Source: Parabacteroides sp. PFB2-10 (lineage in GTDB: Bacteria; Bacteroidota; Bacteroidia; Bacteroidales; Tannerellaceae). Taken from it: a stretch of DNA of 64,000 nt. The translations under genes were made by a program, and so were the position numbers. The stretch is from contig NZ_JARXWI010000008.1 in assembly GCF_029893085.1 (NCBI RefSeq), forward strand, positions 1-64,000, in the 5' to 3' direction. This document shows positions 1 to 64,000 of the stretch, in pieces. The notes beneath the pieces are model-generated. The model had not been told where the DNA came from. It saw only the letters and a list, made by a program, of their open reading frames with translations, and did not search any database. Within the stretch, counting starts at the first letter, position 1. Each line of letters opens with the position of its first letter.

Positions 1-100
1 TCAAAAACAACTACAAAAATGACCACGTTTTGAAACGCAACTTTAAGGGGTCAGTTTAAATTGGCCGAAGGGGGTCACGTTCAATGGAATTTCCAGAAGT
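1..100. mobile_element. probable IS21-family terminal region (partial)
   Basis: Short repeated pieces of the type GGGGTCA / GGGGGTCACGTTCAATGG occur here, with a related GACCACGTTTTGAA copy just upstream. They resemble the multiple terminal repeats of IS21-type elements of Bacteroidetes. No istA or istB coding sequence lies inside the window, so the element would extend off the left edge. The call rests on pattern memory only. Confidence 0.35.
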
Positions 101-184
101 ACAGAAAAAAGGAAATTTGGTTGTCTGCTTTGCGTTTATCATAATAAAACGCAGAACTTTCCTCACAGAAAGGAAAGCTATATA

Positions 185-220
185 CAAAAAAAGCCTGTAC
201 CGATTTTTACGATACAGGCT
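185..220 (-). terminator. Rho-independent terminator of the lipoprotein operon
   Basis: An imperfect hairpin with arms AGCCTGTA and TACAGGCT is followed, on the minus strand, by a run of seven T. It lies just past the stop codon at 245 and would end the operon 1748-245. Confidence 0.75.
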
Positions 221-244
221 CCATTTGGATTGTGATATGTATTT

Positions 245-775
245 TTATTTTGCTCTGGTTTTTCCGTAGCATTTGCTGCCGTCAGGAGATAAGTAGAAAT
301 CAAATGTTTCTTCAACGGCTGTTCCACCCGGAGCGATTGAGTATTTGCATCTAACAATTACGGCAAGAACATCATTCGGATTCTTACTGTCATATCCGTT
401 AAGATTATCCGGAGTAAGATTTTTTAGAGAATCAATAGTATTGCTCATCCGTGCAATATCAGCATTGTATTTATCAATTTTAGCTTGATTTTTTTCTCTT
501 GCCAGTAGATCTTCACTCATTTTTTTAGCCAGCTCAATCTTACTGATGTTAGGTTGATTATTTTTCTGAAATTCATCAGTAAGATAGGCGATACTGTCGG
601 CAACCGTAACGTTGCCGGTTTCGCTAATCTCAATAATTTTGAAGTTGAGATTTTCTTTTGTGTCGCTCCCTTTTAACAGGTTATCAGTAATGGTTTTTTC
701 GTAATTACTCGTTGATGAGTTTGAACCGCAGGAAACCATAAAAACAGCGATAAGTAAATAAAATACGTGTTTCAT
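245..775 (-). CDS. hypothetical lipoprotein
   Basis: A 176-aa protein with a type II signal peptide: hydrophobic residues 3-14, then the lipobox-like VFMVSC with the lipidation Cys at 16. The mature part has a charged, probably helical stretch around residues 80-115. I recognise no catalytic motif or known family. It is the last gene of a three-gene minus-strand operon (ORF6N protein, RhuM-like protein, this) with a 22-nt gap before it and a hairpin terminator after it. The expected location is the inner face of the outer membrane or the cell surface. Confidence 0.7.
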   Translation of the reverse strand: MKHVFYLLIAVFMVSCGSNSSTSNYEKTITDNLLKGSDTKENLNFKIIEISETGNVTVADSIAYLTDEFQKNNQPNISKIELAKKMSEDLLAREKNQAKIDKYNADIARMSNTIDSLKNLTPDNLNGYDSKNPNDVLAVIVRCKYSIAPGGTAVEETFDFYLSPDGSKCYGKTRAK

Positions 776-797
776 ATCTAAATGTATTAAACGTTTA

Positions 798-1217
798 TTA
801 ATTCATCGAAATAGCCGGAAGTTTTGAGTGTAGGTTATATACTATCAGAACTTCTGTTGATTTTTTATTATCAGTCCGGGTATATTCGGTTAATGCTTTC
901 ATTACCCATTCCCGAAATGCTTTTGCTTCAAAAGATGCTACACGGTAGCTGACAAATATCAGTGCTTCCAGATTATACAGTACCGTTTCGCATGGGTGCC
1001 CGTTGCTCTCAAATTTATGTATTCGGGTAACATCTTCTTCACGGAGCAAGCCGGATTTGAATATACTCCGTAGATTGTTACCAATCGTATTGACAAATAC
1101 ATTAAATAAGTCGGCAATTTGATGTTTCGTTACCCACAGGGTGCAATTTACAAGTTTTGCTTCAACAATCAGTTGATTTTCACTATTTTCTTTAATATTT
1201 ATATATCCTCGTTCCAT
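798..1217 (-). CDS. RhuM-like DNA-associated protein, short form
   Basis: A 139-aa protein. Its middle and end (W/FVTKHQIADLF, then YNLEALIFVSYRV, then FREWVMKAL) match the pattern of virulence-RhuM-like proteins, in which an HTH-like N-terminus precedes a 'YNL(D/E)xxxxxxYRV...FR.W' block. Classical RhuM is much longer, so this is a truncated or short variant. A relative of similar length sits at 20076-20441, also beside a tyrosine recombinase gene, which suggests a role tied to integrase modules. The gene lies 6 nt after the ORF6N gene and is probably cotranscribed. The biochemical function is unknown. Confidence 0.6.
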   Translation of the reverse strand: MERGYINIKENSENQLIVEAKLVNCTLWVTKHQIADLFNVFVNTIGNNLRSIFKSGLLREEDVTRIHKFESNGHPCETVLYNLEALIFVSYRVASFEAKAFREWVMKALTEYTRTDNKKSTEVLIVYNLHSKLPAISMN

Positions 1218-1223
1218 AATATA

Positions 1224-1748
1224 TTATTCTTCATCCTGTTGAACATTATAACCAATACGCTTACGGGGTTTATTTTCCAGTTCCTTTTGTGATGCAAGTT
1301 CGGTAAGAGCTTGGTAAATATCACTAAACTGCATATTTGTTTCCACCATAAATTCCTCCAATTTACGATTTAATTCCGCATAACCCAGTGCATATTGTCG
1401 TAAAGCGACAAAAGCTCTGATAATAGATATATTAACCTGAATGGCCAACGTGCTGTTAAGAACGCTTGACAGTTGGGCTATACCCTGTTCAGTAAATGCA
1501 AAAGGTAAGTATTTTACGTGTTGCCCTTGTCCTTGATTTTCTAAGGTGCCAAAATTGCACCTTAAAAAATCGTACTCTTCCTTTGAGAGTTCAATCATAA
1601 AATCCGGAGGAAAACGGTCTATGTTCCGACGAACAGAACGTTTCAGATTTTTGGTTTCAACCTGATATAATTCAGCCAAATCGTAATCCAACATAACTCG
1701 CATACCTCGGATTTCATAAATCTTGCTTTGAATAATTTGTAATTCCAT
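1224..1748 (-). CDS. ORF6N domain-containing protein
   Basis: A 174-aa protein. Residues about 8-95 fit the ORF6N domain of phage and mobile-element proteins: an IYEIRGMRVMLDYDLAELY start, then a VRRNIDRFPPDFMIEL segment and an FTEQGIAQLSSVL block. The remaining C-terminal half is predominantly helical, with a conserved-looking AFVALRQYAL segment. ORF6N domains occur in DNA-binding and anti-repressor-like phage proteins. It is the first gene of the operon running to 245 and lies directly next to an integrase remnant, so it probably belonged to the same mobile element. Confidence 0.8.
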   Translation of the reverse strand: MELQIIQSKIYEIRGMRVMLDYDLAELYQVETKNLKRSVRRNIDRFPPDFMIELSKEEYDFLRCNFGTLENQGQGQHVKYLPFAFTEQGIAQLSSVLNSTLAIQVNISIIRAFVALRQYALGYAELNRKLEEFMVETNMQFSDIYQALTELASQKELENKPRKRIGYNVQQDEE

Positions 1749-1759
1749 GATAAATATTT

Positions 1760-2068
1760 TTAGAGGTTTAATGCAGTATCCATACCTGTAAGGTGTTCTG
1801 ATAATTTCAACATATCCCGCCCAATCTTTCCGTTATCCATTCGTACCAATGTTTGGGTTGTATTTATATTGGTATGTCCTAACATTCGGGATATTGTTTC
1901 AATGGGTACCCCATTCATATAGGTAATAGTAGTCGCAAATGTGTTTCTTGCAACCCTGAAAGTGAGATTTTTACCAATACCGCAAATATCACCGATTTCT
2001 TTCAAATAGCAGTTTAATTGATTTTTACCCCTCTTTATCAGATAGTTATGAAAGGGCGATTTTGGCAA
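1760..2068 (-). pseudogene. tyrosine recombinase, C-terminal remnant (inactive)
   Basis: The 102-residue reading frame aligns by eye with the C-terminal catalytic part of the integrase at 22669-24111 from about residue 14 onward. Key residues are lost. The HLARHTFAT box reads RVARNTFAT, so both His are replaced, and TTQIYARI reads TTQTLVRM, so the nucleophilic Tyr is gone. The N-terminal two thirds are absent. The fragment starts exactly where a candidate attachment sequence (2069-2087) begins. It is in the same orientation as the N-terminal integrase fragment at 21950-22648, as if one gene had been split by the intervening island. Confidence 0.75.
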
Positions 2069-2210
2069 GGTTACGAGTTGGCAACGGTTCTTTCAGCTTG
2101 GGTTTGCGCTGTTTTACACGTACCGAAAACTCTTTGACAAAGGTAGTGAAAGATTCTACATCTGCAATAATACAGTAGGATTTCTGTTGAACTTTTATTC
2201 TACTCGACAT
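2046..2210 (-). CDS. possible 54-aa basic protein at the island edge
   Basis: An ATG at 2210 opens a 54-codon frame. The product is basic (segment VRVKQRKPKLKEPLP) and overlaps the integrase remnant in another frame. It spans the candidate left attachment sequence. No family is recognised. It may be the truncated start of a gene cut by the integration event rather than a functional protein. Confidence 0.25.
   Translation of the reverse strand: MSSRIKVQQKSYCIIADVESFTTFVKEFSVRVKQRKPKLKEPLPTRNLAKIALS
2069..2087 (+). other. candidate left attachment site of the defence island
   Basis: The sequence GGTTACGAGTTGGCAACGG matches the one at 21845-21863 in 16 of 19 positions, in the same orientation. 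It marks the start of the integrase remnant on one side and the phosphorothioation operon on the other. The complete integrase at 20438-21730 lies beside the second copy. Inference only; no empty-site comparison is available. Confidence 0.4.
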
Positions 2211-2230
2211 TGCAAATTGCTATATATGCA

Positions 2231-2290
2231 TGAGACAATTGATTCAATTGTGAGCCAATCATGAACCAATTGAGCCAATTATGAGCCAAT
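2231..2290 (+). repeat. 10-nt degenerate tandem repeat over a gene 3' end
   Basis: Six imperfect copies of a unit like TGAGCCAATT stand head to tail. The last copy contains the final codons (Ile-Gly-Ser) of the AlbA_2 gene on the minus strand, and its stop codon TAA overlaps the boundary of the last two copies. Gain or loss of one 10-nt unit would change the C-terminus of that protein. Confidence 0.7.
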
Positions 2291-3604
2291 AGCTAATTCA
2301 TAGTGACTTCCTGCTCCAAAGCCTATATTTGTCAATAACTTGTAAGTTTCAACTAGTTCAGACAAATCTCGTGTTGCCGTTGGTTTGGATACCTCATTTA
2401 GCTTTTGATATTCGCTGTTGGTAATCTTCCCTTTTTCTATTACATACAACACCGCTTTTACCTGTCTTTCATTTAATCCAAGTTTATGCAACTGTTCTTC
2501 CGTGTAACTATCCTTAAATAGTTTCACGATGAATCCACCCCCATCCTCTTCCATTACAGGCATCGGTAATCCTGCTACTTTGCAGGAATCTACAATTTTC
2601 ATTATACCACTTCCCCATGAATCAATATAACCACCTCTGAAACAAGCTTCGGCAAGAATAGGATTGCGGGGATAAGACGAATGTGTCTTGGTCAACTGGT
2701 CAAGCGTTATACCATCAGGTAATGTTCCGTGATTCCATACGGTGAGTTTATTATCATAAACACGAATTTGCGTAGGAGCACCCATATAATTTCTGTGGAT
2801 CAGCGAATTAAGCAACATTTCACGCAAGGCAGGAATGGGATATTCCAGTGTTTCTATTCGGTTCATACCCTCAAACGAAATGTTGCGTATCAGAAATTTG
2901 TGGTCAAGCGTACGCAATACCTTATCCAGCACTTGAATGATATTGCCCTCTTCTAATTCCTGAAAGCGGATTGTGAAATCATCATCTTCAAATTTTCCGA
3001 TTTTGACAAATGTATTCGGATAAAATGACCCGGGATCTTTTCCAAATAAAACAATAGCAGCACGTTTGAGTTGCCCATTTTTCGCTAAACGAAGTTTTTC
3101 CAACAACTCAGGTGTGGATAGTCCGTCTATGTCGGGCAAACGACCCGCCTCCTCTGCTTTCCGTAAGAAAATCTTAACCGTTCTCTCATCAATATCTTCA
3201 AATGAGGCACGAGTATCAATCACATCGTCCCAAGTGTGACCAGCTCGTTTAAGCAAGAACTCATTCAAAGACGCACCGGTTAATTCATGCTTTACGCTTC
3301 CACAGCGATAATAAAACCTGCCCCGTAACGAAATTGGCACGGAATAAGGTTGTACGACAATTTCGATATAATGCTTACCGTCCTCTTCAAAAAGATTAAC
3401 TTCGGTTGTTATTCCCATCAGGTTTCTGATCTTGTTTGGAATCTCCTCCATGAGCTTCTTCGAATCCTTTAAGCCAACGACTGTTCCGGAATCATCCTTG
3501 CCAATATATATCTTTCCGCCTTGGGCGTTGGCAAAACCACATACCCATTGCAGATAATCATCATGCCATGAGGATTTATACTCTATGTTTTGTTTTTCGG
3601 GCAT
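2279..3604 (-). CDS. AlbA_2 / Schlafen-like ATP-binding regulator
   Basis: A 441-aa protein of the RecG-like/AlbA_2 family. The N-terminus has the family hallmark E-x-K-S-S near residue 8 and FANAQGGKIYIGKDD at about 24-38. The C-terminal half has a divergent histidine-kinase-type ATPase segment (RNPILAEACF, then GYIDSWGSGI), followed by a winged-helix-like end. Such proteins are often called transcriptional regulators, and Schlafen-like members can be RNA/DNA-acting. It is the last gene of the dnd operon, 8 nt after the 167-aa gene, so it may be a regulator or an added effector. Its 3' end runs into a 10-nt tandem repeat. Confidence 0.8.
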   Translation of the reverse strand: MPEKQNIEYKSSWHDDYLQWVCGFANAQGGKIYIGKDDSGTVVGLKDSKKLMEEIPNKIRNLMGITTEVNLFEEDGKHYIEIVVQPYSVPISLRGRFYYRCGSVKHELTGASLNEFLLKRAGHTWDDVIDTRASFEDIDERTVKIFLRKAEEAGRLPDIDGLSTPELLEKLRLAKNGQLKRAAIVLFGKDPGSFYPNTFVKIGKFEDDDFTIRFQELEEGNIIQVLDKVLRTLDHKFLIRNISFEGMNRIETLEYPIPALREMLLNSLIHRNYMGAPTQIRVYDNKLTVWNHGTLPDGITLDQLTKTHSSYPRNPILAEACFRGGYIDSWGSGIMKIVDSCKVAGLPMPVMEEDGGGFIVKLFKDSYTEEQLHKLGLNERQVKAVLYVIEKGKITNSEYQKLNEVSKPTATRDLSELVETYKLLTNIGFGAGSHYELAIGS

Positions 3605-3612
3605 AGCTCTTA

Positions 3613-4116
3613 TTAGTTTAATTCTTCCAAAAAATTCACAAATACAAAAGGGTCTTGATATTCTATTTTTTCCTCATTCCATTTGTTTTGTAGATATTCA
3701 AAGCCTGCATTAGCATAGCCTTCCATTTGACGGAATAATTCTGTGATAAAATTATCAATTGTTTCCTCGTTGGCATTTTCTAATTCAAACCAAGTAAAGT
3801 TAAATTTTTCTGTTTCATTAAGCAAAAGCATAATTATAAAATCTCTAACGGGCGTTGGCTTTATTAGTTCAAATGAAGCAATAAAATCCGTTGTTGGCTC
3901 ATTAGGTTGAATATAAATACATTTTTGCAATTTGTATCCAACAAAAAATGCATACATGAACGTTTGGTAAAATGCACCAAAAGAAGAAAATCCACCCTCA
4001 CCACTCGCGTCCCCCTTTTTGGAAATACTTTCGATTAAAGTGCGATATTGCTCTTTGTATCGTGGTCTTTTCTGACCGATTAAATTTCTTAATTGTGAAC
4101 CATCCATAATTTTCAC
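3613..4116 (-). CDS. hypothetical protein of the dnd operon (167 aa)
   Basis: A 167-aa protein of unknown family. A basic N-terminus (LRNLIGQKRPRYKEQYRTLI) is followed by a Gly-rich turn and an aromatic, hydrophobic stretch (GAFYQTFMYAFFVGYKL, about residues 47-63). The acidic helical C-terminus ends in LEELN. There is no signal peptide or obvious catalytic motif. The start codon overlaps the stop of the SMC-like ATPase gene by 4 nt (ATGA), which implies translational coupling and a probable partnership in one complex. I do not recognise it as DptG or DndE. Confidence 0.7.
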   Translation of the reverse strand: MKIMDGSQLRNLIGQKRPRYKEQYRTLIESISKKGDASGEGGFSSFGAFYQTFMYAFFVGYKLQKCIYIQPNEPTTDFIASFELIKPTPVRDFIIMLLLNETEKFNFTWFELENANEETIDNFITELFRQMEGYANAGFEYLQNKWNEEKIEYQDPFVFVNFLEELN

Positions 4117-6251
4117 CCTTTATAGCATTTGTTTTTTGTTATTAAATTTGTTGTATCGGCTTTTTCTTCGATTACATTTACATAGAAAGTACCTGGTATT
4201 TCGCCATTTTCCATTCTTTTAAGAATTTTCTTTCCCAAGTCATTGAGATAATTATCTGAGGTAGGGTCGTACAATTCCTTGATGAAAATAATACTCTGTG
4301 TGAATACATTTGGCGCGATTTTAAAAAAGTTGTTTATAAAATTGTCGCCAAATTCTGAAAACGGAGCATCGGAAATAAACGGATAATCGAACTGTTTATT
4401 CCCAATTTTTGAAGAAATAATCGCCATGATAATAGACAGCTGTTTCATTCGTTGAAAACCTGTGCCAAGCCCTGTGAGTTCGCCGTCATTGACGTTTTTG
4501 ATGGAAACTTGCACTGTGCTATCCGCTTGTTTTGAAAAGCTTAATTTTCCGCCTGCCGACAAGTTGCCCTGTGTAAGTTCTCTATATTTTCGGTTTGCAT
4601 TTATTTCTAATGATTTAAGAATTTCATCAAAAATTCTATCTTTAGAATTAGAAAAAATGGCTTCAACACAACACATCATATCTTTGAAATTACGATAATT
4701 TGTTATTTCGCTGTTGGTATTGATAGACTTTACTTCATCTTCAATTTGTTTCAAGCGGGCTTGCCACTGTTTAATCGAACTATCGGCTTTCTTAATATCT
4801 TCTTCTTTTTTCGTGATTGTTTTTTCAGCAAGCGTGTAATCCGAAATATTTTTTCGGTCAGTTACATCTGAACTATTCTCACTTCCGCCTGCATTCAAAA
4901 ACTCGAGTTTAGCCGTTTCTTTTTCTTCTTCCTTCAGAATAATAAGTTCTTCGAGTTTATCAATATCCTCTCTGTATGTTTGAATTGATTGCATAATTTT
5001 TGGAATGCTCAACGAAAATGAGCCAACTGTAGTTTGAATACTACTGTAAAATGAGCCAAAATCATTTTTGGTTAATTTTTCTTTGTTTGCAGGGCGATCC
5101 ATTACCATTTTGATATGTTCCCAAAATTTCGAATCTTTTGGAGCAGGATGACCGCAAACTTCACATTTTTCTGTTCGCAACATTCTTTGCAAAGAAGGAA
5201 TGTCGGGAGATCCTTCAGGAAGTTTTATCGGATTGTCTATTGCCTTTTGAGTTGCTATTTCGCCTGTTAATTCCTGTCTTCTGTTATCGAACAACGAAAT
5301 TTGGTTTTGCAAACCCAACAAAATCCATGGCGAAGTATCCGAAAATAACAATGTCGTAATGTTTTTCTCTTTGCTGTTCTTCTGTTCTTTCAACTTGATA
5401 ATTTCTGCTTGCAGCATTTTTTGAGCAGTGCGAAATTTTTCCCTGTTTTGAGCGTTCAGTAAAATCGCTTCCAAAGTTTCCTTTCTCTTAGTTGCTTCGG
5501 ATAACTCAGTTTTGTAAGTCTCGATTTGTGTTGCAGTACTCTCAATGCGACCTTCAAGTGTTTCTCTTTCTTGAATTAGACCTGTGATTTTTTGATTGGT
5601 TGAATTGAATTCTTTTTCCTTGTCATTTGAGAGTTTCTTTGCTCTTTGGGATAAATCCTTACTCAAATCGCAAATTTCAATCAAGTTGTTAATTCCAGCC
5701 AAGGCGTTGATTGTTGAGGATAAACCATTGTGCGATGACAAGTCAACTAATTGCTCCATTGATTCTCCTTGCAATAATGCATAATTCATTAATTCGACAG
5801 GAATAATCTTTTTAATGATTTTGTCCTTTTCGGTTTCATCATTAACTGCAATGTCTCTGTTGTTAATGGTTTGCATAATTTCCAATTTTTCATTGGTTCT
5901 CCAACTGTCACCGTTTTTTTGAAACTGCACAATCTTTGAGACAGAATATTTATCAGAGTTTTCAACAAAAACAATATTTACTCCGACATCAAAGTTTGTT
6001 TCTTCGTTAAGTGCCTTACCAGAAGCCATTTTTTGAAATGACGAAGCGGCACTGACTTTTCTTTTCAAATCAGAATCATAAACTTCGTTTCTTAAAATCC
6101 AAAGGATTCCATTGTAAAACTTGGACTTACCCATATTGTTGTCAGCATTAACAATATTGATACCGTCTTTAAAATGGTAAGTATTATCGTCAAAACTTCC
6201 ATAATAGTTATAGAAGTTTTGGAAACTCACGGATTTAATAATTGTTGCCAT
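4113..6251 (-). CDS. SMC/Rad50-like ATPase with zinc hook, dnd-associated
   Basis: A 712-aa protein with Rad50-type layout: N-terminal ATPase half, long coiled coils (about 205-300 and 425-515), a central Cys-x-x-Cys hook (C363, C366) and a C-terminal half with a GLGTGFQRMKQLS signature (594-606) and Walker B near 623-630. The P-loop reads NADNNMGKS (about 35-43), so the usual first Gly is Asn. Walker B is followed by Ala-Pro where Glu is usual. The two features may mean slow or regulated ATP hydrolysis. It is not DptF by layout. It is coupled to the 167-aa gene (4-nt overlap) and 3 nt from the 71-aa gene. It probably forms a DNA-bound complex with the helicase-nuclease. Confidence 0.8.
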   Translation of the reverse strand: MATIIKSVSFQNFYNYYGSFDDNTYHFKDGINIVNADNNMGKSKFYNGILWILRNEVYDSDLKRKVSAASSFQKMASGKALNEETNFDVGVNIVFVENSDKYSVSKIVQFQKNGDSWRTNEKLEIMQTINNRDIAVNDETEKDKIIKKIIPVELMNYALLQGESMEQLVDLSSHNGLSSTINALAGINNLIEICDLSKDLSQRAKKLSNDKEKEFNSTNQKITGLIQERETLEGRIESTATQIETYKTELSEATKRKETLEAILLNAQNREKFRTAQKMLQAEIIKLKEQKNSKEKNITTLLFSDTSPWILLGLQNQISLFDNRRQELTGEIATQKAIDNPIKLPEGSPDIPSLQRMLRTEKCEVCGHPAPKDSKFWEHIKMVMDRPANKEKLTKNDFGSFYSSIQTTVGSFSLSIPKIMQSIQTYREDIDKLEELIILKEEEKETAKLEFLNAGGSENSSDVTDRKNISDYTLAEKTITKKEEDIKKADSSIKQWQARLKQIEDEVKSINTNSEITNYRNFKDMMCCVEAIFSNSKDRIFDEILKSLEINANRKYRELTQGNLSAGGKLSFSKQADSTVQVSIKNVNDGELTGLGTGFQRMKQLSIIMAIISSKIGNKQFDYPFISDAPFSEFGDNFINNFFKIAPNVFTQSIIFIKELYDPTSDNYLNDLGKKILKRMENGEIPGTFYVNVIEEKADTTNLITKNKCYKG

Positions 6252-6254
6252 ATC

Positions 6255-6470
6255 TTATAACTGCATTATTTGTTTCTGAATAGTTTGAAAAATGGCATTC
6301 TTGTCTCGATGATTTTCCTGTCCGTTTATTATCGCTTTAATAATTTCAATAACTGGATAATCAGATTTCGTATTAAAACTCTCACATTCTAAATTTTCAT
6401 TGGATATTTTGAAAATAGTCTGCAATTCAGGGGAGTTCAACACTTCTTGGAAAATTTCTTCTGCTGTCAT
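6255..6470 (-). CDS. small hypothetical protein of the dnd operon (71 aa)
   Basis: A 71-aa protein with no cysteine motif apart from a single Cys and no signal peptide. It looks helical (start MTAEEIFQEVLNS, end IFQTIQKQIMQL). It sits between the helicase-nuclease (12 nt away) and the SMC-like ATPase (3 nt away), which supports a real gene and a role as a small subunit or adaptor. Known family: none recognised. Confidence 0.65.
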   Translation of the reverse strand: MTAEEIFQEVLNSPELQTIFKISNENLECESFNTKSDYPVIEIIKAIINGQENHRDKNAIFQTIQKQIMQL

Positions 6471-6482
6471 TTTCTATATAAC

Positions 6483-8768
6483 TTATTGGTTTATACTTAA
6501 AACAAGTTCAGATAACACTAAATCGTAAAATTCTGCAATCTCTCTTAATTTTGGCTCAATATCAATATGATAATTGGTTGCCGTATCTGCAAAATATGCT
6601 ACCCGCGCCAATTCGCTTCTTACCAAACTACGTTCCATATCCCAAAACTCCTTTGAATAGAGGGGTGATTGATAGTCAGGTACAACAATCATATCATAGA
6701 TATACGCAAATTTCTTTTTGTCGTGTCTGCGGAGCAAGCGACCGCGTCGTTGAATAAATTGTCGCGGATTACCTGTACTTGAAGCAAAAATACCATACTC
6801 TGCTCGCGGTACGTCAACACCTTCATCTAAACATTTCATTGCAAACAGAACATTGATTTGTCCATTTTCAAAACCTTGCAAAATAGTTTTCCGCTCGGTT
6901 TTACTGTTTTTACCTGTGTAGGTGTTACAAGTTGTGTTTGGGAAAATATTTTTTGTCATATCGAGCATTTTTTGAACGATAGCTTCTTCGTAGATTTCTG
7001 TATCGTCCGAATCATTGTCGGTGTTTGAATAATATAGAGCTTCGTCCGAATCAAATATTTTTTTGCCCTCAGGAACATACACAAAACAATACTTCAATTT
7101 GTCCTCTCCGATTTCAGTAATTATTTCCATGAATACACGCATTTTATCGTTTGCCTTGTGTAGAATACGTTTGCGTAACATCAACAGTTTTTTTGCTTTC
7201 TGACCATCTTTGAATTCTTTTGTCGTATTGTCAAACAGTCGCATTAGCTGCTCTGTAATCTGTGCATAGTCTTGCATTTCGTCATCGTTCAGATAAACTA
7301 TTTTAGGGTAATAACAATAATTCATCAACCGACCCTCATCAATGGCTCTTTTCATTGAGAAGTTATAAACATAAGGCGGCTTATCGTTAAAGAAACTTTC
7401 CAACTCAGCAGTTCCTTCTTCATCATAAATTCGATTTGGAGTTGCGGACAAAGCAATTTTTCGTTTGACATGCAATTTTCGGAAAACAGCCCGTACAGAT
7501 TCAGAACCAATGTTATGTGCTTCATCTGCAATTAAAATCATACTATTGGGTAGTTGAGGCAAAATCTGTTGAAAACCACTATCTAAAAACGATTGATAAG
7601 TCGAAAGCAAAACAAAATTTTTACTCCCCCTTTTTTTTATACTATTTTTTAGCGAAACGACCTGTTTACGCCAATTTTTGTTTTCAGAAAAAATAGGAAT
7701 AATATTTTTGAAATCAAATTCTCCAACCTCGTCAATCCATTGTTCTACCAACGCAATGGTTGGCACTAAAATCAAAAGTTGATAAACGCCGTCTGTTAAA
7801 TATTCTTGTAGAACACAGTTTAATGAAGTTATTGTTTTACCTGTTCCTGTTGCCATTGCAAAAATACCCTGCTTACCGTTCTGTATCCATTTTTTATAAG
7901 CCTCAATCTGGTATGGTCTTGCTCCGTCAGGGTATTTATAGGGGAAATGCGGTTCTTTGATTGTTTGGATTGTTGGTATTATTTCTTCCTTTGTTATTAT
8001 GTTACTTGATAGTTTTCTTATAATTTCTTTCTCCTGCAATAATAATTCGTCTGTATCTATATTTGGATAGGTTTTTATAACTTCTTGACAAAATTTCTTT
8101 GCAGGGAAGACAAATACATTGTTGTTTGCCCCGCTCCAGATTTCTGCAAAATCCTGTTCCGAAATTGTGATACGTTCTTGGTTGTCTTTACTTTTCCACG
8201 AGCAAGTACATTCAATCGTTTCAATGTTTTTAACTAAGGCGGCGGCAGTTAAATTCATCGAGCCTGTAAATGCAACTTTATCGCCCTTTTCGTCTGTGAA
8301 AACACCAAACTTTTCGTGAGCCAGTCCTCCGTCTTTTGGGATAACGATTTTAATCTCAATCCTATTTATTTGAATTAAGTACGATAAACATTTGAAAAAA
8401 TGTTCGTCTCTTTTTGACAGTGTCGTTTTCAGATCATTGAAAGATCGCAGTATATACTCTTCAAAATCAATAATTTGGTTATCTCTCAAAAGATTATAAT
8501 CATCTTCCATCAGATATTGATTTATATACAATCGCATTTTGCCACCATTGATAATAAAATGAGCAAATCCGATAGAAAGTACATTAAATGATGCAGAACT
8601 AAAATATCCTAAACCAATGTCGAGTTTGGTGCTGTTAGATAGTGCTAGCAAACAAAAATCGAAAGGCAAATCTTTTCTACCTGTTGAATATCGATATTTG
8701 AAATCCTTATTTTTTAGCATATTAAATAAGTTTTGCAAGTTCAATGTATTTTTTCCGCTGTTCTTCAC
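6483..8768 (-). CDS. PLD-nuclease/DEAH helicase fusion, dnd-associated effector
   Basis: A 761-aa protein. Residues about 30-200 form a phospholipase-D-type nuclease domain with the HxK motif HEKFGVF (151-157) and GSMN (169-172). Residues about 280-700 form a superfamily 2 helicase: Walker A ATGTGKT (306-312), DEAH (415-418), SAT (441-443), and an arginine-finger motif QRRGRLLRR near the end. One HKD half per chain suggests a dimeric nuclease. The expected role is ATP-driven translocation and cleavage or remodelling of unmodified or damaged DNA. Its start lies 47 nt inside the preceding gene. The size and PLD domain differ from DptH, the helicase of classical phosphorothioate restriction. Confidence 0.85.
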   Translation of the reverse strand: MKNSGKNTLNLQNLFNMLKNKDFKYRYSTGRKDLPFDFCLLALSNSTKLDIGLGYFSSASFNVLSIGFAHFIINGGKMRLYINQYLMEDDYNLLRDNQIIDFEEYILRSFNDLKTTLSKRDEHFFKCLSYLIQINRIEIKIVIPKDGGLAHEKFGVFTDEKGDKVAFTGSMNLTAAALVKNIETIECTCSWKSKDNQERITISEQDFAEIWSGANNNVFVFPAKKFCQEVIKTYPNIDTDELLLQEKEIIRKLSSNIITKEEIIPTIQTIKEPHFPYKYPDGARPYQIEAYKKWIQNGKQGIFAMATGTGKTITSLNCVLQEYLTDGVYQLLILVPTIALVEQWIDEVGEFDFKNIIPIFSENKNWRKQVVSLKNSIKKRGSKNFVLLSTYQSFLDSGFQQILPQLPNSMILIADEAHNIGSESVRAVFRKLHVKRKIALSATPNRIYDEEGTAELESFFNDKPPYVYNFSMKRAIDEGRLMNYCYYPKIVYLNDDEMQDYAQITEQLMRLFDNTTKEFKDGQKAKKLLMLRKRILHKANDKMRVFMEIITEIGEDKLKYCFVYVPEGKKIFDSDEALYYSNTDNDSDDTEIYEEAIVQKMLDMTKNIFPNTTCNTYTGKNSKTERKTILQGFENGQINVLFAMKCLDEGVDVPRAEYGIFASSTGNPRQFIQRRGRLLRRHDKKKFAYIYDMIVVPDYQSPLYSKEFWDMERSLVRSELARVAYFADTATNYHIDIEPKLREIAEFYDLVLSELVLSINQ

Positions 8769-10965
8769 TCAAACGGTAATTCAAAAAATCGTTTTTTGCT
8801 CGTCGCAACCAACCATAAAGAAACTTTTCATCGCCTCTTGCAGATGGAACACGCCTATTTTCGAGTATGAACATTTTGAATTTATTATAATTCAAATTCC
8901 ATTCATACGCATTTTTATCTACATCATAATCAGTGTAGCTTCTCTTAATTCTCTCAACTTCTTTTTGTTGTGTTTCGTTGACTGTTTGTTTACCGCTAAC
9001 TATTCTGCACCACCATCGGCACAATGATTCTTCTTCTTTATCTTCAGAAGAAGAAAATGGAAAGTGCTCGTTTTCGACAATAAACTTTTCCAAATCTGTT
9101 AATCGTTGTTCAAAAGATTTTCTTTGACTTTCCCGTTCTATTGCTTCATATTTTAATGAATACTCCTTGCTTACTAAGCCAAATAAGCCATCTTTGAATT
9201 GCACAAAATTTTTGCCCGAAAACATTGTACTATGGATATTCTTTTGGTTCGTTTCGGGGAAATGTTGTAAGACATATTCGGTAATAGTTTCAACCGTTTG
9301 TGGTAAATCATTTGCTAACAGAAATTCTAATATAACATCCCGAATTGTACCCGATCGAATATGCCTCCATTCTTTAAGTATGTAAATACTACTACGTTTT
9401 CTAAATGTAATATCGTCGTGTCTTTGTAAGTATGGACGTAATCTATCCATGTTATTTTCTTGAGTATATTTATGTTCGGGCATAATTCTCTTAAATTCAA
9501 CAAAAATTTCGTCAAGATGCATTGGCTCGCCTTTTGTTTGTAGTATTTCATAAACCACATCTAGCAGATTTCGTTCTTTATTAGCAGGAATTTTTATTAA
9601 ATTTCCGTCGATATCTTCGGAGTACAGTCCAAACTCATGTAATAAAAGATCTTTTACAACTTTCGTTATTTCATTTATTTTGTCGAAATCAAATTGTTTC
9701 CAACTTTGAGTATTGGCTATGTAATTTTCAAGGTCTATCAAATAATCAGTTGTATTATCAACTAATTTATTATTAAATTCCTCTTTCATTTTCTCAAAAT
9801 CGAAAATTTTCGTAAGCGTTTTCCTTATCAGATAAATAGATTTCCACGACTTGTCTCTGTTGTTTACATCAAAACCACCGTATATCGCAAACTCATCCCT
9901 AAAAATATATGCAATAATTTGTAAGACGAATTCAACAGAAAATAGGCATTCCTCTTTTTTTAGTTTTTCTTGAATTTCATAAGAAATTGGACTTACAATT
10001 TCGGCTTCTCCTATGACATCTAATATATAAGCCCAATCATTTTTATTTTGCAACAATTGAACATATTTTAGTAATATGCTTTTATTCTTGTAATCAATAA
10101 TATCATCTGTTATTTCGAATGTTTTATAAAAAACATCGTTGCGGATTTGTCGAACACGCTCACGAGTTATTCTTTGCTTATCTGCAACTTCCTCCAATGT
10201 GTGTTGTGGTTTATTCTGAAAAATGGGGAATAAATCAATTAGAATTTCAATGTCTCTCGTTTTATCGTGTTTAAGATGTTGCTCTAATATCCAAAACATT
10301 GGGAAATGATCGTGTTTCTCATAAAATGAAATACAAAACTCATTATTAGAGATTCCATATTTATTAAGCTTTCTCTCTTTTTCAAGCTGTTCTTTAGGTA
10401 TAGAAGATAACTTTTGAATTTTACGTTTTAATCGATGCTTAAATTCAATCCCTTCGTTTAAGCTTATTTTTCCGAAATTTTTGATCTTCAATAATTTATC
10501 ATCCGAGAAGCATAAGAAGTCCAAGATGAACTCTTCTATGGATATAGCAGATAAAGAATTTTTAGTACGCACAGAATAATTCTGCAATAAATGGTTAAAC
10601 CCAGTTTTAAGTTCTTCTTTTTGAACAGAGGTTAATGACAGATAAAGTTCCATTGTTTCTTTATCTGCATATCGGGGTAGTGAAGCATTACTATTTAATT
10701 CTTTACGTTGTACAATATTTATATGACAAGAATCATTTCCTGACAGTATAGCAAGAGTTTTTTTGCACAACTCTTCTAATTCCAAACATGTCTTTCTTCC
10801 GGCATTCCTGATATTTGAAAAAGATTCACCTTGCTCAAAATATGATATAATATCAAATAAAGTATCAAATCTCGCATTATTACAGCAGTTTACTGTTCGA
10901 ACTGATATTTGCTCCGAACATAATAAGTCATCTATTTTTATTTTCTTTAAATCTTCTCTTGACAT
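8722..10965 (-). CDS. multi-domain DNA-binding protein with RNA-polymerase-like modules
   Basis: A 747-aa protein built from small nucleic-acid-binding modules. These are an alpha-CTD-like helix-hairpin-helix at about 1-75 (FSNIRNAGRKTCLELEEL), a second such motif near 155-185 (LKIKNFGKISLNEG), and a sigma-region-4-like HTH at 255-280 (LEEVADKQRITRERVRQIR). A HARE-HTH/RNAP-delta-like winged helix follows at about 466-532, a second winged helix at 538-600, and two helicase-associated-type repeats at about 620-745 (motifs CRWWCRI, YGWLRRA). No nuclease or ATPase motif is seen. The start overlaps dndE by 19 nt. It may recognise DNA or RNA polymerase for the adjacent helicase-nuclease; that is inference. 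Confidence 0.75.
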   Translation of the reverse strand: MSREDLKKIKIDDLLCSEQISVRTVNCCNNARFDTLFDIISYFEQGESFSNIRNAGRKTCLELEELCKKTLAILSGNDSCHINIVQRKELNSNASLPRYADKETMELYLSLTSVQKEELKTGFNHLLQNYSVRTKNSLSAISIEEFILDFLCFSDDKLLKIKNFGKISLNEGIEFKHRLKRKIQKLSSIPKEQLEKERKLNKYGISNNEFCISFYEKHDHFPMFWILEQHLKHDKTRDIEILIDLFPIFQNKPQHTLEEVADKQRITRERVRQIRNDVFYKTFEITDDIIDYKNKSILLKYVQLLQNKNDWAYILDVIGEAEIVSPISYEIQEKLKKEECLFSVEFVLQIIAYIFRDEFAIYGGFDVNNRDKSWKSIYLIRKTLTKIFDFEKMKEEFNNKLVDNTTDYLIDLENYIANTQSWKQFDFDKINEITKVVKDLLLHEFGLYSEDIDGNLIKIPANKERNLLDVVYEILQTKGEPMHLDEIFVEFKRIMPEHKYTQENNMDRLRPYLQRHDDITFRKRSSIYILKEWRHIRSGTIRDVILEFLLANDLPQTVETITEYVLQHFPETNQKNIHSTMFSGKNFVQFKDGLFGLVSKEYSLKYEAIERESQRKSFEQRLTDLEKFIVENEHFPFSSSEDKEEESLCRWWCRIVSGKQTVNETQQKEVERIKRSYTDYDVDKNAYEWNLNYNKFKMFILENRRVPSARGDEKFLYGWLRRAKNDFLNYRLSEEQRKKYIELAKLI

Positions 10966-11357
10966 ATGTAATCTAAGCCGCTTTGTATTTTATCAAACAA
11001 ATAATCATAACCAACTAAATTAGGATTATCTTTTATATCATCATATATGCGTTGTAGTCCATCATCAAGGTGCATTTTAAAATAGCGTGGCAAATCCTTA
11101 TCGTTGCAGTTTATTTGGTAGTATGTACAAATCAGTGCTTCATAAATAGAATAGTAGTTGCCAAACAGTACATTCCTACTGTATTCCTTTCCACCCGAGT
11201 CTCTTACGTCGGTCGGAGCAAATTTTACACCTGACCGCAACGAATAGCCAATGGCAATTCGAGCAATTATATTTTCGGCTCCTAAATTAAATTTACGAGT
11301 TAATTCTGCTACAATTTCACGGTTTCTATGACTTGTTCTTATCTGTGAAAATACCAT
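10947..11357 (-). CDS. dndE: DNA phosphorothioation protein DndE
   Basis: A 136-aa protein placed directly after dndD, with a DndE-type start: an IRTSHRNREIVAELTRKF helix, then an ENIIARIAIGYSLRSG block. DndE is a small DNA-binding subunit that associates with DndC and DndD in sulfur modification of the DNA backbone. Length agrees with the family. The gap to dndD is 3 nt and its 3' end overlaps the next gene by 19 nt. The call relies on neighbours as well as sequence. Confidence 0.85.
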   Translation of the reverse strand: MVFSQIRTSHRNREIVAELTRKFNLGAENIIARIAIGYSLRSGVKFAPTDVRDSGGKEYSRNVLFGNYYSIYEALICTYYQINCNDKDLPRYFKMHLDDGLQRIYDDIKDNPNLVGYDYLFDKIQSGLDYICQEKI

Positions 11358-11360
11358 ACT

Positions 11361-13478
11361 CTACTCTTTCATTAAATCATTAATATCAACCTGCTGTATA
11401 TACGAATAGGAGTTTTCGTTTTTCAGTAAATATGCGGAATTTACATAGGGTTTCATTGTTTCCAATTCGATTTCCGTCAATTCCTTGTGTAACAAAGGGA
11501 ACAAAACAACCTGTTTTGAAACAGTCGGGTAAAATTCTGTAATAATTTTGTTAGCGTGGCTTTTGTCGAACTTCTGCAAAGGACTGTCAATAAATACAGG
11601 AAACTGTATGTTGGATTCTTCAACAAGGGCTTTTAGTAACGATGTTGCATAAAGTTGTTGTTCTCCTTTCGACAACATTTCCTTTTTTATCATATTTCCA
11701 TCAGACGCATATAAGTTAATGTCAATCATGTCATCAACAATTACAACATCAACCTCTCCGATAAAGTCGATTTTGTGCATTAAGTTATTCATCGTAGTCT
11801 TAATCCGCCTTTCGAGTGAAGTCTTTTTCTCGGTTTTTAGAGAAACAAGAAAAGTGTTAAGTTCAGAAATAAGTTGTTCAGCAACTTTATCTTTCTTGCT
11901 GTCGCTATCATCAACACTTACTTTTTTGCTTAATTCCAAAACTTGACGATTCACAACTGCCAATTCCTTATTTGCTGCACCTCGTTCTTCATGCAATTGC
12001 CTTATGTGCCGCTCTAATTCTAAGATTTTTCGTTCACTTTCATTTTTTTGCTTTCGAATAGATTTTATTACATTATCGTTTTCTTTGCCGTGCATATTGG
12101 AAATATTCCGGGCTGTGCGCTCCATTACTTGCTTGTTCTTACGATAATCATCAGCAAGATGTTCAAATTCAATTTTATAGGTGGTTGTTATATTAGAATA
12201 AACGGAAAGGAATTCATCAAGATATTCTTTGTTTACGCTTAATAATGGGATTTCGTTTGTTGCTTGATTTTGATATTTAGATACAATATTATTGAATGAA
12301 TCAACTAATTTCTTTTTATTTTCTGCAGAAATTGGAATGTTATTAAAAGCTTGTTGCATTTCGACATTTATATTGCCTAACAAGAAATTCTGATTACGTA
12401 CATCATTTTGTGATCTCAAGATATTAAAATCACATTCCAACTGTTCTTTAGTTTGCTTAAGAAGTTTGCCAGAGATAGCAAAGGGAGCATATTCCAAAAA
12501 CTGCTTGAGTTGTTGTTTGTAATCAGCATCTTTTTTTTGAGTGGTTTCTAAAAGGGCTCTCTGTCGATTCAATTCATCGATTGTTATGCCACTGCCTTCA
12601 CGTAAGAGTTGCATTTGCAAATTTTCATCTGCCTTCTTCAATAATAATAGTTGATTGTCAAGATTGACTGTTTGCTGCTCTTGTTCTGTAGTGATAATGG
12701 ATATTTTTTTTTGTCTTGTAAGCAACTCGGAAAGTTGGTTGCGACTTTCAATATCTGTGGATTTTCTACGAAACCGCAAGCGCATATTTTCAAGATTTTT
12801 CTTTAACTCTTCATATTTTTTTACCCCTAAAACTTCGTTATATGCGGAGCAAAGTTTACGTTTTTCTTCCACTGTATTTGTTTCGGCAAGTGACACAATT
12901 TTTTCAGAGTCAAAAAAGAAAAAGCGGGCAATATCCTTATTTAGAATAAAATCATTAATGAAAATTTCGTTTCCTATTCCAACTGTTAGTTCATTAGGTT
13001 TGTTATCAATTAGAATTTCAACTTTCTCTTCATCTAAAAGAATATCGTATGAACGAGTGATTTTTAATGAGTGACATGGGATCGATGGAATAAAAACATC
13101 AGCAAACTCCAATGATACGGCATAACAAGACCATTTTTTTATAAATTCAGTATCAACAGAATAACCTTTCTTTTTTATGCATTCCAGTGTGCTTTGTGTA
13201 ACTTCGGTCTGTAATTTTTGCCTGCAAATTTGACTTAAATTGTTAAAAATAGAATTATTATAGCCTCCATTTGACATTTCCTTACGAAATGTTTCATCAA
13301 TATCTGCCATTAAACGACCATACAAACACCAAAGCAATGAATGCAAAAAAGTAGTTTTCCCAAATCCGTTTTCACCAGAAATTAAATACAAATTCTTATT
13401 ATTACCATTGGGGAAAACAACTTTATTAATACCATTATAAAGTCGGTAATTATTGAGCTCTATGGTTTTAATTCTCAT
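11361..13478 (-). CDS. dndD: DNA phosphorothioation ATPase DndD
   Basis: A 705-aa SMC-like ATPase. Walker A is GENGFGKT (35-42), long coiled coils fill the middle (about 205-310 and 430-560), the ABC signature is LSKGEQQLYATS, and Walker B is FPVFIDSP. I see no clear central Cys-x-x-Cys hook. DndD is the ATPase of the DndCDE modification complex and is thought to act in opening or handling DNA during sulfur insertion. The start overlaps the dndC stop by 4 nt (ATGA), so translation is coupled. Length matches known DndD proteins (about 650-700 aa). Confidence 0.92.
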   Translation of the reverse strand: MRIKTIELNNYRLYNGINKVVFPNGNNKNLYLISGENGFGKTTFLHSLLWCLYGRLMADIDETFRKEMSNGGYNNSIFNNLSQICRQKLQTEVTQSTLECIKKKGYSVDTEFIKKWSCYAVSLEFADVFIPSIPCHSLKITRSYDILLDEEKVEILIDNKPNELTVGIGNEIFINDFILNKDIARFFFFDSEKIVSLAETNTVEEKRKLCSAYNEVLGVKKYEELKKNLENMRLRFRRKSTDIESRNQLSELLTRQKKISIITTEQEQQTVNLDNQLLLLKKADENLQMQLLREGSGITIDELNRQRALLETTQKKDADYKQQLKQFLEYAPFAISGKLLKQTKEQLECDFNILRSQNDVRNQNFLLGNINVEMQQAFNNIPISAENKKKLVDSFNNIVSKYQNQATNEIPLLSVNKEYLDEFLSVYSNITTTYKIEFEHLADDYRKNKQVMERTARNISNMHGKENDNVIKSIRKQKNESERKILELERHIRQLHEERGAANKELAVVNRQVLELSKKVSVDDSDSKKDKVAEQLISELNTFLVSLKTEKKTSLERRIKTTMNNLMHKIDFIGEVDVVIVDDMIDINLYASDGNMIKKEMLSKGEQQLYATSLLKALVEESNIQFPVFIDSPLQKFDKSHANKIITEFYPTVSKQVVLFPLLHKELTEIELETMKPYVNSAYLLKNENSYSYIQQVDINDLMKE

Positions 13479-14812
13479 GTTTCTTTAATAAAAGTTTCCA
13501 ACCGTGCTTCAAGATCGTTTTGAAGTCCGTATTTTTTCATTAAAAGCACTTTATTTTTCTGTAATGCAAGCAATTCTTGTATTAAAGAATAATGAGCAGG
13601 ATTGTTGCACGATTTTTCAAGCAAAAGTCGTTCCTGCAATCCGATATTATCATTTGACAAATTGTAACCATAAATCTCGGTATAAATATCATTTACTGTT
13701 GTTGTAAAATTACCATCTCTATACCACATTACTTGTATTGCAATTAGTTCTTGGCTTGTAATCAAGTCAATACTTGAACGATATTGTTGTGTGTCTTTTT
13801 GTATCGTAAGCAATTCTCGCAAAAGTTGTATGCGATATTCCATTGTGTAATTGCCCATTTTATGCCCTGTTTCATCAACGGCTAACTGCCCATTGCGACG
13901 GGTTTCACTGCGGTTATCCGAAACATTCCTATTTTCCACTAATTTATTTCGAAAATTGAGTAAAGGCTGCATCCAATCAATTCCATTTTTGATAAGAGCA
14001 TTCATTGATTTATCTTCTTTTACTACTGTACATACCCAACAACCAAATCGGCTTTGTCCACAAGAACGATGTGAATCGCTAGTTACAACAGTCGGACATT
14101 CGTAATCGTCAGCCGATGCATCCAAATAGATTTTAAAAAGAATTTGGTTGTCGAAGCTCCAAGGCGAAGGAATAGCATTGATAATATACCAAACTTCTTC
14201 CAACATCAATTCTTTAATAGGTGCATAGGTATATGTATTGGGAGTCACCGGATGTCTTGAAAGTCGATGGCCCTTTACCTCATGTTTTTTAATAGATTTT
14301 GCTCGTTGTTGACTTTCAGAAAGCCGAGTTCCTATAAGAATAATAACTTCACCATCTGTAGAGATTTGATTTGCAATAAATACGGAAGTGGGCTTTATTT
14401 TCATTCTTTCAGTACAAAACCGGAAAGAATTGTTAGGAACCGGATATCCTTTTCCAATAACACAACTCCAAAAAGTATCTTCTACTTGTGGCGTGGTCGT
14501 TACAACAGTGATTGGCAATTGTTGTTCTTTTGCTGCTTTTTTGATAGTCTGCAATACATTTGTAACATATTCTTCAATGATGGGATTTTCAACCATTGTG
14601 TCATTGCAAACCACATATACTGATCTTTTGAGTGCTGCTGTTTTTTCTCCTCGAATTTTCCGCAAAGCAAGCCAAACCAACGTAAGCAATACGGTAGAAT
14701 CTTTTCCTCCGCTAAAACCGATTATCCAAGGACGGTTATAGCGATCCTCCTCCGTGTATTGGTCGATTAATTCATTTATTATTTCTGTTATTCTATTTGG
14801 CAATTGCTTCAT
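13475..14812 (-). CDS. dndC: DNA phosphorothioation sulfurtransferase DndC
   Basis: A 445-aa protein of the ATP-pyrophosphatase/PAPS-reductase fold. The SGGKDS loop (34-39) binds ATP. Cys 133, 251, 258 and 261 (contexts RFCTERMK and CGQSRFGCWVC) fit the four-Cys iron-sulfur cluster of DndC. DndC activates and transfers sulfur to the DNA backbone. It is the first gene of the nine-gene operon. No dndA (cysteine desulfurase) or dndB lies in the window, so a chromosomal IscS-type enzyme would have to supply sulfur. A promoter element is visible 46 bases upstream. Confidence 0.95.
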   Translation of the reverse strand: MKQLPNRITEIINELIDQYTEEDRYNRPWIIGFSGGKDSTVLLTLVWLALRKIRGEKTAALKRSVYVVCNDTMVENPIIEEYVTNVLQTIKKAAKEQQLPITVVTTTPQVEDTFWSCVIGKGYPVPNNSFRFCTERMKIKPTSVFIANQISTDGEVIILIGTRLSESQQRAKSIKKHEVKGHRLSRHPVTPNTYTYAPIKELMLEEVWYIINAIPSPWSFDNQILFKIYLDASADDYECPTVVTSDSHRSCGQSRFGCWVCTVVKEDKSMNALIKNGIDWMQPLLNFRNKLVENRNVSDNRSETRRNGQLAVDETGHKMGNYTMEYRIQLLRELLTIQKDTQQYRSSIDLITSQELIAIQVMWYRDGNFTTTVNDIYTEIYGYNLSNDNIGLQERLLLEKSCNNPAHYSLIQELLALQKNKVLLMKKYGLQNDLEARLETFIKET

Positions 14813-14857
14813 TTTTACTTATTTGTCAAAATACAGTCATATCTTAAAATTGCCCTG

Positions 14858-14865
14858 CAAAGATA
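14858..14865 (-). promoter_or_regulatory. -7 element of the dnd operon promoter
   Basis: The minus strand reads TATCTTTG, a perfect match to the Bacteroidetes -7 consensus TAnnTTTG, ending about 45 nt upstream of the dndC start codon. No well-spaced -33 TTTG was found with confidence. Confidence 0.6.
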
Positions 14866-14961
14866 CGCAAATATGATGAGTCTTCATGGCAAAAACACTA
14901 TTTTCTTGCTTTTATCTAATTGTAGATGAGTATGAAGTTCATTTTTCTGTATCTCCTAAGT

Positions 14962-16206
14962 TTACATTTTCCTTCCCTTATTCTTCTTTTGAATTGTAGA
15001 AGATATGTGTTTCTTTTCAACTGTTTGTGTCTTTCGAACCCTTGGGTCGGTAAATGATTCCTTATAATCAGCATCTGCTTTATTCTCTTTCCATAGGTAT
15101 GGATAAGCAAATCCTCCTCCCCACCATTTAATTTTGGCTTTGGTTACATAGCCGTTTTCTATGAGTATCTTATCCCGGATTCGCATTTCATATTGACCGT
15201 ATTTGACAAGATTGTCCGGATTTTCATGACTGAAAAAGGCTTTGTTCTTTTCCTCGTTAAGGAAAACATAGGAGGAGAACTTGCCATCACCACTATTCTT
15301 ATTCATATTTTCAAGGTAAACAAAACCTCCATCTTTCAACGTTTTCCACTGTTCTGGTGATAATTCTACACCTCCGATAGTTGGATTTTTAGGCTTACTT
15401 TGTGTTTGTAATCGCTTTAACTCTGCTATTTGCCTTTCCTGCTGCTGTAAGTGTAATTCTTCAATTCGTTTATTTTCTTCCAAAAGATTCTTCAGAAACT
15501 CTTTTTTCAAATTTCCGAAGCTAAACTTCCGGTCAATCTCTGAATCTTTGAACGCAACACCCCCATATCGGAACGATACCCCTTCAATCTCTTTAACTGT
15601 CCGTTTCCACTTATATTCAACCTCAATCCCATGCTTTTCAAGAGAAAGTCTGAGGTCGAAAGCATTCTTACATACTGGCAAAACCGACTTTATAGCATCA
15701 TGAATATAATACTTCGCCTTATCCGGATTCTTCAATTTCTCCCGTTTAACCTTTTCTTTTCCACTTCCATAAGTCAATCCGTATTTGTCTTTCAGCTTTT
15801 TGCAGACCTTAATGTTTCGTTTATAATCATGGTTGACAGAGATAAGTTTCAGGTCGTTATTAATCCGATTATACACAATATGCAAGTGAGGATTTTCTGT
15901 ATTATTGTGCCGGACAATGATATATTGAGTATTACGGATACTCATTTCTTCCATATATTCTTTTGCCAGTTTCACCATAAATTCATCGGTCATTCTCACT
16001 TTATCTTCAGGAGAAAACGCAATCGGAATATGTCCGACAGGTTGTTTTATTTCTTTCCTGCCGGAGCGTTGCATGGCGAAACTTCGAATGATATCCTGCT
16101 TGGTTTCTGCCCAAACACCTTCCGCTTCAAGCAAGGTTGCGCCCTCATGCATTACATACGACACGCAGCCTTTGAATGACTTCCCTTTGATATTCTTAGC
16201 GATCAT
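14962..16206 (-). CDS. relaxase/mobilization nuclease with DUF3945-like tail
   Basis: A 414-aa MOBP-type relaxase. The N-terminus MIAKNIKGKSFKGCVSYV and the metal-binding HNNTENPHLHIVYNRI (about 105-120) are typical. The catalytic Tyr is not assigned. Residues about 270-350 (VELSPEQWKTLKDGGFVYLE and following) resemble DUF3945 units, as also found at 61630-63279. It would nick at oriT to start transfer of this element, using a helper conjugation system because no tra genes are near. It overlaps the accessory gene upstream by 11 nt. Confidence 0.88.
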   Translation of the reverse strand: MIAKNIKGKSFKGCVSYVMHEGATLLEAEGVWAETKQDIIRSFAMQRSGRKEIKQPVGHIPIAFSPEDKVRMTDEFMVKLAKEYMEEMSIRNTQYIIVRHNNTENPHLHIVYNRINNDLKLISVNHDYKRNIKVCKKLKDKYGLTYGSGKEKVKREKLKNPDKAKYYIHDAIKSVLPVCKNAFDLRLSLEKHGIEVEYKWKRTVKEIEGVSFRYGGVAFKDSEIDRKFSFGNLKKEFLKNLLEENKRIEELHLQQQERQIAELKRLQTQSKPKNPTIGGVELSPEQWKTLKDGGFVYLENMNKNSGDGKFSSYVFLNEEKNKAFFSHENPDNLVKYGQYEMRIRDKILIENGYVTKAKIKWWGGGFAYPYLWKENKADADYKESFTDPRVRKTQTVEKKHISSTIQKKNKGRKM

Positions 16207-16549
16207 GGAATAATGCTCTTATTTTCCCTATCAACTCAAATACTTCCCCGACCGCATCATATAGTCCATGAGCGTTCACTTTCCGAGCAATCTGATTCAT
16301 GTTATTCGCTATGCCGGAAAGCTTGCGCATCAAGTCAAGTTCCTCAATCGTGAAGCGAGATTTAACACATCCCTTCAATGTCATTTCTCGCACATACTGC
16401 GTTGCTTTCATCCCTAATTTCTCGGCTTTTTCCTTTACCGAATTGAAATCGTCTTCGGTCAATTTCAAATTGATCGAGGTAGAAAGCTTAGCTTTTTCTT
16501 TGGCAGGTCTGCCTACTTTGGTTTTCTTCTCTTTCTTATTTTCCATAAC
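16196..16549 (-). CDS. MobC-type relaxosome accessory protein
   Basis: A 117-aa protein starting at MENKKEKKTKVGRPAKEK. The upstream open frame to 16810 is rejected because it crosses the oriT-like repeats and encodes a low-quality Cys/Pro-rich leader. The body has a ribbon-helix-helix-like start (STSINLKLTEDDFNSVKEKA) and the MobC block LSGIANNMNQIARKVN. It should bind oriT and position the relaxase. The C-terminus overlaps the relaxase start by 11 nt. Confidence 0.85.
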   Translation of the reverse strand, partial: VMENKKEKKTKVGRPAKEKAKLSTSINLKLTEDDFNSVKEKAEKLGMKATQYVREMTLKGCVKSRFTIEELDLMRKLSGIANNMNQIARKVNAHGLYDAVGEVFELIGKIRALFHDR

Positions 16550-16576
16550 ACTGATTTTTAGAGTTATGGAAAATCT

Positions 16577-16598
16577 CCGTGTGCATATCAGCACACGG
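16577..16598 (+). other. candidate oriT inverted repeat
   Basis: Perfect 8-bp arms CCGTGTGC and GCACACGG flank a 6-nt loop, 28 nt upstream of the mobC-like start codon. A hairpin at this place is typical for an oriT relaxase-recognition site. The nick site cannot be assigned from sequence alone. Confidence 0.5.
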
Positions 16599-16614
16599 GC
16601 AAGATGAAACGAAA

Positions 16615-16727
16615 GCGACCATCGGGAGATGAAGTGGAAACTTGCAACACAGCCTGCCGGTTTTGCGACCATCGGGAGCAAAACAAAAGGGCTGTGAAGT
16701 GCCCCGACCGGATGCAACCATCGGGCG
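16615..16727 (+). repeat. three iteron-like repeats, about 50-bp spacing
   Basis: The 14-mer GCGACCATCGGGAG occurs at 16615-16628 and 16665-16678, with a variant GCAACCATCGGGCG at 16714-16727. The spacing of 50 and 49 nt is close to five helical turns, so the sites lie on the same DNA face. They probably bind a relaxosome protein or a regulator of the mob genes. Confidence 0.65.
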
Positions 16728-17264
16728 CAGCAGGAAGAGCAAAAGGTAAATTCAGGTGTAGCCGGATTTATCTTTTGTGGGGGCACAGCCTCGCAGAGCA
16801 AGGTTTGCACAGGAGGAACTTGAAAGAGCGATTAGCGAATTTCGGGTTACCCGTGCGATTACCTTGCTCCTTTGAAAATCGAAAAAAAAGAAAGAAGCGG
16901 GAGCTTCTGCCTTTTTTGAACGATATTCAACATGAATGAATAAAGGCGGGCTTAAAGTTAGGATGCCCGGCTTTTGCAATACAGGGACTGTATTGCCGTT
17001 GGCTCTTCATGTGTAAAGAGAGCCACCTGAATTGAAAATAGCCTTAAATACTTTCATTTTAGTCGGTATAAATGACAACAAGAATGTTTCCCAATCTTGA
17101 TTGAGGTGACAAATATAGAATATAACAGTGACAACCAAATACTTCGTGATAATCTTGCCGTAGCATGCTTTTATTTGCTGCCTTGACGGAGTGGTTTGAA
17201 CCGCTTTTACTACTCAGATTGGTAGTATTACCTATATTACTTTGAAAATACGTATCTTTACGCC
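16728..17264. other. noncoding stretch upstream of the 332-aa gene
   Basis: About 540 bp without a convincing gene. It contains a short hairpin (TGGCTCT...AGAGCCA, near 16999-17024) and a -7-like TATCTTTA at 17253-17260 just ahead of the next start codon. The first part probably belongs to the oriT region; open frames crossing it look like chance. Confidence 0.4.
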
Positions 17265-18263
17265 ATGTTTGAGTATGATGATGAGATAGAATATATGGAT
17301 TTCTCGGAAGAAGGCTTTCGTGAGGTGCAGCAATGCCTTGACTGCTTTGTAGAGGTAAACTATGAGACTGCGCTCGGTATGTTGTACAGGATGAAGCCCA
17401 CACCGGAGGATATTACTCTTTATCGGGGGAAAGTATTGGATATAATTCGTCATAATCCACCGCTTGAAAGTGTACCCCGCTATTTCAGGGATGGACGGGA
17501 AGACTATCTTTGGTACAGCGATTTCTATGATGATATTACTAAAGAGGCTTATCAACGTTACCGGACATTTGTAGCTTCACAAGTAGAGATTACTACGGCT
17601 AATTATACAGAAGAACTTTCAAAAATTGATTTGCCTTACTTCCGAGAACTCATAGACCTCGTATCATTGGAAAAACTTTGTATGCTCTACGAAGTAAATC
17701 AGCCTTTACAAAAAGAGGAGACCGATATGGAGGAAGAAACGGATATTGCTCCCGATGGAGATTCTGGTATAGAAACTATTGTTGATATACCACAAAAAAC
17801 AGAAGTTGACGAACAAACGGAACTAACCCAACCCGCACGACAACCGAAGAAACGCTCCTACGAACCAACACTTAACAGCAAACAATATAGATTACTCGCT
17901 GAATGTGTAGAAGAAATAAAACTCTTTCGACGTAAGGTAAAGATTGGCGAACTAAAAAAGCTGTTGAAGGGAAAACTGACCGAACCGATGGAAGTTGCCA
18001 ATCAGAAATCATTGGTTTACCTTTTAGACCAACTAAGCGAGAACAAGTATATCAAAGATACATGGATATCGGTTGCCGACGGTAACCGGGACTTCCTCTC
18101 TTTCCGTACTGAGGGTAATAAACAACGTTACGGAAACAACCCCCATTATATTACTATGCAACAACTCCTGAATTGCCGGAATCGTAATAAACGGGAATCT
18201 ATCTTCGGGCTTGTTGAGATAGAAGAAATGATTGATTTGGTGGAGGAAAACCGGGATAACTAA
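17265..18263 (+). CDS. hypothetical protein (332 aa)
   Basis: A 332-aa acidic protein with no recognised family. The N-terminal half (about 1-145) is aromatic and acidic. A low-complexity acidic/Gln linker follows (about 146-198, many Glu, Asp, Thr), ending in a basic patch RQPKKRSYEP. The C-terminal part (about 200-330) looks like a winged-helix fold (segments KVKIGELKKLLKGKL, LVYLLDQLSENKYI). A DNA-associated role in the mobile element is possible. It lies between the oriT region and a structured noncoding region, facing away from the mob genes. Confidence 0.7.
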   Translation: MFEYDDEIEYMDFSEEGFREVQQCLDCFVEVNYETALGMLYRMKPTPEDITLYRGKVLDIIRHNPPLESVPRYFRDGREDYLWYSDFYDDITKEAYQRYRTFVASQVEITTANYTEELSKIDLPYFRELIDLVSLEKLCMLYEVNQPLQKEETDMEEETDIAPDGDSGIETIVDIPQKTEVDEQTELTQPARQPKKRSYEPTLNSKQYRLLAECVEEIKLFRRKVKIGELKKLLKGKLTEPMEVANQKSLVYLLDQLSENKYIKDTWISVADGNRDFLSFRTEGNKQRYGNNPHYITMQQLLNCRNRNKRESIFGLVEIEEMIDLVEENRDN

Positions 18264-18506
18264 CTCCAAATATTCCGGCTTTGAAATATTTCCTATATTT
18301 CTTGAAATTATTTTCGTTTCCTACCAAAATGATACTATCTGCTGAAATTCAGCAAATTGACACATCTTCATAACCATCCCTATACACTCATTTTTCTCAA
18401 TCTTAATTACACTCTCACACAAAACCATGTTGACTACCAGACACATACCACTCCAACCTGTTAGGTAAAGTTGTTATCCAAACAGCGCAGGCATCGGAGA
18501 GTTCAT

Positions 18507-18545
18507 ATCTTGCACCCGATCTCGGAAACAGCCGTTGTGCAAGAT
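18507..18545 (+). repeat. inverted repeat with 9-bp perfect arms
   Basis: ATCTTGCAC and GTGCAAGAT enclose 21 nt. It lies in a 519-bp gene-free stretch (18264-18782) between the 332-aa gene and the small regulators. No U tract follows, so it is not a simple terminator. Confidence 0.55.
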
Positions 18546-18630
18546 CGCATCTTTGGCTTATCCTTCCGAGAGATTAATGTGGTATGAGCAGAACTAATCG
18601 TATCAGGGATGACTGAGTATTCTATTTGAA

Positions 18631-18728
18631 AAGTAAGGATGTACGATCTTAATAAATATCCGCTTTGTACAGAATAACATTCCCGGAATTGTACAAAGCA
18701 AAAAATCATAGTTTGTGCATCCTTACTT
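18631..18728 (+). ncRNA. nested inverted repeats, possible structured RNA or protein-binding site
   Basis: Outer arms at 18631-18644 and 18715-18728 pair over 14 positions, with one G-U in RNA. Inside them, GCTTTGTACA (18662-18671) and TGTACAAAGC (18690-18699) form a perfect 10-bp stem. The whole would fold into a long two-level hairpin ending 55 nt before a small open frame. It may be a regulatory leader, an antisense-type RNA or a recombination site; nothing distinguishes these yet. Confidence 0.4.
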
Positions 18729-18782
18729 ATTTCATTATGAGATTAAGAAGAGAAATATTACTAAGATTTAAACAGAAAGAAT

Positions 18783-19160
18783 ATGAGTGACGAACTTGAA
18801 AATGTAAAACCGGAGGTAGAAACAAAAGGTATATCAGAGATGATAGAGGATAGTACATGAATGCCAACCTCCCGTACAAAGCAGACCCGGAAGAAAGACG
18901 AGGATGAATATGCTCGACGATTTCTGTCGGTTCGGAAAGTAAAGGATTATACTCCCGTATATATTGATGTACGCATGAAAGAGAAACTGCAAACATTGGT
19001 GGCATCCCTGCAACACATTGTACCGGAGATAACGCCGACGCTTCTTTTGTCCAACATTCTTGCCGACCATTTGTCGGTAAACAGAGAATTGATAACCCGT
19101 GCTGCCAACGAAGGACTGAAACGCTCCTTAGCCAGCACATTTAATAACGAGAAAGAATAA
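18783..19160 (+). CDS. DUF3408-type protein with in-frame TGA-ATG junction
   Basis: Two frames in the same phase: 25 codons from 18783 (MSDELENVKPEVETKGIS...), a TGA at 18858-18860, then ATG at 18861 and 99 codons to 19160. The 99-aa part has the DUF3408 pattern of conjugative-element proteins (VYIDVRMKEKL, then PTLLLSNILADHL), a family with ribbon-helix-helix-like DNA-binding character. The main product probably starts at 18861, perhaps by re-initiation. The 25-codon part may be the lost N-terminus of the same protein. The next gene at 19168 has the same arrangement. Confidence 0.7.
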
Positions 19161-19167
19161 AAAAGGT

Positions 19168-19449
19168 ATGGAGATTATTTGTGTTGATTTGTCGGCATGG
19201 GAAGTGCTGAAAACAGAAATCGTTAGATTAACTTCGGAAGTATTCGCATTGAAGGAGTTATATTGCCCCAATCCACGGGACGGCTGAATGGATTCGGCGG
19301 ATGTATGCCGAACGCTCAGTATCTCGAAACGCACGCTTCAAACGTGGCGTAATACGGGTAAGATAGCCTACTCAATGTTAGGCGGTAAGGTATATTATCA
19401 CCAGTCGGATGTGGAAGCATTGGTTCAATCAGGTATGAAACGGAGGTAA
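19168..19449 (+). pseudogene. HTH (excisionase-like) protein split by in-frame TGA
   Basis: A 39-codon frame from 19168 (MEIICVDLSAWEVLKTEI...) ends at TGA 19285-19287 and continues in the same phase from ATG 19288 for 53 codons (SADVCRTLSISKRTLQTWR, then GGKVYYHQSDVEALV). The second part is a MerR/excisionase-type HTH as in the neighbour at 19452-19751. In relatives a Trp is usual before this block, so TGG to TGA is a likely origin. It is either a pseudogene or two coupled short products. Confidence 0.6.
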
Positions 19450-19451
19450 TC

Positions 19452-19751
19452 ATGGATAAGTTTATCGGTTTTGAGGCCCCTGAGTTCAAGGAACTGACGA
19501 GACAAATAAAAGAAGCTCTGCATGATATAGATGCTGTTCGGAAGAAACATCGTCCCTCGTTGGCAGACAAGCGTTACCTGACAGGAGAGGAAATAATGGA
19601 ATACCTGCATATCTCTCCAAGAACGCTTCAAAACTTACGAGACCAACGAGTTATCTGCTTTACTACTATCGGAGGAAAGATTCTCTACCCGGAGAATGAA
19701 TTGGAAGAGGTATTGCATCAGAACTACCGTTCGCCGGAACTGCCATTCTAA
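19452..19751 (+). CDS. HTH excisionase-family DNA-binding protein
   Basis: A 99-aa protein. Residues about 42-90 hold the helix-turn-helix of Bacteroidetes excisionase-like regulators (YLTGEEIMEYLHISPRTLQ, LRDQRVICFTTIGGKILYPE). The N-terminus is helical. It starts 2 nt after the stop of the split HTH gene and both lie beside an integrase, which fits roles in excision control or regulation of the element. A hairpin terminator follows at 19824. Confidence 0.85.
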   Translation: MDKFIGFEAPEFKELTRQIKEALHDIDAVRKKHRPSLADKRYLTGEEIMEYLHISPRTLQNLRDQRVICFTTIGGKILYPENELEEVLHQNYRSPELPF

Positions 19752-19823
19752 TATCAACTATTATTGATATGCAGATTCAGAAGGCGAGGGAGTGAAGTTG
19801 CCTTACGCACATAAATAAAAAAT

Positions 19824-19866
19824 AAGCATTCCGTACGAAGTACATCAGGGATGCTTGTTTTTTTTA
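19824..19866 (+). terminator. Rho-independent terminator after the HTH genes
   Basis: Arms AAGCATTCC and GGGATGCTT (one mismatch) with a stem extended by the inner bases, followed by GTTTTTTTT. It ends the plus-strand regulator operon. Confidence 0.8.
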
Positions 19867-20075
19867 TGATGCTATGCGTCATCGTCGGGTTGGTCGTTTC
19901 GTTGCAGGGCTTTCTCCATTTCGGCCAAAGGATTAAACGGGCAAGCCTCGAAGTGAAAATATTACCTGACCATGCGGGAAGGTGGAGATTTTCGCTTACG
20001 ACCGTAAGGCGAAGGGCTTGACAGTTCAATCCGGGCGAAATATCTTTGTCCTGTAATGAAATGAACGTTCCGGCG
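19867..20075. other. noncoding stretch with a possible gene relic
   Basis: On the minus strand a short frame ending at 19872 reads protein-like (FHFEACPFNPLAEMEKALQR), but it is opened by a stop and has no start codon. I read it as a relic of a mobile-element gene. No other feature is supported here. Confidence 0.25.
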
Positions 20076-20441
20076 TTAATTGAGTTGGAAATTGTTCATT
20101 TGCAATATAGTTACTCTAATATCGACATTATCGGCAACTTTTTCCATTAACCACATTCTGAACTTGGAAGCATCCGGCGAGTTAAGCCGGAACGATAAGG
20201 CAATAATCATTTCCAAATCAAAAACTTCAGGTAAAAGAATTTTCCCTATTTGCCTAACTTCGCAACAGAGGGATGGCTTTACAACTCCCAATTGAATAAT
20301 TGACTTAACATTTGCTCGAACTGCCTGTTCAAAAACTCCAAATAATCGGGCTACCTGCCAATCCCGCAGACGGATTTCTTTTCCTTCACCGGATTCAATA
20401 GCTTTTATCAAATCTACAACCGTTATTTCCTCCTTGTTCAT
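20076..20441 (-). CDS. RhuM-like protein beside integrase
   Basis: A 121-aa protein related in layout to the one at 798-1217: an HTH-like LRDWQVARLFGVFEQAVRAN segment, then FDLEMIIALSFRL and FRMWLMEKV. It overlaps the 3' end of the integrase gene by 4 nt, so the two are translationally coupled. The repeated pairing of this short protein with tyrosine recombinases suggests an accessory role in integration, excision or immunity. The function is not known. Confidence 0.6.
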   Translation of the reverse strand: MNKEEITVVDLIKAIESGEGKEIRLRDWQVARLFGVFEQAVRANVKSIIQLGVVKPSLCCEVRQIGKILLPEVFDLEMIIALSFRLNSPDASKFRMWLMEKVADNVDIRVTILQMNNFQLN

Positions 20442-21730
20442 AGCATTGTTTTTTGTCGTTTACCAATCTTTCCAATATTTCTAAAGTCCGATGCCGGTCT
20501 GTTTATTTCAACCTGATATTTATCTCCAATCTTATCCGTCAGGGCTGCCATATCCCGACTGATCTTCTCATTCGTGATTTTGGCATATATCTGGGTAGTT
20601 TGGATATTCGTATGACCCAACATCTGGCTAACGGTCTCAATAGGAACGCCTTGCGATAATGTGACAGTGGTCGAGAACGTATGGCGCCCCATATGCGACG
20701 AAATCCACTTCGTGATTCCTGCCTGTTTGGCAATTCGTCTGAGGGTGCGGTTCATATTCTCCGCATTGCTTGGCACCGGGAATATAAACTGGTTCTTTGC
20801 TACGATCCGGTACTGTTCTATCAGTTGTTTGGCTACCGGAAGTAATTTGACATAAAATGTCGTACCTGTTTTCTTACGCTTAGCAATCAACCAGAGTTCG
20901 CCATCAAAAGATGTTTGTATATCGTCGAATGTCAATTTACGAACATCGGAGTAGGCTAAACCAGTAAAAGCTTGAAAAACAAAAATATCCCGTATCTGCC
21001 GTTGTTTATATCGCCTTAACTCTACTGTCATAAACCGTTGTAGTTCATCCTCTGTCAAATAACCTCTATCACGTGTCTTCGCCTTGAAACGGAATCCGGC
21101 AAAAGGATTAACCCGAACAAAACCACGACGTTGAGCAATTAGCATAATTTGCTTGAGCTTGGTAATCGCTGTCAGTAAAGTGCTTCCGGCCAATTTTCGT
21201 TCTTCAAGCAAGTAGCTATAATAGTCCTGAATAAATTGCGGTTCGATTTCCCGAAGGGGTATGTCCGAAAGGTTATACTTGTCTTTTAGGAAACTCTCAA
21301 TCCGTTTGCGGTTGATAAGTAACTGCTCGTATGATCCTTCTGTACGATCTTTGCCTACACGTTTACTGTATTGCTCATAAAACTCATCGGCAACAGACAA
21401 CAGGCTACGGTACTCTTCTCCAAAACCTAAATATCCGTTTTTGACTTTCTCGGCTGAAACAAAATTATCCCTGTCGCAAATACTTTGGTACTGCTTACCG
21501 ATTTGCGTACGGATATTATCCAACTTTTGATTGATTTTCTGTGCTTGGAGGCTTTTTCCTGCTGCACGGTTGGCAGCGGTATCCCAAAGCGACGGCTTGA
21601 TATTTAGCTTACAGCTAAATTGCGCAATACTGCTGTTTACCGTTATCCTTCCCATGATTGGGGCGGTTCCGTCCGGTTTCAAATTGTTCTTCTTGAGATA
21701 GAACAAAACTTTAAATGTACTTCGTTGCAT
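20438..21730 (-). CDS. tyrosine recombinase/integrase of the defence island
   Basis: A 430-aa site-specific recombinase of the Bacteroidetes conjugative-element type. It has an N-terminal arm-binding and SAM-like core-binding region (about 1-210) and a catalytic domain with FTGLAYSDVRKL, the H-x-x-R box SSHMGRHTFSTT, LGHTNIQTTQ and the nucleophile in QIYAKI. All expected active-site residues of this family appear present. It lies next to the candidate right attachment site (21845-21863) and is the likely integrase of the 2.07-21.86 kb element. A -7 promoter element is at 21751-21758. Confidence 0.93.
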   Translation of the reverse strand: MQRSTFKVLFYLKKNNLKPDGTAPIMGRITVNSSIAQFSCKLNIKPSLWDTAANRAAGKSLQAQKINQKLDNIRTQIGKQYQSICDRDNFVSAEKVKNGYLGFGEEYRSLLSVADEFYEQYSKRVGKDRTEGSYEQLLINRKRIESFLKDKYNLSDIPLREIEPQFIQDYYSYLLEERKLAGSTLLTAITKLKQIMLIAQRRGFVRVNPFAGFRFKAKTRDRGYLTEDELQRFMTVELRRYKQRQIRDIFVFQAFTGLAYSDVRKLTFDDIQTSFDGELWLIAKRKKTGTTFYVKLLPVAKQLIEQYRIVAKNQFIFPVPSNAENMNRTLRRIAKQAGITKWISSHMGRHTFSTTVTLSQGVPIETVSQMLGHTNIQTTQIYAKITNEKISRDMAALTDKIGDKYQVEINRPASDFRNIGKIGKRQKTML

Positions 21731-21750
21731 AACTCTAATTTTAATGGTTA

Positions 21751-21758
21751 CAAATTTA
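21751..21758 (-). promoter_or_regulatory. -7 element for the integrase gene
   Basis: The minus strand reads TAAATTTG, fitting TAnnTTTG, 20 nt upstream of the integrase ATG. Confidence 0.5.
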
Positions 21759-21844
21759 GTTTATTTAGAATTATCCGGCACTATGCAAATTTACGCAAAC
21801 TACTGAATAAAAGCACATTGCAATAATATTTAAAAACCTTCTCA

Positions 21845-21863
21845 GGTAACGAGTTGGTAACTG
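21845..21863 (+). other. candidate right attachment site of the defence island
   Basis: GGTAACGAGTTGGTAACTG is a direct near-repeat (16/19) of 2069-2087 and contains GGTAAC twice, 5 nt apart. It lies 114 nt upstream of the integrase start and 87 nt from the end of a truncated integrase gene. An inverted GTAACGAG copy occurs near 21947-21954. Confidence 0.4.
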
Positions 21864-21949
21864 AAAAGACTGCCAACTCTGCTTTTTTATGCTTTTATTC
21901 CCAATATTTCAAAAAGAACCACACTTATAATCCACTGATTTTGTTCTCG

Positions 21950-22648
21950 TTACACCCTTTTGCTTTCCCTCTCAAAAACGGCTGCTGTCTCTTTCAAATA
22001 ATCATTCATCTTTTGATTACTTGCTATCGGTAAATTTTGACTGTACTTATTCAAAATTTTCTGCGGAACTGAAAGCAAAGGGATTATAACAGGTGTATAT
22101 GTCATGCTCCGCATAATTTTGATAATAGGATTACCGTCTTTATCTGTTTCAAAATTTTCGGTTGTTAGCATTGATAAGTCTGAATAATTCAGACCTGTAA
22201 AACAGGAAAAGATAAATACATCCCTTACTTGTTCAAGTCTTTTAGTCGAAAACTTTTTGCTCAAAATAGACTGTAACTCCTTTTCCGAAAGGAAGGCACG
22301 AACTACCTCTTGCCTTTTAATCCGGTAATGGCTAAAAGGGTTGTTGGATATAGCCTGTTTTTCACAGGCTATATTTACAATACGACGGAATAATTCTATT
22401 TTCTTGGCGGCTGTGTTTACGTTATATTTGCGAAACTTCATCAGGTAATTTTCAAAACCTATTATGAAATTGACGTCGATTTCGGACAGCAAGTAATCAA
22501 CTTTCCCATATCGTTGTTTAATGTAATCAGCGATATAGTTTCTCACCGCTTCATATTTCAGGTAGGTAGATAAGGCTTTAACCTTATATACATTCTTATT
22601 ATACTCGTCGAACAGAGCTATTACTGTTGAATATTCATTTTTTTTCAT
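21950..22648 (-). pseudogene. tyrosine recombinase, N-terminal fragment
   Basis: A 232-aa frame that aligns with the middle of the downstream integrase: the core-binding part and the start of the catalytic domain (FSCFTGLNYSDLSMLT). It stops after NQKMNDYLKE plus 12 unrelated residues, before the H-x-x-R box and Tyr, so it cannot recombine DNA. The complementary C-terminal part of such a gene is found at 1760-2068 on the other side of the island. The overlapping 10 codons differ, so the two may derive from different copies. Confidence 0.75.
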
Positions 22649-22668
22649 TACTATTAAAAATTAGTGGG

Positions 22669-24111
22669 TTAAACAGCTAATTGAGTATTGGCTTTTTCCG
22701 ATTTAAAAGTGAGATTGCCTTCATTTTCAAAAGTATTAGACCAGAGAGATAATTTTTCTTCTTCTGAAAGGCTATGCCACATGACAGATATACGCTTTAA
22801 TCTTTCGGGATCATCAGACAGAGTGCCGGGAAGATTAAATAAAGCCATTTTTTCATGCAATGAAAGGCATTCAAAAAGTTTATCTAAATTAGATTTAGAT
22901 TTGATTCGCCTTTCTTCAAGTTTTTCAGCAAAAGAAGCCATATCGTTGCTTACCTTAACATCGGTAATTCTTGCATAAATTTGGGTAGTTTTTATGTTTG
23001 TATGACCTAACATTTTTGATACACTTTCAATGGAAACTCCTTTTGTAAGCGTAAGAGTGGCGAAAGTGTGTCTTGCAAGATGAAATGTTAAATCTTTGTC
23101 AATACCGCAAACAGCTCCGATTTCTTTGAGATATTCATTCACTTTTTGATTGCTTGGAACAGGGAGAACTTTCTTATTGGGCATCGTCCCTTTATACTTC
23201 TCAATAATTTGCTTTGGAATGTCGAGTAATGGAATATTGTAGCTTGTACCTGTCTTTTCACGTTTCCCCATTATCCACAAATTATTATCAAATGAAATGC
23301 GGATATTACTTTCATCCAATCCTTTTACGTCTATATAGGAAAGTCCGGTATAACAGCTAAAAATAAAGATATCTCTTACTCGCTCCAAACGTTCAGAAGA
23401 GAATTGTTTCTTCATGATTTCGTCTATTTGTTCTTGCATTAAATAGCCTCTATCGACTTTCTTAAACTTTATTTTATAGTTGGCAAAAGGATCAATGTGA
23501 ATCCAACCGTTATTTTTGGCGAAAAGAATAATAGTGCGGAATCGCTGTAAGAATTTAGCAGTAGTATTTTCCTTACATTTGCAGCTTGTCATTAGGTACA
23601 CTTCAAAATTTCTCAAAAAGGAGTGATTTACCTCTTTCAAAGAAATATCAGCAACATTATAATACTCTTTAATAAAATTAGCCATGTGCCTACGGGCTAC
23701 GTCATATTTTTGAAGTGTACCTTTTGCCCTGCTTATACCAACCAATTTAGCGATATCATCAACATGCCGTTGGAATAATTCGAGTACGGTTTGGTTTTTA
23801 ATTTCAAGACCAAGAAAGATATTTTTAACCCGATCAGGATTAACATTGTTCTCTTTGGTGAGTAAATCATGGTAAACGTTGTATAAGCCTGTTTTAATTG
23901 TTTCCAGAAAGGTATTTATCTCGACAGCTTCTTTTGTTCTGCCCAGAGCCATTGACGACTTTACATCCCATGATTTAGGATGCACATTTAATTTGGTACT
24001 GAAACGGCTTATTTGTCCGTCGATTGTAATCCGGCACATGATAGGAACACTGCCATCGGATTTTTGCTTGTCTCTTTTCAAAAAGAAAAGAACTTTAAAT
24101 GTACTTTTCAT
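22669..24111 (-). CDS. tyrosine recombinase/integrase with C-terminal extension
   Basis: A 480-aa recombinase. The catalytic domain has FSCYTGLSYIDVKGL, HLARHTFAT, LGHTNIKTTQ and the Tyr in QIYARI. About 70 residues follow the usual end (RRIKSKSNLDKLFECL to the stop), which the 430-aa integrase lacks. It is 20 nt upstream of the truncated integrase fragment on the same strand. The two may come from tandem element insertions. It probably belongs to a separate element from the defence island. A -7 element is at 24132-24139. Confidence 0.92.
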   Translation of the reverse strand: MKSTFKVLFFLKRDKQKSDGSVPIMCRITIDGQISRFSTKLNVHPKSWDVKSSMALGRTKEAVEINTFLETIKTGLYNVYHDLLTKENNVNPDRVKNIFLGLEIKNQTVLELFQRHVDDIAKLVGISRAKGTLQKYDVARRHMANFIKEYYNVADISLKEVNHSFLRNFEVYLMTSCKCKENTTAKFLQRFRTIILFAKNNGWIHIDPFANYKIKFKKVDRGYLMQEQIDEIMKKQFSSERLERVRDIFIFSCYTGLSYIDVKGLDESNIRISFDNNLWIMGKREKTGTSYNIPLLDIPKQIIEKYKGTMPNKKVLPVPSNQKVNEYLKEIGAVCGIDKDLTFHLARHTFATLTLTKGVSIESVSKMLGHTNIKTTQIYARITDVKVSNDMASFAEKLEERRIKSKSNLDKLFECLSLHEKMALFNLPGTLSDDPERLKRISVMWHSLSEEEKLSLWSNTFENEGNLTFKSEKANTQLAV

Positions 24112-24131
24112 AAACTCATTTTTTAATGTTA

Positions 24132-24139
24132 CAAAATTA
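24132..24139 (-). promoter_or_regulatory. -7 element for the second integrase
   Basis: The minus strand reads TAATTTTG (TAnnTTTG), 20 nt upstream of the ATG, the same spacing as for the integrase at 20438-21730. Confidence 0.5.
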
Positions 24140-24340
24140 AAGTAAACTATCTGTTAATGAGTTTTATGCAGACTGCCAATTCCCGACAACACACTGCCAA
24201 TTTTGGACAATTCGTACCCCTTTTTCTTTGATTTCTCGTACCCCCTGTGTCCCTTTTTGGTTTGGGGTATGAAATGGGACACACTAAATGTCTTTTTTTG
24301 GCTTTATTTTGGCTTTTTCCTAAGACAACATAAATAAAAA

Positions 24341-24382
24341 AAGTCCCTCATATTCACTGAATATGAAGGACTTGTCTCTTTT
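24341..24382. terminator. bidirectional terminator hairpin
   Basis: A long stem (AAGTCC-TCATATTCA against TGAATATGA-GGACTT, one mismatch) with A-rich left and T-rich right flanks. It isolates the integrase region from the repeats that follow. Confidence 0.75.
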
Positions 24383-24408
24383 TTGGCGCCTATTGACTTA
24401 GGCTTTCC

Positions 24409-24657
24409 GCGGTATGGACGGAAGTCGTTATTTTTAGAATTAGTCCTCTGTGTTTCAGCTTGTTATCTCTCCGATTTCTCTTAAGGTGAACACTTTAGGA
24501 TATTAACTCCTAATTAGCTGATTATCAATACTAAATAACATTTTCGTCTATAACACCGACATTTTGCGGAACGGACGGGACTCATTAAGTACTACAATCC
24601 ATACCTCAATATCAACGTTTTATCTTTACTTTTGCTGTAAGGTGAACACTTTAGGAG
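24409..24657 (+). repeat. degenerate 157-bp-period direct repeat, noncoding
   Basis: The 19-mer TAAGGTGAACACTTTAGGA is perfect at 24482-24500 and 24639-24657. A 22-nt segment starting GCGG at 24409 recurs at 24566 with 17/22 identity. Both pairs are exactly 157 nt apart, and the sequence between shows weaker similarity. It is therefore one duplicated unit of at least 92 nt. There is no coding capacity. It may be paired attachment or regulator sites, or duplicated small RNAs. Confidence 0.65.
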
Positions 24658-24764
24658 TACAAATATAGTCCTGCTTGTCACCGCTTTGGCCTCTCTTGAC
24701 CGCACATAATTTACATTTACAAATGTAGATATTCTTTTTGTTTTCACAAAGCATTTACGCGAAA

Positions 24765-24849
24765 ATCGGCTCATATTTTATTTATTTTACATGAATATCG
24801 GCTCAGAGTGAGCTGATATTTGACTATAAATGTATATCTTTGAGCCGAT
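24765..24849 (+). promoter_or_regulatory. Fic gene promoter with four operator half-sites
   Basis: ATCGGCTCA occurs at 24765-24773 and 24797-24805, and its complement TGAGC(T/C)GAT at 24809-24817 and 24841-24849. The middle pair forms an 11-bp-arm palindrome. The last half-site overlaps the -7 element TATCTTTG (24835-24842). This layout suggests tight, probably autogenous repression by the HTH of the Fic protein. Confidence 0.65.
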
Positions 24850-24863
24850 AAAAACATCAAATC

Positions 24864-25898
24864 ATGACTCTTGAAGTAGAAATATTACAGTATTTGCATT
24901 TTAACCCGTTATCATCCAGAACGGAATTGATGACTGGAATTCAGACAACAGCAAGTGCAGCAACCATAAAGCGCATATTAGCAAATTCAGTTGAAAAGAA
25001 GGACATCGAAGTTTCCGGTCGAGGTCCATCAACCCGGTATAAGCTATCATCACAGGCTCACGTAACAATGCCTCTGGATTTAGATACTTACTTCCTAAAA
25101 GAGATTGATGAACGTCAAATCCAAACAGGATATAATTTTGATTTAATCCGTGACATTCTTCCCAAAGTCAATCTATTTACTCCTGAAGAGAACGACTTCT
25201 TATTTTCTCTGCAGGAGACATTTAGGCAAAATATTTCTGATATGACTTCTACCGAATATCGCAAGGAAATGGAACGATTGGGAGTTGATTTAAGTTGGAA
25301 GTCTTCTCAAATAGAAGGAAACACATACTCTCTGCTGGAAACCGAACGCTTACTTAACGAGAAGCAAACAGCCAGCGGAAAAACGAAAGAGGAAGCAATA
25401 ATGTTGCTTAATCATAAAGATGCTTTTGACTTCATCTTGGACAATCCGGATTATTTGATGCTTTTATCCGTAAAAAAAATAGAAGACATACACAGTCTTC
25501 TTATCAAGGGGTTGGGAGTTGAACGAAACATTCGCCATCGTCGTGTAGGCATAACTGGAACCAACTATCGTCCTTTAGATAATGAGTTTCAAATACGTGA
25601 AGCACTCGCTGATACTTGTGATCTAATCAATAGTAAAGAGAATATTTTTGAGAAAGCTCTATTGACACTGGTTTTGCTTTCATATATACAAGCATTTGTT
25701 GATGGAAATAAACGGACTGCTCGTATCACCAGTAATGCTATTCTCGTAGCGAACAACTACTGCCCTATATCTTTTCGTTCGGTAGATTCAGTAGACTTCA
25801 AAAAGGCAATGTTGCTTTTCTATGAACAGAATAACATCTCTGCCTTCAAAGAAGTATTCATTGAACAATTTGAATTTGCGGTGAAAACATATTTTTAA
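24864..25898 (+). CDS. Fic family protein with N-terminal HTH, catalytic His replaced
   Basis: A 344-aa protein. Residues 1-65 look like a winged helix (TELMTGIQTTASAATIKRIL). An inhibitory-type motif SSQIEGN lies at 147-153. The Fic loop reads QAFVDGNKRTAR (276-287), where HPFxDGNGR is usual, so the catalytic His is Gln and the Pro is Ala. Active Fic enzymes transfer AMP or similar groups; this one may be inactive, use another mechanism, or act as a regulator. Four operator half-sites precede the gene. Alternative: an ordinary member of a Fic subfamily that lost activity. Confidence 0.85.
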   Translation: MTLEVEILQYLHFNPLSSRTELMTGIQTTASAATIKRILANSVEKKDIEVSGRGPSTRYKLSSQAHVTMPLDLDTYFLKEIDERQIQTGYNFDLIRDILPKVNLFTPEENDFLFSLQETFRQNISDMTSTEYRKEMERLGVDLSWKSSQIEGNTYSLLETERLLNEKQTASGKTKEEAIMLLNHKDAFDFILDNPDYLMLLSVKKIEDIHSLLIKGLGVERNIRHRRVGITGTNYRPLDNEFQIREALADTCDLINSKENIFEKALLTLVLLSYIQAFVDGNKRTARITSNAILVANNYCPISFRSVDSVDFKKAMLLFYEQNNISAFKEVFIEQFEFAVKTYF

Positions 25899-25923
25899 CT
25901 CTTTGTGAGAATAGGTTACCTTT

Positions 25924-26040
25924 GAAAACTCTGATCTGTGGAACGAACATGTTACCGTAGACCAACGAATCATAACAGGGCAGAACCCGTATTCTGCGAA
26001 AGCAGTCGGCGAAGCTATTTTGGCTGAACTAAAAGGATAA
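25924..26040 (+). pseudogene. DJ-1/PfpI-family C-terminal relic
   Basis: A 39-codon segment with no start reads like the end of a type 1 glutamine amidotransferase-like (PfpI/DJ-1) protein: VDQRIITGQNPYSAKAVGEA. The rest of the gene is missing and in-frame stops lie just upstream. It marks a deletion or insertion junction after the Fic gene. Confidence 0.65.
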
Positions 26041-26066
26041 TCCTACTAAGGAGGGATAATAATCAT

Positions 26067-26096
26067 AAGGGGGCTTTAGGAAATGAAAGCCCCTTT
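26067..26096. terminator. terminator hairpin between convergent genes
   Basis: GGGGCTTT and AAAGCCCC pair over 8 bp around a short loop, with CTTT after the right arm. It lies between the PfpI relic and the 3' end of the methyltransferase gene. Confidence 0.6.
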
Positions 26097-26105
26097 AGAT
26101 TTGAA

Positions 26106-27230
26106 CTATACAGTCTTTTTTCTTTCCATCGGTTTATCCATATCTTGCGAAAGATTGCTGGCATAAAGTTGTCCACATGCCGCATCTATCGAAGCACCGA
26201 ACTGCTGTCTGCGGGTTGCATGAACTCCATGCTGTTTCAGTTGAGAAACAAATTTCAAAACGTGTTCCATTGCGGGAGCCTGGTAAGAGGAATCCATTTT
26301 GAAAGAATCATTGTACGGGATTACGCTCACATGAAAAAGTTTCGGTCTTGAACAAGACTTAATCATCTTTACCAGTGCATTCAAGTGTTCGTTGCTGTCG
26401 TTTACATTCTTGATTAACAGATATGCCAGATAAACTTTTCGCCGAACGGTATTGGTATATCGGTCAAGGATAGATAAATTTTCGGTCAATGGATAGCGCT
26501 TTTCCAACGGAATAATCTCCGTCCGTTGTTCGGAAAAGGGAGAATGTACCGACAGGGTAATATTAACCTGCGGGTATTCTTTTACCAGTTGTTCCAATTT
26601 AGGAGCAACGCCGACGGTCGAAACCGTTATCCTGCGGGAAGATATTCCGCCATAACCGGCAGCGGTAAGAACTTGCAATGAACTGAAGAAATGAGGATTC
26701 ATAAGGGCTTCGCCCATACCCATAAATGCGATGCTGTCGGGTAGCGCTTGCCAATGCGGATGAAAGATCTGGCCGCATATTTCATCTTCGGTCAGATTTC
26801 TAACCAAGCCGATAGTTCCCGTAGCGCAAAAGGAGCAACCTAATCCGCATCCCGATTGAGAGGATACGCACATGGATGTCCACCCCGCCCGATATTGCGA
26901 CATAACTGTTTCTATTTGAGCACCTGATCGGGTTTCAAAGAGTATCTTTCTGACTTGTTCTGCGGATTGTTCTTTTACAATTTTCAGGGGAAGCGGAGTT
27001 TGCCCGAAGTATTCCGACAGTTGCTCCCGCAATGTTTTGGGCAACTCGTTGATCTCTTCAAATTTTTCCCGCCCATGCTGTAAAGAGTTTACAAGTTGCT
27101 GAAAACGAAATGTAGGGATATTGGATTCTTCCAGATAATCACGAATTTTCATAAGAATAGAACCCGGAGGCAAATTAGGAAGCATTCCCGAGCCTTCCTG
27201 ATTTCTAATGTTGGAATTTCTATGATTCAT
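26106..27230 (-). CDS. Cfr-type radical SAM 23S rRNA methyltransferase
   Basis: A 374-aa radical SAM enzyme of the RlmN/Cfr family. The cluster motif is C128-x3-C132-x2-C135. The methyl-carrying and resolving Cys are probably C352 (DAACGQLY) and C121 (SMCVSSQ). Features point to Cfr rather than RlmN: GMGEAL (RlmN has GMGEPL), LSVHSPFSEQR, and the end RRQQFGASIDAACGQLYAS. Cfr methylates C8 of A2503 and gives resistance to phenicols, lincosamides, oxazolidinones, pleuromutilins and streptogramin A; RlmN makes the ordinary C2 methyl. The gene lies in accessory DNA. A Cfr-like enzyme of other specificity is possible. The N-terminus is about 20 residues longer than in Cfr. Confidence 0.8.
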   Translation of the reverse strand: MNHRNSNIRNQEGSGMLPNLPPGSILMKIRDYLEESNIPTFRFQQLVNSLQHGREKFEEINELPKTLREQLSEYFGQTPLPLKIVKEQSAEQVRKILFETRSGAQIETVMSQYRAGWTSMCVSSQSGCGLGCSFCATGTIGLVRNLTEDEICGQIFHPHWQALPDSIAFMGMGEALMNPHFFSSLQVLTAAGYGGISSRRITVSTVGVAPKLEQLVKEYPQVNITLSVHSPFSEQRTEIIPLEKRYPLTENLSILDRYTNTVRRKVYLAYLLIKNVNDSNEHLNALVKMIKSCSRPKLFHVSVIPYNDSFKMDSSYQAPAMEHVLKFVSQLKQHGVHATRRQQFGASIDAACGQLYASNLSQDMDKPMERKKTV

Positions 27231-27339
27231 ATTATGATTTATTTTTGAGGATATTACTGATTTTGAGGAATAAACAAGTAGAGTTCAATAAGCTAAACTC
27301 ATTGAACAAAAAGTGGTCTTAAAAATGAAATGGATTACA

Positions 27340-27449
27340 TAATATCTAAGCTTTAATTGTACACGATTGGGTTTCGTACAGAATGAAGTTGTTGTCAACG
27401 GCCTCACGCGAAAGTATTGCCGGCAACGCCTCTATTAACTTAGATATTA
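27340..27449 (-). repeat. inverted repeat upstream of the Cfr-type gene
   Basis: TAATATCTAAG (27340-27350) and CTTAGATATTA (27439-27449) are perfect 11-bp arms about 88 nt apart. The gap between the genes (27231-27579) is otherwise empty of genes. It may be a leader structure or the scar of a small mobile unit. Confidence 0.45.
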
Positions 27450-27579
27450 ATTACATGTGAATGATATTTCTAAATTTGTAATGCTGCAAAAATAAGTATA
27501 ATTTGTGAGATCACAAGCATATTAGCGAGTATAGTCAAGGATCATAATATTACAATTATAGCAGCAATTAAGATACAAT

Positions 27580-28170
27580 TTATAGAAATAACAGGAATAG
27601 TATGGGGATAGCGATCCCAATAAACATTTCTATCCCGCCTATACCAATTAATCCCCTTTTCCCTTTGTTCATAAATAGCCCGGTCAGGCATATCAGAATC
27701 AGGCAGACAGCGAAAACATCTGAGAAATAAGTCCACCATTTGCCCGGATTATAATGTAGAAAAGAGAGCTGATGAAATACCGGACGCTTTTTCAGCCCTT
27801 CATAATTAGCCTCTCCTGTTTGGGTATTCAGCGTAAAGGATGAACCGCTTTTCAGGAAGACTTTCATTGTCGAGCTGTTCGGGTAGAAATGTTTGGTATA
27901 GTTATCTTGCTCGCCTACTTTTTCAAGCATCTCTTTGATTTGTGTTTCGGTGAAATTGTGTGTATGCGGATAGTTTCCCTTTGCCGTATAATTCTCTACC
28001 GAAATCATATACTGCGGATTGAAATCTTTTAAGTGGTTCATCGTGATGCCCGATACGGCATAAACAAGAATCACTCCCACAAAGAAAAACGACAGGTGGG
28101 AGTGAATACTTCTGCAATACTTCCGAAACTTAATACCTGGCTTCCTTTCCAGCTTTATTTTTTCAGCCAT
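27580..28170 (-). CDS. PepSY-associated transmembrane protein
   Basis: A 196-aa inner-membrane protein with three hydrophobic spans (about 25-45, 145-165 and 175-196). It has the PepSY-TM pattern: IHSHLSFFFVGVILVYAVSG, then HQLSFLHYNPGKWWTYFSDV. Such proteins often serve in iron uptake or as membrane redox partners; the His residues in the first and second spans could ligate haem. It overlaps the flavin-reductase-like lipoprotein gene by 16 nt, so the two are probably coexpressed and may work together in electron transfer. Confidence 0.85.
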   Translation of the reverse strand: MAEKIKLERKPGIKFRKYCRSIHSHLSFFFVGVILVYAVSGITMNHLKDFNPQYMISVENYTAKGNYPHTHNFTETQIKEMLEKVGEQDNYTKHFYPNSSTMKVFLKSGSSFTLNTQTGEANYEGLKKRPVFHQLSFLHYNPGKWWTYFSDVFAVCLILICLTGLFMNKGKRGLIGIGGIEMFIGIAIPILFLLFL

Positions 28171-28823
28171 ATATTGGTTATTTCGGAGATAAACAACTGA
28201 TGTTTGGCTGGTTCGTTGTTATATGATTCGTCCATGATGATTGCTTTATATGGTTCTGTCAGGTTGGCGTAGTCGAGTTCCTGAACTAATATCTTCTTAC
28301 ATTCTATTATCATCCGAGCTTCACCAAAGCTCATTAATCCCGAAGGAGTTTCTATGGGTGTCAGTCCTGCTTCTTTTACCTTATCCGTATCGCGACCCGA
28401 TTTTGTTCCGCAAATACGCAATGCGCCTCGGTATTGTTCGGTAAAAAAGCTGAGGGTGAAACTTTCTTCCCGTTGTAGAAATCCGTAGGTATAACGACTG
28501 TCGCGTATGTAAGCGATAGTAGCAGGTCTTTCCCACACATACGAAAAACCACCCCAACTGGCAGTCATCGTGTTATACGAATCGTTATTACCTGCTGTTA
28601 CCAGCATCCACTGTTTGCCAATCAAGTCAAATACATTATCAGGCAAATCGGACGCTTCTATGCGGTCATACTGCGATTGCCAATCTTTAGAGGCTGCAAC
28701 ATTTTCAGTTTGCCGACTGATTTCTTCTTTCTTTTCTTTATTACTGTTATTCATACAAGATGTCATAAATATCGCTATGGCGATTATTGGAAAAAAGATT
28801 TTCATTCTCATTGTGTTACACAT
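28155..28823 (-). CDS. flavin reductase-like lipoprotein
   Basis: A 222-aa protein with signal and lipobox (IAIAIFMTSC). The true start is probably one of three Met within the first seven codons. The mature part has the FMN-binding split-barrel pattern of flavin reductases (LVTAGNNDSYNTMTASWGG, then IRDSRYTYGFL, then CGTKSGRDTDK). Export of such a domain is uncommon. With the PepSY membrane protein in the same operon it may form an extracytoplasmic flavin redox pair. The divergent AraC gene is the likely regulator. Confidence 0.8.
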   Translation of the reverse strand: MCNTMRMKIFFPIIAIAIFMTSCMNNSNKEKKEEISRQTENVAASKDWQSQYDRIEASDLPDNVFDLIGKQWMLVTAGNNDSYNTMTASWGGFSYVWERPATIAYIRDSRYTYGFLQREESFTLSFFTEQYRGALRICGTKSGRDTDKVKEAGLTPIETPSGLMSFGEARMIIECKKILVQELDYANLTEPYKAIIMDESYNNEPAKHQLFISEITNIWLKK

Positions 28824-28845
28824 AAATTAAAGCTTTAACTGCCTG

Positions 28846-28853
28846 CAAAGATA
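28846..28853 (-). promoter_or_regulatory. -7 element, flavin reductase/PepSY operon
   Basis: The minus strand reads TATCTTTG, a perfect Bacteroidetes -7 element about 25 nt upstream of the first start codon. Confidence 0.65.
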
Positions 28854-28899
28854 CGACACAGGGAAATCAGATTACTTGTATAAATCTTATATTATTTTG

Positions 28900-28907
28900 T
28901 ATATTTG
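28900..28907 (+). promoter_or_regulatory. -7 element of the araC-type gene
   Basis: TATATTTG ends 4 nt before ATG 28912. Transcription would start almost at the start codon, so the mRNA may be leaderless. The alternative ATG at 28876 lies upstream of this element, which argues for 28912. Confidence 0.5.
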
Positions 28908-28911
28908 CGTT

Positions 28912-29739
28912 ATGAGAAGATGTAGTCAATTTGAACCGTTGAAAATCGTAGATGTAATTGAGGAAGAATACTCCTGCGAATTACATGCACAGGATCATTT
29001 TGAGGTTATTTACATTCATTACGGTAGTGGAGTTCATTTCTTCAACGAAATAACAGTGCCATACGAAAAAGGCGACTTATTCCTGCTTGCTCCCGGCGAC
29101 CGCCACTATTTTACCGTGCATATCACAACCCGCTTTACTTATATTAAGTCTACTCCGGGTTATTTTGAATTTCACAGCCCTTCTGCCCGAAATACTTCCC
29201 ACGTAATCACACCTACGGCTATTATGCAGATACAATGGTTGAAGCAGGATAAAATATCGGTCAAAGAGCCTTGCCAAACTATTCTGAAGAATACATTTGA
29301 AAATATTATCCTTTATAATTCAACGATAGACGTTGCCCGCTCTTCCATTATTCACTACCAGATACTTTCCATTTTCGGCATGATAAAGGAATATCTGGAA
29401 GCCAGAAGCATTGAGGTAAAGAAACAAACGCCTACCAATGCCCACATTGCGGCCTATATTCAGGAGAATGTTTATAACCGGGAACTAATCGGCATAAAGT
29501 CTATTGCGGAACATTTCAATATATCCCCGGCTTATTTCAGCACCTATTTCAAACGTAATTTCGGAACGACTTACCGTGAGTATTTGGAAAAGCTATTGTT
29601 GCAACTGATTAAACAGAGGTTGCGGACAAAAGAAATAAAACTTAAACAGATAGCTGATGAGTTCGGATTTACGGACGTCAGCCATTTGTCTAAGTTCTTT
29701 AAAAAACACGAGGGGATAAATCCGTCGGAGTTTAAATGA
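28912..29739 (+). CDS. AraC-family transcriptional regulator
   Basis: A 275-aa protein. The N-terminal cupin-like sensing part (about 25-90: HFEVIYIHYGSGVHFF, GDLFLLAPGDRHYF) is followed by a C-terminal double HTH (about 175-275: IKSIAEHFNISPAYFSTYFK, IADEFGFTDVSHLSKFFKK). It is divergent from the flavin reductase-PepSY operon, with the promoters only about 45 bp apart, and probably regulates it. The inducer is unknown. Confidence 0.9.
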   Translation: MRRCSQFEPLKIVDVIEEEYSCELHAQDHFEVIYIHYGSGVHFFNEITVPYEKGDLFLLAPGDRHYFTVHITTRFTYIKSTPGYFEFHSPSARNTSHVITPTAIMQIQWLKQDKISVKEPCQTILKNTFENIILYNSTIDVARSSIIHYQILSIFGMIKEYLEARSIEVKKQTPTNAHIAAYIQENVYNRELIGIKSIAEHFNISPAYFSTYFKRNFGTTYREYLEKLLLQLIKQRLRTKEIKLKQIADEFGFTDVSHLSKFFKKHEGINPSEFK

Positions 29740-29927
29740 AATAAGAAAGAAATTTCATGCTGTTTTTTCGTTTATAATTTGTTTATTCATATTTCAATCA
29801 GGCAAACTCCGATCTTTAGCGGTGTTTTGGGAAGAAGTAATAAATACTACAGTAATTCACAGTTTTAAGGGAGTATAGAGCCTGTTTCTCAAATATTTGC
29901 TAATTTTACAAACTACAAAAACAGCTC

Positions 29928-30389
29928 ATGAAAACAGAAAAGCAAATAGAGGTGATTTCAAAAAATAAGAACTATACTGCTGTTGATGTCGGCAATTTCA
30001 GTGATTTGCAAAATTATTCCTATATCCATCCAAAAAATGGAAAAACAGTTACAGGGAAAGTATTTCTTAAAAAATCAACGGAATCCACGGGCACAGAAAT
30101 TTCTATCTCGACAATTCCCCACAATAAAGAGCTGGAATATTTTCATATTCATACCGATGATGAAGAGACGTATATTATTCTAAAAGGTTCAGGTTATTAT
30201 CAGGTGGACGATGATTGTTTTCCTATAAAAGAAGGAAGTGTAGTAAGAGTAGCTCCCAAAGGCATAAGAAGTTTATGTAATACATCAGATGAAGAAATGG
30301 TATATATCTGCATACAGAGCAAAGCGAACTCTTTGGAAGAGTATTCTACAGACGATGGACTACGGGTAGAACACAAGAAATTATGGTAA
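29928..30389 (+). CDS. cupin domain protein
   Basis: A 153-aa single-domain cupin. The metal-binding pattern is seen in EYFHIHTDDEETYIILKGSG (about 67-86) and the later Gly-rich motif with RVAPKGIRS. His and Glu ligands are present, so a metal site is likely. The substrate is unknown. It is the first of three plus-strand genes (cupin, hydrolase, acetyltransferase) with short gaps, perhaps one operon. Confidence 0.85.
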   Translation: MKTEKQIEVISKNKNYTAVDVGNFSDLQNYSYIHPKNGKTVTGKVFLKKSTESTGTEISISTIPHNKELEYFHIHTDDEETYIILKGSGYYQVDDDCFPIKEGSVVRVAPKGIRSLCNTSDEEMVYICIQSKANSLEEYSTDDGLRVEHKKLW

Positions 30390-30429
30390 AAACAAATAAT
30401 ATAAACATCATACAAAACGAGATAATAAG

Positions 30430-31068
30430 ATGAGGATAATAAAAACAGCAAATCTCATATTAATAAGTATTTTATTTCTGGCATGTAATTCTAAAACGCA
30501 ATCAGTAAAGCATATCTACTATCTGCACGGAAGGATTATAGAAATGCAGGGGAAAGAGGCGTACAGCGAGGATTTCGGCAAATATGAAATAGATAGTATT
30601 GCCTCCGCCATAAAAGTAGATAACGCTGTTCTACACTGTGACATAAGAAATTATGATACGGATGTAAAGGTTTATGCTGCTAAGGTTTCCGAAGAGATTG
30701 ACAGCTTAGTGAATAGCGGAGTGAAACCGTCCGATATTACAGTTATCGGCGCTTCAAAAGGCGCAATTATAGCATGTAATATTTCCGACATGAACATTCA
30801 TGACATCAATTACATTTTTCTTGCTGGCAACAACGACTATCAGGAAGATAATAACGACTGGAAATTTCACGGTAAAGTGCTGTGCATATATGATCTTTCG
30901 GATAATATAGCCGGTAAGGATTACAGCTATTGGAAGCAAAAAGAAAATTTCACTTCTAAGTTTGAACAGATAGAAGTAGAAACATACTTAGGGCACGGCT
31001 TTCTTTATAAGCCTATTGACGACTGGATTATTCCAGCCAGAGAGTGGATTATTTCTCAAACATTTTAA
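30430..31068 (+). CDS. alpha/beta hydrolase-like lipoprotein
   Basis: A 212-aa protein with a lipoprotein signal (ILISILFLAC). The mature part has a hydrolase fold: HGRII oxyanion-type loop, nucleophile elbow GASKGA (Ser about 113) and the late GHGF His. The substrate cannot be told. It follows the cupin gene by 40 nt. Confidence 0.75.
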   Translation: MRIIKTANLILISILFLACNSKTQSVKHIYYLHGRIIEMQGKEAYSEDFGKYEIDSIASAIKVDNAVLHCDIRNYDTDVKVYAAKVSEEIDSLVNSGVKPSDITVIGASKGAIIACNISDMNIHDINYIFLAGNNDYQEDNNDWKFHGKVLCIYDLSDNIAGKDYSYWKQKENFTSKFEQIEVETYLGHGFLYKPIDDWIIPAREWIISQTF

Positions 31069-31078
31069 GTAAGGAACA

Positions 31079-31588
31079 ATGAAAATGGAATACACAATTC
31101 GAGACATGCAGAATACCGATGCTTCAAGTGTTATGAGCATTTACAACTATTACACGGAAAACGATTTTGCGGGCTTTTTCGATCAGGCTTTGCCAATTGA
31201 AACTTTTAAGAGATTTCAGGAAATGAGTCGTAACTATCCGGCTTTGGTTGCTTGCGACGAGAATCAGGAAGTGATTGGATTTGCTTTTTTACACGCATAC
31301 CACCCAGCATCAACATTCCAACGAACTGCCGAAGTTTCGTATTTCATCCATCGCGAACATATTGGTAAAGGGTTGGGCAAATTGATATTGGATAAACTGA
31401 TAATCGGAGCGACCAAAATAGGCGTGGATAACATCATTGCAAATATTTCGTCACAGAACGCAGCCAGCCTCGCATTTCATAAGAAACACGGATTTCGCGA
31501 ATGTGGAAGATTACCGGCCATCGGCAATAAATTCGGACAAGATTTTGATGTTGTTTATATGCAATTGCTCATAGAAAACCATGAATAA
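31079..31588 (+). CDS. GNAT-family N-acetyltransferase
   Basis: A 169-aa protein of the phosphinothricin-acetyltransferase-like GNAT group. It has IRDMQNTDASSVMSIYNYY at the start, then EVSYFIHREHIGKGLGKLIL, whose GKGLGK loop binds acetyl-CoA, and FHKKHGFRECG. The second Met (31085) is an alternative start. The acceptor substrate is unknown; amine or antibiotic acetylation is possible. Confidence 0.88.
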   Translation: MKMEYTIRDMQNTDASSVMSIYNYYTENDFAGFFDQALPIETFKRFQEMSRNYPALVACDENQEVIGFAFLHAYHPASTFQRTAEVSYFIHREHIGKGLGKLILDKLIIGATKIGVDNIIANISSQNAASLAFHKKHGFRECGRLPAIGNKFGQDFDVVYMQLLIENHE

Positions 31589-31891
31589 TTTGGCAGAATT
31601 GTTATTCGAACGGTACGATAATACTTTGGCGATAACAAGACATGAACAAAAGATAAACTTATAGCCATTTTGCAATTTTATATTAGGTAGTGGAAAAGTA
31701 ACTGAACTTTGGCTTACCTGTCTATGGTTGGCTTTTGCTATCCAAAGGAAAAGCCAAACTAAGGGCTTTACACACATTATCAATCGGTTGTCATCGTTTG
31801 GCTAAAACTTGCTTTTTGAATTACACTATTATTTATAAACACCTACATAAAAGCAATGCTATTTTCAGAAATTATTATTCCACTGATTTAT
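31589..31891. other. noncoding stretch
   Basis: About 300 bp with no convincing gene. It has an inverted repeat TTGGCTTTT (31728-31736) and AAAAGCCAA (31749-31757), and a partial TTTGGCTTA copy upstream. It may be a terminator for convergent genes without a clear U tract. Confidence 0.35.
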
Positions 31892-32251
31892 CTATTGTGG
31901 TTTATTCTTCCGTCGAACTTCGTTATACTGCTTGTGTTGCTCTATCAAATCGTCAAGACAATCACTTCCCGATTTAATCAAACGGTCTTCTAACAAACGC
32001 TTAATTTCCTTGATTTGATAGTAACTCTTACCTGATATTATAGAATAGGATACTTGTCCGTTAGAACGTAGCCGCTGGAGAGTACGTTCACTTATTCTCA
32101 AAAAAGTACAGACTTCATATCCATCCACCCATGTTTCATCAATATCTTCTTTAGAGTCGGATTGTTTCTGATTAACGATAAAATCTGTGATAAAGTCGAT
32201 TTTTCTTATCAACTCTTTGCATAACTTTGAATCTAAACCAACAATTTCCAT
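31892..32251 (-). CDS. HTH (excisionase-like) protein
   Basis: A 119-aa protein. Residues about 45-95 give the MerR/excisionase-type HTH seen in Bacteroidetes mobile elements (WVDGYEVCTFLRISERTLQ, LRSNGQVSYSIISGKSYY). It resembles the proteins at 19168-19751. It is solitary here and probably a remnant regulator of an integrated element. Confidence 0.85.
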   Translation of the reverse strand: MEIVGLDSKLCKELIRKIDFITDFIVNQKQSDSKEDIDETWVDGYEVCTFLRISERTLQRLRSNGQVSYSIISGKSYYQIKEIKRLLEDRLIKSGSDCLDDLIEQHKQYNEVRRKNKPQ

Positions 32252-32426
32252 ATCGTAATTTCTTGATTATTATTAAATTTTGCAACAAAGAAACTACGAA
32301 TTCCTATTAGTATATATAGTTGCAACTGGAAGTGGTATGAGTTGGCAGTTGAGTGGTATATCAAATTCTAAATCAAATATAAACCCTTGGAGTAATACTA
32401 AAATATTCTTTTACAGGTGAGTTATA

Positions 32427-33239
32427 TTATGCACTTATTAAAATAGTTTCATCTTTTGGATTCAGATCTCGAAAATCTTTAGAAACCTGTATTACTTTCA
32501 TACCTTCATCTTTAGCTGGTTTCATTAAGCGGAATATATCTGGTTTAGACAGATTGGGATTAAGCCAGCCTTTAACATCTGAATCGTAAATAATTAGAGG
32601 CATTCTGCCGGGATTTGAGCCACTATTATGAATCTCACTCGCAAGAGTATTTGCGGGTGTGGTAATTATGGAGTAAGTTGATATTCTCTCTCCGGATATA
32701 GGATGTATCCATACATTCCAGATTCCACCCATTGAAATAATATCTCGATCTTCATAAGAAAGAAAAAATGGCGTTGTGGTCCCATCTTGGTTATGATGAA
32801 ACTCAAAATAACCTGTTGATGGAATTATACACCTTCGTTGTATTATTGGTTCTGCAAATGTTCGCTTCTCAAAAATATCCTCACATCGAGCATTAAAGGT
32901 TCTTTGTCGCCAAATATCAGCATCTATTAATGCTTTATTTATTCCTGCTTGTGTCTCAGTTTTAACTACAACCCAACTGGGAATCATCCCCCATTGCATC
33001 ACCTGCAACTGAACATCTGCGGTAATAATTGAACAGTTTTTGTAAATATGATTACCCAAGTTATTCTTTTGTGGAAAAGCGGTTATCCGATAGGTGTTCT
33101 CTGTGGCATCTTCAACCAGCTCGCCATTTCGTCGTTTTTCCTCCATAATCTCCTTGTATATCTCAACAATATCCGTCTTTCTTCCATAACGTTTTGCTAA
33201 ATCCAAGGCGCGCTTACTCATGCTATTGTAAAAACACAT
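32427..33239 (-). CDS. SRAP/HMCES-type abasic-site protein
   Basis: A 270-aa SOS-response-associated peptidase-family protein. The start at 33239 is chosen because it gives Met-Cys, and Cys2 must become the N-terminus to crosslink abasic sites. The more upstream start at 33314 would bury it and overlap umuC. Other conserved parts are ARCEDIFEKRTF, RRCIIPSTGYFEF (catalytic Glu) and IITTPANTLASEIHNSG. SRAP proteins shield abasic sites in single-stranded DNA. It is 2 nt after umuC. Confidence 0.9.
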   Translation of the reverse strand: MCFYNSMSKRALDLAKRYGRKTDIVEIYKEIMEEKRRNGELVEDATENTYRITAFPQKNNLGNHIYKNCSIITADVQLQVMQWGMIPSWVVVKTETQAGINKALIDADIWRQRTFNARCEDIFEKRTFAEPIIQRRCIIPSTGYFEFHHNQDGTTTPFFLSYEDRDIISMGGIWNVWIHPISGERISTYSIITTPANTLASEIHNSGSNPGRMPLIIYDSDVKGWLNPNLSKPDIFRLMKPAKDEGMKVIQVSKDFRDLNPKDETILISA

Positions 33240-33241
33240 AC

Positions 33242-34501
33242 TTACTTCACTTTTGGGAAATCCTCTTTCCGAGTAGTGTAGCACGGAGAAAGTCGTTCCT
33301 GTTTTATCTTCCACTGTTCGCCATCACCCAATACAGCCAGTTTTAATGTATTCCGACCATATCGTTCATTAGTTTTGTCCAAAACCTCCATCAGGCGTTT
33401 ATGTTTCTCTCTGTCAATTGTATCCCATATGTGAGCTTGTATAGCTTTTTCATCACAAATATCCATAAGCATCACTCCGGCTTTTTTGTATTTATAACCA
33501 TCTCGATATATCTTATTCAGTCCTTCTGATACATAGTTTATAATCTCCATGCTCGAAGAAGTGGCAACAGGCATATTCATAATTATATGTTGGCTATATT
33601 GAGGCAGGTCTTCACGATAAGGATTAGTATCAAGAAATACAAGAACTGATTTTGCACAAGATTTTTGCTTACGCAATTTGGATGCTGCCATGCAAGCATA
33701 AGTTGATACAGCCTCTCGTATTATTTCACAATTATCTATCATTTTACCAAAAGAGCGAGAGACCATAATACTTTGCTTATCTGGCTGTACAGTATCCATT
33801 TTTATACAAGCTTCGCCCTGCAATTCACGCCAAGTTCGTTCTCCAACCACAGTCATATGTTTTCTTACCCAATCACGAGAAAGCATGCTAAAATCATACG
33901 CCGTATTAATCCCTTTCTCTTGCAGTCGTTTTGTATGCCTGTAGCCAATACCCCAAACATCTCCCACTTCTGTCTTTTGAAGAGCTTTTATTCTTTTTTC
34001 ATCGGTATCAATAACACAAACACTTTTATATCCCGGATATTTTTTGGCAAAGCGATTTGCTATTTTGGCTAATGTCTTTGTTGATGCAACACCAACACTT
34101 ACAGGAATGCCAATACCTTGTCTGACAGCATAAGCCATTTCAAGACAATGTTTGCGTAGGTTATTGTTATCAAAACCTGTAAAGTTAAGAAATGCTTCGT
34201 CAATAGAATAATCTTCAACCTCTGGGCAATAACGTGATAATAATCCCTTCAATCGCATAGACATGTCCGCGTATAAAACAAAATTTGTCGAAAAAACCTG
34301 TACATTATGTTTTCTGATAATATCTTCGATCTCAAAGAAATTTGCAGCCATCTTAATGCCTAACGCTTTTGCTTCATTACTTCTTGCTATGGCACACCCA
34401 TCATTGTTTGAAAGAACAATAACCGGTTTCCCTTCAAGCGAAGAGTCGAAAACTCGTTCGCAAGACACGAAAAAATTGTTTCCATCACAAAGAGCGTACA
34501 T
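33242..34501 (-). CDS. umuC: Y-family DNA polymerase UmuC
   Basis: A 419-aa translesion polymerase. The N-terminal catalytic motif is [14 protein letters not shown] (Asp 6), and [10 protein letters not shown] gives the second acidic pair. The helix-hairpin-helix region is near [15 protein letters not shown], with little finger beyond. It works with processed UmuD in mutagenic bypass. It follows umuD by 1 nt and precedes the SRAP gene by 2 nt, so a compact damage-tolerance operon. Such operons are common cargo on mobile elements. Confidence 0.93.
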
Positions 34502-34502
34502 A

Positions 34503-34946
34503 TCAAAATGATTTTATAACATAGCGAACAACTCCCCAGCGTTTTAGTTCTTCGCCATCTTTTACAATGATTGGATCATATTTTGGGTTGGACGACAGAA
34601 GAGCTATATGATCTTTTCTATATTCCAATCGTTTCATTGTGAACTCACCATCGATCGAAAATATCAGAATTGATTTTTCATATGGTTCGACTAATTTATC
34701 AACTACTAATAAATCGCCAGGAAATATACCATCTCCACTAAGACTATCGCCTCCGGCCACAAGACAAAATGTTGTTTCTTTGCTTTTTATAAGTAGCTTA
34801 TTAAAGTCTATCCCCTGCTCAATATAGTTATAGGCTTCCGAAGGGAAACCAGCAGCTATAGGTGAGCTGTATAAGTCTACCTCTATAGAAACCAGTTCAT
34901 CGGCAATCGGTATTAATTTATTTAGTGCTACATTTATAGTCTGCAT
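34503..34946 (-). CDS. umuD: UmuD-type S24 peptidase
   Basis: A 147-aa LexA-fold self-cleaving protein. The cleavage site is probably Ala-Gly in IAAGFPS (about 31-37). The catalytic Ser is in DSLSGDGI and the Lys in EFTMKRLEY. Cleavage during RecA filament formation would activate UmuC. There is no N-terminal DNA-binding domain, so it is UmuD rather than LexA. Confidence 0.9.
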
Positions 34947-34968
34947 AACTAATCTATTTTGTCAAATA

Positions 34969-34976
34969 CAAAAATA
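34969..34976 (-). promoter_or_regulatory. -7 element of the umuDC-SRAP operon
   Basis: The minus strand reads TATTTTTG (TAnnTTTG), 22 nt upstream of umuD. I could not assign an SOS operator. Confidence 0.5.
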
Positions 34977-35320
34977 CTATTTTTCTGGAATCCAATAAAA
35001 AAGATGCTCTTTTGCGTTGTAATATAATAACAGAACTTCTTATATGAAACTTCTCGATACAAGAAATCTAAAGTTTTAAAATCGTTTCCCTTTCCCATTC
35101 CTCATTATTGATGACATCCTAATCGACTGTTTTCTGTTCGATTGGCAAAGGTATCCCAGAGATGCGATACGCCAAATTCGGAGCCCTTACGGGTTTTGCC
35201 CGAAATCTTCCTCTTTCCGCAAGCGGCGAGCGTATTTAGTGCAAAAAATTTGTCTTCATCACCTCTCTGACCTTTTGTCGCCAATACGAAACAAAAAACA
35301 GCCGATCTGACGGATGCCGC
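34977..35320. other. noncoding boundary stretch between operon and CTn
   Basis: About 340 bp. The minus-strand frame 35105-35365 reads basic and low-quality, and I take it as noncoding. The stretch probably contains the junction between the umuDC cargo and the conjugative element. No clear attachment site was found. Confidence 0.35.
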
Positions 35321-35602
35321 ATGAAAAAAAAAGTCATGGAAAAGAGAAACGATAGAACGAAACAAAAGAACAACCTCGCCTCGGGAATTAACATAAAATT
35401 GGTGCTTAGGTTAGTATGTACGGTAGTGTGTGTCTGGTTACTGACGAAAGTTAGTGCTGCTGCATGGTCGTTCGTTGCTATGGCTGTTGTGTATCTGTTT
35501 GTCCGCTTACTGATTAAGTGTGTATTCCGTCTGATAGGCATTCTTATTTCTATATTCCTTTTCCTGCTTATCGCTTCATTAATCGTAGTATTCATATTCT
35601 AA
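35321..35602 (+). CDS. small membrane protein of the conjugative element
   Basis: A 93-aa protein with a basic N-terminus (about 1-22) and two or three hydrophobic spans (about 27-65 and 68-93). The second Met at 35336 is an equally good start. Unknown family; it lies first in a run of plus-strand accessory genes of the element. Confidence 0.6.
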   Translation: MKKKVMEKRNDRTKQKNNLASGINIKLVLRLVCTVVCVWLLTKVSAAAWSFVAMAVVYLFVRLLIKCVFRLIGILISIFLFLLIASLIVVFIF

Positions 35603-35613
35603 AACTTACCATC

Positions 35614-36606
35614 ATGAACAAAGTATTTTTATTAGGTGCAAACCGTGAAATCAACAGAGATAAACAAGTAGTAGAGGTAAATCAAGTTATCCAAATGGAA
35701 GGATACCATTACGACCGATATGTAGTGTATGAAATCCGTAAGAATGATTGGGGATTGGCATACAAGCTGATTAACCTACGGACGAAGGAGTTTTTTACGA
35801 CAGATATTATCCGACCGCTTAAAGAGAAGTATGGTATCGGCTACTATTACGATAGCGAGAACCCTCAGTTTATGGACAGCACCGAAGTGGCTATAGTTTT
35901 GCAAGAGGCAAAAGACCAAAAGCAAGCGGAAGAATACGAAGCAGAACAGGAACGCATCCGCAGGGAAGAAGTCCGAGCCATTGGGCGCAAACGTTTAGCT
36001 GAGATACTTCCCGATGATGCAAAGGCGATGATTGTCGGACGGTTGAAACAAAACGAGTCCGACTCGCAAACCGATTATTACGCTTCTTCTATACAACGGA
36101 CTGTGATATTAGGTTTTTCCAAGCATACACGGGATTTATTTTCCGAGATGCGCAAGTATGCGGGGAACTTTGAAGGGACTGCCTATCTATCCGAATACAA
36201 CGAGGGCTACGAACACCGTGAGAAGTACAGCATGGGCGATGGTTATTACTTGGGAGAGAGCAAGTACAGCGGTTGGATAATCGAAAAAATAAGCCTTTAC
36301 AATCGGGAACGGTTCATAGAGGATTATGCCTATACAGCAGGACAAGAGGAAAACATCTGCATCAAGGCACAGCAAACAATACCTCCTGCCGTAGTACAAC
36401 AAACGGACAACCTACAATTTGAAATCGTGGATTATTCAGAAAAAGCATTAGCCATATTTGGAGATACACGACCGATTAAAGAGCAACTCAAATCATTGGG
36501 AGGGCGTTTCAATCCAAAATTATCCTACAATGGAGGTAAGAAAGCTGGGTGGATTTTCGCCACCGCTAAGAGAACAGAATTAAACTACTTATTAAACCTA
36601 AAATAG
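35614..36606 (+). CDS. conjugative-element protein, unknown function (330 aa)
   Basis: The start at 35614 (MNKVFLLGANREINRD) is chosen over an upstream in-frame Met that overlaps the membrane protein gene. A charged helical stretch lies at about 105-135 (KDQKQAEEYEAEQERIRREE). The C-terminal block FGDTRPIKEQLKSLGGRFNP, then GWIFA, is typical of a protein found widely in Bacteroides conjugative transposons. Function is unknown. It is followed by pcfK- and pcfJ-like genes on the same strand. Confidence 0.75.
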   Translation: MNKVFLLGANREINRDKQVVEVNQVIQMEGYHYDRYVVYEIRKNDWGLAYKLINLRTKEFFTTDIIRPLKEKYGIGYYYDSENPQFMDSTEVAIVLQEAKDQKQAEEYEAEQERIRREEVRAIGRKRLAEILPDDAKAMIVGRLKQNESDSQTDYYASSIQRTVILGFSKHTRDLFSEMRKYAGNFEGTAYLSEYNEGYEHREKYSMGDGYYLGESKYSGWIIEKISLYNRERFIEDYAYTAGQEENICIKAQQTIPPAVVQQTDNLQFEIVDYSEKALAIFGDTRPIKEQLKSLGGRFNPKLSYNGGKKAGWIFATAKRTELNYLLNLK

Positions 36607-36614
36607 ACAAAGCC

Positions 36615-37025
36615 ATGAAAGGAACTGATATTTTCAAGAGAACGATACACACCTATTTAGTACAACGTGCAGCAAGTGATGAACTGTTTGCAGAGAAGTA
36701 TGCAAACCCACAAAAGAGCATTGACGATTGTGTTACTTACATCCTAAATACGGTACAGAAAAGCGGTTGTAATGGTTTTGCAGACGATGAAATCTACTCA
36801 ATGGCGGTGCATTATTACGATGAAGATGAGATTGAAGTAGGCAAGCCGATGAACACCCATGTAGTAGTAAACCATGTAGTTGAATTGACTGAAGAAGAAA
36901 AGGAACAGGCTCGGCGAGATGCCATACAAAAGGCACAGGACGAAGCATACAGGAAGATGACACAGCTAGTCAAGAAAACGAAGAAAGTAGCAGTAAATCC
37001 CCAACCATCTTTATTTGATTTTTAA
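36615..37025 (+). CDS. PcfK-like protein
   Basis: A 136-aa acidic protein with the PcfK-like pattern: an FKRTIHTYLVQRAASDELFA start, then SIDDCVTYILNTV and DDEIYSMAVHYYDEDEI, then a helical Glu/Lys-rich tail ending in PQPSLFDF. The name derives from a pheromone-plasmid conjugation cluster; the role is not defined. It is 3 nt before the PcfJ-like gene. Confidence 0.88.
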   Translation: MKGTDIFKRTIHTYLVQRAASDELFAEKYANPQKSIDDCVTYILNTVQKSGCNGFADDEIYSMAVHYYDEDEIEVGKPMNTHVVVNHVVELTEEEKEQARRDAIQKAQDEAYRKMTQLVKKTKKVAVNPQPSLFDF

Positions 37026-37028
37026 GTT

Positions 37029-38297
37029 ATGAAACCGAAGAATAAATATCAGAAGCGAGTTTTTGAACTAAGTAAAAAACTATCTCCCCTTACCAAAGCA
37101 CAAGTAAAATGGGGTTATAAGAACTGTATCGACCATATCGGGCGTAGAACAAAGAAAGGCGTTATCTCTTGTTTGGAGTGCGGTCATACATGGACGGATA
37201 GGACAACCGAAACACATTGTACCTGCCCGAATTGCGATACAAGGCTGATTATCAACGATACAACAAAACGGGTATTTGATGATTACCAATACTTCTGCAT
37301 GGTTACCACATCCGAAGAATTTCAGGTACTCCGTTTCTTCTATATCGACTACAAAGCCAAAGCAGGAGAAAAAGCCAGGTATTTTCATTCGGAAGTAATA
37401 CAACTCTGGATTGATGCCAACGGCAAGCATACAACTATTGCCAAGCTACGACCGATATTCTGCTTTACCGATACATGGAACTTTTGCAGTAACCTTGAAA
37501 TACGTCCGAACAAGAACTTTTACAATGCACTTCCGACCGCTACTTATCCACGTATGAAGCTAATCCCCGAAATCAAGCGGAGCGGATTTACGGGTGACTT
37601 TCATAAACTTACACCGTTTGACCTATTCCGCTATATCGTAACGGAGAACAAAGCGGAAACACTATTGAAAGCGAAGCAAACAGCACTATTACAGTTCTTC
37701 GCTTACCACACCTCACGGAGTATTGCTGATTATTGGTCGTCTATCCGTATCTGCATCCGAAACGGTTACAACATTGATGATGTTACAATGTGGTGCGATT
37801 ACATTGATTTACTCCGCTTCTTTGGTAAAGACCTGCATAATGCGCATTACGTCTGTCCTGCCGACCTAAAAGCCGAACATGACAGGTATGTAGAGAAGAA
37901 AAGAGCGCATATCGAACGAGAACGCAAGGAAGAAGCTAAACAGCAAGCCTTAAAAGACGAAGCCCTGTTCCAAGAACTAAAATCCAAATTTTTCGGCATC
38001 CAGTTTACGGACGGAGTAGTCCAAGTTCGGGTACTAGAAAGCGTTACCGAAATCATGCAGGAAGGCGATGCGATGCATCATTGCGTATTTACCAACAATT
38101 ACCATCTAAGACCCGATAGTCTTATTCTTTCCGCTTGCATTGACGGAGAACGAATTGAAACCGTTGAACTGTCCTTATCCAAATTAAAGGTAGTTCAATC
38201 AAGAGGTGTATGTAACAAAAACACGGAGCATCACGATAGGATTATCAAACTTGTAAACAAGCATATTCCACTTATTAGAAAGAGAATAGCAGCATAA
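37029..38297 (+). CDS. PcfJ domain protein
   Basis: A 422-aa protein. Near the N-terminus are two Cys pairs (C48/C51 and C66/C69) that look like a zinc ribbon. The C-terminal part has the PcfJ block: EIMQEGDAMHHCVFTNNYH, then ESVTE/ETVELSLSKLKVVQ upstream and downstream. The family is common next to PcfK on conjugative elements; function is unknown, perhaps nucleic-acid binding. Confidence 0.88.
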   Translation: MKPKNKYQKRVFELSKKLSPLTKAQVKWGYKNCIDHIGRRTKKGVISCLECGHTWTDRTTETHCTCPNCDTRLIINDTTKRVFDDYQYFCMVTTSEEFQVLRFFYIDYKAKAGEKARYFHSEVIQLWIDANGKHTTIAKLRPIFCFTDTWNFCSNLEIRPNKNFYNALPTATYPRMKLIPEIKRSGFTGDFHKLTPFDLFRYIVTENKAETLLKAKQTALLQFFAYHTSRSIADYWSSIRICIRNGYNIDDVTMWCDYIDLLRFFGKDLHNAHYVCPADLKAEHDRYVEKKRAHIERERKEEAKQQALKDEALFQELKSKFFGIQFTDGVVQVRVLESVTEIMQEGDAMHHCVFTNNYHLRPDSLILSACIDGERIETVELSLSKLKVVQSRGVCNKNTEHHDRIIKLVNKHIPLIRKRIAA

Positions 38298-38309
38298 TAT
38301 CAACTAAAA

Positions 38310-38543
38310 ATGAATATAAATAGAATGAAAACAAATTCAATCAATCATAACGGTTGTTCCGTATGCGAACAAGGAAAAGAGAATTATACAACGTTTCGTT
38401 TTGCACATCGCCCGAAACAGACGTTCTATCAGTACGATTACAGGCACACAGACGGGGAATTATTTTCAACGGTTGCACCGACTTTGGAAGAATGCCATAC
38501 CCGTCGGGATGAATGGCTAACCAAGAAAACCAATAACAATTAA
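38310..38543 (+). CDS. DUF3873 family protein
   Basis: A 77-aa protein with the DUF3873 hallmark NGCSVCEQGKENYTTFRFAH, then KQTFYQYDYRHTDGELFS. It is 12 nt after the PcfJ-like gene. A small conserved protein of Bacteroides conjugative elements, with no known role. Confidence 0.85.
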   Translation: MNINRMKTNSINHNGCSVCEQGKENYTTFRFAHRPKQTFYQYDYRHTDGELFSTVAPTLEECHTRRDEWLTKKTNNN

Positions 38544-38554
38544 TACCTAAAATC

Positions 38555-39235
38555 ATGGCACAGGAAAGAATGGACGATTGGATGCAGTATGCGAAAGACC
38601 TTGCAAAAGCGGAACGGGAACTGGGCATTGAACATTGGGTATATATCACTTTTGAAATTCGCCACGAGGACAAAAGCCGGGAAGTCTTACATAAAATAGA
38701 CATCCCTCGTGATATGTTAGACCGTTGGCGGTGGCTTATCGAATGGCGTAAGGCTAAGTTGGTTTGTAAGTACCCAAGAAAAAGAGTTCATGTATATCAT
38801 TGCTATTACGACAAACGTTCAGGCTTACAGACAGGTTTTGACTTTATAATGGGAAAGGTTTCAGCAGCAAAAGCACAGATAACCAAAGTAGAAAGAACCA
38901 TAGCCCGATATATCAACTACAAAAAACACAATGACCTCTTTTTCAATATAGATACGGACGAACAGTTATTGAAGGCTTACGGCAAATTGGAACAGAAGAA
39001 AGCAAATTATCAAAAAATGTATGCCATGTTACAGGAAGAAGTAAAAAAGCATAAGGAGAACAGCGATAGATACAAACTATTTATCGGCTTCAATAAATTA
39101 GGCGAGTTTGGCACAATCAGCGAAGCTAAGAAATACGCCAACGATAGCGGATTATCGGGCGTTTTTAATCTGATTGGCGACAAGTATCAAGACAGTTGGT
39201 ATGTTTCCCCGATACAAGTTCAAACCTCTAAATAG
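38555..39235 (+). CDS. coiled-coil conjugative-element protein (226 aa)
   Basis: A 226-aa basic protein. The middle (about 105-170) is predicted coiled coil with alternating Lys/Glu. The C-terminal part (about 175-220) reads like a small globular unit (FIGFNKLGEFGTISEAKKYA). It is not recognised beyond its occurrence with DUF3873 genes. It lies 11 nt after the DUF3873 gene. Confidence 0.7.
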   Translation: MAQERMDDWMQYAKDLAKAERELGIEHWVYITFEIRHEDKSREVLHKIDIPRDMLDRWRWLIEWRKAKLVCKYPRKRVHVYHCYYDKRSGLQTGFDFIMGKVSAAKAQITKVERTIARYINYKKHNDLFFNIDTDEQLLKAYGKLEQKKANYQKMYAMLQEEVKKHKENSDRYKLFIGFNKLGEFGTISEAKKYANDSGLSGVFNLIGDKYQDSWYVSPIQVQTSK

Positions 39236-39243
39236 CAAAGGAT

Positions 39244-39429
39244 ATGACGACAATAAAAGACATTGACGGGAACAAAATTGAAGTAACAAATATGAAAGCT
39301 GCTATACAACAATGTATTGAATGCTCCGACAGCCCTTACAAAATGGCTTCGGGGTATACGGTTGGCGAAAACCATCGGTTTATGTTGAAACAACTTGAGA
39401 AGTTGCAAAAAGAACCAATAGAAGTATAA
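39244..39429 (+). CDS. small conjugative-element protein (61 aa)
   Basis: A 61-aa protein (TIKDIDGNKIEVTNMKAAIQ, then YTVGENHRFMLKQLEKLQKE). It is the last gene of the plus-strand run from 35321, 8 nt after the previous gene, and is followed by a terminator. No function recognised. Confidence 0.65.
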   Translation: MTTIKDIDGNKIEVTNMKAAIQQCIECSDSPYKMASGYTVGENHRFMLKQLEKLQKEPIEV

Positions 39430-39434
39430 CCACA

Positions 39435-39464
39435 GGGCGGATTTTCCGCCCGGCTTCTTTTTAC
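39435..39464 (+). terminator. terminator after the accessory operon
   Basis: A GGGCGGA...TCCGCCC hairpin with 3-nt loop, followed by GGCTTCTTTTT. Confidence 0.75.
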
Positions 39465-39545
39465 AGTGAGCCTGATGCGGTCAAAAAAGAAGCAAAAAAC
39501 CAAAAGAAAAACTATCGTTTTTCTTGATTTAAGAGTTTTCATTTG

Positions 39546-39572
39546 AGGATAGGATTTCTCCTATCCTTTTTT
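39546..39572 (+). terminator. second hairpin terminator
   Basis: GGATAGGA and TCCTATCC with a 4-nt loop, followed by six T. Only 80 nt from the preceding hairpin; it insulates the next transcription unit. Confidence 0.75.
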
Positions 39573-39577
39573 ATTCT

Positions 39578-39585
39578 TACCTTTG
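39578..39585 (+). promoter_or_regulatory. -7 element for the 39608 operon
   Basis: TACCTTTG fits TAnnTTTG and ends 22 nt before the ATG at 39608. Confidence 0.6.
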
Positions 39586-39607
39586 ACAATGATTATATTA
39601 TAAAAGT

Positions 39608-40015
39608 ATGGCTGAAGTATTTTACGATATAACCCATCTGACCACTGATGAACTTCGGGAGCTGTTTACCTCCTACCGCAAACTTGGTTGGATAGATTAT
39701 GAATACGAAGTATTAGGTGAGAATAACCCTCCGGTACAGAAGCTTTCGGATGCCGAAATTATTTTGAATATTGAAGCTGATAAAGAAGGGAACTACTTCG
39801 TCTTCATGCTCAACCACGAAGATGAGGAAGACGGAGTGATGATAGGTTTCCGGCTAAGTTATCATGAAAATCTATTCGCATACCTACATCTCCCGCCTAA
39901 ATATCTGAAAGAACTTATCGACAATTATGCTCTGGTAAGTAAGGGTACGAACGTAGAAAACTTGACTGTTGAGCAGTTCCTGATAAAACAAGCGAAAGAC
40001 CTTCCAATGAATTGA
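39608..40015 (+). CDS. hypothetical acidic protein (135 aa)
   Basis: A 135-aa protein, strongly acidic in the middle (EADKEGNYFVFMLNHEDEED). No family recognised. Its own promoter element lies just upstream and a second unknown gene follows 30 nt later. Confidence 0.65.
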   Translation: MAEVFYDITHLTTDELRELFTSYRKLGWIDYEYEVLGENNPPVQKLSDAEIILNIEADKEGNYFVFMLNHEDEEDGVMIGFRLSYHENLFAYLHLPPKYLKELIDNYALVSKGTNVENLTVEQFLIKQAKDLPMN

Positions 40016-40045
40016 TATTGTATTTATTCTCTAAATCATACATTT

Positions 40046-40606
40046 ATGAAAGAGCAAGACCCCAACGACCTCATTTACTCAATCCCCCCTGAACAGCAAG
40101 CCGAGAAGCGCAGGCAAATTCAGCAATGCAGCACTTTTCTTTGGTTCATCGAGCATACACACATCGATCAGTTGAAGTTGTTAAATGCTGAGATTGATAA
40201 GATATTTGAGGTGGGTATTTCGCTCGAAGAGTTTATGTTGACCGGAATGACTGACCAGGAAGTTAGTTCCGATAATTACCGGACGATTGCTATTCTTTGT
40301 TTCTATGAAACGTTTATGGAGTATGTGGAGGAAATATGTGCCCCTACTCGTGATTTGAAAAAGAACTCAGATTTTATAGGAACATACGACAATACGCTTA
40401 AAGAGATTATTAATTATCTGGATGGAAAGCGTGATGATTTTCCGCGTGAAATGGTACGTTGTCTATTCCTTTTGACTGATGAGGATCTGAACCCTCACCG
40501 ACAGGGTATGGCGTTAACTCAACTCGTCTTAGAGAGCTTTGCTCATTGCCATTCCGACGAGCAACGAACCGAGATTGAACGGCTGATTAAAGAATGTAAG
40601 ATATAA
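40046..40606 (+). CDS. hypothetical protein (186 aa)
   Basis: A 186-aa, largely helical acidic protein with no signal peptide or known motif. Segments such as WFIEHTHIDQLKLLNAEIDK suggest an alpha-helical fold. It follows the 135-aa gene by 30 nt and is ended by a shared hairpin terminator. Confidence 0.65.
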   Translation: MKEQDPNDLIYSIPPEQQAEKRRQIQQCSTFLWFIEHTHIDQLKLLNAEIDKIFEVGISLEEFMLTGMTDQEVSSDNYRTIAILCFYETFMEYVEEICAPTRDLKKNSDFIGTYDNTLKEIINYLDGKRDDFPREMVRCLFLLTDEDLNPHRQGMALTQLVLESFAHCHSDEQRTEIERLIKECKI

Positions 40607-40638
40607 GGAAATTGTACGGCTTCTAAAGAAAAACATAA

Positions 40639-40673
40639 AACAGGCAGAAAAACCTTTCATCTTCCTGCCTGTT
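40639..40673. terminator. bidirectional terminator between convergent operons
   Basis: AACAGGCAG and CTGCCTGTT pair perfectly over 9 bp, between the plus-strand 186-aa gene and the minus-strand tra operon. T-rich sequence follows in the minus direction. Confidence 0.65.
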
Positions 40674-40678
40674 CTCAA

Positions 40679-41122
40679 CTACAACTGTGCATTTATAGCA
40701 TTCCTGAACTTTATCGGGTCAGTAACGTAGCTGAACACGTTCGTTGCTCCGCCCGTCGTCAGCAGGATTGTTCCGAATCCCAATAGTCGTCCGATAAGTC
40801 CTTGATTGATGCTCAAACCTTCGCATTTAGTCAGCATCAGTTCCATCGCATTACGGCTTAACAAACCCTGTTTAAGTATTACCCGTTTATTGGTTACCAC
40901 GTAATGTGTTCCGATTTTCATGTACAGGCTTCTGAGCATTGTAAATATGCCGAGAGGTAATGCCACAATTCCAATAAGATGTTCAAACACATTGGAAGCA
41001 GGGAAAAAGTGTGTACCAACCAACAGCAAGATAACCGGAGAAAAGAAGATGCACCAATGTACATGAGCCTTGTACTCAATCGTTTCCCCGGCTTGCAGGT
41101 TTTTATCTATATAGCTTTTCAT
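40679..41122 (-). CDS. PH domain membrane protein
   Basis: A 147-aa protein with two membrane spans (about 24-42 and 48-68), then a bacterial PH-like (bPH_2) domain: MKIGTHYVVTNKRVILKQGL, then NAMELMLTKCEGLSI. It sits at the end of the tra operon, overlapping traQ by 4 nt. A function in transfer is not shown; such domains appear in membrane stress proteins. Confidence 0.8.
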   Translation of the reverse strand: MKSYIDKNLQAGETIEYKAHVHWCIFFSPVILLLVGTHFFPASNVFEHLIGIVALPLGIFTMLRSLYMKIGTHYVVTNKRVILKQGLLSRNAMELMLTKCEGLSINQGLIGRLLGFGTILLTTGGATNVFSYVTDPIKFRNAINAQL

Positions 41123-41556
41123 ACGTTGCTATCTTCATCCTCTCCCTGCTCATTATTAAAGGTAAAGGAAAGAGGGTACTCTTTCCCGAACGAATCAAAA
41201 AAGACCACCTCTATATTATGGGCATCTTCCGATAAGGAGCGAAAATAAAGCCGGAATGAACTATCCGTTACTTCGTATGGATCGTTAGGCAAGAATGGTT
41301 TTCCATTCCCCATCCACAACTGACCCTCTCCATCATATTGGAAGTAACGAAGGTAGTACCGGGTATTTCCATATTTCCCCTCACGGTGCAATGTACAACG
41401 TATTTCGGCAACCTCATTTACTTGCAGCTTTTTGGGCACAGGTAAGTGAGTAACCGAGAATTCATAATCCTGCTTAATATCAATATCATCGCTACAGGCA
41501 CACGCTATTGCAGCGAGCAATAGCGTAAATAAAAAGTATGATAATGTCTTTCTCAT
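41119..41556 (-). CDS. traQ: conjugative transposon protein TraQ (DUF3872)
   Basis: A 145-aa lipoprotein-like protein with signal and Cys (LLAAIACAC). The DUF3872 pattern is EFSVTHLPVPKKLQVNEVAE followed by RYYLRYFQYDGEGQL. TraQ proteins of Bacteroides CTns are envelope components with no known enzymatic role. It is placed after traO, as in CTnDOT-type operons. No TraP (primase) gene lies between them. Confidence 0.88.
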   Translation of the reverse strand: MRKTLSYFLFTLLLAAIACACSDDIDIKQDYEFSVTHLPVPKKLQVNEVAEIRCTLHREGKYGNTRYYLRYFQYDGEGQLWMGNGKPFLPNDPYEVTDSSFRLYFRSLSEDAHNIEVVFFDSFGKEYPLSFTFNNEQGEDEDSNV

Positions 41557-41583
41557 TTCTTTATATTTTTATTTGTTAAATAT

Positions 41584-42159
41584 CTAATTTAGAATGAACT
41601 TGATTCCTCCGCCAATTTGCATGTGGAACATATTGATGGAAGAGCCTCCCAATATCCGTTCCCGAACATTGAGCAATAAGACAATGCGGTCGGATAGATA
41701 GGTTTCTATTTCAAAAGTTACCGCACCGCCATATAGGAAGTTGTCGTCACTTGTAATAGTAGAGCCATCGAATAGCAGAGACTCTCCCCAATTAACCGTT
41801 TCATATCCCGCCATAGCTGATGCACCAATAGAGAAGAAGAACGTTTTGCTTCTATCCGACAGGAATTTATAATAATATCCTCCCTCAGCCGTAAACTGAG
41901 AAGTCGGTATCAACTCTGTTTTGTACCCGTAGGACTTTTGAAGATACTCCGCTCCGAATACCCAGCGGTTACCATTCTTAGTATAAGTAGAAAGAGCAAT
42001 TCCTCCGGCAAAGGCTTGTTTGTCGCCTTTCTCCAAATAAAACCCATCAACGGCACTCGCTGTAAACTGCAATCCTTTTTGTGCCGGCAAGTAACGCTGG
42101 GCGTGTGCCTGCCCGATGAGGGCAAGGCACAAAGTCATAAATAATACTATCCGCTTCAT
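41584..42159 (-). CDS. traO: conjugative transposon protein TraO
   Basis: A 191-aa secreted or outer-membrane protein with a signal peptide ending at AHAQ (about 21). The remainder has alternating beta-type sequence like a small porin-like barrel (GGYYYKFLSDRSKTFFFSIG, end IGGGIKFILN). Family call is from this pattern and its place between traN and traQ. Confidence 0.88.
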   Translation of the reverse strand: MKRIVLFMTLCLALIGQAHAQRYLPAQKGLQFTASAVDGFYLEKGDKQAFAGGIALSTYTKNGNRWVFGAEYLQKSYGYKTELIPTSQFTAEGGYYYKFLSDRSKTFFFSIGASAMAGYETVNWGESLLFDGSTITSDDNFLYGGAVTFEIETYLSDRIVLLLNVRERILGGSSINMFHMQIGGGIKFILN

Positions 42160-42161
42160 CG

Positions 42162-43160
42162 TTACTGTACTTTTAGTTCGTTGATTTGTCTGGCACGGAT
42201 GAGGTCTGCATTTTCAACCGTAAAAGTCTGGTTGCGTCCGCCATTCTTTTCAAAGACCTCGATAATAAGCTGTTTGTCATAAGGGATAGTGATTTTATCC
42301 AAAGCAAAGACTGTCCGTTCCGTCCTGTTGGCACCAACCGTTGTCATAAAATTATAGGCGCGAAGCGGATAGACAACCGTTTCTTGAATGGCGGTACGTT
42401 TGGAGACTTTCTTATCGACTATTTTCATGCGTACAAAATCCACATCGAAGGCTACATTGGTTGAATTTTTAAGCTGCGTATGTAGATATAGTAGATTATT
42501 ATGCGAATAGATACCTTTAAGCGTGTACTGGATGCCGAAACGTTTTCCTCCGATGTGTTTAATGTGCCGCTTGTTATCCTTATATATGGCACGATTGATT
42601 AGATACACAACACGAGGCGATTCGCTTCCGAGTTCCTTCAGGTAGATGTCGAACGAATTGTTCGGACGGTTGGTAGCAATACCGTCGTGCATAAAGTCGC
42701 GCATCTCAATATTGAGCTTTTCCGGCTCATCGGCATACTTTACATTATAGGTATAATAACTTCCCTCGTCCGTGATTACGGCAAGGTTGGTTTCTGCTTC
42801 AAACCCTCTGATGGAAGCTTTCACACGAAGAATATTTTCTGAGCTTCCCGCTTTCCCGGCAATGATATTCGATGAACCCAAGTCCACATAACGGATTGAC
42901 GAGGGGAAGATAATATGCACCGTCTTATCGAAAGTAACTTCGAGTCCATAAGGCGGGATCATCCTATCAAAGGTTATCTTCTTGGTCAGACCTTCGTAAT
43001 AATCCCCGAATGTCGGTTTTAATACTTGTTGTAACTCGCCTTGCATCTCTTCGGACGACTGACTGACGGTTACAACCTCATCATATTCATACTCTGTTTG
43101 TGCATTAACCGATAATACACCGGTCGCTATGATAGCGAACATTAAAAAATACTTTTTCAT
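42162..43160 (-). CDS. traN: conjugative transposon protein TraN
   Basis: A 332-aa protein with a cleavable signal (LSVNAQ). It is the VirB9-like outer part of the Bacteroides mating channel: an MIPPYGLEVTFDKTVHIIFP segment and a YLINRAIYKDNKRHIKHIGG segment. The start is preceded, 5 nt upstream, by a 22-nt motif that recurs upstream of traE and topB. It is 2 nt from traO. Confidence 0.92.
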   Translation of the reverse strand: MKKYFLMFAIIATGVLSVNAQTEYEYDEVVTVSQSSEEMQGELQQVLKPTFGDYYEGLTKKITFDRMIPPYGLEVTFDKTVHIIFPSSIRYVDLGSSNIIAGKAGSSENILRVKASIRGFEAETNLAVITDEGSYYTYNVKYADEPEKLNIEMRDFMHDGIATNRPNNSFDIYLKELGSESPRVVYLINRAIYKDNKRHIKHIGGKRFGIQYTLKGIYSHNNLLYLHTQLKNSTNVAFDVDFVRMKIVDKKVSKRTAIQETVVYPLRAYNFMTTVGANRTERTVFALDKITIPYDKQLIIEVFEKNGGRNQTFTVENADLIRARQINELKVQ

Positions 43161-43165
43161 TTCTT

Positions 43166-43187
43166 ACTTTGAATTAATTTGTGGATA
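43166..43187 (-). repeat. 22-nt leader repeat, copy 1 (upstream of traN)
   Basis: On the minus strand this copy begins TATCCACAAATTAATTCAAA and ends 5 nt before the traN ATG. Identical over 22 nt to 50572-50593 and 63293-63314. Confidence 0.75.
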
Positions 43188-43202
43188 AATATTGTTTGAT
43201 AA

Positions 43203-44552
43203 TTAGTTTTGTTTCGGTAATAGCAGTACCCGATAACCGCTTTTAAGGTGAACTTTGACCTGACGGATTTTCTTCTGCATATACTGGCTTACGCCCTGTA
43301 TCGCTCCTTTGGTCAAATCGGATGTTATCTGCGCTCCCATATCGTCGGTTATCGTAAAACTGGAACCGACCGAGCTTCCCATATTGGCTGCAATCTCTTT
43401 GACCGCCTCCAATTCCAATGAGTTGGGAATGAAGATACCCCTTTGTCCATCGGAATCATAGACAATGATTTCCACCGGAATGATTGCTCCGCCCATTTCT
43501 ATAGAGTTGATGATAATACCGAGCCGTTCGCCTTGCAGCGATGCCGTTCCCGTCAAAAGGGAATTAGCCGGGATAACCGTTGTTCCGGCTATCATGGCTT
43601 CCGTTAACCGTAACCGAACACTCTGACCGCTTATCAGTGTCTGATCATCGTGGATAACTGCCGATATGGTATTCTTTTCATTTACTTCGATAGCAGCATC
43701 CATTGTATTGAATCCCAGATTACGGGGTTGGTTGAATCTAGCTATAAATTCCGCATTGGGAATGTTTTGAGCCAGAGCTGATACGGTCTGTTCAGATACC
43801 TGCCGGATTACGGAAGCTCCGGCTTTATCATTCCGGCTGTTGTTATTAGAAGAATTGCTCTTAGAATTTCCTGCCTCGAGGATTATATCCTTTTCTTCGG
43901 TTACCTGATTGCTTTGTCCGGCAGGCATATATTTGGCTGCCAACTGGTAGGATTTTTCCATCAGGAGCAACTGGTCATCGACAGCAGTTTTCTTTGCAGT
44001 TTCTTCTTCCAGTTTCCGTTCCAACTCCTGAACACGCCACTGAAGTTCAAGCTGTGCCTGTTCATCTACTTCTGTAGCGGGCTGTTCGTAGAAACTGCTG
44101 AGTGTGTTATTGATATTCCGGTAAGAAGAAGCCGAATTCCGTATCGCATCATTCGTCGGAGATGGATTGCTATTTGTCCTTTCTTCCGTTATTTCAATCA
44201 CATTCTCTTTTATTGCCTCCTTATCGTCCCCGATAAGGGAAGAAAAATCTTCCAGCGACTTACGTTTTTCACTCCTGTTACGCATCAATGCTTCCTGCTC
44301 GTAGGCTTTTTGCTTATCACCGATAAGTCCCGAATTATTCGGGTCGGGGATTTCGGTATTAAAGCCGTTCCCTTGTTCTTCCTTTATTTTGTCAGAAGAA
44401 GACGGAGCAAAAATCAGGTACAATGCGCCTAAGAATATGATTCCGATAAGAGCAAAGAAGCCGTATTTTTTCAGTTGTTGCTTCTGTTTCTCCTTCTCCT
44501 TCTCCTTCTCCTGTTCCTTAACAGGGTCTGTTTTTTCTTGTTCTTTTTTCAT
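43203..44552 (-). CDS. traM: conjugative transposon protein TraM
   Basis: A 449-aa VirB10/TrbI-like protein. A cytosolic charged start contains an (EK)n run encoded by a GGAGAA hexamer array, then one membrane span (about 31-49: YGFFALIGIIFLGALYLIF). A coiled-coil linker (about 155-215) follows, and a C-terminal domain with the FNQPRNLGFNTMDAAIEV and VRLRLTEAMIAGTTVIP blocks. It spans from the inner membrane toward TraN. It overlaps traL by 35 nt. Confidence 0.92.
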   Translation of the reverse strand: MKKEQEKTDPVKEQEKEKEKEKQKQQLKKYGFFALIGIIFLGALYLIFAPSSSDKIKEEQGNGFNTEIPDPNNSGLIGDKQKAYEQEALMRNRSEKRKSLEDFSSLIGDDKEAIKENVIEITEERTNSNPSPTNDAIRNSASSYRNINNTLSSFYEQPATEVDEQAQLELQWRVQELERKLEEETAKKTAVDDQLLLMEKSYQLAAKYMPAGQSNQVTEEKDIILEAGNSKSNSSNNNSRNDKAGASVIRQVSEQTVSALAQNIPNAEFIARFNQPRNLGFNTMDAAIEVNEKNTISAVIHDDQTLISGQSVRLRLTEAMIAGTTVIPANSLLTGTASLQGERLGIIINSIEMGGAIIPVEIIVYDSDGQRGIFIPNSLELEAVKEIAANMGSSVGSSFTITDDMGAQITSDLTKGAIQGVSQYMQKKIRQVKVHLKSGYRVLLLPKQN

Positions 44553-44910
44553 TGCTGATTAAATAATTATTGATTGTACTATCGTTCTCTTGTATCTCGA
44601 TATGAATTGGAGAGTCTATCAGGTTCATCGAATCTTTCCGAATACCGGAATCAGGAATATCCAAACCGTCAATATGCCGGACTTCGGGTATCTCTTTTCG
44701 AGCATCCTCCCGTCCCCAATTATATATGGTAGAGATTGTGAAATAGATATTCCCTATGATAAAAACGAGCAGCATAGACAGGATGACAACTATGCGGGCA
44801 TCTTCCGAAAGACTGCCGCAAATCCGGCGAAGAAAATCATTGATGCTGTAGCCTATTTCTTTAAAGATATGCTTGATATGTTTCATAACTTCCAAAATAT
44901 TAGCGGTCAA
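44518..44910 (-). CDS. traL: conjugative transposon protein TraL (DUF3989)
   Basis: A 130-aa protein. The second Met (about residue 9, MKHIKHIFKEIG) is a possible true start. One membrane span (about 42-62: IVVILSMLLVFIIGNIYF) is followed by an exterior tail with the TraL-type YNWGREDARKEIP. It sits between traK and traM as usual, overlapping both ends. Confidence 0.82.
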   Translation of the reverse strand: MTANILEVMKHIKHIFKEIGYSINDFLRRICGSLSEDARIVVILSMLLVFIIGNIYFTISTIYNWGREDARKEIPEVRHIDGLDIPDSGIRKDSMNLIDSPIHIEIQENDSTINNYLISNEKRTRKNRPC

Positions 44911-45523
44911 CAGTCATGATATCCTTGTTCTCTTTTATCTCGAAATTCTCCATAAAGAAACCGTGAGGGTTATCATCCGAACGTGAAGTGTTAAGAAGCC
45001 GACAGGTGGTAATAAGCGAGCGTTCCGTCAGGTTACTTTCCCGGATGATTATCTGGCGGGCATAAGTAGCAACCTCGTATGGATACGCATTATAATTACA
45101 CCGGATACTGTCTACAATCACATTTTGAATGATGTTTCCGGATATTATGCGATTATAATATCCTTTTTCTGCCATGTCCTTGTAATAATTGAAGGCGGTC
45201 TTATCACAGAGTACCATCGCCCGCTGAATGTTGCTTTCTATCGCCCGTTTGTCGGGAGATAGCGTAAAGAACAATTCGTGAAAACGTTTGACGTGTTCAC
45301 GGGCTTCAACCGGACGGTTTTGCGAGAGGTCTTGCGAAAGAGCCAGCATCAATGATTTTCCTTCATCCAGTACATAAATTTTCTCCCTTTGCTTCTCGGC
45401 AAAGCCGTAGGCACTCCATACGGAGTACCCTGTGACAATTGCACACAAACAAAGAAACACAATACTGAAAAGCCTTATTTGCCGAAAACTTGTTTCGATA
45501 TTTTTTAATGACTTAAATTCCAT
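44900..45523 (-). CDS. traK: conjugative transposon protein TraK
   Basis: A 207-aa VirB8-like protein. A single N-terminal membrane span (about 18-38: LFSIVFLCLCAIVTGYSVW) is followed by a periplasmic domain with SPDKRAIESNIQRAMVLCDK and a TERSLITTCRLLNTSRSDDN end, typical of TraK. It is part of the inner-membrane channel scaffold. Confidence 0.92.
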   Translation of the reverse strand: MEFKSLKNIETSFRQIRLFSIVFLCLCAIVTGYSVWSAYGFAEKQREKIYVLDEGKSLMLALSQDLSQNRPVEAREHVKRFHELFFTLSPDKRAIESNIQRAMVLCDKTAFNYYKDMAEKGYYNRIISGNIIQNVIVDSIRCNYNAYPYEVATYARQIIIRESNLTERSLITTCRLLNTSRSDDNPHGFFMENFEIKENKDIMTVDR

Positions 45524-45574
45524 TTTCTTATTTATTTCTTTTTAATGTTTTATTATCTCGAATTACCTGTGGTT

Positions 45575-46675
45575 TTAGGGAGTCCTCCCGGAAGAACCGG
45601 ATTGTCCTCCGCCACCTGTAGCATTGTTTCGCCCCTGTGGCTGGCTACCGCCGCCACCTCCGGAACTACTACTGCTGGAACCGCCACTGCCTTTTAGTCT
45701 TCCCATAATATTCCCGGCTGCCGCACCTGCACCAGCGCCAGCCAGAGCAGCACCTTTGGAAGCGGTTTGGTTCACATTCTTACTGTAATTACCCATTCCG
45801 CCTGCCTGAATAATCCATCCGGCAACAGCCGGGATAGTGAAGAATCCGACAATACCAATAAGGAGGAAAACCACATATACACCATCCGAAGCATCCAAAG
45901 CATAGCTCGGATCAACTTCCATACGGGCAATATCACTTTCCAGCATACGTGATTGTAAGCGAGCCATGACAGAACTGAATAAATCCGATACGGGAAGCCA
46001 GAGGTATACGCTGATATAGCGTGTGAGCCATTGAATAAGTGTCGATTGAAAGCCATCAAAGACCGATATGGCAAAGGCTATCGGACCTAAGATGGCTAAC
46101 ACAATCAAGAAGAAAGTCCGTATTACATCTATTATCAATGCTGCGGCATTAAAGAGCGTTTCCAGAAATGAACGGAACAGGCTTTGAAACCATTTCTTCA
46201 TATCATACATGGCACGTTCGATATACATTCCTGCAATCTCAGGCGCACCCATGATACCGAGTTCTTCCAATCTTTTATCAAACTCTGCCTGATCGACCAA
46301 GTAAGCCGTTTCCTTGTTTTGCTTTTTCTGTTCAAATTCAAGGCGGTCTTTGGTTTCTGCCAGTTGCCGCATATCCAGTGTCTGTCCGTCTAAGATGTCA
46401 TGTGCTCCCTGTACGACCGGACTCAGGATGCTGTTTACGGTTCCCAATACCAAGGTCGGAAAGAACATAATGCAGATACCAATGGCGAAAGGACGAAGCA
46501 AAGGATAGACATCAATCTGCTCTGCCCGTGCGATGCTTTGCCATACACGGGAAGCGACATAGAGCAATGCTCCGATTCCGGCAATGCCTTTGGCGACCCC
46601 GATAAGGTCGCCGCATAAAGGCATCATGTCATCGTACAATGCACGGAGTATTTGATGAATATTATCAAATTCCAT
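45575..46675 (-). CDS. traJ: conjugative transposon protein TraJ
   Basis: A 366-aa VirB6-like polytopic membrane protein with about six hydrophobic spans, including GICIMFFPTLVLGTV and IVLAILGPIAFAISVF. It ends in a Gly/Ser-rich low-complexity tail (about 325-366). It should form the inner-membrane pore for transfer. It is 51 nt from traK and 3 nt from traI. Confidence 0.92.
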   Translation of the reverse strand: MEFDNIHQILRALYDDMMPLCGDLIGVAKGIAGIGALLYVASRVWQSIARAEQIDVYPLLRPFAIGICIMFFPTLVLGTVNSILSPVVQGAHDILDGQTLDMRQLAETKDRLEFEQKKQNKETAYLVDQAEFDKRLEELGIMGAPEIAGMYIERAMYDMKKWFQSLFRSFLETLFNAAALIIDVIRTFFLIVLAILGPIAFAISVFDGFQSTLIQWLTRYISVYLWLPVSDLFSSVMARLQSRMLESDIARMEVDPSYALDASDGVYVVFLLIGIVGFFTIPAVAGWIIQAGGMGNYSKNVNQTASKGAALAGAGAGAAAGNIMGRLKGSGGSSSSSSGGGGGSQPQGRNNATGGGGQSGSSGRTP

Positions 46676-46678
46676 AGT

Positions 46679-47314
46679 TTACCAATATTTGTCGGTATCA
46701 CTTCCGTACAAGTCCAGCACACGCTGAGAGGCATTTTTCTCTTTTGCCCGAAGCAAGGATACGGATATGTTCTTATTGGTATAATACTTTACCAAACTAC
46801 GGTATTCCAACATCTTGTTATAAGAGTTGTCGATAACTTCCATTCGTTCCTTATCGGATAAAGACAATGTGCTGGCATTAACAATTCCTTTGAGTTCCTG
46901 TAATACATCGTCCGATTCGTTGAGCAGTATAGTATAGCCGTTTGCTATGGCTACCAGCTCTTCTACCGTAAAATTGTCATCGGTGAGCATTTTTTCAAAA
47001 CTGTTTACATAGATGTCGGTAATATCGCCAACCATCAGGATGGTTTTCTGTACTTTGCGGGCATCTTTCACAAGGTTGTTGACCGCTTTGAGTGCATCGT
47101 AATATTCCCGGCCTTGATTATACACTTTCTGAACTTCCTTGAAATTGTTCAGCATATTGCTGGCGGTACTTGAAGTATGTACAATGTTTTTTGTGGCATT
47201 GATGATACCTTGTGCCAGATTCCCTGGATCGGTAACGACCCATTGGGCTTTCGCCCCGGTTATGGTAAGCATACAGCTTAGGCATAACATGAAAATTCTT
47301 ATCTTCATATTCAC
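46679..47314 (-). CDS. traI: conjugative transposon protein TraI (DUF4141)
   Basis: A 211-aa exported protein with signal peptide (ITGAKAQ, about 24). The DUF4141 pattern is QWVVTDPGNLAQGIINATK, then EVQKVYNQGREYYDALKAV. Helical; it probably acts as a VirB5/TrbJ-like periplasmic component. It is not a relaxase despite the name. Confidence 0.9.
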   Translation of the reverse strand: MNMKIRIFMLCLSCMLTITGAKAQWVVTDPGNLAQGIINATKNIVHTSSTASNMLNNFKEVQKVYNQGREYYDALKAVNNLVKDARKVQKTILMVGDITDIYVNSFEKMLTDDNFTVEELVAIANGYTILLNESDDVLQELKGIVNASTLSLSDKERMEVIDNSYNKMLEYRSLVKYYTNKNISVSLLRAKEKNASQRVLDLYGSDTDKYW

Positions 47315-47352
47315 GTTTGTTTATAATTAATAAATAATTGATTTGTAAATAC

Positions 47353-49842
47353 TTATTTCTCCAGTTTCACGGAGAGCCGTTTTATGGCAAGTTCCAAATC
47401 CCCTCCTAACTCTTCGGCTAATCGGAATACTTCTACTTTTTCCGTTTCTTCGGTGGTATAGGTCAGGTATTCGCTTTTGGAAACCTCAGTCGCATAGACA
47501 GCCGACTGCGTTCCTCCGAGTCCTATCCAGACTTCTTTGTAGAGTCTTGAAGGGTCATTCGACATATTAATGGAGAGTATCTGCCCCCGTTCCTTATCCG
47601 TTAGTCCGAGCATATTCTGGATACCATCGAATTTATTCATGTATTTTCGCTGGTCAAGAAGAATTTTGCAATCGGAGTTTGTGATAATGGCTTCCTTGAC
47701 TATCGGAGAATGGATAATATCATCCACTTCCTGTGTAACTACCACAGCCTCACCAAAGAACTTACGAACGGTTTTGAACAAATATTTCAGGTACATCGCC
47801 ATCGAATCGGTGGCAATCGCCTTCCATGCTTCTTCCAAAAGTAGCATCTTACGAACACCTTTCAGACGACGCATCTTATTCACAAACAGCTCCATAATGA
47901 TAATAGTGATGATGGGAAAAAGGACGGGATTATCCTTCACCTTGTCAATCTCGAATACAATAAAGCGTTTGTGAAGCAAGTCCAATTCCTTGTCCGAATT
48001 CAACAGGTAATCGTATTCGCCTCCTTTGTAAAACGGTTCGAGTATGAAAAGGAAATTGTCAATATCAAAATCCTTTTCCCTTACCTTTTTATTGTCAATA
48101 CTTGCGCGGTATTCATTTTTAATGAACTCATAGAAAGTATTGAACGAGGGAACGATGCTCTTGTCATTTTTTATCAGGGAAATGTACTCGTTAACCGCAT
48201 TGGATAACGCCACGCTTTCCGCTCCTGAAGGTTTTTCGTGTTCCTGCTTCCATAAAGTGAGAATGAGCGTTTTGATAGATTCTCGTTTCTCTATATCAAA
48301 TACACCATCCTGTGTATAAAAGGGATTAAACGAAATCGGATTTTCCTCTGTATAGGTATAATATACCCCGTCCTCTCCCTTTGTCTTGTTATGAATCAGG
48401 TTGCACAAACCTTCATATGAATTACCTGTATCCACAAGCAGAACATGGGTTCCTTGTTCGTAGTACTGTCTGACGAGGTGATTGGTAAAAAAGGATTTAC
48501 CCGAACCACTCGGCCCCAAGATAAACTTGTTGCGGTTCGTAATGATTCCTTTTTTCATAGGCAAATCTGAAATATCCAAATGGATAGGTTTACCGTTACG
48601 GTCAGCCATTTTTATCCCGAAAGGCGAAAGAGAGTCCCGGTAATTGGTTTCTTCAATAAAGAAACACAAGGCTTGCTCTATAAAGGTATAGAACGATTCT
48701 TCACTTGGAAAATCCCCCTGATTGCCTGCTATCCCTGTCCAAAAGAGCGTTGGAACATCTATGGTGTTATGCCGGGGCTTGCATTCCATCAGAGCCAACT
48801 GGCTTCCCACGTCATTTTTGATACGCTTCAAATCTTCCCGGTTATCCGCCCATGCCATCACGTTAACGTGTGAACGTACCGAAGTGAGTCCGAATGAATG
48901 CGCTTCGTTCAGGTAATCTTCAATCCACTCTTTGTTAATTTGATTGGAACGGGAGTACCGTCCCAGCGAGTGCATATTCTTTGCCTGCTTCTCAAATTTT
49001 TTCAAATTTTCGGTGTGGTCGTCAATAAAAATATACTGGTTTACCACATGGTTACAGGAAAGAAGCACTCCGATGGGAGCGGCAAACGATAAGCGACAAT
49101 CACTCCGGTCGGTTGACAGGCGTTCGTAACGGCTGTCGGTATAAACCTTACCCGGCAAATCATCCGTATCACTCAGGGTATGGACGCACAGGAAATTATC
49201 TCCGATTTTCATTTCTCCCGCTCCGAGTGAAATATCCTCGAGTGAAGTCGTATCACCCATCAGGGAGAAATACTTTTCGATAATTCCGGCATTATCCTCA
49301 CTGCCAACAATCTCATCCGTTGTAAAGCGAGTCATTGTAATAAAGCCCGAATCGTTCATAATCCGCTCGAACTGATCTACCGATTCCAGAAACTTCTGCG
49401 CTGTTTCCTTATCCTGCATTTCCTTCGGGACAAGAAAGCCACGAGTCAGAGCCGTGTAATTGCTTTGCTGGCGTGCCCGGTCTTTCGTTGTTTTAGTAAG
49501 ATACAGGAAACAAATGTGATTCAGGAACGGACGTTCATTGAAGTGCTGTTCATAAGATTTACTCAGGAAACTCATGCCTTCCTTATCGGTCTTAGCCCTG
49601 TAACACTCTTCGGTAAACCAATCCTGTTTACAGACAATGGAATAATCCGGCAATACTTTGATTGCCTTTACCCAAGATGAATGGATGGCGGTATATTCTT
49701 CCGATGTTACCGAATAGATTTCCGGCAGTTCCACTTTGAAGCCGATAGTAATATCCGCATCTTTGGAAATGATACATCCATTTTCTACGGAAAGTATGGG
49801 GAACTTATTCTCCAATGTTGTTATTTTCGATGTATTCCTCAT
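47353..49842 (-). CDS. traG: conjugation ATPase TraG (VirB4-like)
   Basis: An 829-aa ATPase. The start at 49842 (MRNTSKITTLENKFPILSVE) is chosen because it overlaps the traF stop by 4 nt; a frame upstream crosses traF and is rejected. Walker A is GPSGSGKS in the middle, and Walker B MLLLEEAWK lies later. Family blocks include YFSLMGDTTSLEDISLGAGE and FGEAVVVTQEVDDIIHSPIV. It powers pilus/channel assembly at the inner membrane. Confidence 0.95.
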   Translation of the reverse strand: MRNTSKITTLENKFPILSVENGCIISKDADITIGFKVELPEIYSVTSEEYTAIHSSWVKAIKVLPDYSIVCKQDWFTEECYRAKTDKEGMSFLSKSYEQHFNERPFLNHICFLYLTKTTKDRARQQSNYTALTRGFLVPKEMQDKETAQKFLESVDQFERIMNDSGFITMTRFTTDEIVGSEDNAGIIEKYFSLMGDTTSLEDISLGAGEMKIGDNFLCVHTLSDTDDLPGKVYTDSRYERLSTDRSDCRLSFAAPIGVLLSCNHVVNQYIFIDDHTENLKKFEKQAKNMHSLGRYSRSNQINKEWIEDYLNEAHSFGLTSVRSHVNVMAWADNREDLKRIKNDVGSQLALMECKPRHNTIDVPTLFWTGIAGNQGDFPSEESFYTFIEQALCFFIEETNYRDSLSPFGIKMADRNGKPIHLDISDLPMKKGIITNRNKFILGPSGSGKSFFTNHLVRQYYEQGTHVLLVDTGNSYEGLCNLIHNKTKGEDGVYYTYTEENPISFNPFYTQDGVFDIEKRESIKTLILTLWKQEHEKPSGAESVALSNAVNEYISLIKNDKSIVPSFNTFYEFIKNEYRASIDNKKVREKDFDIDNFLFILEPFYKGGEYDYLLNSDKELDLLHKRFIVFEIDKVKDNPVLFPIITIIIMELFVNKMRRLKGVRKMLLLEEAWKAIATDSMAMYLKYLFKTVRKFFGEAVVVTQEVDDIIHSPIVKEAIITNSDCKILLDQRKYMNKFDGIQNMLGLTDKERGQILSINMSNDPSRLYKEVWIGLGGTQSAVYATEVSKSEYLTYTTEETEKVEVFRLAEELGGDLELAIKRLSVKLEK

Positions 49843-50174
49843 TCTTTTTCCTCCTTCTTTATTATATGTGTGAAAAGGCGGCCGAACCGTCTTCGATTGC
49901 TGATATAGCGCGGATGGTTTTTGGTTGCCTGCACCTTCATCAATCCATGTTGTCCATACTTCCCATTCAAATGGAAAGTTGCCCAGGTTAATACGGAGCC
50001 GGAGATTAAACCAAAACCAACGCATATCATTTGAGGTATGCCGATCATATAGATGACTACCGTTACAATGAAGACGGCGAGCAGACCACCAACGAAAATA
50101 AAAAGGTATTGAGCGATCAAACCCTTAAATTCCGCCGGGCGGCCAATGCCCTTGTTGATATTAAATTCCACCAT
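49839..50174 (-). CDS. traF: conjugative transposon protein TraF (DUF4133)
   Basis: A 111-aa VirB3-like protein. It has the typical start FNINKGIGRPAEFKGLIAQY, two membrane spans (about 26-70) and a basic tail (NHPRYISNRRRFGRLF). It is translationally coupled with traG. Confidence 0.93.
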   Translation of the reverse strand: MVEFNINKGIGRPAEFKGLIAQYLFIFVGGLLAVFIVTVVIYMIGIPQMICVGFGLISGSVLTWATFHLNGKYGQHGLMKVQATKNHPRYISNRRRFGRLFTHIIKKEEKE

Positions 50175-50178
50175 CTAT

Positions 50179-50499
50179 TTACAGGAAGAATGAACGAAGA
50201 ATAGTCGCGGTAACAATCAGGAAGATACAACCACCGAACCAGGAGGCAGCCGTTTTACTGGTGTCGGGATCGCCGGACTGAAACTTGGAGTAGACCTTAA
50301 CGCCTCCAACCAATCCAAGGACGGCTCCGATGGCGTATATCAGCTTCGTTATCGGATCGAAATAACTCGAAACCATGCTTGTAGCATCATTAATACCTGC
50401 CATTCCGTTACCTTGTGCGAATGTGTTTGCTGCTATGAGAACCATTGTAGCCAGAGCGAAGAATCTTTTTTGAGTCTTGTTGTTTATTTCTTTAAGCAT
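50179..50499 (-). CDS. traE: conjugative transposon protein TraE (DUF4134)
   Basis: A 106-aa VirB2-like pilin-type protein. A signal peptide ends near NTFAQG (about 29). Two membrane segments follow (LIYAIGAVLGLVGGVKVYSK and WFGGCIFLIVTATILRSFF). The middle has the family motif KFQSGDPDTSKTAASW. It is preceded by a 202-nt leader that carries the second 22-nt repeat copy. Confidence 0.93.
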   Translation of the reverse strand: MLKEINNKTQKRFFALATMVLIAANTFAQGNGMAGINDATSMVSSYFDPITKLIYAIGAVLGLVGGVKVYSKFQSGDPDTSKTAASWFGGCIFLIVTATILRSFFL

Positions 50500-50571
50500 A
50501 AAATTGTTTTTAAGTCCGGGAGTGAAAGGAACATCCCTTATTTAGTTCCTCCCTACTCCGAGACTGGTTTG

Positions 50572-50593
50572 ACTTTGAATTAATTTGTGGATA
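50572..50593 (-). repeat. 22-nt leader repeat, copy 2 (upstream of traE)
   Basis: Identical to the copies at 43166-43187 and 63293-63314. It lies 72 nt before the traE ATG, inside the 202-nt untranslated stretch 50500-50701. Confidence 0.75.
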
Positions 50594-50701
50594 CTGATAA
50601 AAATGCTTTTGTGCTTTAGCCGGGGTGAATAGTCCCGGCACAAAAACATCTTTTCTTAATTACGTATTTTACTTTCTCATTTTTAACCTCCTTTCTTTTA
50701 A

Positions 50702-51445
50702 TTATGAAATATCATCTACATTGAAATTTGCAAAATCTTCGGACTCATACAGTTTTTGTTTCTTCCGGCTTGTACTCATCTTTTGGTTTTGAGCCTCTGC
50801 CAGTTTCTGCTCGTGCCTATCCATCAATTCGGTTATCCGCTTGGCGTAGTCGGGACGGTCGTTCTGCATAGACTTTACCAGCTCGGTGTATTTGTTTTCG
50901 GAAAGCACCTTTCCAGCCACATCTTCGTCCGCTTCACTACTATCGGTCGGATTGCTTACGGTTTTTGCTGTTGTTCCCAAATTATTGTAATCAATCCCGC
51001 TCGCTGCCTCATCCGGCATGTTTCCGGCTCCAAGACCTTCATATTCATCATTCAAATCAACATCAGGAACTTCTTCATTATCTTCCTCCACTTCCACGCC
51101 TTCGCCTGTTTCTAAATTGACGGTTTCGTCTGCCGATTTTTTTGTTTCGGGGGCAAATGTATCTTCTTTTTTCTTAGGATTTTCCGTTTCCAAATCCGTG
51201 GCAGCATTAGGCAGAGGTTGGCTTAGGACGAATTTTGATTTTCCTAAAACCGAAGGTAATTCTTCTTGTTTTTGGGGTTGAACGACTTTCCCTTTTACTT
51301 CTGTTTCTTCCTTGCTGATTCGGATGGATATGGAGATTTTGCGACTGAATAGTTTCTTCAGGAAAGGATAGATGTAGAAAATAACAAGCAGCAATATTGC
51401 CGTATAGACAAGCAGTACAAGCAAGATGTTATATGTGTCCATCAT
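50702..51445 (-). CDS. traD: conjugative transposon protein TraD (DUF4122)
   Basis: A 247-aa protein with one N-terminal membrane span (about 5-29) and a long acidic, disordered middle (about 90-175, rich in Glu/Asp/Thr). The C-terminal helical segment MQNDRPDYAKRITELMDRHE is characteristic of the DUF4122/TraD group. It is not a VirD4 coupling protein. It overlaps the DUF3408 gene by 4 nt. Confidence 0.85.
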   Translation of the reverse strand: MMDTYNILLVLLVYTAILLLVIFYIYPFLKKLFSRKISISIRISKEETEVKGKVVQPQKQEELPSVLGKSKFVLSQPLPNAATDLETENPKKKEDTFAPETKKSADETVNLETGEGVEVEEDNEEVPDVDLNDEYEGLGAGNMPDEAASGIDYNNLGTTAKTVSNPTDSSEADEDVAGKVLSENKYTELVKSMQNDRPDYAKRITELMDRHEQKLAEAQNQKMSTSRKKQKLYESEDFANFNVDDIS

Positions 51446-51699
51446 TTAATGATTTTGCCTATGGGTTTCTGGTACAGTTCGTTTATCTCATCCTTATGTT
51501 CCCGGAGATGTTGTTGCAGAATGGTATCAATATAAGCTCCGATAGTAAGTCCTCTTTCACCGAGCCTTCTGACTATCCCGGCGATGGTTTCCTGTGTATC
51601 CTTGTTGATATACACACATTGTCTTGTTTTTAACTCTCTGGATTGAAGAAACTGCTCTTCATACCCTATCACTTTTACAAAATTTTCCTGATTATTCAT
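51442..51699 (-). CDS. traC: DUF3408 protein (TraC position)
   Basis: An 85-aa protein with the DUF3408 pattern: RQCVYINKDTQETIAGIVRR followed by GAYIDTILQQHLREHKDEIN. It resembles the 162-aa protein next to it and is probably its duplicate without the N-terminal tail. It is likely a ribbon-helix-helix-type DNA-binding protein of the transfer operon. Confidence 0.85.
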   Translation of the reverse strand: MNNQENFVKVIGYEEQFLQSRELKTRQCVYINKDTQETIAGIVRRLGERGLTIGAYIDTILQQHLREHKDEINELYQKPIGKIIK

Positions 51700-52180
51700 C
51701 TTCGTTATTTTTCACTATGTTTCTGAAAATATCTTTTTCTTCGCGGTAATAGATGGCTCTTAGCTCATCTGCATGGTCACTGATATGTTGTGTCATAACC
51801 GTGTCAATGAATACGCCGACTGTCATATTCCTAATTCCAAGCTTGTTTACAATCTTTGATATAAATTCATGCACATCCTGACTGATATAGACACTCTGCC
51901 GTTGTTTCAAAACTCTGGGTTTCAAGAAGGCATCAATGTACTCACCGTTCTTCTTTTTTTTATAGGTACGCTTGGGAGTTGCGTCCTTTTCTTCCGGCTC
52001 CTCTTTTTCTCCTCTCGCTTCCCGAATCTCTTCTTTGGGCTCTTCCGCTTTCGGAACAGGAGTTTCGGAATTTTCTTTTTTGGGTAATGCCGAAGGAGTA
52101 GCCCTGCCGTCCAAAATACTCAAGAATTCTTTTTCATCTATATCATCGACTTTCTTTATTCCGTCACTTCGTTTTGCCAT
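51692..52180 (-). CDS. traB: DUF3408 protein (TraB position)
   Basis: A 162-aa protein. The N-terminal half is acidic/basic low complexity (Pro, Glu and Lys rich, about 25-80). The C-terminal half is the DUF3408 domain (RQSVYISQDVHEFISKIVNK, then FIDTVMTQHISDHADEL). It lies directly after the ParA-like traA gene, as usual for Bacteroides CTns. It overlaps traC by 8 nt. Confidence 0.85.
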   Translation of the reverse strand: MAKRSDGIKKVDDIDEKEFLSILDGRATPSALPKKENSETPVPKAEEPKEEIREARGEKEEPEEKDATPKRTYKKKKNGEYIDAFLKPRVLKQRQSVYISQDVHEFISKIVNKLGIRNMTVGVFIDTVMTQHISDHADELRAIYYREEKDIFRNIVKNNEDE

Positions 52181-52181
52181 A

Positions 52182-52955
52182 CTATTTTTGTTTGATGTTT
52201 ATCAGTTCTTCTATTTCATCAGCCAGCAAGTTCAGCTTACTGCCTCTTATCAATCGCTTATCGACAGGGAAAAGGGTACACCGGAATATCGGGGCGATTA
52301 TCTCGCTCATCTCATGGCGGTAGCGTTTCGTATCGGGCAGGGAGTTTTTCATGACCGATAAGCCGAGCTCCCCGATACCGTCTTCATATACATTATATAA
52401 ATCCGACTTCTCACGGGCATCCACCATATTCCATAAAAGGTAAAGCCCCTGCAATTTTCCTTTCCTCGTGCTGATTATACGGTCATTAATAATACCGGCA
52501 AATTCCAATGTGGATTGCAAGACCATCTTATCAGCGGAGATCGGGGAGAAAATATAATCCAACGATGCTAAAGTCTGAACGATCCCTTCACTGTTCAATG
52601 TCCCCGGCAAGTCAAAGAATATAACATCAGGCGATTCCCCGATATATTCGTCGATCATCTTTTTCGCCGCATCTATCGCTTGTGGTGCGGGACTTTTTTC
52701 AATCGGATAGTTCCTCTTGCCCAAAGTTTTGAACTGGTTATACGACTTCTCCTTATAATAAGGGATTTTATTCACGATCTCCTTATCTCTTTCCCGCATC
52801 TTGTGGATACTGTATTGCGGATAATCGCAATCAATAACTCCAACCCTGTAGCCTTTCACGTAATGAAAGTAGCTTGCCATAAGCACCGTTAAGGCGCTCT
52901 TTCCGATTCCTCCCTTTTGGGTGGAAAAGGCAACCAATAATGTTTTTTTCTCCAT
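52182..52955 (-). CDS. traA: ParA-family ATPase TraA
   Basis: A 257-aa protein when started at MEKKTLLVAFST (52955); a Met three codons upstream is possible. The deviant Walker A is KGGIGKS (about residue 14-20), and the later FFDLPGTLNSEG segment is the Walker B area. It is the first gene of the tra operon. ParA-like proteins position complexes on DNA or at the membrane; here the role may be recruitment of the element or relaxosome. Confidence 0.92.
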   Translation of the reverse strand: MEKKTLLVAFSTQKGGIGKSALTVLMASYFHYVKGYRVGVIDCDYPQYSIHKMRERDKEIVNKIPYYKEKSYNQFKTLGKRNYPIEKSPAPQAIDAAKKMIDEYIGESPDVIFFDLPGTLNSEGIVQTLASLDYIFSPISADKMVLQSTLEFAGIINDRIISTRKGKLQGLYLLWNMVDAREKSDLYNVYEDGIGELGLSVMKNSLPDTKRYRHEMSEIIAPIFRCTLFPVDKRLIRGSKLNLLADEIEELINIKQK

Positions 52956-53798
52956 GTTGTTCAAAATTTATTTTAGTGAAACATTCGTTTATTACGGAAA
53001 TAGAAAAGTTGTGAAGTCCGTCTATGCTTTGTTGTTTCTTTGTATTGGTGCTGATTTTCTTCATTATACCATTGCTCGCGTGCTTCTTTCAACTGTCAAA
53101 AATTTACAGAAATACCTATTCTCATCATTATCCCTCTATATCTGCAATCCATTATAGTTGTACCTCATTGCGGGAATGCCTATATATAGATGTATCGGAA
53201 AAGAGAAATGATTTGGCAATGAACGGTGGTTTTGCTTTTTCAAAAAACGATTTCGACAAATCGGTCGAACAGCAAAACAATACACCAATGAAACAGTAAA
53301 CCAGTAAATCATTCGAACAGTAAATCACTCATCTTTTGAAAATCCATCTTTTCATTTCAACACTATTAAAAATTTCATTTCAGCAAAAAAACAACTCCTT
53401 GCTTTTCTATTTCTCCGGCAAAGTAAATACATGAATTCTGTATAATGCTAATAATCAGACCACTGTGGCAGCGGTTGGCAGTCCATTGGTATAGCGTTTG
53501 TATTTTAGGAGAAGATTTTCTATCGGAAAATGGGATATTTTCGTCCTATTTAGTAGAAGATTTTGGTTTTACCGGCAACAATTTTCCACCTTTCAATTTG
53601 CTTGTTTTCTATGAAACCGATTTCTGATTTGAGTCTTATCTCTTCTTACCGGCAATTCTCTTTTCTCCGACTTTTTCCGAGTCCGTTTTTCTCTCTGATT
53701 ATCTTCAAAAGAGTAAAAAAATACCACTTTTTTACGAGTGGTAGTATTTGGCACTCGTTGGCTTAGGTCATTGTTATCCGTCTTATTTTCAGTGTATT
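52956..53798. other. intergenic region between traA and mob operon, first part
   Basis: About 840 bp without a supported gene. It contains a short frame at 53220-53300 (NGGFAFSKNDFDKSVEQQNN), repeats of AACAGTAAA near 53300-53325, a hairpin TACCACT...AGTGGTA (53722-53743), and a 17-mer TTTTCAAAAAACGATTT (53237-53253) that recurs at 54013-54029. The traA promoter should lie here but is not clear. Confidence 0.4.
53739..53756 (-). promoter_or_regulatory. 18-nt motif, copy 1
   Basis: On the minus strand it reads GAGTGCCAAATACTACCA; a copy with one difference is at 61518-61535 on the plus strand. It lies about 43 nt upstream of the predicted mob promoter -7. A possible operator for a shared regulator. 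Confidence 0.5.
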
Positions 53799-53806
53799 TA
53801 ACTTTG
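53799..53806 (+). promoter_or_regulatory. -7 element of the mob operon promoter
   Basis: TAACTTTG fits TAnnTTTG. It is 227 nt upstream of mobA, with the oriT-like structures in the leader. Confidence 0.5.
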
Positions 53807-53857
53807 TGACGGAATTGTTCATCCCAATCAAAGCTTGCTTTTTTCAAGTTAAGCCGA

Positions 53858-53886
53858 CCCGCAAATCCGCACGCGGACAGCGGGTG
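53858..53886 (+). other. candidate oriT of the conjugative element
   Basis: Nested perfect repeats: the outer arms ACCCGC and GCGGGT enclose TCCGC-AC-GCGGA. A second hairpin CCCCTC-AA-GAGGGG is at 53965-53978. Such structures directly upstream of a relaxosome gene are expected at oriT. The nick site is unassigned. Confidence 0.5.
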
Positions 53887-54033
53887 GATTTTGATGTTCA
53901 GAAAGAACATGGCAAGGTATGTTTTGAGCAGCTTGAAATAAATTTCAGCATCTCAAAACCCTTGCCCCTCAAGAGGGGAAAGAATTATTCCGAAGTCATA
54001 ATTCAGTAACCATTTTCAAAAAACGATTTTCAT

Positions 54034-54468
54034 ATGGATGAAACAAGAAAAAGGAAGGTCGGCAGGCTTCCAAAGAGTGATCCTGCCGTTTTCAGGTACT
54101 CAATCAGCTTTAGCCGTGAAGAGCATGATAAGTTTCTCACGCTCTTTGAACAGTCCCAGCAGAGAGTCAAAGCGCATTTTATTACTTCCTGCATTTTTGG
54201 CAAGCCTGTTAAAGTGGTGCAGATAGATAAAGGGATGCAGGATTACTATATGCGCCTGACTACTTTTTACGGACAATTCCGTGCAATAGGAACGAATTAT
54301 AACCAATTGGTAAAAGCATTGAAGTCTAATTTTTCAGAGAAAAAAGCAATGGCTTTACTCTACAAATTGGAGAAAACAACCATTGAGTTGGTCGAATTGC
54401 AACGAAAAATATCTGCCCAGATCGAGGAATTTGAACGTAAATATTCCGATTCATGGTCGCAAAAATAA
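54034..54468 (+). CDS. mobA: conjugal transfer protein MobA (relaxosome accessory)
   Basis: A 144-aa protein with a basic start (RKRKVGRLPKSDPAVFRYSI) and a MobA-type helical body (YMRLTTFYGQFRAIGTNYNQ, then a coiled tail). It should bind oriT next to it and assist the relaxase. Its end overlaps mobB by 16 nt. Confidence 0.9.
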   Translation: MDETRKRKVGRLPKSDPAVFRYSISFSREEHDKFLTLFEQSQQRVKAHFITSCIFGKPVKVVQIDKGMQDYYMRLTTFYGQFRAIGTNYNQLVKALKSNFSEKKAMALLYKLEKTTIELVELQRKISAQIEEFERKYSDSWSQK

Positions 54469-55790
54469 ACACCAACAGTAACCTTTTCGGTACATTAATA
54501 TATAATAGCCAAAAGGTCGAAAATGATGCTGCCAAGATTATCCATGCTAATAAAGTGATGCAGGATAAAAATGGAGAGTATAATATGCTGCTTTGTAATC
54601 AGTCCTTTGCTCCCTTTCTGGCTGCCAACCGGAAAACGGAAGAACCCATTTTGCATATCTCCCTCAATCCGCATCCCGATGATGTATTGACCGATGAGCA
54701 GTTGATAAATATTGCAGATGAGTATATGCTAAAGATGGGATTCGGTGAGCAGCCTTATATCGTTTTCAAACATGAAGACATCGAACGAAAGCACATTCAC
54801 ATTGTGAGCACAAATGTGGATGAAACCGGCAAGAAGATTAATGACTTTAATAATTTCCGACAATCAAAAAAGATCACGCAAGAACTGGAAGCGAAATATA
54901 ACCTACATCCGGCAAGTAAGCGGGATTACTCAGAGGAAGTACCTCAATTGAAAAAAGTAGACTATGAATCGGGGAATGTAAAGAAACAGATAGCCGGAAA
55001 TGTAAAAGCCCTGATGCAATCTTATCGTTTCACATCACTCCCAGAATATCGTGCTTTGCTCTCCATCTATAATATAGGTATAGAAGAAGTAAGTGGGGAA
55101 GCCCGGGGTAAATCCTATCGCGGATTGGTGTATTCTGCTTTAGATAATGATGGGAACAAAGTTGGGAACCCCATCAAGTCCTCTTCTATTGCCAGAAGTG
55201 TCGGGCATGCTGCATTAGTGAAAAAAGCAGCTTCTTCAGCGAAGATTATAAAAGAAAAGGATCTTACCGAACGTATAAAACCTATTCTTGATACTGCTAT
55301 CGGTAACTATCGGAACAGACAGTCTTTTGAAGCGGAACTTTTACGAAATGGAGTAAGTGTTATCTTTCGAGAGAACGAAGATGGACGGATTTACGGCGCA
55401 ACGTTCATTGACCATGAGAACCGCACTGTATTGAATGGCTCCAAAATCGGCAAGGCTTATTCCGCCAATGTATTTCATACTCTTTTCCAAAATAGCATAG
55501 CGGATGAACCTATGACCAACAATCAGGAAATAAATAGCGTAGAAGAGAATCCAGTAATTCCTTCTGTGTTAGAATTAGATATTACCACAACTCCCAAAGA
55601 ACAGGAAGATTTGGGAACTCCAACCTCCGATTTTTTAGAAAACATATACAAACAGAAACCGGATGATACGGATTTCAGCAGTCCATTTTCTCTGTTGGAA
55701 CAGCACGGGGAGGATTATGAAGCAGAGAACTTTGCCCGCCGGAAAGAAGCAGAAGCTAAACGACGTAAACGTAAAGGAAGACGTATGTAA
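54453..55790 (+). CDS. mobB: relaxase MobB
   Basis: A 445-aa relaxase of Bacteroides CTns. It contains KINTNSNLFGTLIYNSQKVE at the start, then VFKHEDIERKHIHIVSTNVD (about 105-125), the metal-binding His cluster, and DFNNFRQSKKI. The C-terminal tail is acidic then basic (KRRKRKGRRM). It nicks oriT and leads DNA transfer with MobC. This is distinct from the relaxase at 14962-16206. Confidence 0.92.
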   Translation: MVAKINTNSNLFGTLIYNSQKVENDAAKIIHANKVMQDKNGEYNMLLCNQSFAPFLAANRKTEEPILHISLNPHPDDVLTDEQLINIADEYMLKMGFGEQPYIVFKHEDIERKHIHIVSTNVDETGKKINDFNNFRQSKKITQELEAKYNLHPASKRDYSEEVPQLKKVDYESGNVKKQIAGNVKALMQSYRFTSLPEYRALLSIYNIGIEEVSGEARGKSYRGLVYSALDNDGNKVGNPIKSSSIARSVGHAALVKKAASSAKIIKEKDLTERIKPILDTAIGNYRNRQSFEAELLRNGVSVIFRENEDGRIYGATFIDHENRTVLNGSKIGKAYSANVFHTLFQNSIADEPMTNNQEINSVEENPVIPSVLELDITTTPKEQEDLGTPTSDFLENIYKQKPDDTDFSSPFSLLEQHGEDYEAENFARRKEAEAKRRKRKGRRM

Positions 55791-55836
55791 AAACAATCAA
55801 CATATAATTATTTATTCATTCTAAAAACAAAATTTT

Positions 55837-56315
55837 ATGCAAAACGAAGATGATTTGAGAGGACTCGCAAAGGTGATGGAATTCATGCGAGCCATTAGTA
55901 TTTTATTTGTTATTATCCACATTTACTGGTTTTGTTACGAGTATATCCGTGAACTGAATTTTAACCTGTCGGTGGTGGATAAGATACTGCTCGGCTTTAA
56001 CCGGACAGCAGGCTTATTCTCTAATATGCTGTGGACAAAATTGTTTGCTGTGGTATTTATGGGACTCTCCTGTCTGGGAACGAAAGGGGTAAAGGAAGAA
56101 AAAATAACATGGACGAAGATATCCATCTTTGGGATTGTCGGTGTCATTCTGTTTTTCCTTAATTGGTGGATTCTGGATTTATTCCTTCCGCTTGCGGCAA
56201 ATACGGCCGTTTACATTTTCACATTGTCACTGGGATATATCTGTATGCTGATGGCAGGACTGTGGATGAGTCGTTTACTGAAGAACCGCATGATGGATGA
56301 CGTTTTTAATTATGA
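55837..56315 (+). CDS. mobC: coupling protein MobC, exon 1 (YWFCY domain)
   Basis: Codes for the first 159 residues plus two bases of MobC. The YWFCY motif of Bacteroidetes coupling proteins is in IYWFCYEYIRELNFN (about 29-43), with four membrane spans. If unspliced, translation would stop at 56337 after six intron-encoded residues. Joining to 58812 gives a frame of 668 codons including stop, with the normal-looking junction DDVFNYENESFMQETR. Function: VirD4/TraG-type coupling ATPase that links relaxosome and channel. Confidence 0.88.
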
Positions 56316-56877
56316 GTGCGCCCGTACGGGTATATAATAAATATCTCTTTGGCAAGAGATTAGGTTTGTGTTCTTTGAAATAATAACCTATCATCACCCG
56401 ACTTATCTGAAAGGGAAACTGGACAGGGAGTGTAGCATGTCGGGAAAGTCATAAGCCAACTAACTGCCATGTTGCGGCTGAATGATGAGATGAAACGATA
56501 GATATGAGGATAAAGTCTGGATTGACTGAACGATAGTCTGAGCGACCCTTTGAATAGTTATGACGGAAAGGCAGTAATGAAACGTCATACCGTAATACTC
56601 AACCCGTGTTTCGTGACGGTTTGAAGCAAAAGAACTTATTACGGCGCAATTGCAATAAGCATAAAAGGACGAAAGTCGTATCCGACAATCTATCATGCCA
56701 ATAGTTATTATATATCTAAACGGGGATTACCTAACCCGGAACGCCGCAAGGCTATGAGGTTTCAGACCTCTGAATATCCGATATGGTAACGGAGCTTCCG
56801 TAGTAGTCCGAGCAAGGGAAAGCCTTGTACATGGCGAAGGGAAGCAGTTAATATCTTTAATACAATTAACGGAAAAT

Positions 56878-58701
56878 GTGAGAGACATTATGAGAAGTCC
56901 AGAGAAAGTATTAAACAGTCTAACGGAGCATAGCAAAATTTCGGAATACAAGTACGAAAGGCTATACCGGATTCTGTTCAACGAAGAAATGTTTTATGTT
57001 GCCTATCAAAACAAATATGCGAAACAAGGCAACATGACACCCGGAACCGACGGTAAAACCGCCGACCGGATGAGCATCTCCAGAATTGAACACCTGATTG
57101 AACGCCTCAAAGATGAGACGTATCAACCCCATCCAGCAAGGAGAATTTATATTCCGAAGAAAAATGGCAAACAACGTCCGCTCGGAATACCCTCCTTTGA
57201 GGATAAATTAGTGCAAGAGGTTATTCGAATGATTCTCGAAGCCATTTATGAAGGACATTTTGAAGATTCTTCACACGGTTTTAGACCCAAAAGAAGCTGC
57301 CATACTGCACTAACATGTATTCACAAGACGTTTACCGGAACTACTTGGTTTATCGAGGGAGACATTAAAGGATTCTTTGACAATATCAATCACTCGGTTT
57401 TGATAAATGCAATGCAAGAGAGGATTTCGGACGAAAGGTTTATCCGTCTCATTCGTAAATTCTTAAATGCAGGATATATGGAAAATTGGAAATTTCATAA
57501 CACGTATAGTGGAACTCCGCAAGGTGGTATTATCAGTCCAATATTGGCAAATATCTACCTTGACAAGTTTGACAAATATATGAATGAATATGCCCAATCT
57601 TTCGATAAAGGGGAATGTCGGCGCAGAAGTTCGGAACATAGAAGTCTTGAAACGAAGAAGTATAGCTTGCAACGGAAACTCAAAGTAGAAACGGATGAAA
57701 ATATCAGAAAACAACTGATAGAGGAAATCCGGGCAGTAGAAAAAGAATGGGTTAAAATCCCATGTGGAGATGCTATGGATAAAAATTGGAGAAGATTAAA
57801 ATACGTCAGATATGCAGATGACTTCTTAGTTGGAGTAATCGGAAGTAAGGCGGATTGTACACAGATTAAAGCAGATATCGCACAATATATGAGCGAAAAG
57901 CTTAAACTGGAACTTTCCGACGAAAAGACTCTGATAACTCAAGCACAGAAACCTGCAAAATTTCTTGGCTATGAAATCTTTATCCGGAAATCCAATGCAA
58001 CAAAACGGGACAAAAACGGAACTCTGACAAGAGCGTTCAACAATAACATTGTTCTACATGTCAGCAGCGAGGTAATGAAGAAAAAACTAATGGACTATGA
58101 TGCTATAAGATTTGATTTTAGCACAGGAACAGAGGTTTGGAAACCAAAAGCTCGTAGCTATATGAAGAATCGTGATATGACGGACATTCTTATGCAATAT
58201 AATGTAGAGATTAGAGGATTCTATAACTACTTTTCGATTGCCCACAACAGTTCTGCGATGAACTCTTTCTACTATATCATGGAATACAGCATGTGTAAAA
58301 CACTGGCATGTAAGATGGAGAGTACTGTTCGCCAAGTACGTAAAAAGTATTACAAGAACAAGAAATTCGCCATACCTTATGTGGACAGTAAAGGTAATAC
58401 CAAATACAGGGTATTCTATGATGAGGGTTTCAAAAGAAAAACAGCATGGAAAAATGCCTCATGCGACAACATTCCAAACACAATGTTTACCAAATATCCA
58501 AGTCTGGTATCCAGACTGAAGGATAGAACATGTGAGTTATGTGGTACAGAGGGAGAAACAACGATGTTTCAAGTTCGTAGTCTAAAAACTCTGAAAGGAG
58601 AACATGAATGGGAACGTAAAATGAAACGGATGAATCGGAAAACCTTAGCTGTTTGCGTAGCTTGTGATGAAAAAATTCATAACAAGTCAAGTAGAGACTG
58701 A
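56878..58701 (+). CDS. group II intron-encoded reverse transcriptase/maturase
   Basis: A 607-aa protein. Reverse transcriptase blocks are IPKKNGKQRPLGIPSFEDKL, SHGFRPKRSCHTAL, GDIKGFFDNI, GTPQGGIISPILANIYLD and the catalytic YADDF (about residue 320). The maturase X domain follows. The end has paired Cys (CELC and CVAC) with a following IH, like an HNH-type endonuclease domain. An internal Met at 56890 is an alternative start. The protein helps intron splicing and retrohoming. It looks intact. Confidence 0.93.
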   Translation: MRDIMRSPEKVLNSLTEHSKISEYKYERLYRILFNEEMFYVAYQNKYAKQGNMTPGTDGKTADRMSISRIEHLIERLKDETYQPHPARRIYIPKKNGKQRPLGIPSFEDKLVQEVIRMILEAIYEGHFEDSSHGFRPKRSCHTALTCIHKTFTGTTWFIEGDIKGFFDNINHSVLINAMQERISDERFIRLIRKFLNAGYMENWKFHNTYSGTPQGGIISPILANIYLDKFDKYMNEYAQSFDKGECRRRSSEHRSLETKKYSLQRKLKVETDENIRKQLIEEIRAVEKEWVKIPCGDAMDKNWRRLKYVRYADDFLVGVIGSKADCTQIKADIAQYMSEKLKLELSDEKTLITQAQKPAKFLGYEIFIRKSNATKRDKNGTLTRAFNNNIVLHVSSEVMKKKLMDYDAIRFDFSTGTEVWKPKARSYMKNRDMTDILMQYNVEIRGFYNYFSIAHNSSAMNSFYYIMEYSMCKTLACKMESTVRQVRKKYYKNKKFAIPYVDSKGNTKYRVFYDEGFKRKTAWKNASCDNIPNTMFTKYPSLVSRLKDRTCELCGTEGETTMFQVRSLKTLKGEHEWERKMKRMNRKTLAVCVACDEKIHNKSSRD

Positions 58702-58714
58702 CGATATTAATGGA

Positions 58715-58748
58715 GAGCCGGATACAGGGAGACTTGTACGTCCGGTTC
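58715..58748 (+). ncRNA. group II intron domain V
   Basis: A 34-nt hairpin that begins GAGCCGGAT and ends ATCC-like GTCCGGTTC, with an AGC catalytic triad and a GAGA (GNRA) tetraloop. Domain VI follows up to 58811. Confidence 0.85.
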
Positions 58749-58811
58749 GGGGGCGAGTACCCGGAAACCTGCCGCTGTGAAAGGCGGTAAGGCGCTGGGT
58801 GCTTAGCCTAC

Positions 58812-60336
58812 AAATGAGTCTTTCATGCAGGAAACCCGCCTGATGGAGAATGAATATTCGGTTAATCTTCCTACCCGGTTTTTCTATAAAAAGAAGTGGA
58901 ACAACGGTTGGATTAATGTGGTTAATCCGTTTCGTGCGACCATTGTTTTGGGAACGCCCGGGTCGGGAAAGTCATATGCAGTGGTAAATAACTTCATTAA
59001 GCAGCAGATTCAGAAGGGGTATAGTCAATATATCTATGACTACAAATATCCCGACCTATCTACCATTGCTTACAATACACTGATGCAGAACAGAAAAGCG
59101 TATAAAGTCGAGCCGAAGTTTTTCGTTATAAACTTCGACAACCCAGCCGGAAGCCATCGATGCAATCCGATTAACCCCGATTTCATGACCGACATATCAG
59201 ATGCTTATGAGAGCGCATACACTATTATGCTCAACCTCAATAAAACCTGGATCACCAAACAAGGGGATTTCTTTGTCGAATCCCCTATAATTCTGCTTGC
59301 TGCAATTATCTGGTATTTGAAAATCTATGATGGCGGGAAATATTGCACTTTTCCTCACGCCATAGAATTTTTGAATAAGAAATATACCGATATATTTCCG
59401 ATTCTAACCTCATATCCTGAACTCGAAAACTACCTGAGTCCCTTTATGGATGCGTGGCTCGGTGGCGCAGCTGATCAGTTACAGGGCCAGATTGCAAGTG
59501 CGAAAATACCTCTGTCCAGAATGATAAGTCCGCAGCTTTATTGGGTAATGACGGGCAATGATTTCACTTTAGACATCAACAATCCTGAAGAACCGAAAGT
59601 CCTTTGTGTAGGCAATAATCCGGACAGACAGAATATATATTCGGCAGCACTGGGATTATACAATAGTCGTATCGTGAAACTGATTAACAAGAAAGGGATG
59701 CTCAAATCTTCTGTTATTATTGATGAGTTACCGACAATCTATTTTAAAGGTCTTGACAATCTGATTGCTACGGCACGAAGCAACAAAGTCGCTGTTTGTC
59801 TGGGATTTCAGGATATGAGCCAATTAACAAGGGATTATGGGGACAAAGAGGCGAAGGTTGTGAGCAATACTGTCGGTAATATTTTCTCCGGACAAGTCGT
59901 GGGAGATACGGCAAAAACTCTATCTGAACGCTTCGGAAAAGTCCTACAAAAACGCCAGTCCATGACCATTAATAAACAGGATAAGAGTACCACAATCAAC
60001 ACACAATTGGATTCTCTTATTCCTGCATCAAAAATCAGTGGACTGACACAAGGAATGTTTGTCGGCTCGGTTTCAGATAACTTTGATGAGCGAATAGAGC
60101 AGAAGATTTTCCATTGCGAGATTATTGTCGATAATGCGAAAGTGGCTGCCGAAACGAAAGCTTATCAGAAAATACCTGAGTTTACCAGCTTTATAACCGA
60201 AGATGGCGAAAACGTGATGCAACAAGAGATTGAGCGGAACTATTACCGCATAAAAGAAGAAGCACAGCAGATTGTTGACTTAGAACTTGCGAGACTGAAA
60301 GATAATCCGAAATTTAAGGATTTGATAAAAAAATAG
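58812..60336 (+). CDS. mobC: coupling protein MobC, exon 2 (ATPase domain)
   Basis: Encodes the ATPase part (508 residues). Walker A is GTPGSGKS (in TIVLGTPGSGKSYAVV) and Walker B SVIIDELPTIYF; the family block RSNKVAVCLGFQDMSQL follows. It lacks the membrane anchor without exon 1. An internal Met at 58825 could start a soluble fragment if the intron were not removed. A strong terminator follows. Confidence 0.9.
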
Positions 60337-60350
60337 TTTTGCCTTCATTA

Positions 60351-60400
60351 ATATATGCAAGAAGCCAAAGGAGAGAGTTTCTTTGGCTTCTTGCATATAT
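60351..60400. terminator. long bidirectional terminator
   Basis: A perfect 20-bp stem (right arm CTTTGGCTTCTTGCATATAT) with a 10-nt loop separates mobC from the convergent 332-aa gene. A/T-rich sequence flanks both sides. Confidence 0.85.
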
Positions 60401-60423
60401 AATGATTAATTATAATCTATACT

Positions 60424-61422
60424 TTACTTCACACTCCCGATAAAATTATAATCACAATGCTTAAAATCATACACTTCAACACCGACCAGATTGGCACCAA
60501 TCAGCGTTACCCTGTATAGCTTCTCCATATTCATGATATCTGATTTTGGCAACTCCGCCATTTTATCCAATGGTATTAAGTAAAATCGTCCGTAAGCTAA
60601 TTCACTGATATACGAACTTCTCGCTTGTCTGCGCTTATTAACTTCATTACCATATTCCTGTGAAACCGGGATGAAGCTATGGAACTCTTTTACAGTTAAT
60701 GCGAAATTGTAGTCCCCATATTTCAAGAACCCCAATTTGTCATTCCCGATAAAATTGATGGGATACCCATTTTTAGAGAAATCGTATTTACCTATTGTCA
60801 GTTGATTGTTCACATAGTAAGTCGACTCAAAGTCGAAGTTATTCATCATATCCTCCAACAGCGTGGTGTATTCGACTTTGACTGAATTAAATTCAAATTC
60901 ATTCGCTTTACATTTCTTATAAAGGTCTTTATCTTTGAGGCTGATCAGGAACAGAACTTCCTTATCTGTAACAGGCAACTTGTTTACTCGGAGCGTTAAA
61001 GCCAGCAACAAGTCATCACTTAAAAACTTTGCATCCGGATATAATCTTTGCGCCGGCTTCGCTATCACTTCTCCTTTTTCTATAGCTTCATTAATGTTTA
61101 TAAATAGTTCTTTTCCGCTCGATTGTTCACGTACTGTCAAGGTTTTTTCTTTAACAGAAGAAGTATAAGTCCGGTTTGCATCTTTAATCTCAATGATCTC
61201 TAATTTAGAAAAAGCAATGTCATCTTTGAAATCCCGGAGATACTTTCCGTCCATAGCTTTTATTGTGTTATATTGGTATATAGAAGGCTTGTATCCTGCC
61301 TGAATAACATCACCGACTTTTAATGTTGTTCCGTCATAAACTTGAACTGAGGTTTCCTGTGCCTGTATTGTGCCAGCTAAAAGCGATAAACAACAGCAGA
61401 TGTAAAAGAGTGTTCGATTCAT
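60424..61422 (-). CDS. hypothetical exported protein (332 aa)
   Basis: A 332-aa protein with a signal peptide cut near TIQAQ (about 22). The mature part has mostly beta-type and charged segments (TTLKVGDVIQAGYKPSIY at 32-49; the end is VGVEVYDFKHCDYNFIGSVK). Family unknown to me. It is alone on the minus strand with its own promoter and lies between mobC and the DUF4099 gene, so it is element-borne envelope cargo. Confidence 0.7.
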   Translation of the reverse strand: MNRTLFYICCCLSLLAGTIQAQETSVQVYDGTTLKVGDVIQAGYKPSIYQYNTIKAMDGKYLRDFKDDIAFSKLEIIEIKDANRTYTSSVKEKTLTVREQSSGKELFININEAIEKGEVIAKPAQRLYPDAKFLSDDLLLALTLRVNKLPVTDKEVLFLISLKDKDLYKKCKANEFEFNSVKVEYTTLLEDMMNNFDFESTYYVNNQLTIGKYDFSKNGYPINFIGNDKLGFLKYGDYNFALTVKEFHSFIPVSQEYGNEVNKRRQARSSYISELAYGRFYLIPLDKMAELPKSDIMNMEKLYRVTLIGANLVGVEVYDFKHCDYNFIGSVK

Positions 61423-61450
61423 ATCCTTGATTTTTAGTCTTTAATATTGA

Positions 61451-61458
61451 CAAAGATA
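61451..61458 (-). promoter_or_regulatory. -7 element of the 332-aa exported-protein gene
   Basis: The minus strand reads TATCTTTG, 28 nt upstream of the ATG. Confidence 0.6.
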
Positions 61459-61517
61459 CTGATTATCATAAAATTTCCCTTCATAAAAATCAAGTTTTAA
61501 TACTCATACTACCACTG

Positions 61518-61535
61518 GAGTGCCAAACACTACCA
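61518..61535 (+). promoter_or_regulatory. 18-nt motif, copy 2
   Basis: GAGTGCCAAACACTACCA matches 53739-53756 (inverted) in 17 of 18 positions. It lies about midway between two divergent genes (96 and 94 nt from their starts). A shared regulator site is possible. Confidence 0.5.
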
Positions 61536-61629
61536 GTCGTTTGTAAATCAGTATTTTAATCATTTTTCCGTCCTATTTTCGCTGCCGAATTACATTAATG
61601 TTGATGTAATTATTAAACATTTATTTTAT

Positions 61630-63279
61630 ATGGATAAAAATCTAAATGACCAGGAAGTGTTACTGGTGGTAGAAAAAGACAGTAACGAGCTAAAAGTCGT
61701 TACAGGGTTGAATGATGACGGAACACCAAAGACCGTTAAACCCGAAGTGAAGAATGAGCCGGACTTCTTAAAATTCGAGAAAAACAGCGATGTATTGGAA
61801 AACTTCTTTTCCAATTTTATGCGACAGGCGAAAGAACCAACTCATTTTCATTTTTTCAAAGTACCGTTGGAGAAAATGGAAAACATGGTTATCGGCATGC
61901 AGGAATTATTGAAAAACCCCGAAAATCCGACTAACAAACAAATGTTGGACGAACAGCGGGTTATGCCTGAGAATTTTGCTCCAAAGCAGTATCAACCCAT
62001 TGACGAATCCCGTATTAATTGGGAACAGTTGGAAGGTATCGGCGTTACACGCGACCAGCTTGTTAATACCAATTCGTTGGACAAGATGCTTAATTGGCAA
62101 AAATCCCCTGTGTTATTTCCTATTCAGGGAGATATAAACGGAGTCCATATCCAGACCGATGCCCGTTTGTCTTTCCGTGAAAATGCCGAAGGAGAATTGA
62201 GCCTTCGCGTACATTCCGTTCGCCAGCAACCGGAACTGGATCAGCCACTGTACGGAACCCAACTTACCGATGCAGACAAAAAGAACCTCTTGGATACAGG
62301 TAATGCCGGACGACTGATTGAATTTAATGTTGGCAAGGATAGAACAATCAATGCTTTTGTATCGGTAGATAAGCTGACCAATGAACTAGTTATTCTGAAT
62401 GCCGAAAAGATAAAAATTCCGGATAAACTAAAAGGTGTGGATCTTAGCGAGCAGCAAAAACAGGAACTCCGTGAAGGTAAAGGCGTGTACATTGAAAATA
62501 TGGTTTCTAAAAACATGAAACCATTCAGTGCGACAGTACAAGTCAATGCTGATAAACGTGGATTGGAATTTCATTTTCCCGACGCGCAAAAACAGGCTCA
62601 AAACCATAGCGAGAAAATTAAGCAGGGAGAAATTCCAAATACTTTCCGTAAAGTCAAATTGAGCGAAGACCTAAAGGAAAGCCTGAAAGATGGTTATACG
62701 GTTTATGTTTCCGGTTTGAAAGACAAGAAAGGCAAAGACTACAGCGGCTATATAACACTGAATAAGGAACAGGGTAAGATTGACTTTATGTTCCCCGGCC
62801 AGTATAAAGAAGCCTTGAAGTCCGGTCTTGTCATTCCTGATAGTCGACATAAGACGCAGGTTGCCGCCAACAGCGAAGGTAAAAAGACAGAAGCAACCAA
62901 GAAAGTGGATGAGCCTATGAAGCAAGGTCAAACACAGCCAACCGAAAAACAAGAAGCAAAATTAACCACCGACAAGGAAAAATTACAGTTTGTTGCTAAG
63001 TATGGTTATGAGGGCATATCGAATCATCCGAAGAAAAATGAAGTGTTCAATACAACATTTATGGAAAAATACAATCTTAATAACGATTATAAAAATGCGC
63101 GAACAATTCATTACAATTCAACTTTCGCCGACACGGTAGCCGGGACTGAATCTATGTTAGCCGATAGCAAACAATATTCCGAAAAGATGCAAGACACAGC
63201 ATCCAAAGAGTTGGCTAAACAAGAACAAAAACAAGAGCAGCAGGACGAACCTAAAAAATCAAGAGGTCGAAAAATGTAA
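61630..63279 (+). CDS. DUF4099/DUF3945 domain protein
   Basis: A 549-aa protein. The part from about 120 to 195 reads as DUF4099 (INWEQLEGIGVTRDQLVNTN). Later parts (about 265-320 and 335-405) are repeated DUF3945 units (VDLSEQQKQELREGKGVYIE and VKLSEDLKESLKDGYTVYVS). The C-terminus is Gln/Lys-rich. The domains occur widely in Bacteroides conjugative elements, often by topB; role unknown. The relaxase at 14962 has a similar tail. Confidence 0.88.
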   Translation: MDKNLNDQEVLLVVEKDSNELKVVTGLNDDGTPKTVKPEVKNEPDFLKFEKNSDVLENFFSNFMRQAKEPTHFHFFKVPLEKMENMVIGMQELLKNPENPTNKQMLDEQRVMPENFAPKQYQPIDESRINWEQLEGIGVTRDQLVNTNSLDKMLNWQKSPVLFPIQGDINGVHIQTDARLSFRENAEGELSLRVHSVRQQPELDQPLYGTQLTDADKKNLLDTGNAGRLIEFNVGKDRTINAFVSVDKLTNELVILNAEKIKIPDKLKGVDLSEQQKQELREGKGVYIENMVSKNMKPFSATVQVNADKRGLEFHFPDAQKQAQNHSEKIKQGEIPNTFRKVKLSEDLKESLKDGYTVYVSGLKDKKGKDYSGYITLNKEQGKIDFMFPGQYKEALKSGLVIPDSRHKTQVAANSEGKKTEATKKVDEPMKQGQTQPTEKQEAKLTTDKEKLQFVAKYGYEGISNHPKKNEVFNTTFMEKYNLNNDYKNARTIHYNSTFADTVAGTESMLADSKQYSEKMQDTASKELAKQEQKQEQQDEPKKSRGRKM

Positions 63280-63292
63280 TTTTTCAATCAAT

Positions 63293-63314
63293 TATCCACA
63301 AATTAATTCAAAGT
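63293..63314 (+). repeat. 22-nt leader repeat, copy 3 (upstream of topB)
   Basis: Plus-strand copy ending 4 nt before the topB ATG and beginning 13 nt after the DUF4099 gene. Identical to the copies at 43166-43187 and 50572-50593. Confidence 0.75.
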
Positions 63315-63318
63315 TAAA

Positions 63319-64000
63319 ATGAACGATATTAAAATTGCAATTATTGCCGAGAAGCCGTCTGTGGCAAGAAGCATCGCCGAAGTAGTCGGTGCAAAGACAA
63401 AGAAAGATGGCTACTTAGAAGGTAACAACTATATGGTAACGTGGGCTTTCGGACATTTGGTGCAACTTGCACTTCCCGAACACTATGGTGCCAAAGGGTT
63501 TTCAAGGGATCATCTCCCGATTGTCCCCCATGAGTTTATGCTCATTCCCCGACAAGTCCGTGCGGAGAAAGGATACAAAGACGATCCGTCTGCACTGAAG
63601 CAACTGAAAGTCATCGAACAGGTGTTCAAGCAATGCGAGAAGATTATCGTAGCTACCGACAGTGGTAGGGAGGGAGAACTTATCCATCGTTACATCTACG
63701 ATTATCTGGCTTCGGATGTTTATTGTGAACGCCTTTGGATTTCCTCATTAACCGAAAAAGCCATCAAGGAAGGCCTGATAAAACTAAAGCCGGGCACAGA
63801 ATATGATAATCTTTATGCAGCGGCAGAAGCTCGAAGCCAAGCCGATTGGTTAATCGGGATTAATGCCTCCCAAGCATTGAGTGTTGCCGCAGGCAATGGC
63901 GTTTATTCCCTGGGTAGAGTTCAAACACCGACACTTGCAATGATATGCAGCCGCTATCTGGAAAACAAAAACTTCAAACCCGTACCTTTCTGGCAGATGC
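63319..64000 (+). CDS. topB: DNA topoisomerase III (type IA), partial
   Basis: An open frame running off the right edge; 227 codons are seen. The N-terminal Toprim domain shows IAIIAEKPSVARSIAEVVGA, VTWAFGHLVQL, and ATDSGREGELIHRYIYDYL with the acidic catalytic motif. Type IA topoisomerases of this kind are carried on Bacteroides conjugative elements and may resolve transfer intermediates. The catalytic Tyr lies beyond the window. Confidence 0.93.
   Translation, partial: MNDIKIAIIAEKPSVARSIAEVVGAKTKKDGYLEGNNYMVTWAFGHLVQLALPEHYGAKGFSRDHLPIVPHEFMLIPRQVRAEKGYKDDPSALKQLKVIEQVFKQCEKIIVATDSGREGELIHRYIYDYLASDVYCERLWISSLTEKAIKEGLIKLKPGTEYDNLYAAAEARSQADWLIGINASQALSVAAGNGVYSLGRVQTPTLAMICSRYLENKNFKPVPFWQM

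Follow-up and report, generated by a model that had tools for sequence, protein, structure and literature searches.

Two neighbouring genes of a mobile element in Parabacteroides sp. PFB2-10, here termed genes A and B, each contain an in-frame TGA. Comparison of homologues indicated, with good confidence, that both genes are intact and yield full-length product only by read-through of the UGA, most likely with Trp inserted by the near-cognate tRNA-Trp(CCA) in competition with release factor 2 (RF2). The two UGAs would then form two serial gates, at the level of translation, on DNA-binding proteins. Across the homologues the UGA was kept, the sequence on both sides was coding, no restart codon was conserved, the gene B position corresponded to a Trp column, and selenocysteine machinery was not detected in the genomes searched. 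From this comparison we infer read-through itself, the insertion of Trp (in gene A as well) and a purpose in controlling excision or mobilisation. Read-through, probably by Trp, would be needed to make proteins that likely control the movement of the element.

Genes A, B and C and the surrounding element

The first-pass annotation of the window (the whole stretch of 64,000 nucleotides that was analysed) had pointed out TGAATG at 18858–18863 and 19285–19290, splitting a DUF3408 gene and a helix-turn-helix (HTH) gene, respectively. Both sites were confirmed. The first lies in the frame of the ATG at 18783, which reads on in phase until a TAA ending at 19160, and the second in the frame of the ATG at 19168, which continues to a TAA ending at 19449; both frames are open on either side of the TGA (Table 1). 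The gene assignments were borne out by Pfam. The part of gene A after the UGA belongs to DUF3408 (PF11888, E 1.7e-10; 41.7 bits with a cut-off of 29.9), and gene B has both an HTH_17 domain match (PF12728, E 2.1e-12, residues 40–88) and an integrase gene as a neighbour.

TGAATG by itself is not rare, occurring 23 times on one strand of the window and 16 times on the other. Thirteen ATG-headed frames in the window run for at least 24 codons to a TGA and then for at least 50 open codons, and genes A and B were the only two of these in which ATG comes next. The TGAs of genes A and B stand above chance because they are conserved. Elsewhere in the window, at 39608–40603, a 135-codon frame ends with a TGA at 40013 and is followed by a 196-codon frame in the same phase; neither half matched Pfam at E 0.1.

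Table 1. Positions of the genes, in-frame UGAs and neighbouring features in the window.
Feature	Position	Strand	Remarks
MobA/VirD2-type relaxase of the element	14962..16206	-	PF03432, E 1.6e-31
MobC/NikA-type mobilisation protein	16196..16603	-	PF21983 and PF05713, both above cut-off
Conserved 332-residue protein	17265..18263	+	No Pfam match; same element
Gene A, DUF3408 protein	18783..19160	+	125 positions, UGA is the 26th (25 before, 99 after); frame kept on both sides
In-frame UGA of gene A	18858..18860	+	Context AGT ACA TGA ATG
Gene B, HTH_17/excisionase-like protein	19168..19449	+	93 positions, UGA is the 40th
Stretch of reduced silent variation at the gene B UGA	19273..19311	+	Includes predicted small stem-loop 19295–19310 after the UGA
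In-frame UGA of gene B	19285..19287	+	Trp column of relatives; first residue of the HTH_17 match
Gene C, second HTH_17 protein	19452..19751	+	No internal stop; PF12728, E 2.4e-11
Tyrosine recombinase (int1)	20438..21730	-	Convergent with A-B-C; PF00589, E 1.7e-21

The surroundings of A-B-C are those of a mobile element, with a relaxase, MobC, the 332-residue protein and convergent tyrosine recombinases. Homologous loci were collected in one scan of the genome collection with the post-TGA part of gene A, which gave 18 loci from records titled Dysgonomonas, an Azobacteroides bin, other Bacteroidia or Bacteroidales, and a Rikenellaceae bin. In all 18, gene C follows gene B. The three genes lie head to tail, with 4–37 nt from the last aligned codon of gene A to the start of gene B and 4–19 nt between genes B and C (13 loci), and likely constitute an operon with gene C at its end. 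Gene C scored below the cut-off of TIGR01764 ('excise'). The 332-residue protein was matched in 18/18 loci, in two of them (L007 and L021) partly. A match to int1 with at least 49% identity was present after gene C in 14 of the 18 loci and a weak one in a further locus (L005), and none was found in the other three compared (L009, L011 and L017).

On the minus strand, three tyrosine recombinase genes follow one another at 20438–24111. The middle one (21950–22648) is short and appears to be without its catalytic end; eight homologous loci stop at nearly the same place, by TAG, TAA or TGA.

Conservation of the TGA codons and selection on both sides

The gene A TGA was present in all 18 loci having the post-TGA part, and the gene B TGA was likewise present in 18/18. 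A text search, which demanded a stop, extended the gene A set to 20 distinct homologues, all with the TGA and 19 of them with ACA before it; a 21st text match (L065) was false and was dropped. Searching with a profile that made no demand for a stop returned the same 20 sequences, and the 19 that cover the site have exactly one stop, a TGA. In the remaining one (L021) the profile match lies only after the site, the TGA was seen separately, and the frame is broken downstream of the UGA. With more genomes added and duplicates removed, the gene B TGA was found in 23/23 distinct sequences. Two of these (L146 and L147) have an unrelated 5' part, and a profile search of the stretch at each locus found no gene A beside gene B in L141, L146 or L147. 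For L141 (genome G465), where gene B carries its TGA, this search covered 3.3 kb.

Broader searches, with homologue sets that overlap those above, gave the same pattern among the matches listed. Exactly one internal stop, a TGA, was found at 7/7 high-scoring gene B places in a 393-genome sample of the order, at 21/21 in 101 Dysgonomonadaceae genomes, and at 7/7 high-scoring places in a whole-genome search for gene A, which also returned one far weaker match without a stop. Outside the window's clade, and again among the matches listed, the 393-genome search gave four rows with an internal TGA (two in G269, one each in G024 and G246), and the 101-genome search gave one row with an internal TGA and one with a TAG. 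The first-pass annotation had proposed that simple pseudogenes or sequencing errors would be betrayed by homologues with TGG at both positions. Within the window's clade no such pattern was found, and TGG at the gene B position appeared only in distant relatives. A sequencing error at a methylated motif was also considered and dropped, as independent genomes carry the same TGA.

The homologues have diverged extensively at silent sites. Over the 18 loci with genes A, B and C, the silent tree length ranged from 5.2 (85 sites) to 7.2 (29 fourfold sites) substitutions per site, and invariant silent columns numbered 0 of 29 fourfold and 5 of 56 twofold sites. Median dN/dS was 0.36 before and 0.06 after the UGA in gene A, and 0.12 before and 0.09 after it in gene B, with 0.07 for gene C as a control. 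Given this silent turnover and these dN/dS values, both halves of each gene look translated in one frame with the UGA kept. A stop maintained under coding selection on both sides, in a single frame, is the pattern looked for in read-through.

The same data bear on decay, in which genes A and B would be pseudogenes with nonsense mutations. One genome alone would look so, and single cases elsewhere may be decay (L161 and L088, described below), with other damage or loss seen in L021, L146 and L147. However, every distinct homologue seen at the site has the same TGAs, purifying selection acts on both sides and silent sites are near saturation, making decay an explanation to which we attach practically no probability. 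A change from TGG to TGA, another suggestion of the first-pass annotation, may plausibly have occurred in the past of gene B; it would not amount to simple decay, since the TGA was maintained afterwards.

Decoding at the UGA positions

The next codon offers another reading of the conserved TGAs, namely a stop followed by termination-coupled re-initiation, so that each gene would encode a short leader peptide plus a second protein started just past the UGA, from ATG or some unusual codon. ATG comes next in the window and was adjacent to the TGA in 12 of the 23 gene B and 8 of the 20 gene A sequences, and the deposited annotation of a Bacteroides finegoldii copy has the HTH protein begin at a CTG immediately 3' of the TGA. 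The restart codon is variable, however, with ATA, CTG, GTA, TTG, ACT, ACA, ACG, GCT and GTG as the other codons found next to the TGA. No ATG, GTG or TTG occurred within the first 9 post-TGA codons in 9/23 gene B rows, or within the first 21 in 8/20 gene A rows. The Met that follows the gene B UGA is explained by the protein itself, since Trp-containing relatives also mostly have Leu or Met there. Upstream of the UGA, gene B can be aligned with these relatives, in which that segment runs into the HTH domain without a break. The ATG lies outside the conserved feature. Re-initiation at the ATG after a programmed stop, as envisaged in the first-pass annotation, was therefore disfavoured, the restart codon not being conserved, and we regard it as improbable. 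A further option named there, UGA read-through, was supported by the homologue comparison, and it predicts the observed absence of a conserved start downstream of the stop.

The residue to be expected at the gene B UGA was indicated by the relatives. Counted by eye over 39 gene-B-type rows (three gene-C-type rows were left out), the column contained Trp in 36, and Lys, Leu and TGA in one each. A second alignment of relatives gave the same picture, a Trp column with a few Tyr. By alignment, the UGA of gene B replaces a near-invariant Trp. In the AlphaFold model of gene B (mean pLDDT 83.7, pTM 0.52), the UGA residue is predicted to open the first strand of the HTH unit. Solved structural neighbours include BldC, RdfS and Pukovnik Xis, all with E above 0.001.

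An in-frame UGA with a small stem-loop after it, as in gene B, could also suggest insertion of selenocysteine. No tRNA-Sec exceeded the cut-off in the host genome or in 16 further genomes, of which 14 carry the window's clade, one the second clade described below and one (G269) L089; three of these are single-contig. In the control, the cut-off was exceeded in 5/14. The six hits below the cut-off in the host genome were ordinary Ser, Leu and Arg tRNAs. Nor did any protein of the host genome exceed the cut-off for SelB: the best match, taken for a putative EF-Tu, scored 199 bits against 242, and the control was over the cut-off in 2/14. No match to a SECIS family was found in positions 14000–25000 of the window or in six loci, and the gene B column is Trp in relatives, not Cys. 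The hallmarks of a bacterial selenoprotein, tRNA-Sec and SelB in the host and Cys at the UGA position of gene B relatives, were thus not found, and selenocysteine at these UGAs is very unlikely.

Reassignment of UGA to Trp throughout the genome or the element would place UGA at a Trp column. Against this, TGA ends 5 of the 34 ATG-headed frames of at least 200 codons in the window, and RF2 is present with its usual CTT TGA C frameshift site. The other invariant Trp of gene B, 20 codons past the UGA, is TGG in 23/23 sequences, and the other element genes compared have no internal TGA common to homologues. Among 49 tRNA matches in the host genome, ARAGORN, applied to their loci, found one tRNA-Trp, with anticodon CCA (and no tRNA in one locus, L173). 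UGA is thus in use as a stop, RF2 is retained and tRNA-Trp(UCA) was not seen, which makes a variant code hardly conceivable here. The window and 38 loci surrounding gene B contained no tRNA gene, so that no special decoder was identified there. A shortened, 4-bp anticodon stem in tRNA-Trp, an idea taken from a published account (PMC13092985), was considered and rejected, the host tRNA-Trp having a normal 5-bp stem. Recoding of another kind at the UGA (RNA editing or bypassing, for example) is unlikely: nothing specific to it was found and, as the frame is unchanged, no frameshift is needed.

With read-through by Trp as the preferred reading, most ribosomes on the A-B-C message would stop at each UGA, where the near-cognate tRNA-Trp(CCA) of the host would compete with RF2. 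A minority would insert Trp and finish DNA-binding proteins of an excision-directing or excision-control kind. The gates would keep the levels of the A and B proteins low or make them follow the state of translation termination in the host. A truncated gene B product would be without the whole HTH domain, and the close spacing of the genes suggests that an early stop may also reduce translation of the next gene. The gates may open under host stress, which would fit the account of UGA read-through in Escherichia coli, where mainly Trp is inserted and levels rise in poor media and in the cold (PMC11126739). The codons before the stops, Ser-Thr in gene A and Asp-Gly in gene B, would be in line with a study that reports depletion of Thr as the C-terminal residue across bacteria and cites release after Gly as slow (PMC7246954); the same study reports that a C-terminal Thr was without effect on expression in Mycoplasma pneumoniae. 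Usual levels of read-through would yield little protein, which we counted against the proposal.

Several known systems resemble parts of this arrangement. Xis2c/Xis2d-type HTH proteins of CTnDOT and other Bacteroides elements are encoded by tandem HTH_17 genes beside a tyrosine recombinase, like genes B and C, but relatives of gene B mostly have an ordinary Trp codon at the place of the UGA. Phage Q-beta reads a conserved in-frame UGA at a low level to give a longer protein. Read-through in RNA viruses, as outlined for alphaviruses, shares the conserved in-frame UGA, the low-level reading and the longer product. However, viral and Q-beta read-through extends a protein or splits a polyprotein, whereas the stops of genes A and B precede or open the DNA-binding domain, so that little useful product is likely to be made without read-through. 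In the autoregulation of prfB (RF2), also present in the host genome, a coding-region UGA likewise serves as a sensor of termination, with the difference that a +1 frameshift is used.

The closest regulated parallel appears to be the frameshift gate of FseA in ICEMlSymR7A and its relatives, in which a low-frequency +1 programmed frameshift limits an activator of the excision factor RdfS (PMC10359603). Both would concern conserved, often mis-annotated recoding within the excision control of an integrated element, producing a DNA-binding regulator at a low level. FseA differs in relying on a frameshift rather than stop read-through, in being proteobacterial and unrelated as a protein, and in having one site, not two genes in a row. 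No prior description of the in-frame UGAs of genes A and B was found in searches of the open-licence PMC literature. To our knowledge, conserved stop read-through has hardly been described in bacterial genes outside RNA phages.

If the proposal is true, these elements of Bacteroidota would provide a doubled case of a translational gate on gene transfer, with the same UGA found in gut Bacteroides and Phocaeicola. Transfer could then be linked to the state of release factor and tRNA-Trp, and the genes would offer a natural system for finding what makes a bacterial UGA leaky. Genes of this type can be mis-annotated, as with the B. finegoldii copy, begun after its UGA.

Origins of the gene B UGA and signals around it

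Outside the window's clade, a distant second clade (L090 and seven viral-contig loci 75–92% identical to it) had the TGA at the same codon in 8/8 loci, with pN/pS values of 0.45 before and 0.21 after the UGA. Among 29 plasmid and phage matches, six were examined: the B. finegoldii and Phocaeicola massiliensis records, assigned to the second clade, had TGA at the gene B codon and the four others TGG. Two further TGA cases were single. One, L089 (genome G269), was placed by the tree weakly with the window's clade, on a long branch; the other, L161 (G453), paired with a Trp row (93/84) and may represent recent decay, since all three of its relatives have Trp. A pattern scan of viral contigs for TGA at the gene B place returned 31 stretches, none of which was this gene once translated, and one short match to the L089 gene B in viral contigs was rejected as no true relative.

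In a tree of 86 rows, the window's clade (15 rows, 100/96) and the second clade (6 rows, 99/88) stood apart among Trp rows. The best tree required three changes, while a tree holding the two main TGA clades together was not rejected (p-AU 0.185). On phylogenetic grounds a repeated origin of the gene B UGA seems likely; a single old origin would make the UGA even older.

The bases around the gene B UGA varied less than the rest of the gene at silent sites. From 4 codons before to 8 codons after the UGA, pS was 0.52 compared with a gene mean of 0.79 (permutation p 0.0013, for a stretch chosen after the codon table had been seen). The same silent-rate test found no dip around the gene A UGA. The lowest silent rate of the three genes occurred at the start of gene C (0.31 in a 9-codon window, vs. 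0.39 at the gene B UGA), and silent dips therefore need no UGA. The very low silent variation at this start, from 19452, possibly marks a translation or DNA-binding signal of its own.

Codon usage near the gene B UGA was biased at positions -4 (CCC, 16/20), -2 (GAC, 16/20), -1 (GGC, 15 of 19 Gly codons) and +3 (TCG, 18/20), as well as at +6 (GTC in 16/19, vs. 28 of 269 Val codons elsewhere in genes A–C) and +7 (TGC in 20/20, vs. 16/62 elsewhere). When distinct stretches were selected with a strict motif, GTC TGC was present in 15 of 20 with TGA and 0 of 33 with Trp; selection with a looser motif gave 18/23 and 4/61. The rows are related and comprise only 1–3 independent pairs, so the association of GTC TGC with TGA is suggestive only. 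GTC TGC was found in the second clade (8/8) and in L089, and was absent from L161 and from the window, where +6 is GTA. The SECIS hairpin of E. coli fdhF carries a similar GUCUGC.

The bases after the gene B UGA can form a 6-bp stem, with 90% of cells paired across the homologues, among which no covariation or compensatory change was found. A different fold, in which the far arm of the stem pairs with bases immediately upstream of the UGA, was 85% paired, showed no covariation and was rejected. Predicted folding energy was mildly low near the gene B UGA (mean z -1.45, n = 23) and not low near that of gene A (mean z -0.64, n = 20).

Taken further, these patterns would fit a dedicated switch. 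In an excisionase-like gene of Bacteroidota mobile elements, UGA would have taken the place of one near-invariant Trp codon more than once and been retained, along with GTC TGC about 15–20 nt after it as a sequence signal, to serve as a Trp read-through switch. A second switch in the DUF3408 gene of the window's clade would give two serial gates, letting the element leave when host termination weakens. This extension is tentative and rather doubtful at present, its odds being lowered by the failure to reject a single TGA clade; the gene A evidence comes from one clade.

Two further sites were noted near gene B relatives. In G269, which also has L089, another gene B relative (L088, bases about 3083–3349) has an in-frame TGA about 10 codons past an intact Trp, and may be decayed or another recoded copy; it was left out of the counts, the TGA being at another place, as was L091, whose match starts outside the gene. 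In two near-identical loci of the second clade (L215 and L216), about 150–570 bases before gene B, the upstream gene is DUF3408-like (E 2.7e-5, below the cut-off) and appears split between overlapping frames, with a -1 offset close to a run of A, which could reflect another recoding site or decay.
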